DNA of 38,699 nucleotides, from contig JAQVER010000034.1 in the NCBI GenBank assembly GCA_028697885.1, forward strand, positions 1 through 38,699, in the 5' to 3' direction. How positions within the stretch are numbered: the first letter of the stretch is position 1; each line of letters begins with the position of its first letter. The notes below the pieces were generated by a model. It searched no databases and was not told the DNA's origin. It saw only the letters and a program-made list of their open reading frames with translations. The translations under genes were made by a program, and so were the position numbers. Shown here in pieces: positions 1 to 38,699 of this stretch. This DNA comes from Desulfocapsaceae bacterium (GTDB taxonomy: Bacteria; Desulfobacterota; Desulfobulbia; Desulfobulbales; Desulfocapsaceae).

Positions 1-1
1 T

Positions 2-1441
2 GATTATCTGGCAAGCCCCAAACTGTTAAAGCATGTGCCTAAAGATGCCAAGCTTATTTATGCCGGGAAAAAGGGTGGAACCAAGCATACTCATACCCAG
101 GAAGAGATCAACCAGATGCTGGTTGATTGGTCCCTTGCCGGTAAGACTGTGGTTCGGCTCAAGGGCGGTGACCCTTTTATCTTCGGTCGAGGCGGTGAAG
201 AGCTGGAAGAGTTGGTCAAGGCTGGGGTTCCTTTTGAGGTTGTGCCCGGGGTGACCTCGGCTACGGCGGCAGCTACCTATGCCGGAATTCCCATCACCCA
301 TCGGGGTTATACTGCTTCTGTGTCTTTTATCACCGGCCATGAGGAGCCCGGTAAAGAGAACTCCAATATCGACTGGTCGAAGCTGGCCACGGGCGCCGGG
401 ACCCTGGTTATCTATATGGGGATCAAAAACCTGCCTATTATCGTTAATAATCTGATTCAGAACGGCCGCGATCCCAAGACCCCTGTGGCGGTTGTGCGCT
501 GGGCCTCCACGCCGGAACAGCATACGGTGGTAGCGACCCTGGAGACCATTGTGGGCCGTGTGGAGGAAGAGGGGATCAAGCCGCCGGCCCTGATTATTGT
601 GGGCGAGGTGGTGGCCCTGCGTGATACCCTCGACTGGTTTGAGAAGAGGCCTTTATTCGGGAAACGGATTGCCGTGACCAGGACGCGGGAACAGGCTTCG
701 GAGCTTGTGGCTGCCTTGGAGGGATATGGGGCTGACTGTCTTGAATATCCGACCATTCAGGTGGAGCCTTTGGAGTCGTATACTGTGCTCGATGAGGAGC
801 TGGAGCGTCTGAACGAGTATCACTGGATCCTTTTTTCATCCATCAATGCCGTGCAATACTTTTTTGATCGCTTGTACGCGAAAGGGCTCGATGCTCGAAG
901 CCTGAAAGGGCCGGATGTGGCGGCCGTGGGGAAGGCAACTGCCGACTTCTTGCTGCACTATGGTATTGTCGCTGATCTGATTCCTGCCGTCTATACTGCT
1001 GAGGGGCTGGCCGAGAGTCTTCTTGACTTTGGGGTTGAGGGACGAAATATCCTGATTCCGCGAGCGCTAAAGGCTCGTGAGTTTCTGCCCGAGACTCTGC
1101 GTGGGGCTGGCGCTCAGGTAACTGTGGCGCCTGTTTATCAGAATGTCCCGCCAAAAGGCTGTAAGGAGGAATTACGGGCTGAGCTGGAAGGCGGAAAACT
1201 GGATATGATTACCTTTACCAGTTCTTCCACCGTTACTCATTTCCTCACCATGCTTGATGCTGCCAGCCAGGAAGAGCTCAAAGGGCTGCTGCATGGGGTG
1301 AAGATTGCAGCCATCGGTCCTGTTACGGCCAAGACCATAACCGACAATGGTCTGACTGTTGATGTGCAACCGGAAACATTTACCATCCCGGATCTGGTCA
1401 ATACTATTGTCCAGTATTACGCGGAAAGTGAGCAGGAATAA
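2..1441 (+). CDS. cobA-hemD: Fused uroporphyrinogen-III C-methyltransferase / uroporphyrinogen-III synthase, 5' end missing
   Basis: The frame is open from the first bases of the window, so the gene starts upstream; the GTG at 35 is internal. The first half is a SUMT (CobA) domain that adds two methyl groups to uroporphyrinogen III from SAM on the way to sirohaem and cobalamin. It shows the LKGGDP motif, the FGRGGEE stretch and the VPGVTSATAAA segment. The second half, from about GKRIAVTRTREQ, is a HemD domain that closes and inverts ring D of hydroxymethylbilane. Such fusions are well known in anaerobes that need much sirohaem, for example for sulfite reductase. The fusion joins two consecutive steps, so one protein makes uroporphyrinogen III and diverts it to precorrin-2. 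The stop is TAA at 1439-1441. The next gene converges on it. Confidence 0.93.
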   Translation, partial: DYLASPKLLKHVPKDAKLIYAGKKGGTKHTHTQEEINQMLVDWSLAGKTVVRLKGGDPFIFGRGGEELEELVKAGVPFEVVPGVTSATAAATYAGIPITHRGYTASVSFITGHEEPGKENSNIDWSKLATGAGTLVIYMGIKNLPIIVNNLIQNGRDPKTPVAVVRWASTPEQHTVVATLETIVGRVEEEGIKPPALIIVGEVVALRDTLDWFEKRPLFGKRIAVTRTREQASELVAALEGYGADCLEYPTIQVEPLESYTVLDEELERLNEYHWILFSSINAVQYFFDRLYAKGLDARSLKGPDVAAVGKATADFLLHYGIVADLIPAVYTAEGLAESLLDFGVEGRNILIPRALKAREFLPETLRGAGAQVTVAPVYQNVPPKGCKEELRAELEGGKLDMITFTSSSTVTHFLTMLDAASQEELKGLLHGVKIAAIGPVTAKTITDNGLTVDVQPETFTIPDLVNTIVQYYAESEQE

Positions 1442-1489
1442 GAAAAAAATCCCTTTACCTGAAGAGGGAAAGTCTCCCCGGACGGTGTC

Positions 1490-2131
1490 TCAAGAGTCCT
1501 TTTGTTTCTTTCTTGTCCTATGGCTTGTGCTCTGAATCTGGGGGATGATGTCAAATTGCAGGACTCCTTGTTGGGTGTGGATGCCCACAATATTCATATT
1601 GATGTTGATTGTCTTGCCGCTGGTTTCAGCAATGAGCGGTTCCATCTGCTGCATCTTCACCGGAAACTCACGATTGTTCAGGAAGGCAAGGAGCAGGGCG
1701 TCAATGTCACCTTGGGCGGCGGTGGATGACGCCTGCAGATCGCTGATGACCGGTTTGACATAGAGCATCTGTCTGGTGGGATCAAAACGCAGGACTGCGT
1801 TGCACTGGAGGTCCAGTTGCAGGGAGCCGACCTTGAGTTTGATGACATGTCCGCCAATCTCAGTGTTGAGGTGCATGTCATTTCCTTGGAGGGCAATACG
1901 GCAGGCAATCCCTTGATTGTGTATCTGGAGATTACTGATTTTGACAATGGTGATGGCCCCGCTCAGAGTGCTCGATTCAGTGTCGACGGAAATCGGCAGG
2001 GATTTGTCCAGAGCCTGACTCAAGACACTGTCCGGGACGGTGAGGGTTATCATCTTTCTGGCTGAGGCAGAGAGGTGGCCTGGCAGCAGAAGGTTGAGCA
2101 GAAACAGGAAGCAGAAGGCAGAACGAATCAT
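1490..2131 (-). CDS. Secreted protein of unknown function, possibly DUF1439/YceB-like
   Basis: The protein has 213 residues. The start is ATG at 2131, preceded by AAGGAACC at good spacing; a longer frame to 2194 lacks a ribosome site. A signal peptide (residues 1 to about 23, hydrophobic core AFCFLFLLNLLLPG) ends near SASA, so export to the periplasm is likely. No lipobox cysteine is visible. The mature part is rich in beta strands with alternating hydrophobic residues and starts MITLTVPDSVLSQALDKSLP. That opening and the later FDPTRQMLYVKPVISDLQ resemble DUF1439 (YceB-like) proteins, which are thought to bind lipid or hydrophobic ligands; this is a weak match made from memory. The gene converges on cobA-hemD and may form a pair with the membrane protein upstream. 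Confidence 0.65.
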   Translation of the reverse strand: MIRSAFCFLFLLNLLLPGHLSASARKMITLTVPDSVLSQALDKSLPISVDTESSTLSGAITIVKISNLQIHNQGIACRIALQGNDMHLNTEIGGHVIKLKVGSLQLDLQCNAVLRFDPTRQMLYVKPVISDLQASSTAAQGDIDALLLAFLNNREFPVKMQQMEPLIAETSGKTININMNIVGIHTQQGVLQFDIIPQIQSTSHRTRKKQKDS

Positions 2132-2244
2132 GGTTGGTTCCTTGTTGATGAGGGGTCTTGGTGGTGTCCAAATTTCCTGGGCCGTTGTATGCAATAAACT
2201 GTCATCTGAATGGTGAAAGCACGAAATGCTCAGAGATAAAGAGA

Positions 2245-3135
2245 TTATTTCGTGCGGCTCCTAACTGTCAGGGACTGAAACCATAAGGCTGCGATCAGCA
2301 GGAGTCCAATGAATGTAGTCACTGTCCTATATTGGTTATGCTGGTGGAATCCTGTTACCTGGATAGTGTCGGGATCGATAAAATATCCTTGAACCGAGAT
2401 GAGGCCGCTGGTGTCAGGGAGTGGGCCGTGCAGGGTGAAGACCTCTCCGCTGAATGGTCTGACGCTCTTCGTTTCACTGAAAAATATGACGCGGTCAAGT
2501 TCTATGTTCTTACCTGCTCTGTCGTTCTGACCCATCAGGGTGCGACAGAAATGATTGTCTGCGGCCAGTGCTTGTTTGAAAAAAAGAAAAGGGCCGGCAC
2601 TGTAAAAGAGCAGGAGGCAGGCTATTATTGTTGTTTTTCCTGCCGTAGGGCGTGTGATTTCCAGATCTGTGGCTGCTATTTTGCGCCAGTTGAATGCCAG
2701 GAAGAGCAGGCCGGCCAGTGTCGCCACATAGTAGGAAATATGTTCCGGCCAGAACCAGTCAAAACGAAGCATGGACCAAGAAAACGGGACCAGGAGTTGG
2801 ACCCCGTTCGCCCATTTTATCTGGGTGGCGTCGAGAAGCAGATGAAGAAGGCAGTTCAGGCTGAGGAGTAGAAAGATGTGTAAAAATCTTCTGGTGCTCA
2901 AAGCAAGGGCTGCGGCCATGAAGAGGCAGAAAAAAAGACTGGCTTGATTCAGACTGTAGAGCAGCAGGGCATAGGGGTCAATGCCCGGAATAAATTTCAG
3001 TATCCGCTGCAAAATCCAGGGTATGTCCGGGATAATGCATCCCAGCAGCATCCATTGGGGGCTTGCCCCTTTGCCGAACATACTGTTTAGCGGCCCCTGA
3101 GTGCCGATATGGACGAGGGTGTTGGGCACGGTCAA
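2245..3135 (-). CDS. Polytopic membrane protein, YdjM/DUF457-like predicted metal-dependent hydrolase
   Basis: There are 296 codons from a TTG at 3135; GTG at 3129 is an alternative, and neither has a clear ribosome site. The frame closes with TAA just upstream, so the N-terminus cannot extend far. Several hydrophobic segments are visible (SLFFCLFMAAALALS, FLHIFLLLSLNCLLHLLL, ISYYVATLAGLLFLAF, TTIIACLLLFYSAGPFLFF and a C-terminal FIGLLLIAALWF). The motif LLHLLLDATQIKWANG followed by VPFSW matches the H-x3-D...PF pattern of YdjM/DUF457 inner-membrane proteins, which are predicted metal-dependent hydrolases of unknown substrate. A soluble stretch after the fifth helix (from about residue 190) faces one side and carries a Cys in HFCRTLMG. 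The assignment rests on that motif and the topology. Confidence 0.6.
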   Translation of the reverse strand: MTVPNTLVHIGTQGPLNSMFGKGASPQWMLLGCIIPDIPWILQRILKFIPGIDPYALLLYSLNQASLFFCLFMAAALALSTRRFLHIFLLLSLNCLLHLLLDATQIKWANGVQLLVPFSWSMLRFDWFWPEHISYYVATLAGLLFLAFNWRKIAATDLEITRPTAGKTTIIACLLLFYSAGPFLFFKQALAADNHFCRTLMGQNDRAGKNIELDRVIFFSETKSVRPFSGEVFTLHGPLPDTSGLISVQGYFIDPDTIQVTGFHQHNQYRTVTTFIGLLLIAALWFQSLTVRSRTK

Positions 3136-3184
3136 TGATAGTGGGTTGAATGTGTGTGGTTAGGGTGACTGCTTCTTCCCCTCT

Positions 3185-3212
3185 TTGTTGACGAATTCGT
3201 AAAGAGTAGAAT
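3185..3212 (+). promoter_or_regulatory. Possible sigma-70 promoter for the helicase gene
   Basis: TTGTTG at 3185-3190 and TAGAAT at 3207-3212 are 16 bases apart, in the spacer between two divergent genes. Just after it, AAAGAGTA (3201-3208) and TACTCTTT (3231-3238) form a perfect 8-base inverted repeat ending in a run of T. This could weaken or attenuate transcription. Both are eye-read patterns of low specificity. Confidence 0.3.
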
Positions 3213-3297
3213 GAATCATCTTGATTTTTTTACTCTTTTTTGAACCGAACGTCAATTCCGAGATTTGATCCCTCTCTTTTTTTCTTTATGGTTTTCT

Positions 3298-4647
3298 ATG
3301 CTTACCCTGACAGTGTCATCGAACTGCTTGCTTACCGGTATCTCACTTCCCCTTGAGAAGGCTATAAAAGAGCGGCTGACCATTGATAATCCCAAATATA
3401 CCTCAGCAAAACGCTATGGCCGTTGGGTGGGAAAGAAGTTGCAGCCATTTTTGAAGTATTATGAGCCGGTTCCCACTGGTCTACAGTTTCCCCGTGGATT
3501 TGCCAATCAGGCAATTCTGCTCTGTCGGGAATACATGGATGAATCACCGCAGATAGTCGAGCAACGGCGTTTGCTGGCGGAAGTAGATTTTTCCTTCAGC
3601 GGTTCCCTGCGTCCTTATCAGGAACTGGCCGTGAGTCAGGTCGCAAGCCGTTCCTTTGGTGTGCTTGAGGCCGGAACCGGCAGCGGAAAAACGGTTATGG
3701 CCCTCGCCGTTATTGCTGCCCGCAGGCAGCCAACCCTGATTATTGTTCATACCAAAGAGCTGTTGTACCAGTGGCAGCAGCGGACCCAGGAGTTTCTCGG
3801 CCAGAGTGTCGGTCTGATTGGCGATGCGCATCTGGAGATCCAGCCGGTCACCGTCGCTATTGTCAACAGCGCCCGTAAGAGGGTGGAGGAGTTGATGCCC
3901 TTGTTCGGCCATCTCGTTGTCGATGAGTGCCACCGGGTTCCGGCGGCCCTGTTCACCGATGTGGTCAGCCGTTTTGACTGTCATTATCTGTTGGGCCTTT
4001 CCGCTACCGCCTTCAGGAGTGATGAAGGAACCACCCGCTTGATCTCCATTTTCATGGGAGACCGGATTCATCAAGTCGATCAGGCCCAGTTGCAGGCCTC
4101 GGGCGCCATTGTTAAACCTGAACTGATCCGGCGGCCCACACTCTTTACCCATCATTATCGCGGTGATTATCAGTCGTTGATTAGCGCCCTTACCTCTCAT
4201 CAGGGTAGAAATCTGCAAATTGTCGAGGATATTATCAAGGCGGCAGGCAGTGCCGCCACCGGCGTCCTGCTTGTGGTCTCTGATCGGGTCAGTCACTGTG
4301 AGGTACTAGCAGGACAACTTGCCCAGCGAGGCCAGAGTGTCGCACTGCTCACCGGCCAGACCCCGCCTGAGCAGAGATCTCAGATTGTTACGAATGTCCA
4401 AAGTGGAGACCTGCGGATTCTGGTGGCTACTTTGCAGCTCATCGGTGAAGGTTTTGACTGCGCGGGGTTGAGTACACTTTTTTTGACCACACCCATTACC
4501 TTTGAAGGCCGACTGCTTCAGGTCCTGGGACGGATCATGCGGCCTGCTGCCGGAAAACAGGCCCAGGTCTATGATTATGTAGATGAATTAATGCCGGTGC
4601 TGCGTCGTTCTGCGGAGAGCAGAAGAAAGGTGTTGGCTGCTTTGTAG
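3298..4647 (+). CDS. SF2 DEAD/DEAH-type helicase (XPB/UvrB-like core)
   Basis: The protein has 449 residues from ATG at 3298. A TTG 33 bases upstream would add MIPLFFSLWFS, which looks like noise, whereas MLTLTVSSN matches the usual opening strand of this helicase family. Neither start has a good ribosome site. The N-terminal domain (1-100) contains the LTIDNPKY...KRYGRW segment typical of the group. Core motifs are present: Walker A AGTGSGKT at 125-132, DECH at 209-212, SAT at 235-237, and in the second RecA lobe ATLQLIGEGFDC and QVLGRIMRP with the arginine finger. It should unwind or translocate on nucleic acid using ATP; related genes are often annotated as DEAD/DEAH helicases of repair, but the substrate is unknown. 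It stands alone, followed by the structured leader of typA. Confidence 0.88.
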   Translation: MLTLTVSSNCLLTGISLPLEKAIKERLTIDNPKYTSAKRYGRWVGKKLQPFLKYYEPVPTGLQFPRGFANQAILLCREYMDESPQIVEQRRLLAEVDFSFSGSLRPYQELAVSQVASRSFGVLEAGTGSGKTVMALAVIAARRQPTLIIVHTKELLYQWQQRTQEFLGQSVGLIGDAHLEIQPVTVAIVNSARKRVEELMPLFGHLVVDECHRVPAALFTDVVSRFDCHYLLGLSATAFRSDEGTTRLISIFMGDRIHQVDQAQLQASGAIVKPELIRRPTLFTHHYRGDYQSLISALTSHQGRNLQIVEDIIKAAGSAATGVLLVVSDRVSHCEVLAGQLAQRGQSVALLTGQTPPEQRSQIVTNVQSGDLRILVATLQLIGEGFDCAGLSTLFLTTPITFEGRLLQVLGRIMRPAAGKQAQVYDYVDELMPVLRRSAESRRKVLAAL

Positions 4648-4676
4648 GTGGTTTTGTCGCTCTTTTAGCTATTTCC

Positions 4677-4705
4677 TTGCAATGTGAACGTTTCTCTGGT
4701 ATAAG
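4677..4705 (+). promoter_or_regulatory. Sigma-70-type promoter ahead of the typA leader
   Basis: TTGCAA (4677-4682), a 17-base spacer and TATAAG (4700-4705) make a good consensus promoter. It starts 30 bases after the helicase stop. The predicted start of transcription is near 4712, about 240 bases before the typA start codon. Confidence 0.6.
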
Positions 4706-4711
4706 AAAAAG

Positions 4712-4928
4712 TTTTTGCGAGTACTAGTACAGGTGCTGGGATGTTTGTTCAGTAGCAGTAAGTTGCATGCTTGTTGAAGCATTTGTTGACCTATCTATCT
4801 GTGGTTTCAGCAATAATTGAAACTGTTGCCAAGTGTGTTTGTGTTCTTGTGAATCCATCATTGTATTGCGTTTACATGAGTCATAATCGGTAAGCACTCG
4901 TCTTTTTACGGGTGCTTTTTTTATTTTG
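4712..4928 (+). ncRNA. Candidate structured small RNA or attenuated leader upstream of typA
   Basis: The stretch is bounded by a strong promoter and by an intrinsic terminator, and no convincing open frame lies inside. It contains a perfect hairpin ATGCTT-GTTG-AAGCAT (4767-4782), a second perfect stem GTTTCA/TGAAAC (4804-4809 with 4818-4823) and the palindrome GTACTAGTAC (4721-4730). The segment GGTGCT (4732-4737) copies part of the terminator's 3' arm and could pair with its 5' arm, which would act as an antiterminator. CGAGTAC (4718-4724) could also pair with GCACTCG in that arm, with one mismatch. It is therefore either a free RNA of about 210 bases or a switchable leader of typA. It does not look like 6S RNA or another family recognised here. 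Confidence 0.45.
4892..4928 (+). terminator. Intrinsic terminator between the candidate RNA and typA
   Basis: The arms AAGCACTCGT (4892-4901) and ACGGGTGCTT (4908-4917) pair along ten positions with one G-T wobble. The loop is a T-rich hexamer and a T-rich tail follows. The structure lies only 25 bases before the typA start codon and just ahead of its ribosome site (around 4941-4950), so read-through would be needed to express typA from the promoter at 4677. Confidence 0.75.
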
Positions 4929-4952
4929 ATCCAAGGGGTCAGGGAAGAGGAA

Positions 4953-6755
4953 ATGAAACAGGAAAAAATTCGTAACGTGGCCATTATTGCCCATGTTGAT
5001 CATGGCAAGACCACACTGGTTGATCAGCTTTTCAAATATTCCGGGATGTTCCGTGATAATCAGGATGTGGCTGAACGGCTCATGGATTCCGGGGATCTGG
5101 AGCGTGAACGAGGTATTACCATTACAGCCAAGAATGGCTCGTATCAGTACGAAGACTTTTCCATCAATATCATTGACACCCCGGGCCATGCCGATTTCGG
5201 TGGCCAGGTGGAGCGGGTACTCCGTATGGCAGATGGAGCGTTGCTGCTGGTTGATGCCCAGGAAGGACCCATGCCTCAGACCTATTTTGTCCTCAAAAAG
5301 GCCCTGGAGAATAAACTCCCGGTTATTGTGGTGATTAACAAGATCGATAAACCGGCGGCACGCTGTCCCTGGGTTCTCGATCAGGTCTTTGACCTTTTTG
5401 TCAAACTCGATGCCCCGGATGATGTCCTTGACTTCCCCGTTGTTTATGCCTCGGCTAAGGATGGGTATGCTATGGCAGATCCTGATGATCCGATAGAAGG
5501 CGGCATGGGGATGCAGATCATCTCCAAGATGATCACCGAGCACATCCCGGCCCCCACCGGCTCGCCAGATGCTCCCTTGCAGCTGCAGATAAGCACCATT
5601 GATTATTCCCAGTATCTTGGACGTTTGGGTATTGGTAAGGTGATTAATGGTACTATCTCCATTAATCAGCCCTTGGCAGTGGCTCGTCGTGATGGCTCTA
5701 TCAAGCCGGTGCGGATCTCCAAGATCTATCGCTTTGAATCGGATGGTAAGGTACCCATCGATAGCGCTGGTGTCGGTGAAATTATAGCCGTTGCCGGTAT
5801 GGATGATGTGACCGTGGGGGTGACTTTTACTGATCTGGACAAGCCGATGCCTCTGCCTCTGGTGGCCATTGATCCGCCCACCATCTCCATGAATTTTATC
5901 CCCAATGATTCACCATTTGCCGGTAAAGAGGGGAAATTTGTGACCTCCAGACATATTGAAGAGCGTCTGGCCCGAGAGGTCCTGTCCGATGTAGCGCTCC
6001 ATTATGAGCCCCTGACTGATGCGGTCGGCTATCGGGTATCCGGTCGTGGTGAGCTCCATCTCTCCATCCTTATTGAGAAGATGCGCCGTGAAGACTATGA
6101 GCTTCAGGTGACCCGGCCACAGGTGATCATGAAAGAGGAAAATGGTAAGATTATGGAACCTTTCGAGTCGCTTACTATTGACGTGGACGAAAAGTATCAG
6201 GGGGCGGTTATTGAAAAGCTGGGGAGACTGAAGGGGCAGATGGAGGAAATGAACACCGGTCATGGCGGGATGATGCGAATGGTCTTCAAGATCCCGACCC
6301 GTGGTCTGCTGGGCTATCGTTCCGAATTCATGACCGATACCAAAGGCCTGGGGATGATGAGTTATGTCTTTGCTGAATATGGTCCTTATGCCGGTGAGAT
6401 AAAAAACAGGCTTAATGGGGTATTGCTGGTAAAAGAACCATGCACAGCGGTTGCTTACGCCCTGTTCAATCTCCAGGAGCGGGGCACACTCTTTATTCAT
6501 CCTGGTGCGCCCCTGTACCCGGGACAAATCATAGGCGAAAGTTCTCGTGCCGGAGATATGGTGGTTAATCCGGGCAAGGGCAAGAAGCTGACCAATATGC
6601 GGGCTTCCGGATCGGACGAGGCGGTAATCCTGACTCCTCCTCGGGCTCTGACTTTGGAAGATTGTATCGCCTATATCAATGATGATGAGCTGGTTGAGGT
6701 GACGCCGAAGTCCATCCGGCTGCGGAAAAAAAGCGACGTACGGATCAGGGGGTAA
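4953..6755 (+). CDS. typA: Translational GTPase TypA/BipA
   Basis: The protein has 600 residues, the usual family length. ATG at 4953 is chosen because it follows AGGGAAGAGG and gives the family start [20 protein letters not shown]; a TTG nine codons upstream is unlikely. G-domain motifs are all present: G1 [11 protein letters not shown]2 in RERGITI, G3 DTPGHADF, G4 NKID, with EF-G-like domains behind them and the BipA-specific C-terminus ending in RLRKK...RIRG. TypA binds the ribosome and helps 50S assembly and growth at low temperature or under stress. The gene sits behind an intrinsic terminator, so its expression may be set by read-through of the leader. A tiny membrane ORF starts 9 bases after its stop and is probably co-transcribed. 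Confidence 0.96.
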
Positions 6756-6764
6756 TACCAGGGG

Positions 6765-6926
6765 ATGAAGGATCTGCTTATTTTAATCGCTTCCGGAGTG
6801 GTTGGGGTGGCAACCTTCGGGCTCATTGCCAGGAAATATGGCAGTGATTGTATCCCCTGACTGATGCTCTATGGCTCCATAGGTATGGGGCTTGTTGTCT
6901 TCTGGATCCTGCGGACTATTTTTTGA
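6765..6926 (+). CDS. Tiny two-helix membrane protein with an in-frame TGA (candidate selenoprotein, CxxU)
   Basis: ATG at 6765 opens a frame of 31 codons to TGA at 6858-6860. The same frame then stays open for 21 more codons to TGA at 6924. The first part is a hydrophobic helix ([19 protein letters not shown]) and a short polar loop ending GSDCIP. The part after the TGA is another complete helix ([19 protein letters not shown]). Read as selenocysteine, the TGA gives C-I-P-U, a CxxU redox motif. A hairpin follows at 6869-6882 (stem CTATG/CATAG, loop GCTC starting with G), about 13 bases after the TGA; that is slightly closer than usual for bacterial SECIS elements as remembered. Alternatives are a 31-residue protein ending normally, or a nonsense mutation. 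An AGGGG lies right before the ATG and an AGGGGG about 12 bases away. The end overlaps the convergent Nudix gene. Confidence 0.45.
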
Positions 6927-7347
6927 TTCTTTTGGCCGCGAAATAATCCGCCAGGATTCGGGCATGATCAAAGACCAGTTCAGGGAGATTTTTTTCTGAA
7001 AATAATTCGGCCTCTGCCGCGTCGTCGCCTGCTTGTGGCTGGTGTTGGGCCTGACCGATAAAAACGGTTGAGGCCGTGTGCTGCCGCGGATCACGGCCGG
7101 GATCGGAATAGGTGTGGAACTGAGTCAGGTTCTGCACGGTAAGGCCTGTTTCTTCAATTGCTTCACGAAGTGCCGCAGTTTCATAAGACTCACCATAATC
7201 GACAAACCCGCCCGGCAATGCCCAGCCGTAAGGCGGGTTTTGTCGTTTTATGAGTACTATCTCTTCCTCAACCTCAATAATAATATCAACGGTGGGAACC
7301 GGATTACGAAAAATGGGGATCTCGGTGTGGCAGTGAGGACAGTTCAT
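6916..7347 (-). CDS. Nudix hydrolase, probably ADP-ribose pyrophosphatase type
   Basis: The protein has 143 residues. The Nudix box is complete: [24 protein letters not shown] in sense, that is G-x5-E-x7-REAIEETG, at about residues 46-68, so it should cleave a nucleoside diphosphate linked to another group with Mg2+. The start [11 protein letters not shown] carries a single CPHC pair, a remnant or half of the zinc ribbon often found at the N-terminus of this family. The LPGG and the [10 protein letters not shown] strand before it are typical of small house-cleaning Nudix enzymes that act on ADP-ribose or sugar nucleotides. Its 3' end overlaps the tail of the small ORF after typA by 11 bases on the opposite strand. 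No strong ribosome site is seen. Confidence 0.88.
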
Positions 7348-7382
7348 GAGTGCCTAGGCTGTATGGTTTTAATAAATTTCTT

Positions 7383-7458
7383 TCTCGCGCAGAGGCTCAG
7401 AGTCGTAGAGAAAAACCAAAAAAAGTTTTTCACAGCATCTCTGCACTTCTGCGCGAAG
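7383..7458. repeat. Imperfect inverted repeat, REP/MITE-like, built on a CGCGCAGA core
   Basis: The arms at 7383-7402 (TCTCGCGCAGAGGCTCAGAG) and 7439-7458 (CTCTGCACTTCTGCGCGAAG) pair at 15 of 20 positions around a 36-base A/T-rich centre. They lie in the spacer between two minus-strand genes. Similar CGCGCAGAGG...CAGAG spacers are common dispersed repeats in environmental bacterial genomes; this is from memory. No transposase is linked. It could also fold in the transcript that joins the HAD and Nudix genes. Confidence 0.5.
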
Positions 7459-7501
7459 TCAGTCTTTTGTTTCAAAAAATGCTGGGTCGGTATAACCGCG
7501 A

Positions 7502-8080
7502 TTAGGTGCCAAGGGCCAGCATGGAGTGGATCTCCTGCCAGCTCCCCACGCTCTGCAGGTCATGCTTCCCCTGGTTCCATGGTTGGGAAAAAACAAAAGG
7601 GGTGATGGCCGCATCTGCAAGTTGCAGACAGGTCTCGGCCCGGTCGTCGATAAAATAACGAAGTTTGTGCTTGTGGATATAGCGTGCCTTGTCATCGTGA
7701 TGGCCCATGGCCACCAGACGAATATTGGTGCAGACCGAGGCGGGGAAAAAATGTTGCAGCCAATCTTCCACCGGCTGTTGCAGTGAGCGGGCGGTGATGA
7801 TCGTTACCGGTGCGGATAAGGTCATTTCCGAGATGACCTCCACTGCTCCTTCCATGGGTTGCAGACCCGTTGCCAGAGAATCGCGGAGGATGTTTTCAAA
7901 TATCTCCTCCACAACCGGGACGGGGATATTCAGACAATCTTCCACCTGGAAGGTGGTGATCTCTTCCAGGGTAAAAGAGCAGAAGGCATGCTCGTTGCAG
8001 GCCAGACGGATAAAGGCTTCAGCGGTATCGGCAATAACTCCGTCCAGGTCAAAACCAATCTCTCTGCTTTGGATCTTCAT
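7502..8080 (-). CDS. HAD-superfamily phosphatase, 5'-nucleotidase-like
   Basis: The protein has 192 residues. Motif I is FDLDGVIADT at residues 10-19 (nucleophile Asp11 and acid/base Asp13), motif II is the TIITAR segment near residue 95, and motif IV is the FIDDRAE segment near residue 145. The helical cap between motif I and motif II is of the small C1 type seen in deoxyribonucleotidase-like (NT5C) proteins, which fits YFIDDRAETCLQL. It should be a cytosolic phosphatase on a small phosphorylated compound, with the true substrate unknown. It lies between panE and the Nudix gene on the same strand, two genes that also handle nucleotide or cofactor intermediates, so a metabolite repair role is possible but only inferred. 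Confidence 0.8.
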   Translation of the reverse strand: MKIQSREIGFDLDGVIADTAEAFIRLACNEHAFCSFTLEEITTFQVEDCLNIPVPVVEEIFENILRDSLATGLQPMEGAVEVISEMTLSAPVTIITARSLQQPVEDWLQHFFPASVCTNIRLVAMGHHDDKARYIHKHKLRYFIDDRAETCLQLADAAITPFVFSQPWNQGKHDLQSVGSWQEIHSMLALGT

Positions 8081-8218
8081 CTTGCTTCTATCCTCACCTT
8101 GTTTCCGCTATCACTTAAAAAATAATTACAACATTGAAAGATTGTGGCTGGCATAAGGAGTCGGTCGCTTCTCATCCCTTCATGGCTGTCGTGTCGAACA
8201 AGGCCAAGGCTGAAATGG

Positions 8219-9175
8219 CTATTTAGTAATGGTTCCTGAATTGTATTCGCTTTCCATCTTCTTAATTTGCTCCACCACTTCGTCGTTGAATGGGGTGGCG
8301 ATGCCAAGCCTTTTTCCTTCTCTGGCCACTGCGCCGTTGATGGCATCAATCTCGGTTGATCGCCTGTTCCGCCGGTCCTGAAGCATGGAGGAGATGTTCT
8401 TGGCCGTACTTTTACAGACGGCAAGGGTTGCCTGCAGCGGATCAACATTAATGGTGATTCCGCAGGCCCTGGCCACAGCCTCTGCCTCCCGGACAATATT
8501 CTTCAGTCTGCCGCGGGCGGCGCAGGAGGTTAGAAGTTGGCCGTTGGTGCGGTTGTAAAGGGCAGTAAGCGGATTGATCCCTGCATTGATGAACAGTTTG
8601 GCCCAGAGCTGGCTGCGAATATCTTGAGAGAGGGAGATCTCAAGGCCTGCCCTGTGAAAATGCTGCGCAAGTTCTTGCAGCTGCTGCTGTTGTAAGGCTG
8701 TGGGGCTCTGGAGAAAACCCAGATGTGATCTGCCCCTGCCCGCATGCAGGACATGGCCTGGGGCTAGCAGGGTGGCACCTTCGGAGCTACTGGCAAAGGC
8801 CGGAGTGGTGGGAAGATTCAGTTGTTCCTGAATATCAAGATGGCCGATCCCGTTTTGCAGGAAGACAAGAAGGGCCTGGGGAGAGAGCAGGGGGAGATAA
8901 AATTGCAGACAGCTTTGCAGGTCATGAGATTTGACACAGAAGAGAACAACATCTACCTGCTTGAGCGCCAGGGACTTGATCTCTGCGGAGACAGGAACCA
9001 TGGTTCGCTGCTTACGGTCTGTCTCGTAGATGATCCCCTGCCTGTTTAGCAGGTCTGCCCGTTCCCGGTTATGGTCAAGGAGCAGAAGGCTGTCTTTGTT
9101 ACTCTGTTTTTTTAGGGACAGCAGAGAGGCAAACAGACAGCCTATGGCTCCCGGGCCTACGATGGCGATATGCAT
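8219..9175 (-). CDS. panE: 2-dehydropantoate 2-reductase
   Basis: The protein has 318 residues, near the usual length. The N-terminal Rossmann motif IVGPGAIGCLFASLL (residues 4-18) binds NADPH. The ketopantoate reductase signatures follow: VDVVLFCVKSHDL with the catalytic-region Lys, FLQNGIGH, and the C-terminal KLFINAGINPLTALYNRTNG helix with its conserved Asn. It reduces ketopantoate to pantoate in coenzyme A synthesis. The SSTEIDAINGAV-like segment (RRSTEIDAINGAVAREG) near the C-terminus is the expected substrate-binding stretch. It starts 22 bases after the NrfJ-like lipoprotein ends, so the two may be co-transcribed, although their functions are not obviously related. A clear ribosome site is not visible before ATG 9175. 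Confidence 0.92.
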   Translation of the reverse strand: MHIAIVGPGAIGCLFASLLSLKKQSNKDSLLLLDHNRERADLLNRQGIIYETDRKQRTMVPVSAEIKSLALKQVDVVLFCVKSHDLQSCLQFYLPLLSPQALLVFLQNGIGHLDIQEQLNLPTTPAFASSSEGATLLAPGHVLHAGRGRSHLGFLQSPTALQQQQLQELAQHFHRAGLEISLSQDIRSQLWAKLFINAGINPLTALYNRTNGQLLTSCAARGRLKNIVREAEAVARACGITINVDPLQATLAVCKSTAKNISSMLQDRRNRRSTEIDAINGAVAREGKRLGIATPFNDEVVEQIKKMESEYNSGTITK

Positions 9176-9196
9176 TGGAATAAAAATCCATGGATT

Positions 9197-10123
9197 TTAT
9201 TGGATAATCTTCGCCTCTTCAACAATGACCACATAGCTGTATCCGGCACCAAAATCCTTATTAGCCCGCACAATTCCTTCTATTGTGATGACATCTTTGT
9301 CTTTTGGTGGCTCGGCGCTGGTGGTGATGACCAGGTCATGGGTATTTTTTAAAGGGTCTCCGCTGCCATCCTGGAGGTGAATCCAGTTTTTACCCATAAT
9401 GTTGGGGCTGAATTTGACCACCTTGCCTTGAACGCGAATGGTCTTGCCGTCAAGTTTGGTGTTGTTGGTAAAGACATCTGCCACGGTGTAACCATTTTCT
9501 CCCGCGGCTTTTTCCACCTTGATCTCGGTATACGGGGCTATCGCTCCCAGGCTTCCTCCTGATGCCGTCATATTCTGCATAGTGGCAGGGGGGGATTCGG
9601 CTTGAAGTGCGCTTGCAAACGAATCAGCTTCTGCGGGTTTACCTGCTTCGGCTTTTGCGCTATGTGGATTAGGCATGTCATTTTTCATTGTGCTGCCCAT
9701 TCCATGAGGATCAACCTGAGGTGCTTCCTGGCCTACAAGGCCATTAGAAAATATAATGGAATCAAATGTCCTGTTCAATGACTTACTGGTGAAATTTGGC
9801 ATGGCCATGCCTTCATAATAAGAGACCTTGTCACCTGCCTTGACCTTGGATTCAGGAATGGCAACCCACTGCTGGACCTTGCCGGTATCGACTTGCAGAT
9901 AGGTGTATCCACCAGCATTCATGGTTTCAAGTACGGTTCCGCTGACGGTATTGCCCTGGGGTGCAGTAGTCGCCGGAGTCGGAGCTGCCTTGGTGGTATC
10001 TGTGCTCGCTGCTGGTGTCGCTTTCTCCACGGTGGAGTTGCTGGTTGTGCCTTCCTGCTGGTTGTTGCAGGCGGGGAGTAAGAGACAAAGGCAGAGTACT
10101 GATTTAAGAAATTTTTGCTTCAT
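9197..10123 (-). CDS. Lipoprotein with two OB-fold-like domains (NrfJ-related)
   Basis: ATG at 10123 is preceded by GAGGAACC at good spacing; an ATG five codons upstream is less likely. The 308-residue product begins MKQKFLKSVLCLCLLLPACN, a lipoprotein signal with lipobox LPAC and Cys19. A Thr/Ala/Pro linker (20-57) leads to a first small beta domain (about 58-130: SGTVLETMNAGGYTYLQVDTG ... WVAIP). This GxVLETMxAGGYTYLQV pattern is the one found in NrfJ-like proteins and in OB-fold proteins of anaerobes. After a second linker rich in Ala, Glu and Ser, a second OB-like domain (about 205-308) reads TIRVQGKVVKFSPNIMGKNWIHLQDGSGD. It probably sits at the membrane facing the periplasm. The NrfJ link suggests nitrite reductase assembly, but no nrf gene is seen here. 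Confidence 0.75.
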   Translation of the reverse strand: MKQKFLKSVLCLCLLLPACNNQQEGTTSNSTVEKATPAASTDTTKAAPTPATTAPQGNTVSGTVLETMNAGGYTYLQVDTGKVQQWVAIPESKVKAGDKVSYYEGMAMPNFTSKSLNRTFDSIIFSNGLVGQEAPQVDPHGMGSTMKNDMPNPHSAKAEAGKPAEADSFASALQAESPPATMQNMTASGGSLGAIAPYTEIKVEKAAGENGYTVADVFTNNTKLDGKTIRVQGKVVKFSPNIMGKNWIHLQDGSGDPLKNTHDLVITTSAEPPKDKDVITIEGIVRANKDFGAGYSYVVIVEEAKIIQ

Positions 10124-10210
10124 GGGTTGGTTCCTCATGGTGAAAGAGTGTTATCATATCAGCTCGAGAAGAAGAGTGATTATTGCTACGTGACGAATTA
10201 AAAAACTAAA

Positions 10211-10735
10211 TTAGTCATCTTCGAGCAGAAAAGCAATATATTCAAGGATTGATCTGGCCCAGAGGTTGTATCCTTTTTCGGTGAAATGAATACCATCCGC
10301 CTGGAAAAGACCGGTGCCGGTATTGAATTTTGCATACATATCGAGAAAACAACAACCGGATTGCAGGGATAAGGCCTCCATGGTGCTATTGATCCGTTTC
10401 ATCTCATTTTTGTCCAGCCAGGGGATCTGAAGAGGAATCAGGCTATTGATAATAACCTCTGCTGTTGGGTAACAATGGCTCAGGGACACAACAATTTGTC
10501 GTATGGTTTCGGTAAAATTGTAGTCCTCCATAAGAAGACTATTGGTGCCGGTCATAATGAGTATGATATGAGGATCAATGACTTGTTCCTGGATCGATGG
10601 CAGTCTGTGGAGAAGGCCCCGCGGGGTTTCACCAAAAACACTCATGTTGAGGACTTCAAAGTGAGTTATCCGTTCCTGCCAGTTAAAGTCGGCTAGAAGG
10701 GAATCTCCAAGAAAAAGTAGTCTGCCCTGTTTCAT
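10211..10735 (-). CDS. SGNH/GDSL-family hydrolase
   Basis: The protein has 174 residues with the SGNH blocks in order: block I LFLGDSLLADF (catalytic Ser12), block II NMSVFGETPRG (conserved Gly), block III IMTGTNSL (Asn), and block V DGIHFTEKGY with the Asp and His of the catalytic set. No signal peptide is seen, so it appears cytosolic. The family includes lysophospholipases, acyl-ACP thioesterases and sugar-ester hydrolases, and the sequence does not settle the substrate. It lies between glgX and the NrfJ-like lipoprotein on the same strand, with 144 bases to glgX. Confidence 0.85.
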   Translation of the reverse strand: MKQGRLLFLGDSLLADFNWQERITHFEVLNMSVFGETPRGLLHRLPSIQEQVIDPHIILIMTGTNSLLMEDYNFTETIRQIVVSLSHCYPTAEVIINSLIPLQIPWLDKNEMKRINSTMEALSLQSGCCFLDMYAKFNTGTGLFQADGIHFTEKGYNLWARSILEYIAFLLEDD

Positions 10736-10879
10736 CTCTGTGTATTAATCGTCATGATAGAATTAAATGGCTTGGCGCCACAGGGGGTGCTTCCGATTCT
10801 CATATAGTAAGGCTACATACCATATGAAAAATGCACTGCCAAAGTTTTTCTTCAGTATTGGGTGTGCATCATGCAAGAA

Positions 10880-12997
10880 TTATATGGCTGAGAGAGGAGA
10901 CTGGAGGACCACGGCCCCCATTGGTTTGACCTTGATTGTTGTTTTAGGGATCTTGGACGGGGCCTGTTGCAGGGAAAGAAAATTATAAGGAGAGTCAAGG
11001 CTGGTGTCGATGATCTGATACCATCTCTGACTTTTGTTACCCGGTACTTGCGGCAGAGTGAAGAGGGCCTCTTTCTTCCTGTCTCCGTTGAGCATGATGA
11101 AAAAATGGTCATTCTGGTCGCTCGCTGATTTACTGCCGTGGAGGAGAAAGGCGAGAGTGTGACATTCGGCAGACCAATCCTCCAGGCAAGGCTTTGTTGA
11201 GTGCCAGCTGATCTCAAGATTTTCCCCGGTACATTGCTCGTTTTCACCCTGTTTGAAAAAACTTGTCCGCTGAAAAATGGAATGGGTTTTGCGCAGCTGA
11301 ATACAGTGTTTGAAAAAGCGGAGCAGCCCCTTGTTTTTTCCCACAAGATCCCAGTTGAGCCAGTTGGTATTGTTGTCCTGACACCAGCTGTTGTTGTTTC
11401 CTTTCTTGCTGTGTCCAAATTCGTCGCCAGCGTTGATCATGGGGACTCCCTGGGAGAGCAGCATGATCAAAATCATGCTGCGTATCCGTCGGAGTCGTAA
11501 TTCCTGAATGGATTTGTTGTGGGTGGAGCCTTCCGCCCCGCTGTTCCAGCTGATGTTATGGTTGTCGCCGTCACGATTTTCTTCCCCATTTTCCTGATTA
11601 TGCTTTTCGTTAAAGCTTACCAGATCATAGAGGGTAAAACCATCGTGACTGGTTATGAAGTTGATGGAGTTAAAAGGATGGCGGGAGCTGGACTGGTAAA
11701 GGTCGGAGCTGCCGGCAATGCGGGTGGCCAGATTGGCCACCGTATTTTCATGGCCTGCCATGAACGCGCGTATATCATCACGGAATCTGCCGTTCCACTC
11801 GGCCCAGCGCACATCGGTGGAAAAGGTACCCACCTGGTAGAGACCACCGGCGTCCCATGCCTCGGCAATGATCTTAGTGTCGCGCAGAACCGGGTCTTCG
11901 GCGATCATCTCGATCATGGGTGGATTGGCCAGGAGATGCCCTGAGGTGTCTCGCCCTAAAATAGAGGCGAGGTCAAAACGGAAGCCATCAATGTGCATCT
12001 CCATGACCCAATAGCGAAGAGAGTCCCTGATCAGCTCTCTGACTACCGGATGGTTGCAGTTCATGGTGTTGCCGCAGCCGGAAAAGTTCAGGTATTCCTG
12101 GGTCTGTTTGTCCAGCAGATAGTAGATGTTGTTGTCAATACCCCTGAAGCTGCTGGTGGTGCCGTCATATCCACCCTCGCCGGTGTGATTATACACCATG
12201 TCGAGAATAACCTCTATTCCAGCTTGGTGCAAAGCTAGTACCATGGTCTTGAATTCATTGATGTGCTGGACGGTATTTGCGGCATATCCAGATTTTAAGG
12301 CGAAAAAAGAGATGGGATTATAGCCCCAGAAATTTTTAAGCAGTTTACCGTTCGCCGGATTTCTGAATATGTTATCGTTTTCATCGAACTCGGTAACTGG
12401 CATCAGTTCCACCGCCGTGATCCCTAAGTCCTGCAGGTAGGGGATCTTTTCCATGATACCATGATAGGTGCCGGGATGGGTCACCTTTGAACTTGGATGA
12501 CGTGTGAAACCGCGGACATGCATCTCGTAGATGATCGATTTGGCGAGAGGGATGTTTAGAGGCCGATCATTCTGCCAGTCGAAATCGTGTTTGATGATGC
12601 CGCAGCTGGGTAAGTCCCTGTCTGAGATTGTCTCGCCCCATATACGAGGTCGGTGAACATGGCTTTCGGGATCAAGGAGAAGAATTCCCTCGTCGTACAC
12701 CAAGCCGTTTGTCTTTTGAGATACTGGCCCTTTGATCCGATATCCGTAGCGAAGATCGTTCCTGTCGGTTTGGAGGAGGATATGCCAGAGGTCGCCGGTC
12801 CTGTTGATCTTGGGGTCCAGCGGGAATTGCACCTGTTCTCGGAGTCCTTTTGTCGTTTTCGGAAGATCAATGACCAGCGTCACTGCTTCGGCATGGCGGG
12901 AAAAGATTGAAAAATTAATACCTTCGCTGAGGATCGTGGTGCCGGTTGGCAGGGCGAATCCTCTGCTGGTGACAATTTTATTTTTTTTCTTGGACAT
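10880..12997 (-). CDS. glgX: Glycogen debranching enzyme (isoamylase type)
   Basis: The protein has 705 residues, a usual GlgX/TreX length. An N-terminal CBM48-like domain (about 10-130) is followed by the GH13 barrel. Catalytic features are DMVYNHTGEGG (266-276), GFRFDLAS with nucleophile Asp342, IIAEAWDAGG with acid/base Glu379, and the FITSHDGFTLYDL stretch with the transition-state Asp. It should remove alpha-1,6 branches from glycogen or limit dextrin. The YRIKGPVS and WGYNPISFFA segments are typical of the GlgX group. ATG at 12997 has no clear ribosome site. The spacer to the next gene (12998-13165) is a divergent promoter region. Glycogen storage genes next to it are not in the window. 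Confidence 0.95.
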   Translation of the reverse strand: MSKKKNKIVTSRGFALPTGTTILSEGINFSIFSRHAEAVTLVIDLPKTTKGLREQVQFPLDPKINRTGDLWHILLQTDRNDLRYGYRIKGPVSQKTNGLVYDEGILLLDPESHVHRPRIWGETISDRDLPSCGIIKHDFDWQNDRPLNIPLAKSIIYEMHVRGFTRHPSSKVTHPGTYHGIMEKIPYLQDLGITAVELMPVTEFDENDNIFRNPANGKLLKNFWGYNPISFFALKSGYAANTVQHINEFKTMVLALHQAGIEVILDMVYNHTGEGGYDGTTSSFRGIDNNIYYLLDKQTQEYLNFSGCGNTMNCNHPVVRELIRDSLRYWVMEMHIDGFRFDLASILGRDTSGHLLANPPMIEMIAEDPVLRDTKIIAEAWDAGGLYQVGTFSTDVRWAEWNGRFRDDIRAFMAGHENTVANLATRIAGSSDLYQSSSRHPFNSINFITSHDGFTLYDLVSFNEKHNQENGEENRDGDNHNISWNSGAEGSTHNKSIQELRLRRIRSMILIMLLSQGVPMINAGDEFGHSKKGNNNSWCQDNNTNWLNWDLVGKNKGLLRFFKHCIQLRKTHSIFQRTSFFKQGENEQCTGENLEISWHSTKPCLEDWSAECHTLAFLLHGSKSASDQNDHFFIMLNGDRKKEALFTLPQVPGNKSQRWYQIIDTSLDSPYNFLSLQQAPSKIPKTTIKVKPMGAVVLQSPLSAI

Positions 12998-13165
12998 TTT
13001 AAGAATGAGAACTATAATTAATTAAGATCTTTTGCCTTGATCGCGTAGAGAGTCTGGAAAGTAGATTATAGAATACACCAGGAAAGAATAAAGCAGAAAT
13101 GTTTTTGTTGAACAATGACGTTCAATCAGGCTGTCATATTCTGCAGCCATATTCAGGAGGTTATT

Positions 13166-14098
13166 ATGGGCATGTTTCAGAGGCTTTCAATGAGTGATTC
13201 AACAATCAAAACCATTGACTGGGGTATGACTCCTGATCTTAGTTTTGGGACCTTTGAGTCTTGGGGTGGAAGGGAGAGGGTACGAAATAACAGTGAGCGG
13301 ATCTGCTATTTTTTCATTGATAACTGGGGGAGTGAGCCCAAACTCTGTTTGATGGAGCGAGGGGTGAAACATGCCAAGGTTCTTGCTGATATCGGTGCTC
13401 CGGTGGAGATGGTTAAGGAGTGTGTACGGCAGCAGGGAAGTTCTTCGGCTTTTGAAAAGAGCTATGCCATCAACAGTGTTATCAAGGAATGGCTGATCCA
13501 TAATGTGGTTGAGGCGGATGGCGACGCCTATGTAAAACCTGTTCATGTTGTCAGGGAGGTTGAGGATATGGGTACTCTCCCCCGGCAGGGTGTTCAGCCA
13601 TTCAGTGGTGACAAATGTATTCTTCCTGCAAATCCCGCCTTCATTAACGATGATCTGATAGAACCGTTGATTAAAAAGTGGAATTTTTTCGATTCCGCCC
13701 TCAACCTTCAGGGAATGTTTGAGAACGCGCTGGTGGATAATGGTGACGGCCTCACCGTAACTGACGAGCGGACTGCAATTATGTGGCAACGGGCGGGGCT
13801 TGATATTGCCTCCAATCGTACCATGCAACGCAATATTGAGAAGCTTAACAAGGAAGGATTTGCCGGATTTCATGACTGGCGATTACCGACCATGGAAGAG
13901 GCCTTGTCGCTTATGGAACCGGAAATGAATAAAAAGGGACTCCATCTGAATCCCTGTTTCTCCAAAGAGCAGCCTTTTATCTTTGTGGCGGCCCAGCGGA
14001 AGCCGGGAGGATATTGGTTCGTTGATTACAAGCAGGGTCGTGCCTTCTGGTCATCCGGCAGTATTCCCGGGGCCTTTGGCAGGTTGTGCAGAGGGTAA
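13166..14098 (+). CDS. DUF1566 (Lcl C-terminal) domain protein with a novel N-terminal half
   Basis: ATG at 13166 follows a perfect AGGAGG at 13155-13160, so the 17 codons before it in the same frame are not used. The 310-residue product has two parts. The N-terminal half (about 1-200) shows no motif recognised here; it includes a stretch with CVRQQGSSSAFEKSYAINSVIKEWL and a Cys in GDKCILPANP. The C-terminal part (about 205-310) is the DUF1566/Lcl fold: VDNGDGLTVTDERTAIMWQ..., then FHDWRLPTMEEALSLMEP, and near the end YWFVDYKQGRAFWSSG. The DGLTVTD...MWQ signature and the HDWRLP motif are the classic marks. The family often appears in secreted or ligand-binding proteins, but no signal peptide is present here. 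Confidence 0.75.
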   Translation: MGMFQRLSMSDSTIKTIDWGMTPDLSFGTFESWGGRERVRNNSERICYFFIDNWGSEPKLCLMERGVKHAKVLADIGAPVEMVKECVRQQGSSSAFEKSYAINSVIKEWLIHNVVEADGDAYVKPVHVVREVEDMGTLPRQGVQPFSGDKCILPANPAFINDDLIEPLIKKWNFFDSALNLQGMFENALVDNGDGLTVTDERTAIMWQRAGLDIASNRTMQRNIEKLNKEGFAGFHDWRLPTMEEALSLMEPEMNKKGLHLNPCFSKEQPFIFVAAQRKPGGYWFVDYKQGRAFWSSGSIPGAFGRLCRG

Positions 14099-14196
14099 AA
14101 GGGGCTTCTTTGCCGTAAATTATTAGAGCTGTTCAGGTTGATCGTCTGGATCTCTGTACGGACAATTTTATTTTCAACTTCCCCCCGGTTGATGAA

Positions 14197-16530
14197 CTAT
14201 TCCTCTTTGTCGTCAAGGGGTTTCCAGACCGGTCCTGTGGCCGTATCGATGATTTGGATTCCCTGGCGCAGTAGTTCGTCGCGCGCATCATCGGCGGCCT
14301 GCCAGTCTTTTTCAGCTCTGGCTTTTTCGCGGCGGCAGATCAGGGTGTTCACGGCCGGGGCCAGCGGGCAGCCCTTCAGTCTGAAAATATGGAGGACCTG
14401 ATTGATTTTGTTAAAACTATCCAGAATATATTTTTTCTGATCATGGTCAAGGTGGTTGACGTGGAGGATAGGGTTGACGATATTGATAAATTTATAGATG
14501 GCACCCAGCCCCTTGGAGACGTTGAGGTCATCATCCATGGCCTCAAAAAACTGTTCGGTCATGGCGGAGACAAAGGCGGCGATTTCAGGGTGCGGTTTGC
14601 CTGGCGGCAGACAGAGAAGCTTGCAGGTAAATTCATCAATGCGGCGTAAGGCCGTACGGACGTTGATCAGTCTTTTGAAAGAGAAATTCAGTGGTTTCCG
14701 GTAGTGGACTGAAAGCAGCATGAAGCGCACCTCGCGGGGAGTGAATCCGCGGAGGATCAGATCATTGAGGGTCACCATGTTCCCCGCCTCAGCCGACATC
14801 ATCTTGCCATCCACCAGCAGCAGTTCGGAATGCAGCCAGTATTTCGCCAGAGGTTTACCTGTCAGGGCCTCGGCAATGGCGATCTCGTTTTCGTGGTGGG
14901 GAAAAATAAGATTCCGGCTGCTGGTGTGGATATCCAGAGTCTTCCCAAGGTAACGGGTGGACATGGCCGAACATTCGATATGCCAGCCCGGGCGCACATT
15001 TCCCCAGTCGGTCTCAAAAAATATCCCTTTCTTCAGCTCTGCCAGGGTGGAGCGTTTGAGCAAGGTGAAGTCGCGGGGGTTATCCTTTTCATAGTTATCC
15101 AGATCAACAGTCCTGCCCAAGCGGATCTTGCTCAGGTCAATGCCTGACAGGCGACCATAGCGCTTGAATTTGGAGATGTCAAAGTAGATGGAGCCATGTT
15201 TCTCATAGGCAAAACCCTTATGGATGAGCTCGTGGCTGATCTCGATCATGTCGGCGACATGCTCTGAGGCCTTAGGGTAGCCAGTGGCCCGTTTAACGCC
15301 CAAGGCATCAATGGCCTCCATGAACCCTTCAATGTATTTGCTGGTAAATTCGGAAAGCGAAACTCCGGCCTTGTTGGCGCCATCGATGGTATTGTCATCA
15401 AGATCAGTGAAGTTCATATAGGAATCCACTGTCAGTCCCTTGCTTTCAAGATAGCGGGTGATCAGGTCGGTGACGATAAACCGGCGGCAGAGGGAAAGAT
15501 TGGGCGGTTCGTAGGCGGTTGGCCCGCAGGTATAAAAGGTGACTTTCCCTTCGGTCTGTGGCGTGAAAATTTCTTTTTTCTTGCTCAGGGTGTTAAAAAA
15601 ACGTAATTGAGATGTCTTCTCTGAACTCTGTGGCTTGCGTGTAAATAGGGGAGTACTCAGGTAGCGCTCCCCGCTGTCCGGGAGCAGAGTGACAATGAAC
15701 CCTTCCTCTAGCTTTTTCGCCAGGTTAATGGCGGTAAACATGGCCGCACCACTGCTCATCCCCACCAGTAACCCCTCTTTCCGGGCCAGCAGCCTGGCCA
15801 TCTGAAAGGCGTCTTCATCTTTAATATTGACGATCTCACTGGCTTTTGATTTGTCAAAAATCCCGGGACGATAGGACTCTTTCATGTTTTTCAGCCCCTG
15901 GATCTTATGGTCGAGAAAGGGCTCGACTGCGATGATCTGCACTTGGGGTTGGTGTTCACTGAACCAGGCGCACAGTCCCATCACCGTGCCGGAGGTTCCA
16001 AGGGTGGCCACAATATGGGTCACCTGCCCTTCCGTCTGCTGCCAGATCTCAGGGGCGGTTCCGGTGTAATGGGCCTGCCAGTTGGCCTCATTATTAAACT
16101 GATCAGTGAGGAAATAGCGTTCCGGGTATTCACGGGCCATGGCATAGGCCTTTTCAATGGCCCCATCGGTGCTCCTATGGGCGGGAGTCAGCAGGATTTC
16201 GGCACCATAGGCCTGCATGATCTTGCGGCGTTCGAGCGAAGCGGACTCAGACATGATCAGCAGGCAGCGATACCCTTTGGCCGCGCAGACCATAGCCAGT
16301 CCAATTCCGGTATTGCCACTGGTGGCTTCGAGTACGATCTTGTCAGGCGTGAGTTCGCCGCTTTTTTCACCAGCCTCGATCATGGCAAGGGCGATACGCT
16401 CTTTTACCGAGCCGCCCGGGTTGGCAGATTCCAACTTTCCATACAGCCGAACTTTGTCATTGGGGCACAGACGATTGATCCGAATCAGAGGGGTGTTGCC
16501 AATGGCCTCTAGAACTGTGTTATAGAGCAT
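14197..16530 (-). CDS. Cysteine synthase fused to a CysRS-like domain with altered class I motifs
   Basis: ATG at 16530 is preferred over a TTG 18 bases upstream because MLYNTVLEAIGNTP is the usual cysteine synthase start. Residues 1-300 are a PLP enzyme with Schiff-base K43 in NPGGSVKER, SGNTG at 71-75 and GTSGT at 178-182, so this half looks able to make cysteine from O-acetylserine and sulfide. Residues about 325-777 are a cysteinyl-tRNA synthetase-like domain. Its zinc/cysteine ligands are kept (C335 in TCGPT, C520 in WHIECS, H545 and E549 in HHENE). The class I sites are changed: HIGN is NLSL (344-347), the KIIK site is NTID (380-383), and KMSKSLGN is KMMSAEAGN (576-584). The DIHGGGxDL loop is DIHTSSRNL. 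The second half may thus bind cysteine without charging tRNA, for example as a sensor of the product. A normal CysRS would be expected elsewhere. Confidence 0.9.
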   Translation of the reverse strand: MLYNTVLEAIGNTPLIRINRLCPNDKVRLYGKLESANPGGSVKERIALAMIEAGEKSGELTPDKIVLEATSGNTGIGLAMVCAAKGYRCLLIMSESASLERRKIMQAYGAEILLTPAHRSTDGAIEKAYAMAREYPERYFLTDQFNNEANWQAHYTGTAPEIWQQTEGQVTHIVATLGTSGTVMGLCAWFSEHQPQVQIIAVEPFLDHKIQGLKNMKESYRPGIFDKSKASEIVNIKDEDAFQMARLLARKEGLLVGMSSGAAMFTAINLAKKLEEGFIVTLLPDSGERYLSTPLFTRKPQSSEKTSQLRFFNTLSKKKEIFTPQTEGKVTFYTCGPTAYEPPNLSLCRRFIVTDLITRYLESKGLTVDSYMNFTDLDDNTIDGANKAGVSLSEFTSKYIEGFMEAIDALGVKRATGYPKASEHVADMIEISHELIHKGFAYEKHGSIYFDISKFKRYGRLSGIDLSKIRLGRTVDLDNYEKDNPRDFTLLKRSTLAELKKGIFFETDWGNVRPGWHIECSAMSTRYLGKTLDIHTSSRNLIFPHHENEIAIAEALTGKPLAKYWLHSELLLVDGKMMSAEAGNMVTLNDLILRGFTPREVRFMLLSVHYRKPLNFSFKRLINVRTALRRIDEFTCKLLCLPPGKPHPEIAAFVSAMTEQFFEAMDDDLNVSKGLGAIYKFINIVNPILHVNHLDHDQKKYILDSFNKINQVLHIFRLKGCPLAPAVNTLICRREKARAEKDWQAADDARDELLRQGIQIIDTATGPVWKPLDDKEE

Positions 16531-16671
16531 GAGTAAAAATTCCCGCAAAGAGGTTGACCAGTAAAATAAAGCATTGGCCGATGGTCAGCATGAAGATGTA
16601 ATGAAAGTAATTCATGCAAGATAATGGATAGATGTAATCCTGGTCAAGTCCTTTCTCGGGCAATGAATCTG

Positions 16672-17142
16672 TCAGCTTTTCTGGCAGGAGTGGGACAGAT
16701 ACCAGAGGCTCATTAGGGAATCCCTGATTTTTTCATCCTCAATGATGGTAATCTGCTTCTCGAAGGATTCCTGGGCGGCGAGACTGGGCTGGATAAAACG
16801 AACCCTCTGTTTGTTAGGTTCTTCTGTCTTGTGGCTGTTGATCAGGGTGAATCTGATATCTTCCAGGCGGGAGATGCGGAGCGTTTTGTTCAAGATCTCA
16901 AGCAGGTGGATCTTCTGGAATTGTAATTGCTGCATCCAGGCGGAGTTGGCAATCTCAAGCCAGAGAATATTGTTGACGATCTTCAAAGGGTGGGCGTGAG
17001 TGCTGGTACTTGTGTCCACCAGTTTATCCCAATGGAGAAACAGGCTGTGAAGATCCAGTTGCTTCCTCCAGCCCTGTTCGTCGGTTATTCCGGAAAGCAG
17101 GGTGGCGATGTTTTGCGGATCATTAGGGCCATTGTTTTTCAT
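16672..17142 (-). CDS. DUF721 / DciA-like protein
   Basis: The protein has 156 residues. The central part carries the DUF721 pattern: LFLHWDKLVDTSTSTHAHPLKI, then ILWLEIANSAWMQQLQFQKIHLLEILN. This is the KH-like domain shared with DciA, the ancestral loader of the DnaB helicase at replication origins. The C-terminus is a longer helical tail (about 100-156) with LMSLWYLSHSCQKS at the end. The start lies 25 bases after the end of the amidase gene upstream, so both are probably on one transcript. A role in loading the replicative helicase is known only for DciA proper; some DUF721 proteins remain uncharacterised. Confidence 0.75.
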   Translation of the reverse strand: MKNNGPNDPQNIATLLSGITDEQGWRKQLDLHSLFLHWDKLVDTSTSTHAHPLKIVNNILWLEIANSAWMQQLQFQKIHLLEILNKTLRISRLEDIRFTLINSHKTEEPNKQRVRFIQPSLAAQESFEKQITIIEDEKIRDSLMSLWYLSHSCQKS

Positions 17143-17167
17143 TGTTTGCTGGAGATCTGTTCTGGCC

Positions 17168-19132
17168 TTAAAGGCTGGCGGTTATTGTACGGATGTATTT
17201 CTGTAGCCCATGGACGATTTCCGCAGCTAAGGCATCCTGATAGCCTCCTTTTTTTACTTGATGGGCGTCTGTCTTGTTGCTGAGAAACGCCATCTCAATC
17301 AGGATTGCGGGCATTTCCGCACCGATCAGGACATAAAATGGAGCCTGTTTTACCCCGAGACTTTTTACTTGTCGGTACTTCCTGCCCGTCAGTCCGGAGG
17401 AGAGCGCACCCTGAACTTTCTCGGCCAGACGTGAGGACTCATCAATTTTAGAGTTTTTCATGATATCGGAGAGAATGGTCTGCAAGTCACTTAATTGATG
17501 AGTCGATGTTGCATTCTCTAAGGCGGCCACACGAATCGCCTCGCTATCAGTGCTCAGATTGAGATAATAGGTCTCAAAGCCATAGACCTTTGCTGATGGA
17601 TGGGCATTGAGGTGCAGAGAGATAAAGAGGTCGGCGCCATTGGTGTTGGCAATAGCGGTTCGTTCTTCCAGAGAGATAAAAGTGTCGTCGTTTCGGGTAA
17701 GAATGACCTCATATCCCATCTCCTTTTTGAGTTTGGCGGCCAGTTTTTTTGCCACCTGCAGTACGAGATCCTTTTCCTTCAGGCCAAAGGCGGAAGCGCC
17801 GGGATCTTTTCCACCATGACCGGGATCCAGCACGATACGGCGGACGCCAAGGTTGAGTTGCTGGGCCAGGGAGAGTGCCGGGGAGGTGAGAGGAGCGTTG
17901 AGTTCCGGAGCAGGTTCCTTGGGTTTTGCAGAGAGTTTGTTCTTTTTGTAATCCTGCAGGATAAGAATCGGCGCATTCTGATCGTCTGTCGTATCCAGGT
18001 TGGCCCTTGGTCGCTCTTTCACAATCCCTGGCTCGAGTGATACTATGTCATCCTTGCCCTGTTTCTCTGGCGGTGTCAATTTGTCAACGACGGCTACATC
18101 AGCGGAGTTGCTTTGTCCATGTACGTCAACAATAACCCTGAAAGGGTCGGGAAGGCTGTAGATCTTGTAACTTTTGATGGACTCGATGTCGAGAACAACT
18201 CGAACCGTATCCGGGGAAAACTGGGCGGTACGGACCTGTTGGAGCAGTCCGTCCTGGATGGGGATAGGGGCACGGTATTGGGGTTCAATGTAGCTCTTGT
18301 CAAAATCGATAAAGAGGCGTCTGGGTTGTTCTCCAACCTTTTCCAGTAATTCTTCCTTATAGGATACCGGGCGTGAGGTGTTGATCACGATCCTGGTGTA
18401 ATTGTTGGAAGACCAGTATTTTACCGGCAGGACATAGGAGCGGTTTTTGACATTTGGAAGCTCGCTCACATCTACCGCCGGAGAACTGCCCGCGGAGGGT
18501 TGGGAACCCTCCGCTACCACCGCTGTTACTGCCGGGGGCAGAGGGATGTTGAAATCCCTGGCCAGGATTTCCAGTTTTTCCGTGGCCTTGCTCATTAGTT
18601 CACCAGTGTAATATTCTGAGGTGATTCGGGCGTATATCCTGGCGGCTTCCTGTGGATCTTTTTTGTCTTCTAGTTGGATGCGTCCCTGAGTGAATAGGGA
18701 ATCATCGGCCAGTTGATGCCAGGGGAAGAGGGTGGTGACATCCTGATAATATTTCAGGGATTTGTCGAGATCAGCAACATCACGGAATTGCAGGTATCTG
18801 CTGTATGTTATTCTGCCAAGCATGAAGAGGCTGGCGGCGGCGTATGCAGATTTGGGCTGCCGATCATGAATTTTTTGAAAATTCTTGCTGGCGGTATCCC
18901 ATTCTTCTTTGGAGCCAACCCGTTCTTTGTCCTTCTTCAGTTCAGTAAAATAGGACGTGGCCTGTTTAAAACTTTTTGCCAGATCGCCTCGTTGGTGAGA
19001 TGTTTTTCCTTCTGCAATGCTATTATCAGGGGCCTCTCTGCCTTCTACTCTTTCATTACAAAAAAGAGGCTGGGTGGTAAATTGCAGAAGGCCAAGAATG
19101 ATAAGTAGAGAAATGACGATAAAACGGCGCAT
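17168..19132 (-). CDS. amiC: N-acetylmuramoyl-L-alanine amidase with AMIN domain and TPR-like N-terminus
   Basis: The protein has 654 residues. A signal peptide (1 to about 25, core VISLLIILGLLQF) exports it. A TPR-like helical region follows (about 50-200, with SAYAAASLFMLGRITYSRY and QEAARIYARI). Then comes an AMIN domain (about 230-345) with KYWSSNNYTRIVINTSRPVSY and RLFIDFDKSY, which targets septal peptidoglycan. The C-terminal Amidase_3 domain (about 430-650) has zinc ligands in DPGHGG, the Glu in LKEKDLVLQ, and SLHLNAH, and catalytic Glu in ILIEMAFLSN. It should cut the amide between muramic acid and the stem peptide during cell separation. The long helical N-terminus before the AMIN domain is more than most AmiC proteins have. 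It is followed at 25 bases by the DUF721 gene. Confidence 0.92.
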   Translation of the reverse strand: MRRFIVISLLIILGLLQFTTQPLFCNERVEGREAPDNSIAEGKTSHQRGDLAKSFKQATSYFTELKKDKERVGSKEEWDTASKNFQKIHDRQPKSAYAAASLFMLGRITYSRYLQFRDVADLDKSLKYYQDVTTLFPWHQLADDSLFTQGRIQLEDKKDPQEAARIYARITSEYYTGELMSKATEKLEILARDFNIPLPPAVTAVVAEGSQPSAGSSPAVDVSELPNVKNRSYVLPVKYWSSNNYTRIVINTSRPVSYKEELLEKVGEQPRRLFIDFDKSYIEPQYRAPIPIQDGLLQQVRTAQFSPDTVRVVLDIESIKSYKIYSLPDPFRVIVDVHGQSNSADVAVVDKLTPPEKQGKDDIVSLEPGIVKERPRANLDTTDDQNAPILILQDYKKNKLSAKPKEPAPELNAPLTSPALSLAQQLNLGVRRIVLDPGHGGKDPGASAFGLKEKDLVLQVAKKLAAKLKKEMGYEVILTRNDDTFISLEERTAIANTNGADLFISLHLNAHPSAKVYGFETYYLNLSTDSEAIRVAALENATSTHQLSDLQTILSDIMKNSKIDESSRLAEKVQGALSSGLTGRKYRQVKSLGVKQAPFYVLIGAEMPAILIEMAFLSNKTDAHQVKKGGYQDALAAEIVHGLQKYIRTITASL

Positions 19133-19332
19133 TAGTCAGGGGGCATGATTAGTATGTGGTAAAAAAATACCAGTGGCTCTGAGAAGAAAGACGTATGTAT
19201 GAAAAAAAATGTATTATTAACCAATTGAGGCAAACTATACATAAAAGCTGTCGGGATGGCAAAAGAAAATATGCTGGTCTCTTTGCTGCTTCTGTTTGGG
19301 GAGATGGCAAAATGGTCGCTGGTTTTTTGGGC

Positions 19333-22002
19333 TCATTTTTTAACTATGGTCTCCAGTTCATAAAGAACCTCAAGAGCTTGTCTGGGTGAAAGGGCGTCAG
19401 CCTTGATCTTCTGCAGATACTCACGCAGGGGGTCCGCCGGAGGGGCGAAGAGAGAGAGCTGGCTGGGGTGTTGTTTCTTTTTGCCTTTTTTCTCGCCCCG
19501 ATGCCGGGCAATGGTGGGCGCACCGTCTGGATCCAGCTCCCCTGTCTCGATATTGGCAAGAATCTCTCCAGCCCTTGCTACGACCCGGGCTGGTACCCCG
19601 GCGAGTGCGGCCACCTGAATGCCGTAACTGCGGTTGGTGCCGCCCTCTACCAGTTTGTGGAGAAAGATAATGGTGTCATTCCATTCCCGCACGGCAATAG
19701 AATAGTTGCGGACCCGGGGTTGGGTGCGGGCCAGATCGGTGAGCTCGTGATAGTGGGTGGCAAAGAGAGTCTTTACCCCCTTGTTGTTTTTGGCGACCAG
19801 ATCCTCGGCCACGGCCCAGGCAATGGCCAGGCCGTCAAAGGTTGAGGTGCCACGGCCGATCTCGTCGAGGATTACCAGGCTGCGTTCGGTAGCGTTGTTG
19901 AGGATGTTGGCGGTCTCGTTCATCTCCACCATGAAAGTGGATTGGCCGCGCCGCAGATCGTCCATGGCCCCGACCCGGGTGAAAATGCGGTCAACCACCC
20001 CGATCATAGCGCTGTCGGCCGGGACAAAGGAGCCCATCTGGGCCATGAGCACGATCAGTGCGGTCTGCCGCAGCACCGTTGACTTGCCGGCCATGTTGGG
20101 GCCGGTGATGATCAGAACCTCCTGGGATTCCTGGTCGAGTGCGACATCGTTGGGCACAAATTTTCCGCGGGGCAGAGAGCGTTCAATCACCGGGTGCCTG
20201 CCCTCGCTGATGACAATGGCCTCGCCGTCGTTCACGTCAGGCCTCCGATAGTGATAACGCTGTGCGCATTCGGCAAGGGATACAAAAAAATCAACCTGGG
20301 CCAGCAGCTGCGCGGTCTTGAGCAGGCGCGGACTCTCGGTGGCCAGTCGTTTGCGGATCTGGGTGAAGAGCTGGTACTCAAGATCCAACCGTTTCTCCTG
20401 GGCTCCCATCACCTTGTCCTCAAACTCTTTCAGCTCCGGGGTGATGAAGCGTTCGGCATTCACCAGGGTCTGTTTGCGGATGTAGTGTTCGGGTACTCGC
20501 TCAGCCTGCAGCCTGCTGACCTCAATGAAATAACCAAAAACCTTGTTGAACCCAACCTTGAGCTTGGCAATGCCTGTTGCTGCCCGCTCCTGGTTTTCCA
20601 GCTCCAGAATCATCTGCTTGCCGTCCCGGAGCAGGTGAACCAGTTCGTCCAGTTCCTGGTTGTAGCCTGGGCGGATCAGGTTGCCGTCGCGCAGGGTGAT
20701 GGGGGCATCCTCATGGATGGCGTCTGCCAGCAGCTGGTGCAGCTCCTCCAGAGGGTCCAGCTCGGCGCCGATGGTCAGGAGCCGTGCGGCGCGGCATTGT
20801 GCCAGCAGCCCTTTGATGGAAGGCAGTATGGCCAGTGACTGGCGCATGGCCAGCATGTCCCGGCCATTGGCATTGCCCAGCACCATGCGGCTGTTTAACC
20901 GTTCAAGATCATAGATGGTGGCCAGTTGCGCCCGGAACTCCTGGCGCAGGGTGCTGTCCGTGAGCAGCGCGCCGACCGCGTCCAGTCTGGCTGTAATCCG
21001 GGCCACATCCTGGAGCGGAAAGAGGAGGTGATGGCGCAGCAGGCGGGCGCCCATGGGGGTGCAGGTCTGATCGAGCACGGCCAGCAGTGAGCCTTCGCGT
21101 CGGGTGCCGATGATGGTCTGGGTCAGCTCCAGGTTGCGGCGGGACGACTCGTCAATCTGGAGGATGGCATCCAGGTCTATGGGGCGCAGGGTCTCAATAT
21201 GATCGAGTTCGCTCTTCTGAGTCTCGCGAATGTAGTCGAGCACTACTCCGGCGCAGATGATTCCCTGGATCATGGCCCCGCAGCCGAAACCTGCCAGGTT
21301 CAGCACCTGGAAATGATCGGTCAGCAGCTCCTCACAGCTGGGAAAGTGGAACAGGGATTCTGGCCGTTCAGTGATGCAAAGTCCAGGCAGCAGAGTCTGA
21401 GCGGTCTGGAGCAGCGGGGCCAGAACCCTGGCCTGGTCGTGGCTGACCAGCAACTCCGCCGGCGCCATCCTCGTCAGTTGGTCGAGGATCAGATCGCCGG
21501 GGGCGGAGTCGTCCCGGAATTCACCGACCAGAAATTCCCCGGTGGAGAGATCAAGGAAGCTGAGTCCATAGGTCACGGCCTTGGCCTGCTCCTGGCGGCT
21601 GATGGCTGCTACGTAAAGATTGCTCTTGTCGTCCAGCAGCTGGGCATCGGTGACCACTCCCGGAGAGACCACCCGTATCACCTCCCGTTTGACAATGCCT
21701 TTGGCTAAGGCCGGATCTTCGATCTGTTCGCAGATGGCCACCCTCCGACCCGCTTTGATCAGCTTGGCCAGATAGGTCGGGGCCGCGTGGTAGGGAAAGC
21801 CGCACAGGGGAACCTTGTTGGCCTCGTCCTTATTGTTGCGGCTGGTAAGAGCGATGCCGAGTATCTTGGAGGCGACAATGGCATCCTCAAAGAACATCTC
21901 GTAAAAATCCCCCATCCGGTAAAAGAGAATGGCGTCTGGATGTCCTTGTTTAATCTCAAGGTACTGCTGGAGCATGGGGGTGATTTTGACAGTCTGGGTC
22001 AT
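19333..22002 (-). CDS. mutS: DNA mismatch repair protein MutS
   Basis: The protein has 889 residues, normal for MutS1. The N-terminus has the mismatch-binding FYRMGDFYEMF (Phe-x-Glu motif). The C-terminal ATPase has Walker A GPNMAGKSTVLRQ, the STFMVEMNETANIL signature, and Walker B DEIGRGTSTFDG, and the C-terminal extension bears the usual beta-clamp or tetramer region (QLSLFAPP is a QLSLF-type clamp-binding motif). It recognises mispairs and recruits MutL. The ATG overlaps the stop of the phosphodiesterase upstream by 4 bases (ATGA), so the two are translationally coupled. The amidase follows after a 200-base gap that holds no gene. Confidence 0.97.
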   Translation of the reverse strand: MTQTVKITPMLQQYLEIKQGHPDAILFYRMGDFYEMFFEDAIVASKILGIALTSRNNKDEANKVPLCGFPYHAAPTYLAKLIKAGRRVAICEQIEDPALAKGIVKREVIRVVSPGVVTDAQLLDDKSNLYVAAISRQEQAKAVTYGLSFLDLSTGEFLVGEFRDDSAPGDLILDQLTRMAPAELLVSHDQARVLAPLLQTAQTLLPGLCITERPESLFHFPSCEELLTDHFQVLNLAGFGCGAMIQGIICAGVVLDYIRETQKSELDHIETLRPIDLDAILQIDESSRRNLELTQTIIGTRREGSLLAVLDQTCTPMGARLLRHHLLFPLQDVARITARLDAVGALLTDSTLRQEFRAQLATIYDLERLNSRMVLGNANGRDMLAMRQSLAILPSIKGLLAQCRAARLLTIGAELDPLEELHQLLADAIHEDAPITLRDGNLIRPGYNQELDELVHLLRDGKQMILELENQERAATGIAKLKVGFNKVFGYFIEVSRLQAERVPEHYIRKQTLVNAERFITPELKEFEDKVMGAQEKRLDLEYQLFTQIRKRLATESPRLLKTAQLLAQVDFFVSLAECAQRYHYRRPDVNDGEAIVISEGRHPVIERSLPRGKFVPNDVALDQESQEVLIITGPNMAGKSTVLRQTALIVLMAQMGSFVPADSAMIGVVDRIFTRVGAMDDLRRGQSTFMVEMNETANILNNATERSLVILDEIGRGTSTFDGLAIAWAVAEDLVAKNNKGVKTLFATHYHELTDLARTQPRVRNYSIAVREWNDTIIFLHKLVEGGTNRSYGIQVAALAGVPARVVARAGEILANIETGELDPDGAPTIARHRGEKKGKKKQHPSQLSLFAPPADPLREYLQKIKADALSPRQALEVLYELETIVKK

Positions 22003-22514
22003 GGCAGATTCGGTACTTGGTAGATGGTGGCCTGCAGGGCCTTATCTTTATCGGCGTATTCGTCGATCTGGAGGATGGCATAGGTGCCGGGAGAACCGTG
22101 GGGGCCGGTGCTCTGGAAGGTGCCAGGGTTGATGAAAAGGATGGCCCCTGTTTTATGGCAGACCGCCTTGTGGCTGTGACCGTAGACGATACAGTCGGCC
22201 TGGGGGAACATGGTCCATACCCGTTCTTCAATGGTGGGCCTCGGCCCCCAGGCGCCATGGCAAAGTCCGATGCGGTAGCCGCTCACCGTGATCAATTTGC
22301 TGTTCGGCAGAAGCTGTTGGCTCCCCATATTGCACATGTTGCCATGGACCGCATGGACTTCTTTACCGCTGAAGGCATTGAGGACGGAGATGTCAGAGAG
22401 GTCACCGGCGTGGAGAATAATAGTACATTCTGCAAAGACCTTCTCGACCTGTCTGCGAAAGGAATCTGTACAGCTGTTTAGATGCGTATCTGAAAGAATG
22501 CCGACGTAAATCAT
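21999..22514 (-). CDS. Calcineurin-like phosphodiesterase, YfcE/MJ0936 family
   Basis: The protein has 171 residues from ATG at 22514. An open frame extends 61 codons further upstream but that extension (MTRKTPPLGKAP...) is not family-like. The metal motifs are present: SDTHLN (D at 8, H at 10), HAGDLSD, HGNMC, CHGAWG and YGHSHKA. It should hydrolyse small phosphodiesters with bound Mn2+ or similar, in the cytosol. The ATGA overlap with mutS marks an operon. A link between this family and repair is not established; the pair may simply be co-expressed. The C-terminus ends with YQVPNLP. Confidence 0.88.
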   Translation of the reverse strand: MIYVGILSDTHLNSCTDSFRRQVEKVFAECTIILHAGDLSDISVLNAFSGKEVHAVHGNMCNMGSQQLLPNSKLITVSGYRIGLCHGAWGPRPTIEERVWTMFPQADCIVYGHSHKAVCHKTGAILFINPGTFQSTGPHGSPGTYAILQIDEYADKDKALQATIYQVPNLP

Positions 22515-22693
22515 GGCCAAGGCTCCTGGGTAATCAGCGTAAAAAGTTGTGTAGTTAATTATTATACTGAAGCAGACCTGTTGAAGCATTGAAAAAAGAG
22601 GATTTGGTGAAAAAAGATGGTGATTGTGGTGCAAGGGGGAGTTGGGAGCCGGAATGATGCGGGGCGCTTTGCCAAGTGGCGGAGTTTTTCTGG

Positions 22694-23722
22694 TCAAGCT
22701 ATTCTCAAAACCTTTGCTCCCCGAATCCTTTTCGTCTTCAGTTCAAGCAAGGCCTTGTTTGCCTCTTCCAGAGTGAATTCCTGAATCTCGGGCCTGATAC
22801 CCATTTCAGCAGCCAGGGCCAGAAACTCGCTTATGTCTCTGCGGCTGATATTGGCGACGCTCTTGATCTCCTTTTCCAGCCACAGATGGGTAGGGTAGGC
22901 TATTTGTAGAAGAGAGTCTTTGTCCCTCTCTTCCTTGCGAATGGCGTTGATGACCAATCTTCCTCCGGCCTCCAGATTCTTTAAGGCTTCAACCACTGGT
23001 GCCCAGACCGGAGTGGTGTCGATGATGCAGTGCAGTTTCTCCGGCGAGTCCTCCGCAAACTCCCCGGCCCAGACTGCGCCCAGCTCCAGGGAAAATGCTC
23101 TCTCCTGCGTGTTTCTGGCAAAGATAAAGACTTGTGTTTTCGGGTAGAGATGTCTTACCATCTTGAGAACGAGGTGGCCGGAAGCCCCAAATCCGCTCAG
23201 GCCAAGATTCTGCCCATTTTTAAGGCCGGTCAAACTGAGGGATCGGTAACCGATAGCTCCGGCGCAGAGCAGCGGAGCTGCCTCGGAATCGCAAATGCCT
23301 TGAGGAATATGATGGGCAAAGCCTTGGGAAACGCTCATATATTGGGCATAGCCGCCGTTGACATCTCTGCCCGTCGCTTTGAAGTCCGGGCATAGATTTT
23401 CATTGCCCGCCAGACAGAAGGTGCATCTGCCGCAGGCAGAGTAGATCCAGGCGATGCCAACTCGATCTCCGATCCTGAAGGTGTTGGCTTTGCTGCCGGT
23501 TGCCTCGACCCGGCCAACCACTTGATGACCAAGGATAATTGGCAGATACGGAGGGGGTGTTCGACCTTCAATTTCATCCAGTTCGGTATGGCAAACCCCA
23601 CACGCTGAAACTTTCACCAGAATCTCACCTTGCGCGGGGACAGGAGCGGGCAGCTCCATCAGGTCCAGTGGCGTATGATTTTCTTCGAGATTGCAGAGTT
23701 CATTTAATACCATTGCTTTCAT
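22694..23722 (-). CDS. Zinc-dependent alcohol dehydrogenase (MDR family)
   Basis: The protein has 342 residues. Catalytic zinc ligands are Cys in CGVCHTE (about residue 41), His in ILGHQVVG and Cys in LLCAGAIGYRS. The structural zinc is bound by CGRCTFCLAGNENLC. The NAD-binding motif is GLSGFGASGH. The cinnamyl/AdhP-type spacing suggests a primary alcohol dehydrogenase. The ATG follows AAGGGACG. It lies directly downstream of the channel gene on the same strand, with 70 bases between them. The cofactor specificity cannot be settled by eye. Confidence 0.92.
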   Translation of the reverse strand: MKAMVLNELCNLEENHTPLDLMELPAPVPAQGEILVKVSACGVCHTELDEIEGRTPPPYLPIILGHQVVGRVEATGSKANTFRIGDRVGIAWIYSACGRCTFCLAGNENLCPDFKATGRDVNGGYAQYMSVSQGFAHHIPQGICDSEAAPLLCAGAIGYRSLSLTGLKNGQNLGLSGFGASGHLVLKMVRHLYPKTQVFIFARNTQERAFSLELGAVWAGEFAEDSPEKLHCIIDTTPVWAPVVEALKNLEAGGRLVINAIRKEERDKDSLLQIAYPTHLWLEKEIKSVANISRRDISEFLALAAEMGIRPEIQEFTLEEANKALLELKTKRIRGAKVLRIA

Positions 23723-23792
23723 CTACGTCCCTTCCGATTTTTCTCTTGCTCTGGTGCATTGTGTCATTATACGGGCCCTGGCGGATTCGTTA

Positions 23793-24635
<843 letters not shown>

Positions 24636-24756
24636 TGTCTTGCTCCTGTCGGTATTGGGCGGAATCAGAAAACATGGAGCCTTGTTGGCTCTTAACTCCA
24701 AAAAAAGGGACAGGATTAATGGAAAATTTTACCTGTTGAGATCTGTGCTGCCAGTT

Positions 24757-24799
24757 GACAAGCTCTAACGGGCCAGTGGCAATGGTGTCAGAGCTTGTC
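24757..24799 (-). terminator. Inverted repeat at the end of the FmdE-like gene
   Basis: GACAAGCTCT (24757-24766) and AGAGCTTGTC (24790-24799) are perfect 10-base inverted arms. The right arm lies in the last codons of the minus-strand gene. There is no T-run on the minus strand, so this may be a stabilising or Rho-linked hairpin rather than a classical terminator. Confidence 0.4.
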
Positions 24800-25696
24800 C
24801 ATTTCTGCAGGTGACTCAATGGGTTTATTTCGATATGGGTAGTTTTTCAGGCGTGTATCGCTACGTTCGTGGGACTTGCTGATAGTCTTTGCAGGATCGA
24901 TCCACTCGTCCCATTTGAAGTTCTCTATGACTTTTGCCTGATAACTCTCCTCCAGAGGATGGCCCAAGATATCATTGACATGTAACCATTGCTGGTAGCG
25001 CATCTGATCAACTTGGTAAGGCAGCGGTTTGCCGCCGGATTTCTTCACTACCGCTTTGAGCGCCTCCACTTCTTTCATGGTGACCTTGGGTTTCCATGTA
25101 ATTTTGCCGGGCAACATGACAGGTTCGCCGGGAATATTGTTGATGCCTTCTTTCCATGTTGCAAGCACAGCGACTTTTGTATCTTCACGGTACAGTATGA
25201 TGGCATGACTATATCGTTTGTCCTTGAAGAAACCTAGGTTGCCGTATTGCAGGCGGGCACCGGTCAGGAAAGCGACTGCATCTGACCAGCAGGGAGATGT
25301 GCCACTTATTCCCCAGAGCACACTACGGTCTATAATGCCGTCTGGAAAGAGTATCTTGAACGCCACCCATGCAGAGTTTGCGGCAGTCGTTGTCCCCTCG
25401 CAATCATGACCGTGGAACCGTACAAGGTCTTTTAGCGTCACGGGATAAGTATATGGATAATAACGCCCCTGGGTACCTTGCGTGGCCAACATCTCAAATA
25501 CTGGCGCATACGGTTTGGCAACCATAGATGCGTACCAGGTCGGATTGCGGTCCGGGGCTTCTACACCTGTTTCGATGAAAATCGTTTCGCCCTCCTTGTA
25601 GGTGGGCTCCGCGGCCATGGCACCGCTAAGGAGTATAAAGAACATGCTACAAATCAATAGAGCAGACTGCGAAAACTTGCATGCGAAATCATTCAT
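24788..25696 (-). CDS. Exported FmdE-domain protein
   Basis: ATG at 25696 follows AAGGAG at 7 bases; the in-frame codons above it are not needed. The 302-residue product has a signal peptide (SALLICSMFFILLSGAMA, cleaved near residue 28). The core carries the FmdE motif RFHGHDCEGTTTAAN, that is HGHxCxG, followed by LWGISGTSPCWSDAVAFLTGAR with another Cys and Asp. FmdE-type domains bind metal through the His and Cys and are known from the formylmethanofuran dehydrogenase region; the original role of the subunit is unclear. Here the protein goes to the periplasm, which differs from the cytosolic methanogen context. No fmd or fwd genes are near. A 16-base perfect inverted repeat lies upstream of the start. 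Confidence 0.78.
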   Translation of the reverse strand: MNDFACKFSQSALLICSMFFILLSGAMAAEPTYKEGETIFIETGVEAPDRNPTWYASMVAKPYAPVFEMLATQGTQGRYYPYTYPVTLKDLVRFHGHDCEGTTTAANSAWVAFKILFPDGIIDRSVLWGISGTSPCWSDAVAFLTGARLQYGNLGFFKDKRYSHAIILYREDTKVAVLATWKEGINNIPGEPVMLPGKITWKPKVTMKEVEALKAVVKKSGGKPLPYQVDQMRYQQWLHVNDILGHPLEESYQAKVIENFKWDEWIDPAKTISKSHERSDTRLKNYPYRNKPIESPAEMDKL

Positions 25697-25758
25697 GACA
25701 TTCTCCTTTCTGCTAATCATATTGTACTGTTAACGAGTTTTAGAAAAAACTTATATTT

Positions 25759-25810
25759 CACCAACCCAAATGGATGTGTGAAATATTTACCACTTCCATT
25801 TGGGTTGGTG
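25759..25810. repeat. Perfect 16-base inverted repeat upstream of the FmdE-like gene
   Basis: CACCAACCCAAATGGA (25759-25774) and TCCATTTGGGTTGGTG (25795-25810) are exact reverse complements around 20 bases. The element is 63 bases before the start codon of the minus-strand gene. It may be an operator, a leader hairpin or a terminator of something from the right; on the minus strand a T6 run follows about 10 bases later. Confidence 0.65.
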
Positions 25811-26526
25811 ATCTTTATTTGTTTCTCTTTCCCGTCCGTCTTGTCTCTCCTGTCCGATGTTTAATTCTCGGCTCAAATCGACTGTATTGTCAAGGAATTT
25901 TACTTTTTTGAAATCCCTTGCTCAATCTTTTTGTTTCTTGTGAGTCATCCTCCCTGGATGTCCATGAAAATGGACAATTGTTGATGGTTACTCGGGAGTG
26001 ATGAGGTCTGCAATGCGGCTGTCACAGGCTGAAGCGAATGTCGAAAATCAATCTATAATAGATAAATAAACAGGTTGCGAAGAGGTGTCTATTGCGCATG
26101 GTTAACCGTCCTTCCGGATTGAACGGATATTATCATTTTTATAGACAGGTTTGGGCTTCGTTATGATTTCTCTTGTAATATGTTGAAATGATAATATATA
26201 ATCCTGTCAACAGGAAAGCGTTAACTCTCAACTTGCTGTATTGTGGCTCTTTTTATGGTTGGGTGTGAAGAGTGGGGGGTGAGGTCGGCTCGCTGCTTGG
26301 TTGGATGATAAGAGGGTAAGCTGCTACTCGACAACGCGGTATAAAGACTGAAACTTCTGCCTCGACGTTGAATGAGGAAACGGGTTTGCAGAGCTGCAAC
26401 TGAAATATTATAAATCCTAAGCGAAAAGCGATACTGCCATCTTGGCAGCATTTTATTTTCCTCGCAAACATTTTTTGTTGTGAGAGGAAGAGTACGCTGG
26501 AGAATCTCAGAAGAGGACAAAATGTT
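25811..26526. other. Gene-free AT-rich spacer with hairpins
   Basis: No convincing gene was found. Perfect stem GTCCAT-GAAA-ATGGAC lies at 25960-25975, capped by a GAAA tetraloop. ATATTATCATTT (26127-26138) and AAATGATAATAT (26186-26197) form a perfect 12-base inverted repeat around 47 bases. A TATAAT sequence occurs near 26050 without a clear partner. Minus-strand frames through 26221-26744 have no family features and overlap the next gene. A small RNA or a decayed gene is possible. Confidence 0.4.
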
Positions 26527-26952
26527 ATGCAGATTTTGAGATTTTTTAAAGTCAAATTTGCTTTTATCGGTTGTCTCCTTGTGCCTTTTTTTATGTTTAT
26601 AAATATAAAGCAAGGCACAAATATTGAGGCAAAGTTAACTTTGTTTGTTATCCCCTTTTTTGTCGGGGGCGTTGCTGGTTTTTTAATCGGCAATATGAAG
26701 GATAAATTGTTGAAGCTCAATGCCGATCTGGAACTTCTGGTCAAACAAAGAACGGCAGAACTTCAACAAGTACATGTGGAAGTAAAAAAACTGCGAAGTC
26801 TTCTTCCGTTATGCAGCTATTGCAAAAAAAATCGGGGTGATACAAGATTGTTAGAGCAGGATAATGTCACTCTTAATATTTGTCCTGATTGTATGAAAGA
26901 GCATTACCCTAAAGAGTATGAGGCAATGCAACTTAAACAGGTAGGCAATTAA
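26527..26952 (+). CDS. Membrane-anchored coiled-coil protein with Cys-pair (zinc ribbon-like) tail
   Basis: The protein has 141 residues from ATG at 26527, with GAGGA nine bases upstream. Two hydrophobic helices (FAFIGCLLVPFFMFI and LTLFVIPFFVGGVAGFLI) are followed by a coiled coil (NADLELLVKQRTAELQQVHVEV). The tail has LCSYCKKNR and, later, NICPDCMKEHYPKEYE. This matches the C-terminal CxxC...CPxC module seen at the end of many two-component sensor and response proteins of Desulfobacterota (LPICSYCKKIRDD-type). Here the module is attached to a two-helix anchor without a kinase domain. The Cys pairs suggest metal or redox sensing. There is no obvious partner next to it; the large AAA-M41 gene follows after about 370 bases. 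Confidence 0.65.
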   Translation: MQILRFFKVKFAFIGCLLVPFFMFINIKQGTNIEAKLTLFVIPFFVGGVAGFLIGNMKDKLLKLNADLELLVKQRTAELQQVHVEVKKLRSLLPLCSYCKKNRGDTRLLEQDNVTLNICPDCMKEHYPKEYEAMQLKQVGN

Positions 26953-27115
26953 CAATGTGATTTGAGATATTATGAAGCAGTAGTTCTCTGAGGTGCAAAT
27001 CAATTTTGTTGTTGTCATTCTGCGATTATTATCATGGATGAGTCGAAGGCCTCAGGTGATGTGGTGGTATCGGCGAGATGAGGTTGTTTTTTTCTAGAAA
27101 AGTGGGGGGAAAGTT

Positions 27116-27316
27116 GTGGGGAATCATAACGGTTCGAGGTGTCTCTCCATCATCTACCTGAACATTGTTGCCATTGAGGATTTATTCGAATCCGGATGGA
27201 ACGTTGAAGAGGCAGCGAGATCTGCTGTCTCTTGCTATCCCCAATGTTTTTTATGTGGCTGTAATATCGGTGGAGAAAAAGCAAAAACCTGTCACCCTTT
27301 GCCGGTAAACCCTTGA
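27116..27316 (+). CDS. Possible small Cys-rich protein ahead of the AAA-M41 gene
   Basis: A GTG at 27116 has GGGGGGA at 5 bases upstream, and the 66-codon frame ends 6 bases before the ATG of the large gene, overlapping its ribosome site. The product holds a Cys-rich segment (SCYPQCFLCGCNIGG ... KTCHPLPVNP) that could bind a metal. No family is recognised. Otherwise the spacer from 26953 to 27322 holds nothing convincing. The tight spacing supports co-translation, but base composition alone does not prove that this is a gene. Confidence 0.35.
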   Translation: MGNHNGSRCLSIIYLNIVAIEDLFESGWNVEEAARSAVSCYPQCFLCGCNIGGEKAKTCHPLPVNP

Positions 27317-27322
27317 GGGAGA

Positions 27323-29797
27323 ATGCCTTTGTCACCTTCTGAAGCAAAAGAAAATCAACTCCAAAAATTTGAAACCATCCGCAGAGAACTGAAAAAGATT
27401 GTTCTTGATCAGGATGGCGCCATCGACGAGGTGGTCGACGCCTTTATTCACATGGATTTCCGTCCGCCCAAGGAAGCGGAGCCCAAGGCGATCTTTACCT
27501 TCCTCGGCCCACCGGACGTGGGCAAGATTTACCTGGCCCGGGTGCTCTGCAGCATGCTCAAGGAGTATAAGGGGTTCAAACATTTTGATCTGGAACGTTA
27601 CGGCGATCCGGAAAGCGGCGACCTTCTCCTTGGTCCCCAGATGGGCGACCAGGAGAGTGAGGAAGGCGAGCTGCTCCGTTTTCTCCGCGCCACTCCCCGT
27701 GCCATTATCCTTTTTGAGGCCATTGAAATGGCGAGCACTCAACTGCAGATGGCGCTGCTCGACCTGATAACCAAAGATGATCCGGAGAGTGGCATCAACT
27801 GCCGTGGGGTGATCTTCATCTTCACTTCTGCCCTTGGCAGCACCCTTTACCAGGGCAAGGAATTTCAGGATACCTTCCAGCACAGCAAGGCCCGGGCTCA
27901 GGGGCTGATCATGGATGCCATTGCCAAGGAAAAGAAGGTGGGAGATGAGACCGTCCAGGCGGCTATTGCCCCGAAGCTCCTGGCCACCCTGGCCCAAAAT
28001 TATATCATTCTCTTTAATCGGCTGGGCATAAACGCCATGGTTCGCATCGGCACGGACTCATTATTGCAGTTGGCCGAACATTTCCGGGACAAGGGTATCG
28101 GACTCGATTTCCCTGACCTCAAAGGTTTGGTTGCCCTTTTGGTTCTCTCCTTGGGACCTACGATCTCTGCGAAAAAGGTGAAGCAGAAGCTGCCCGATGA
28201 GGTACTCTTCAAGATAACCCGTAGCCTGCGGCAATTGACCTCCTCTCCAGCCCGGTTCATCTTCAAATTGACTAAGAAGGCCGAAGCTTCATTGTGCAAG
28301 CTCTTTGAGTCCGGAGATCAGCTTCTGCCCCGGCTCTACAAGAAGAATCAGACCGTGGAGTTGACCTGGAAGGAGTATCAGAGAGGAGAAAACCTTGTCT
28401 TCAGTCTGGCAAGGGCGGAAACCCGTGTGCTTCCCCGGGGCAAAGGGCTGTTGCGGAGCGAACGGCCGGCCATCGAGTTTTCTGAGATCGGTTTTGCGGA
28501 TATTGCCGGCAACCGCCAGACGAAAACCGTCTTGAAGCAGATTATCAATACCCTGAAAAAACCTGAGCTGGTGAAGAAGTTTTCCATCAGCATGCCCAAG
28601 GGCATGTTGTTGTTTGGACCGCCCGGGGTCGGAAAAACTCTGCTGGGAAAGGCCTTTGCCCGGGAGGCTGGTCGGCCCTACATCTATGTGTCCCGCACCG
28701 AGCTTTTTGATTCTGAGTACATCCGTCTGGTGTATCTCAAGGCACGTGAATACGCGCCCAGCATTGTTTTCCTGGATGGCATCGACATCAAGGGCGTGAT
28801 GGAAGGGGTGCTGACCGGCGTGCCAGCCGATCAACTTGCTCTCGAGATTGACGCGCTTTCCGACGATCTCGAGGAGTCGGTGTTCACCGTGGTCACGGCG
28901 GTGAGCCGGGAGGAGGTGCCGGAGTTGCTCATCGAGCCTGAACGCATCGACATCTTTGTTGAGACGCCGGAGCTTGACCGCGAGGCGCGGCGTTTTTTTA
29001 TCGAGCAGATCCTCAAAAAACCCAATGACGGCAAGATCGATGTGGACAAGGTCGTCCGCTACATCTCCGGTATGAACGGCTATGAGCTGCAACGCATCGG
29101 CAAGGAGGCCTCTCTCCATGCCATTCGCCACGGCCTCGCCTGCATCAGTGAAGAGATCCTTATCGAGCAGATCAATATTATCAAATACGGTTCCAAGCTC
29201 GAGAAGAAGCATATCCGTAATCTGGAGGAAGACCTACGTCAGACCGCTTTCCATGAGGCTGGTCATGCGGTGCTCTCCTATCTCCTGCTCCCGGATGTCA
29301 AAATAGAGCAGGTCACCATTGCCCCCCGCCTGCGGACCCTGGGTTTTATCTCCTACAGTTTTGAGGATTTTCCCAGCAACCTTTCCAAAGAAGAGATGTT
29401 CAACAACATCTGCGTGCTCATGGCCGGAAGAATTGCCAGCATGAAAAAATTTGGCACCAAGGGCATGGACACCGGGGCGGCCAGTGACCTTGAGGAGGCG
29501 ACACATCAAGCCTATCTCGCCATCACCAATTTGGGGATGGACGATGAGCTGGGTTTTGTCCATACCGATACCCTGACCCACAACGTCAATCCTCAATTTT
29601 TCCGGGAGGTGGTGGAGCGTCAGGTTCGTGTCTGGATCGATAAAGCCACCAAAAGGGCTGGCGAACTGGTTGAGACCAACTGGCCGCAGATAGAGACCCT
29701 GGCCGACATCCTGATCCGGCAGGAGATTGTCGATGGTGCTGAACTGGAACGGATCATGGACGAGAAAAAGCGGGCGCGAAGCAGGAAAACAGAATGA
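27323..29797 (+). CDS. Soluble Clp-like AAA / FtsH-like AAA / M41 metallopeptidase chimera
   Basis: The protein has 824 residues; the ATG follows GAGGGAGA. Residues about 15-300 resemble the D2 AAA domain of ClpA/ClpB, including VIFIFTSALGS near 163-173 (compare VIIMTSNLGS). Its Walker A is GPPDVGKI (62-69), and Walker B reads IILFEAIEMA (128-137), so both are degraded. Residues about 385-610 are an FtsH-like AAA domain with intact Walker A GPPGVGKT (432-439), but Walker B is VFLDGIDIK (Glu to Gly at 486). The FVGVGA-type pore loop is missing, and the arginine-finger region reads EPERIDI. Residues about 640-824 are an M41 peptidase with intact HEAGH (644-648) and the third zinc ligand in SDLEEAT (Asp722). 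No transmembrane helix is seen, unlike FtsH. It may be an ATP-independent or weakly ATP-driven protease, or a scaffold. Sequence conservation across the domains argues against simple decay. Confidence 0.85.
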   Translation: MPLSPSEAKENQLQKFETIRRELKKIVLDQDGAIDEVVDAFIHMDFRPPKEAEPKAIFTFLGPPDVGKIYLARVLCSMLKEYKGFKHFDLERYGDPESGDLLLGPQMGDQESEEGELLRFLRATPRAIILFEAIEMASTQLQMALLDLITKDDPESGINCRGVIFIFTSALGSTLYQGKEFQDTFQHSKARAQGLIMDAIAKEKKVGDETVQAAIAPKLLATLAQNYIILFNRLGINAMVRIGTDSLLQLAEHFRDKGIGLDFPDLKGLVALLVLSLGPTISAKKVKQKLPDEVLFKITRSLRQLTSSPARFIFKLTKKAEASLCKLFESGDQLLPRLYKKNQTVELTWKEYQRGENLVFSLARAETRVLPRGKGLLRSERPAIEFSEIGFADIAGNRQTKTVLKQIINTLKKPELVKKFSISMPKGMLLFGPPGVGKTLLGKAFAREAGRPYIYVSRTELFDSEYIRLVYLKAREYAPSIVFLDGIDIKGVMEGVLTGVPADQLALEIDALSDDLEESVFTVVTAVSREEVPELLIEPERIDIFVETPELDREARRFFIEQILKKPNDGKIDVDKVVRYISGMNGYELQRIGKEASLHAIRHGLACISEEILIEQINIIKYGSKLEKKHIRNLEEDLRQTAFHEAGHAVLSYLLLPDVKIEQVTIAPRLRTLGFISYSFEDFPSNLSKEEMFNNICVLMAGRIASMKKFGTKGMDTGAASDLEEATHQAYLAITNLGMDDELGFVHTDTLTHNVNPQFFREVVERQVRVWIDKATKRAGELVETNWPQIETLADILIRQEIVDGAELERIMDEKKRARSRKTE

Positions 29798-29897
29798 TTG
29801 GAACATTTTTCCAGGGTGATGGAAGAGTTGTGTGCCCTGTGAAACCCCAGTGCTTACGTAAAGTTGCGAATGTTGAAGATTCAATAAAGGAGGCAAT

Positions 29898-30224
29898 ATG
29901 AAAAGGATATTGATTTCAACGCTTATTGCCGGGGCATTGCTGACGGCCTGTGTCGTGGTGCCAGGAGGGCGGGGGGGCCACCATTCCGGTGGAGTAATAA
30001 TTGCCCCCCTTCTTCCGCCGGTCGTGGTGTTGGACGTAGAACCGTACTATTTTTACAGTGACTTCCATTATCATTACCTAAACGGCAGGTGGTACTACTC
30101 GAAGTCAAGGCGTGGGCCTTGGGCCGAATTGCCAAGAGACCGCTACCCCCGAGAGGTCAGGTTCAAGAAACATGACAGGAGACAGGACAGATATCGGGAC
30201 CACGATGATCGCCTTTATAGATAG
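29898..30224 (+). CDS. Small lipoprotein rich in His, Arg and aromatic residues
   Basis: The protein has 108 residues, and the ATG is preceded by an AAAGGAGG ribosome site at good spacing. The signal ends in the lipobox LLTAC (Cys18). The mature part has a Gly/His stretch (GGRGGHHSGG), a beta-like segment (VVVLDVEPYYFYSDFHYHYLNGRWYYSKSRRGPW) whose NGRWYYS pattern is common in periplasmic hypothetical lipoproteins, and a strongly charged tail (HDRRQDRYRDHDDR). It is likely anchored in the outer or inner membrane facing the periplasm. Function unknown. It follows the AAA-M41 gene by 100 bases and could share its transcript. Confidence 0.75.
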   Translation: MKRILISTLIAGALLTACVVVPGGRGGHHSGGVIIAPLLPPVVVLDVEPYYFYSDFHYHYLNGRWYYSKSRRGPWAELPRDRYPREVRFKKHDRRQDRYRDHDDRLYR

Positions 30225-30411
30225 TGACAGATAGCGACCTGCTGGCGGTGAATGCGCTGGATGATCTGAGGGGGACCTTGCTGATGGTTGATCTGGTGTG
30301 ACGAGGCAGGTAAAGAAGGCGCTCAGTTATATCACTATTTCTTGTCCAGACCAATATAGGCAGCTGAGCAAGAACCGTATTGGCAGGGAGGCAGGGAACT
30401 CGAATCGTGGT

Positions 30412-30505
30412 GCAAGCCAGGACACGTCGATTCTGACGTCCGCGTCCTGGCTGCCCCGGTACAATTTATCAGGAGATTCCTCTGCCTCCTTGCGTCCTGG
30501 CTTGC
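30412..30505. repeat. Inverted and direct copies of a CCAGGAC element after the cytochrome gene
   Basis: GCAAGCCAGGAC (30412-30423) is the exact reverse complement of GTCCTGGCTTGC (30494-30505), which abuts the stop codon of the minus-strand cytochrome. A third copy, GTCCTGG, at 30444-30450 can pair with the first as well, enclosing CGTC/GACG. Two alternative hairpins are therefore possible in the 3' UTR. There is no T-run. The rest of 30225-30411 holds no gene. Confidence 0.5.
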
Positions 30506-32497
30506 TTATTTCTTTTTCTTAGCTGCCTTTATTGGCTGAAAAGGTCCATACTGATGCTGTTCCTGTGAGAAATCATCCGCATAGGGTGGATACGGGCAGT
30601 CCGCCGCTTTTTTCTCCAGTTTCGGATAGTCCTTTTCCAGTCCGCTCATCTGCGGCCGCTTCTTGGAGCTGAGATAGGCGGCGACATCGTAGGTATCTTC
30701 ATTAGTGAGGGCTGGATGATTCCACACTGTTCCCAGTGGCATGTTGCTGTGAACAAACGCCGCATTGGTCAGCACCCGGTTCATTCCCGCTCCGTTGTTA
30801 TAGCTGTTTGGTCCCCAGAGCGCCGGGGCGACATGGCTGCCCGAACTTCCGGCCGACATTGACTGATAACCGTTGCCGTTTTCGCCATGACATGACATGC
30901 AGAACCGAATATAAACCTCTTCGCCTTTTTTCACATCGGCCTTGCGGTTTGGACCTTCGAATTTGGGTGTTACCAGGCCATAAACATCCTTAGGCATGTC
31001 TTTCGACAACCAGTCTATGTAAGCGACCATTGCCTTCATCTCCTTGCTGTCGACTGCCATCGCCTTGCCGTTCAGGCTGCGTTCGAAACAGCCGTTAATT
31101 CGCTGCTCAAGACTCTGCACCTCGTCTTCGCGGCCCCGGTATTGAGGGTACATCTGGCTAACCCCCATCCAGGGGAGTCCGAACTGCTTGGTGCCGTTAT
31201 CCTGATGGCAGCTCGTACAGTTCAAACCATTTCCGGAAAAACGCATTTTCTTATTTTTTGCCCCATTGCCAAGCTGCACATACGTATCTGTCAAAAGCAA
31301 TGCGCCGTAACGGATGAGATCACCTTCCTTGCCCTGGGGAATATCTTCCATCTGCGGCGGTACCCAGGCGGCGGAGGATCCTTTTACCTCTAGTGGTGGT
31401 GCGGTAGTACGCTCTGCGTCGGCCAGGGTGGTCAAAAATCTGAGAATATTGTTGATTTCTACGTCCTGCAGTTTCTTGTTCAACTGCAAGTAACCCATCT
31501 GGTCCACCGCCTCTGCCAGGTTTCCCACCCCGCCGTCATGGAAGTAGGGGGCTGAGAGGGTAATATTGCGCAGCATGGGAACCTTGAAGACATATTTGTC
31601 ACTTTCAAGCTTGGTGACCTTAAAGCGTCCAGGGTCCTTGTCATTTGGGTATTTGTGGAACACACCCATTTTCTGGAAGGTCATCCCGCCCAAGTTGGGG
31701 CCGCTGTGGCACTGTACGCAGCCGACATTGATAAAGGTGCGCATTCCTTCCATTTCCTGTGCGGTCAGGGCTTGTTTGTCCCCGTCCATGAAACTGTCGA
31801 TGCGGCCCCGGCTAATCAGTGTTCGTTCAAAGGCCGCAACCGCTTTGGCAAAGTTGTCGAACGTCACGGGGTCTGTCTCGTCCGGAAAGGCATTTTGGAA
31901 ATCAGCGGGATAATGAGCTATGTCTTTCAACCGTTCGGCCACCGCTTCGCCATTGGGCATGCCCATTTCAATGGGATTGAGAGGGGGCCCTTGAGCCTGA
32001 TCTGCCAGGGTGGCCGCGCGTCCGTCCCAGAACTGGGCAAACTGGAAACCGGCATTCATCGTTGGTGGATCGTTGCGGTCGCCAAATTTTCCTTCGGCTC
32101 CTTTGCCTGTTTTTAGATTGTCTACGCCTGGGCCTTTGTTGTCAATGGGATGGCAAGAGTTGCAGGATTGGGTTTTGTTGATTGAGATGCCTTCCTCGAA
32201 ATAGAGCATCTCGCCCAGAGCAATCATGGCAGGAGTATCCTGCTCGCTTCCCGGCATGGTCGCTGGAAGTTTGCCGAAAAGCGCCTGTGCCTGCATCATC
32301 AGCACACCATCCGGGGTGCCGGGTTCCGCTTTGATGGTAGGTGATGCAGCCACTCCCTGGCTTTTGGCTACTTCTTTTTGTGTCTCCGCTGTGGATTCGG
32401 CAGAGGCCTGCGAGATCAGGTTCCCCCCCATATCGTTAAAGATCAGTGTGCTCAGCCCCGTTATCAGAAAAACGGCTGTTCCTAGCTTCTTTCGCAT
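30506..32497 (-). CDS. Tetrahaem cytochrome: CcpA/MauG-like domain fused to TsdA-like domain
   Basis: ATG at 32497 follows AAAGGAGGAG, so the 18 codons before it are not used. The 663-residue product has a signal peptide (about 1-33) and four CxxCH motifs: CNSCH 112-116, CVQCH 260-264, CTSCH 427-431 and CMSCH 533-537. The first half (about 60-365) is a dihaem cytochrome c peroxidase/MauG-like domain with the FAKAVAAFERTLISR and MLRNITLSAPYFHDGG segments. The second half (about 390-640) resembles thiosulfate dehydrogenase TsdA: MYPQYRGRE, then RINGCFERSLNG with Cys470, located where TsdA has the Cys ligand of its active-site haem. TsdA joins two thiosulfates to tetrathionate or does the reverse. 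The fusion could pass electrons between thiosulfate/tetrathionate and peroxide or a redox partner in the periplasm. The pairing is an inference. Confidence 0.88.
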   Translation of the reverse strand: MRKKLGTAVFLITGLSTLIFNDMGGNLISQASAESTAETQKEVAKSQGVAASPTIKAEPGTPDGVLMMQAQALFGKLPATMPGSEQDTPAMIALGEMLYFEEGISINKTQSCNSCHPIDNKGPGVDNLKTGKGAEGKFGDRNDPPTMNAGFQFAQFWDGRAATLADQAQGPPLNPIEMGMPNGEAVAERLKDIAHYPADFQNAFPDETDPVTFDNFAKAVAAFERTLISRGRIDSFMDGDKQALTAQEMEGMRTFINVGCVQCHSGPNLGGMTFQKMGVFHKYPNDKDPGRFKVTKLESDKYVFKVPMLRNITLSAPYFHDGGVGNLAEAVDQMGYLQLNKKLQDVEINNILRFLTTLADAERTTAPPLEVKGSSAAWVPPQMEDIPQGKEGDLIRYGALLLTDTYVQLGNGAKNKKMRFSGNGLNCTSCHQDNGTKQFGLPWMGVSQMYPQYRGREDEVQSLEQRINGCFERSLNGKAMAVDSKEMKAMVAYIDWLSKDMPKDVYGLVTPKFEGPNRKADVKKGEEVYIRFCMSCHGENGNGYQSMSAGSSGSHVAPALWGPNSYNNGAGMNRVLTNAAFVHSNMPLGTVWNHPALTNEDTYDVAAYLSSKKRPQMSGLEKDYPKLEKKAADCPYPPYADDFSQEQHQYGPFQPIKAAKKKK

Positions 32498-32690
32498 AAC
32501 AACTCCTCCTTTTTTTTTGTCAGATATTTTTTTGTGGGCATTGGTGCCCATACCTTCTGTTATTTCCCGCTAAACAAGCATCACAACCTCCCTTCATATT
32601 TGTGTCTTATCCTCAAGAAATAAATGGTTCACGAGAGGGGGATGCCCTCAAATTGTCAGAACACTCTTGGTTAAAACAAGTCTTTGGGAG

Positions 32691-32876
32691 TCACGAGGAA
32701 AATTTTTTGTGGGTCACCACACCGCTGAGTCCCACACACTCCTGACAATATTTCTGGTTGGTCGATTTGCTCTGACAGTCAAGGCAGTATTTTTTGCCGC
32801 ATCCATGGCAGGCGTTGAGAGTGGAAGCATCAACTTCTTTTTCACAGATCTGACAGATTGTCTTTTCGTTTGCCAT
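32691..32876 (-). CDS. Small Cys-rich zinc-binding protein
   Basis: The protein has 61 residues from ATG 32876, with GAGGTG just upstream. Cysteines come in pairs: CQICEKEV, then CHGCGKKYCLDCQSKSTNQKYCQEC. The spacing is that of a RING/treble-clef or double zinc-ribbon fold. No catalytic residues. It is likely cytosolic and binds two metal ions. It lies upstream of the tetrahaem cytochrome on the same strand, about 190 bases from its start, so a shared transcript is possible. Confidence 0.7.
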   Translation of the reverse strand: MANEKTICQICEKEVDASTLNACHGCGKKYCLDCQSKSTNQKYCQECVGLSGVVTHKKFSS

Positions 32877-33023
32877 TGGTCACCTCATCTTGGACGTTTC
32901 TTTTTAGCTTATCACAATTTAAGGTGATTCTGAATGCACATATGTAAAAAATAAAGTTTCTTCATTATCCTGCTGGATAGCAGCTTATGCCCATTTTCTG
33001 CAGACAGGGACGTTCTTTTTACG

Positions 33024-33560
33024 TTACTTCATATTTGATTGCAGCGTGATCGTCTCACCGGCAACCATGAACGTGCCATGGCCAAGATGATGAACCGTCC
33101 GCGCCTTTTTCACTGCGGGGTCGAGCCAGGCCTTGAGGACCTCAAGGACAAAGAAGCCATACCTCATCACCATACTGGTGTCGGCCAACCTGCACTCAAG
33201 ATTGGCATAGCATTCCTCGATGAGCGGTGCGGAGACGTGTGCAACAGGCTTTGGTGTGAGGCCGAAGGTCTCGAACTTGTCGATCTCCGTTCCCGAGCTA
33301 TTGCCGCAACCCACCACCTTTCCGACGATATCCACGGTGGGGATATTGATGACGTATTAGTTGCTTGCTGTCAACAGTCCGAAGGAATGGTTGCGATTGC
33401 TGATGACGCAACCCACTAACGGTGGCTCAAATTCAAGCATGGTGTGCCAGGACATGGTCATGATATTTGGATGCCCCGGGTCGGAGGTGGTGACCATAAC
33501 GACCGGCCCCGGTTCAAGCAGGCCATAAACTTCCGAGAGAGGGAAGGATGTTTTTGCCAT
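33024..33560 (-). pseudogene. Flavin reductase-like (FMN split-barrel) gene broken by one in-frame TAA
   Basis: Two minus-strand frames in the same phase, 33357-33560 and 33024-33335, read as one protein of 178 codons except for TAA at 33357-33359. The first part reads MAKTSFPLSEVYGLLEPGPVVMVTTSDPGHPNIMTMSWHT and goes on to FEPPLVGCVISNRNHSFGLL; this is the FMN-binding split-barrel pattern of flavin reductase-like proteins. After the TAA come YVINIPTVDIVGKVVGCGNSSG and a C-terminal part with FGLTPKPVAHVSAPLIEECYANLECRL, also as in the family. A single base change or a sequencing error explains the break. The halves match the family in order with no frame shift. The gene may be recently lost. 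Confidence 0.7.
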
Positions 33561-34065
33561 CTCGGTAACCCCCCCTTCACCAGCGAATGATAGTGATATA
33601 TGTCGTCCCGCATCGTGACAATCCGTCAGCCCTTCTGGAATTTTTGTAAATGGTGGGGAAGTCTTCTTGATCTATGCCCTCTTCAAAGGTCCTGGCTGCA
33701 AGTTTTGACTTCCGGTCCTGCCGCGCCTCCAGGGAATACTAGTAGTCGTCATCCCTGGCAAACACCAGCTGCCGGTTGTGTGACCAAGTTGGATGATATG
33801 GATGTGACCATTGTTGATGGTCATCTGGCGAGACGAGGTATGTAAAGAGGTTGCCACAGGATGGAGCGAATGTAAAAAATAAATATGTCCCCTTTTGTGT
33901 TCTCCCCCAGTTTCAAGAGATGCATGTCCTGAATCGGACGTTACTGACCCCCGTTATGATGACAGCACATTTATGAAACTCCAAACTTCAGGTAGTAAGG
34001 GGAACGCCATAAAATCTGGGAAGAGTCACATGTGACCATTGGTTAAATATGACCATTTTGCATAG
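33561..34065. other. Gene-free spacer with hairpins
   Basis: Frames here look non-coding. CCAGGGA (33729-33735) and TCCCTGG (33752-33758) form a hairpin. The stretch around 33791-33841 (TTGGATGATATGGATGTGACC and what follows) resembles 30257-30314 in sequence, as if both were remnants of one gene's 3' end. The palindrome TCACATGTGA lies at 34026-34035, with TGACCATT repeated at 34033 and 34050, which may be a regulator site. Confidence 0.35.
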
Positions 34066-34296
34066 TTGTTATTGACAGTTCTGGAGATACTTTTTTCGCG
34101 AATTGTTCCAAAAAATCATAATGATGGACGACATGATGCTGAGCGTCTGGAATCTGGCATAGAGATTGCTTTAAGTAAGAGGAGTGAACAGTGGCACAGT
34201 GGCATAAATATTTTTATTTGGTGCCTCATTGCTGCCATCCTGGTCTCGTATCCATATTGGAAGAAGTATAATGAGGCGGTTGACGGTGATTGTTGA
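34066..34296 (+). CDS. Doubtful small single-helix membrane protein
   Basis: A TTG-started frame of 76 codons has a stop directly before it and no clear ribosome site. The product has a charged middle (NHNDGRHDAERLESGIEIALSKRSEQW) and one hydrophobic segment near the C-terminus (INIFIWCLIAAILVSYPYW). No family is recognised. The composition is protein-like, but the lack of a start signal leaves it uncertain. Confidence 0.3.
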   Translation: MLLTVLEILFSRIVPKNHNDGRHDAERLESGIEIALSKRSEQWHSGINIFIWCLIAAILVSYPYWKKYNEAVDGDC

Positions 34297-34347
34297 CGAT
34301 TCTCCGTTTTGTAATCAGGACGGCAAAGAGGAACAAAGGAGGATGAA

Positions 34348-34530
34348 ATGAAGAGAATTATTCTGTTGGGGATGGTATCGCTGACAATGCTTGTATCTCT
34401 TGGCGGATGTTTTGTGGGATATCCTGAGCATGACAGGGACGGAGGACATGATAGGGGCTCGAGACATGATCATGACAGGGGTGATAGGCATTACCATGAC
34501 AGGGACGGAGAACATGAAGAAAGGAGATAA
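34348..34530 (+). CDS. Tiny His/Asp-rich lipoprotein
   Basis: The protein has 60 residues; ATG at 34348 follows GGAGGATGAA. The lipobox is SLGGC (Cys21), so it is a lipoprotein. The mature part is nearly all His, Asp, Arg and Gly in repeats (HDRDGGHDRGSRHDHDRGDRHY). Such tails can bind divalent metals. Function unknown. The spacer 34531-34779 behind it holds no gene. Confidence 0.6.
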   Translation: MKRIILLGMVSLTMLVSLGGCFVGYPEHDRDGGHDRGSRHDHDRGDRHYHDRDGEHEERR

Positions 34531-34779
34531 GACCTGTGTATCCGGGAAGCTGGTCAAGCTCAAATCATAAGGTTAGATATTGGGCGAATATGATTGTGTA
34601 AGGTCATCCCAATAGGTGTGAAGCTTCAAGAAACATCGTCCACATGAGCTACTTTGTTCATTCGTAAAAGGCCGTCGAAAAAATGGATCAGAGACACTCG
34701 CATCTTGTCACGCTGCGCTCGGAACACAGACGCCGCATCCGGAAGATATGCAAGATCGACAATATAAAAGGGAAAAAAT

Positions 34780-35604
34780 ATGAAAAAAGTAAAATGGATG
34801 TTTGTGGCGCTGATGATCGCCTGCCTCTTGCCAGGTTGTGCCCAAATGGGTCAGACGACGAAAGCATCTTCATCGCCGGTCATCGACCGAGTCATTGCAC
34901 GAGGTGAACTGCGAGTGGGAGTCTCCGGAGACATGCCGCCAATGAACTTTCTCACCAAGGAGGACAAGGTCATCGGCCTGGATGTCGACCTTGCTACGAT
35001 GATCGCCGATGCCATGGGTGTCAAACTGAATGTGCAGAGGATCGATTTTTCCGGTCTCCTGCCTGCCCTGGAAGCCGGAAACATTGATATGATCGTCTCC
35101 AATATGACCATGACGCCGGATCGCAACCTTCAGGTGGCCTTCGTTGGACCATATTTTATTTCCGGTAAGGCGTTTCTCACCAAGCGCAGCATTGTCGCCC
35201 AGGCCAAGGGTTTACCCGATATCAACAGCCCGCAATTCACCTTTGCAGCCCTGAAAGAGTCCACCAGCGAAGAGGTAATCCGGGAGGGAGCATCCCAGGC
35301 CAAATTGCTGACGACTGGCACCCAGGACGAGGCCATCCAGATGGTAATTGACGGCAAGGCCGATGCTATGATCGCTGACTACTCCATCTGCGTCATCGCG
35401 GCGTACCGCAATCCGGAGGCGGGTTTGGTCTCTGTTGAGGCCCCTATCACTTATGAGCCAATTGGTATCGCCGTACCCAAGGGCGACCCGCACCTGCTCA
35501 ACTGGCTGGGCAACTTCCTCAACAGCTTGGAAAATTCAGGATATATGAATGATTTGAAGGAAAAATGGTTCGCCCATTCGACCTGGCTGTCAGAGATGAA
35601 ATAA
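34780..35604 (+). CDS. Family 3 extracellular solute-binding lipoprotein
   Basis: The protein has 274 residues; AAAGGGA precedes ATG 34780. The signal has lipobox LLPGC (Cys20). The binding domain starts at VIARGELRVGVSGDMPPMNFL, the usual opening of family 3 solute-binding proteins, followed by GLDVDLATMIADAMGVKL and FSGLLPALEAGNIDMIVSNMT. The second lobe has DADAMIADY-like KADAMIADYSICV and ends in ENSGYMNDLKEKWF. These proteins bind amino acids or related polar compounds in the periplasm. No permease or ATPase gene of an ABC transporter follows, so it may work with transporters encoded elsewhere or act as a sensor. The region 35605-35833 has an open frame (35626-35817) without family features. 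Confidence 0.88.
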   Translation: MKKVKWMFVALMIACLLPGCAQMGQTTKASSSPVIDRVIARGELRVGVSGDMPPMNFLTKEDKVIGLDVDLATMIADAMGVKLNVQRIDFSGLLPALEAGNIDMIVSNMTMTPDRNLQVAFVGPYFISGKAFLTKRSIVAQAKGLPDINSPQFTFAALKESTSEEVIREGASQAKLLTTGTQDEAIQMVIDGKADAMIADYSICVIAAYRNPEAGLVSVEAPITYEPIGIAVPKGDPHLLNWLGNFLNSLENSGYMNDLKEKWFAHSTWLSEMK

Positions 35605-35833
35605 CAAGAGCGCTGATTTTATGCATTGTTATGTTTTCATCACCGTTGCAGGAAGCGTTTATGGGAGCAGGGCTGCGGCAGAACGCAATGGATGTGGTTG
35701 GCCTTTGTTTTAATTTTAAAATCAGATGTTCCAGAGGCTTACATGATCAAGCAATATTTCCAGACCGAAGGCCAGGCTATGCTCAAACGATTATACCAGC
35801 CAATCAGAACAGCGTAAGCACCATGGAGGTTTC

Positions 35834-37009
35834 ATGAACCCCGAATACAATCCTGTAGTGGGCAATCCATCTCCTGAAGAGCAGATACCTGAGACTGCCA
35901 ATCCCTTAATCCTTTACGTTCCTGTGGATGCGCGAGGCTTGGCACTTGGCGTGCTGGCGACAATCGCCCTGGTGTTTGCACTGGAATGGATGCAGACCTT
36001 TTTTGTTCCCCTGCTGCTCGGCATTTTCCTGTCCTACACCCTGACTCCACTCGTTGTCTGGCTGGAACGGATTAAAATTCCGCGAGTGCTTGGTACCAGC
36101 CTGGTGATGATGGCGGTTGTGTGCGCTCTTGTGTTGGGCACCTACTCGTTGCGCGGGCAGATGCAAACGATACTCGTGCAGTTACCCGAAGCAGCGAGCA
36201 AACTGTCCGCGGGGTTCGCTAGTATGGGTGCTGATCTCAGCGGCAACATGCGGAAAGTGCAAACCGCCGTGGGCGAAATGGAAAAAGCAACCAGCCAGAT
36301 GAACAGCATTCCGTCGGGTAGCAAGCAACGCGCTGCTCACGTCGTCGTTGATACGCCCGGATTCAAACTGGGTGATTTTATGTGGGCGGGTTCCATGGGA
36401 GCCTTAGGTTTTATCGGTCAGGCGGCCATGGTGATCTTTCTGGCCTTCTTCCTCCTGGTGGGTGGCGACACCTTTAAGCGCAAGCTGGTACGACTCACGG
36501 GGCCATCGTTGTCGAGGAAAAAAATCACAGTTAAAATCCTTAACGACATCAACGGTTCCATCCAGAAATATTTATTCATGCTGTTGCTGACTAATCTGCT
36601 TTTAGGTTTGCTCACCTGGATCGCGTTCCATTTGATCGGTTTGGAAAACGCGGGCGCCTGGGCAGTCGCTGCGGGATTGCTGCATGTCATCCCTTATGTC
36701 GGCCCAATACTCACCGCAGTGGCTACCGGGATGGCGGCTTACATGCAGTTCAACTCGTTTTCGATGGCGATGCTGGTCCTGGGGCTGTCATTAGCGATTG
36801 CTACGGTTGTCGGCACCTTTGTGACTACCTGGATGACCGGGAGAATCGCCAAAATGAATGCCGCTGCTGTCTTTATCTCGCTGCTGTTCTGGGGGTGGCT
36901 GTGGGGCGTATGGGGTATGCTGCTTGGCATTCCGATCATAGTCATCATGAAAGTAATATCTCACCATGTAGAACCGATGCAGCCTGTGGCGGAGTTGCTT
37001 GGAGAATAA
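35834..37009 (+). CDS. AI-2E family transporter (PerM/TqsA-like)
   Basis: The protein has 391 residues; GGAGG lies seven bases before ATG 35834. It has the usual fold: an N-terminal pair of helices (LALGVLATIALVFALEW, FFVPLLLGIFLSYTLTPLV), a third helix, a long soluble helical insert (about 115-185, with EAASKLSAGFASMGADLSG), and four to five further helices. The signature GLENAGAWAVAAGLLHVIPYVGPILTAV is diagnostic for the family. It probably exports a small molecule or ion using the membrane gradient; family members have been linked to AI-2 export and Na+/H+ exchange. The substrate cannot be read from the sequence. The next gene starts 132 bases downstream. Confidence 0.9.
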   Translation: MNPEYNPVVGNPSPEEQIPETANPLILYVPVDARGLALGVLATIALVFALEWMQTFFVPLLLGIFLSYTLTPLVVWLERIKIPRVLGTSLVMMAVVCALVLGTYSLRGQMQTILVQLPEAASKLSAGFASMGADLSGNMRKVQTAVGEMEKATSQMNSIPSGSKQRAAHVVVDTPGFKLGDFMWAGSMGALGFIGQAAMVIFLAFFLLVGGDTFKRKLVRLTGPSLSRKKITVKILNDINGSIQKYLFMLLLTNLLLGLLTWIAFHLIGLENAGAWAVAAGLLHVIPYVGPILTAVATGMAAYMQFNSFSMAMLVLGLSLAIATVVGTFVTTWMTGRIAKMNAAAVFISLLFWGWLWGVWGMLLGIPIIVIMKVISHHVEPMQPVAELLGE

Positions 37010-37141
37010 AAAACGTCCAGGCTTTACGAATGATGCCCATGCCCACTTTTAGCAAAAACGAATAAACAGATATAGCTTTTTAAAGTCCCTGGAGTGATAA
37101 TGGGGAAAAGAGAATTTCTATCACCTGTGAAGGAGGATACT

Positions 37142-38699
37142 ATGAAGATAGTGAAGATAGTGATATTTTTGGTAGTGTTACTTTTGGTGCCGGTTTATGC
37201 CATCTGTGCGAGTCAAGGATATATGCGCATAAGCCATATCGAAGGCGACGTCCAGATAAAGACGACCGATGCGGAAGACTGGGGGTACGCCTCTATAAAT
37301 ACACCGCTCGCCGAGGGTGATGAGGTTTGGATCCCTCAGGACGCGAAGGTTGAACTCCAGCTGAATACAGGGACATATATCAGACTTGATCAGAGTTCTG
37401 CTCTCCAGATACTGTCGATGGATGAGAATTCTTCCCAGTTTTATCTGACACAGGGATATGCCTATATTTTTTATGATGCCCCGGCAAGGGGAGGGGTCAT
37501 ACAGGTCGATCCCCCTGATGCGTCAACCCGAGCCTTCGACAACGCGGTTTTCAGAATCGACATGTCGGAGCAGTACACCGACGTTGGGGTTTACAAGGGG
37601 TACGTTGAAACGGAGAATAATGTCGGAAATACAAGAGTAAACGAAGGACAAATGGTGTCCCTCGGGCAGAACACGGATGGAGATCTTGCTCCCATGGGGC
37701 CTCCAGATGAGTGGGAAAGATGGAATAAGGCGAGGAACCATAGTGTTTATGCAGAAAAGGGCGCAAGCTCCCGTTATCTTCCCGCCGAACTCAGTGCCTA
37801 TTCTTATGATTTAGATAACAGCGGCAGGTGGGTGCAAGATGCGGAATATGGTCATGTCTGGACACCGAGGATCGCAGTCGGTGCGGAGTGGTCTCCTTAC
37901 AGAGATGGCCGATGGGTCTGGAGGGGTGGTGATTACGTATGGGTGGGTTCCGAGTCCTGGGGATGGGCGCCCTACCATTATGGCAGATGGAGCTTTGGGG
38001 TAAGCATCGGTTGGTTCTGGGTGCCGCCTGTTGCCAGAGAGGTTTACTGGAGTCCGGGAAACGTCGGCTGGGTCAGGACGGATGATTATGTGGCATGGGT
38101 CCCGCTGGCGCCCCAGGAAATATATTACGGACGCGGCAATTACGGTCGGAACAGCGTAAACATTACCAATGTGAATATCAATCAGGTCCACATTACTAAT
38201 GTTTATCAGAACATAAATGTTAACAATGGAGTGACAATTGTAAATCGTAACTCATTTAATACGGGCGCACCTACCATTGTTAACGTCAACAAGAATGTCA
38301 TCCAGCAGGAAATATTCGTAAGAAATAATTTTAGTGTCGGCACTCCTGATATTAAGCCTACGAGGGCGAGTTATTTTGCTTCGACCAGACATGTTCAGCG
38401 GGCTAAGCTCCCGCCGCAACACGTCAGGAACCAGCATGTGAAGGAATTAAGACACTCACGCCCGCTGATTAAAGATCCAGATAAATCTGTCCTGAATCCC
38501 GGCGTTAAGCCCAGGTCACTGCGGGTGAATACTGTTACTACGCCGAGAACTCCCCGTAGAGGGACGCCTATGATTCATCAGGTTAGGCCAGCCGAGAGAG
38601 GAAAGACTGCTGCCCCTGAGATTGGTCCTACCGGCAGAGGTCAAAGACAGCAGGTTAGGCCAGCCGAGAGAGAAAAAACTGCTGCCCCAGAGGTTGGTC
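37142..38699 (+). CDS. Secreted FecR-like / DUF6600 protein, 3' end missing
   Basis: AAGGAGG lies before ATG 37142, and the frame stays open to the end of the window (519 full codons), so the gene is cut. A signal peptide (IVIFLVVLLLVPVYAICA) is followed by a FecR-like beta domain (about 30-180: ISHIEGDVQIKTTDAEDW, LQLNTGTYIRLDQSSALQI, FRIDMSEQYTDVGVYKG). Next is a DUF6600-like region rich in Trp (about 225-330: RWVWRGGDYVWVGSESWGWAPYHYGRW). After an Asn-rich stretch (NITNVNINQVHITNVYQNINVNNG), the C-terminal part is basic and ends in tandem 24-residue repeats with QVRPAER. It probably acts in the periplasm or at the surface. The FecR-like part may bind a partner; transport or sensing was not seen here. 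Confidence 0.85.
   Translation, partial: MKIVKIVIFLVVLLLVPVYAICASQGYMRISHIEGDVQIKTTDAEDWGYASINTPLAEGDEVWIPQDAKVELQLNTGTYIRLDQSSALQILSMDENSSQFYLTQGYAYIFYDAPARGGVIQVDPPDASTRAFDNAVFRIDMSEQYTDVGVYKGYVETENNVGNTRVNEGQMVSLGQNTDGDLAPMGPPDEWERWNKARNHSVYAEKGASSRYLPAELSAYSYDLDNSGRWVQDAEYGHVWTPRIAVGAEWSPYRDGRWVWRGGDYVWVGSESWGWAPYHYGRWSFGVSIGWFWVPPVAREVYWSPGNVGWVRTDDYVAWVPLAPQEIYYGRGNYGRNSVNITNVNINQVHITNVYQNINVNNGVTIVNRNSFNTGAPTIVNVNKNVIQQEIFVRNNFSVGTPDIKPTRASYFASTRHVQRAKLPPQHVRNQHVKELRHSRPLIKDPDKSVLNPGVKPRSLRVNTVTTPRTPRRGTPMIHQVRPAERGKTAAPEIGPTGRGQRQQVRPAEREKTAAPEVG
38579..38699 (+). repeat. 72-base tandem repeat in the 3' part of the DUF6600 gene
   Basis: The sequence CAGGTTAGGCCAGCCGAGAG occurs at 38579 and again at 38651, exactly 72 bases apart, and the bases after each copy match closely (AAA-ACTGCTGCCCC...). 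The unit encodes 24 residues with QVRPAER-KTAAPE. The second copy runs off the window, so more copies may follow. Confidence 0.8.

Follow-up and report, generated by a model that had tools for sequence, protein, structure and literature searches.

The window, meaning the whole 38,699-nucleotide stretch of Desulfocapsaceae DNA analysed here, encodes on its minus strand a single protein in which a PLP-dependent cysteine synthase is followed by a CysRS-like module stripped of its adenylation motifs, and the near-constant feature of that module among related fusions, judged by residue conservation, is its tRNA-reading part, more than zinc or cysteine binding. Because anticodon reading has been kept more strictly than the zinc site, the module points to tRNA-Cys and not only to free cysteine. 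We put forward, at a confidence poised midway between doubt and acceptance, the reading that the fusion joins a cysteine synthase to a pseudo-CysRS that would no longer activate cysteine but would still dock tRNA-Cys, so that the state of tRNA-Cys would bear on the making of cysteine. A search of titles and abstract openings in the open-licence PMC literature found no published description of a cysteine synthase/CysRS-like fusion, and the available portions of six articles carry no mention of it (PMC2922099, PMC9437257, PMC12684709, PMC10655014, PMC5424206, PMC9774590).

The gene opens with an ATG at 16530 and continues without an internal stop to the stop codon ending at 14197 (Table 1); the plus strand of the same interval holds many stops. 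Its N-terminus (MLYN...) is conserved among same-genus relatives, and a chance frame or a pseudogene can be excluded because dozens of species share the long frame. Pfam matches, all exceeding their cut-offs, cover residues 7-285 (PALP), 322-623 (tRNA-synt_1e), 660-716 (DALR_2) and 723-760 (CysS_C). Both the cysKM and the cysS models of NCBIfam pass, the latter with 381.3 bits at a cut-off of 340, and the MshC model falls below its own (189.5 vs 485.1 bits). The PLP lysine K43 and the SGNTG and GTSGT motifs of cysteine synthases are all present; together with the frame and the Pfam matches they bear out an earlier sequence-only reading, which had described, without naming a strand, a complete PLP cysteine synthase joined to a CysRS-like domain. 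By these features the first part is an OASS-type cysteine synthase with intact catalytic signatures, predicted to make cysteine from sulfide and O-acetylserine or O-phosphoserine. It shares fold and signatures with CysK and CysM (2q3b, 2bhs) and exceeds the cysKM cut-off, but reaches neither the CysK nor the CysM cut-off and differs from both enzymes in carrying the C-terminal pseudo-CysRS. Upstream on the same strand lies a run of mutS, an amidase gene and dciA, the last separated from the fusion by 141 bases.

Table 1. Features of the fusion gene in the window
Feature	Position	Strand	Remark
Cysteine synthase/CysRS-like fusion gene	14197..16530	minus	one 777-aa frame
Cysteine synthase domain, CysK/CysM type, residues 5-296	15643..16518	minus	PALP; TIGR01136 cysKM above cut-off
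Linker, residues 297-308	15607..15642	minus	low confidence in structure model
CysRS-like catalytic domain, residues 309-623, adenylation motifs lost	14662..15606	minus	PF01406 297.7 bits
Former HIGH motif = NLSL, residues 344-347, then C-R-R	15490..15501	minus	
Former GGG loop = TSS, residues 536-538	14917..14925	minus	
Former KMSKS loop = MMSAE, residues 577-581	14788..14802	minus	very variable across fusions
Span with four zinc ligands C335, C520, H545, E549, all present	14884..15528	minus	
DALR domain, residues 660-716	14383..14553	minus	Pfam
CysS_C anticodon-binding domain	14221..14364	minus	holds R734, R738, D747, R750, D762

An AlphaFold2 model of the protein (mean pLDDT 85.2) leaves the orientation of the domains uncertain (pTM 0.58), so that no gating contact between them is visible. 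The linker (residues 295-306) falls below a pLDDT of 50, further weak stretches occur at 207-223 and 468-483, and confidence is low around Y480-K482 in a stretch specific to the fusions. Foldseek matched the model to CysRS structures, among them the tRNA-bound 1u0b (485 alignment columns), and also, separately, to the cysteine synthases 2q3b and 2bhs. With bacterial CysRS, represented by the E. coli enzyme (1li5/1u0b) and the host's own copy, the fusion has in common the whole fold, the DALR and anticodon domains, the zinc ligands and the anticodon readers; it differs in lacking HIGH, GGG and KMSKS and in possessing the cysteine synthase, a near-invariant R350 and the fusion-specific stretch Y480...G502.

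The sequence-only reading had called for a genome search for a second, canonical CysRS, and one with intact HIGH and KMSKS was found on another contig of the host genome (G000:C48). Aligned with this copy, to which it is identical at 170 of 454 positions, the fusion has NLSL in place of HIGH, NTI in place of KII and TSS in place of GGG, and a gap-free register sets MMSAE opposite KMSKS. The KIIK and GGGxDL changes had thus been read correctly, and NLSL does occupy the site first assigned to it, although the canonical motif there is HIGH and not 'HIGN'; the KMSKS motif is likewise lost, but the register does not yield the nine-letter KMMSAEAGN that had been proposed. All four zinc ligands (C335, C520, H545, E549) remain, as had been stated. 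These motif changes make it improbable that the CysRS-like domain works as a synthetase, which agrees with the earlier view: the adenylation motifs are altered in 82 of 82 fusions and intact in 21 of 21 canonical enzymes, and a second CysRS exists.

The anticodon domain, of which that reading made no mention, tells of a different history. Alignment with 1li5/1u0b equates R734, R738, W743 and D747 of the fusion with R423, R427, W432 and D436 of E. coli CysRS, and R750 and D762 with R439 and D451, which we take to be anticodon contacts as well; by alignment, the residues of the anticodon domain that read GCA are present. According to the available portion of one structural account, G34 is hydrogen-bonded by R427 and D436 of the E. 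coli enzyme and stacked upon by W432, with R423 taking part in its water network (PMC12684709).

To follow these residues across the family, 99 loci with a fusion frame were reduced by duplicate removal to 82 fusions, a sample that leans towards the host's own family, and set beside 21 canonical CysRS of the same phylum; one fusion fragment without SGNTG (L029), sorted among the canonical rows, was dropped. None of the 82 retains both HIGH histidines, KMSKS or GGG, each of which is intact in all 21 canonical copies. The complete zinc set survives in 61 of the 82 fusions (canonical, 21/21), five having lost both zinc cysteines, whereas 80 have the whole anticodon set R734/R738/D747/R750/D762 (canonical, 21/21) and position 743 is aromatic in every fusion and every canonical row. 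A second alignment (A2), built from the window and 51 of the 61 full-length loci that the contig scan described below supplied, repeats the pattern over its 52 rows: both HIGH histidines, KMSKS and GGG in none, zinc sets in 35, anticodon sets in 52, and K43 with SGNTG in 52. Twelve of these rows, the window included, are at least 95% identical to one of the 82; counted apart, the other 40 give none for HIGH, KMSKS and GGG, 25/40 for zinc, 40/40 for the anticodon set and 40/40 for K43 with SGNTG. When the fusions were weighted by 70% identity clusters (39 clusters), retention was 0.35 in the ATP motifs and 0.88 in the invariants of the anticodon domain, with the zinc ligands at 0.83; the canonical invariants of residues 309-725 taken together, the motifs among them, scored 0.64. 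Because the zinc ligands are also well kept by this measure, they differ from the anticodon set in degree. Two further canonical invariants, T767 and W769, are less well kept (18 and 68 of 82).

A tree built by a quick method from 53 of the 82 fusions (29 near relatives being omitted) and the 21 canonical rows, and drawn without MshC or CysRS of other phyla, sets the fusions apart from the canonical copies as one clade with support 100. The minimum number of changes on this tree is five for the complete zinc set, seven for the first HIGH histidine, nine for K577 and nine for K/R at position 580; the anticodon set changes once, as R738 to K in two related rows, and zinc sites have been lost in several clades in which the anticodon residues stay. 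The suggestion that the zinc/cysteine site is the point of the module is therefore not supported as it stood, given a zinc set complete in only 61 of 82 fusions, at least five changes on the tree and five fusions without both cysteines; a cysteine-binding module is still compatible with the zinc site present here, but it leaves aside the set that is hardly ever lost. The alignment of fusions that had been recommended confirms the loss of HIGH and KMSKS in all 82, yet the former KMSKS loop proves very variable and some clades keep HLGN and KMSRS. The linker is the least conserved of seven stretches compared. Conversely, R350, Y480, R493, K500, G502 and G595 are each constant in 82 of 82 fusions (R350 also in 51 of the 52 A2 rows), and the presence of such fusion-specific constants in the pocket suggests that the old active site is still constrained, no longer for adenylation.

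We infer from this pattern tRNA-Cys binding, reading of its 3' end, sensing of its charging, the direction of control and an effect on the synthase. Under the proposed mechanism, uncharged tRNA-Cys would build up when cysteine runs short, R734/R738/D747 would read its anticodon, and the old active-site cleft would receive its 3' end; there the zinc site that most sampled fusions retain could in addition recognise cysteine, either free or on Cys-tRNA, and the docked state would alter synthase activity by gating or positioning the synthase. Such control logic would resemble that of the HisRS-like domain of Gcn2, and HisZ would be the parallel for a dead synthetase attached to an enzyme of biosynthesis. 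Gcn2 likewise bears a synthetase-like domain within an enzyme and is activated by uncharged tRNA, according to the accessible part of the source (PMC4335047), but it is a eukaryotic kinase with a HisRS-like domain, whereas the fusion is a biosynthetic enzyme with a CysRS-like one. At the residue level the fusions have a Gcn2-like pattern, with anticodon sets in 80 of 82 and HIGH and KMSKS in none. Points against a tRNA sensor include that an active synthetase would also keep its anticodon residues, that no canonical CysRS was detected in the g11 genomes described below, and that neither an operon (41 loci) nor an RNA element (window) that would support regulation was found.

Other known derivatives of CysRS present a different picture. 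MshC, the mycothiol cysteine ligase (8hfm/3c8z), shares a CysRS-derived catalytic domain with the fusion and is described in the available text of one review as an ATP-using ligase (PMC9437257). The phmmer match to MshC extends only to residue 329 of the 473-residue query, without the anticodon domain, and the MshC pattern, in which the ATP motifs are present and an anticodon domain is not, is the opposite of that of the fusion. The CysRS* that accompanies SelC* in some Desulfobacterales is, in the same portion of that review, another CysRS paralog from the same broad bacterial group (PMC9437257). It has no anticodon domain and charges a UGA tRNA, so that the fusion keeps the opposite parts.

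The genomic setting was surveyed at several scales. Within the family, a search with the CysRS-like part found the fusion in 52 of 60 genomes: fusion-type matches, 71-100% identical, occur in 49 of them, those of G043 and G047 being partial, and another three (G008, G048, G053) yield fragments of 57-97 residues at 66-79% identity. Across the phylum, a profile of the fusion-specific stretch found it in 59 of 148 genomes, 58 of them at 104.6-145 bits and one as a contig-edge fragment at 70, the rest scoring no higher than 54.8; all matches above 100 bits (58 genomes) sit in frames of at least 704 residues. A scan of genome contigs yielded at least 561 stretches encoding relatives of the fusion-specific segment, and the titles of the best 80 include Desulfobulbus, Desulfosarcina, Desulfocapsa and Desulfobacca. 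Many relatives bear the names of sulfate-reducing genera. The host carries dsrA, which exceeds its cut-off in 53 of the 59 fusion genomes as compared with 21 of the 89 others (Fisher p 5e-16, uncorrected for shared ancestry); of the six fusion genomes without it, five are drafts at 62-90% completeness, and the remaining one, G189, has a stated completeness of 100%. The association serves here as context only.

The neighbourhoods examined numbered 41 (40 loci plus the window; in five loci an overlapping frame stood in for the fusion, and several stop at contig ends). A conserved neighbourhood was considered as a clue to the pathway and rejected, no cluster of non-fusion frames being found in more than five of the 41 loci, among which no conserved operon tying the fusion to cysteine metabolism was seen. 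The window gave no Rfam match at gathering scores, and so no RNA regulator, and no tRNA near the fusion gene; the 40 fetched loci held no tRNA-Cys. In the host genome, ARAGORN named 39 of 40 Rfam tRNA matches, exactly one being tRNA-Cys (GCA), and did not accept the weakest (31 bits) as a tRNA. On contig C150 of the same genome, a stand-alone CysK-like gene adjoins a serine acetyltransferase-like gene whose match to the cysE model is below cut-off; because this separate CysK-like gene exists, the fusion is probably a second cysteine synthase, free to be specialised.

Among the alternatives, the one that best survives, which we think unlikely though deserving of attention, is a HisZ-like feedback sensor in which the zinc pocket would bind free cysteine and inhibit the synthase, the tRNA domain being a leftover. 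Consistent with such a sensor, the set of four zinc ligands is complete here, as it is in 61 of the 82 fusions, and the pocket residues W516, T375 and H535 persist in 81, 69 and 75 of 82. Drift would be expected in a leftover anticodon domain, however, and 80 of 82 fusions retain its readers while zinc has been lost in several clades. HisZ, moreover, is a separate class II subunit not known to carry an anticodon domain, whereas the fusion is a class I, covalent arrangement in which the anticodon readers are kept; with CysRS belonging to class I, the likeness is one of analogy and not of homology. The precedent itself, a non-activating synthetase paralog on the enzyme that makes the cognate amino acid (HisZ of the HisG-HisZ ATP phosphoribosyltransferase), is documented in the available part of a review, where HisZ senses histidine for HisG (PMC9437257).

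There is, in our estimate, a small chance that the module is still an active, unusual CysRS, or that the fusion is a bifunctional enzyme making cysteine and loading it on one chain. The retained anticodon residues and the HLGN and KMSRS of some clades would fit such an enzyme, and variant HIGH and KMSKS motifs are tolerated by some other class I synthetases; even so, both HIGH histidines and KMSKS are missing from all 82 fusions and the KMSKS loop varies greatly. Most fusion genomes also seem to keep a canonical CysRS, at least two CysRS-type matches occurring in 56 of 59 by match count alone; among the three exceptions, a piece of one lies at a contig edge in G082, and none was found in G064 and G137 (79% and 62% complete). 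The sequence-only reading had held that the absence of any other CysRS would mark the domain as an active synthetase. In the host genome a second copy exists, but in the related genus g11 no canonical CysRS was detected by PF01406 or TIGR00435 in five of five fusion-bearing draft genomes (85-94% complete), nor by PF01406 in G030, so that residual charging, or an active enzyme, keeps a small probability for the family as a whole. The g11 fusions themselves are as degenerate as that of the window. A transporter gene, the neighbour of canonical CysRS in several relatives, is also missing from the five g11 drafts and G030 (0/6), so the g11 locus may be unassembled or may have been lost as a block; another gene of the CysRS region was found in three of the five g11 genomes, at or near contig ends.

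We give little credence to the idea of a channel or scaffold, whereby the dead synthetase would dock tRNA-Cys or the true CysRS and deliver new cysteine to translation with no allostery. The maintained covalent fusion, the weakly predicted linker and the kept tRNA readers would all be in order, but free cysteine presumably diffuses fast enough to make the gain doubtful. Very improbable, in our view, is RNA-dependent cysteine making without SepRS, in which the 3' end of docked tRNA-Cys, as carrier of a serine-type group or as acceptor of the product, would work directly with the PLP site, and the fusion would help to make Cys-tRNA where canonical CysRS is undetected (g11, 5/5). Scarcely credible is a PLP-linked cysteine persulfide synthase of the CARS type (CPERS), with the synthase domain adding PLP chemistry: the host has dsrA, many relatives are named as sulfate-reducing genera, and the available portion of one report has E. 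coli CysRS forming persulfides with PLP on the KIIK and KMSK lysines (PMC10655014), but most of the lysines tested there are gone from the fusions (K380 is kept in 22, K580 in 2 and K577 in 54 of 82), and in the window's protein K380 is N and K577/K580 are M/A.

The preferred reading, a tRNA-Cys-docking pseudo-CysRS on a cysteine synthase, bears on both annotation and physiology. The fusion passes the cysS cut-off even though it lacks the catalytic motifs, a warning for automated naming in a family as widespread as this one. Dead synthetases that act as regulators are already known in HisZ and Gcn2, and one that keeps its tRNA-reading half while fused to the maker of the same amino acid offers a direct test case for the regulator idea. 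Many of the host cells make sulfide in bulk and may be unable to limit cysteine synthesis through sulfur supply. If the reading is true, the fusion would be a biosynthetic enzyme with its own tRNA gauge, by which the cysteine demand of translation would be read directly as the state of tRNA-Cys.

In the related genus g11, the fusion of cysteine synthase to a CysRS-like domain was found in all five genomes examined (G011, G026, G037, G045 and G051; loci L245-L249), and a canonical CysRS, the separate synthetase carrying HIGH and KMSKS, was undetected in the same five genomes. A transporter gene that neighbors CysRS in several relatives was likewise absent from each of them. Among the fusions, the first zinc cysteine (C335 in P0001, the fusion of the window) is missing from L088, L089, L092, L093, L095 and L101-L103, and both zinc cysteines (C335 and C520) from five (L089, L092, L101-L103), whereas the anticodon set (R734, R738, D747, R750 and D762) is still complete in these fusions.

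In the source genome, G000, the only tRNA-Cys gene found shares a stretch of ~8 kb on contig C150 with a serine acetyltransferase-like gene and a stand-alone CysK-like gene; contig C24 (6537-6594, L296) has a weak tRNA-like Rfam match (31 bits) with no ARAGORN call. A gene of the same cluster as the window glgX also lies at most two genes from the fusion in two distant loci (L102, L103), a recurrence that may reflect chance. A tRNA-Arg (TCT) gene adjoins the fusion in L066, L104 and L105, and lies ~4 kb from it in L067.

Features at and near the fusion
Feature	Window position	Strand	Detail
Glycogen debranching gene glgX	10880-12997		<=2 genes from fusion
Fusion-specific stretch, P0001 residues 480-502	15025-15093	minus	YEKxxPxDFxLLKRxxLxELKxG

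The fusion-specific stretch contains new invariant basic residues that are absent from the 21 canonical CysRS compared, and its start is modeled with low confidence in the predicted structure. It is possibly a new ligand site or a site for the tRNA 3' end.
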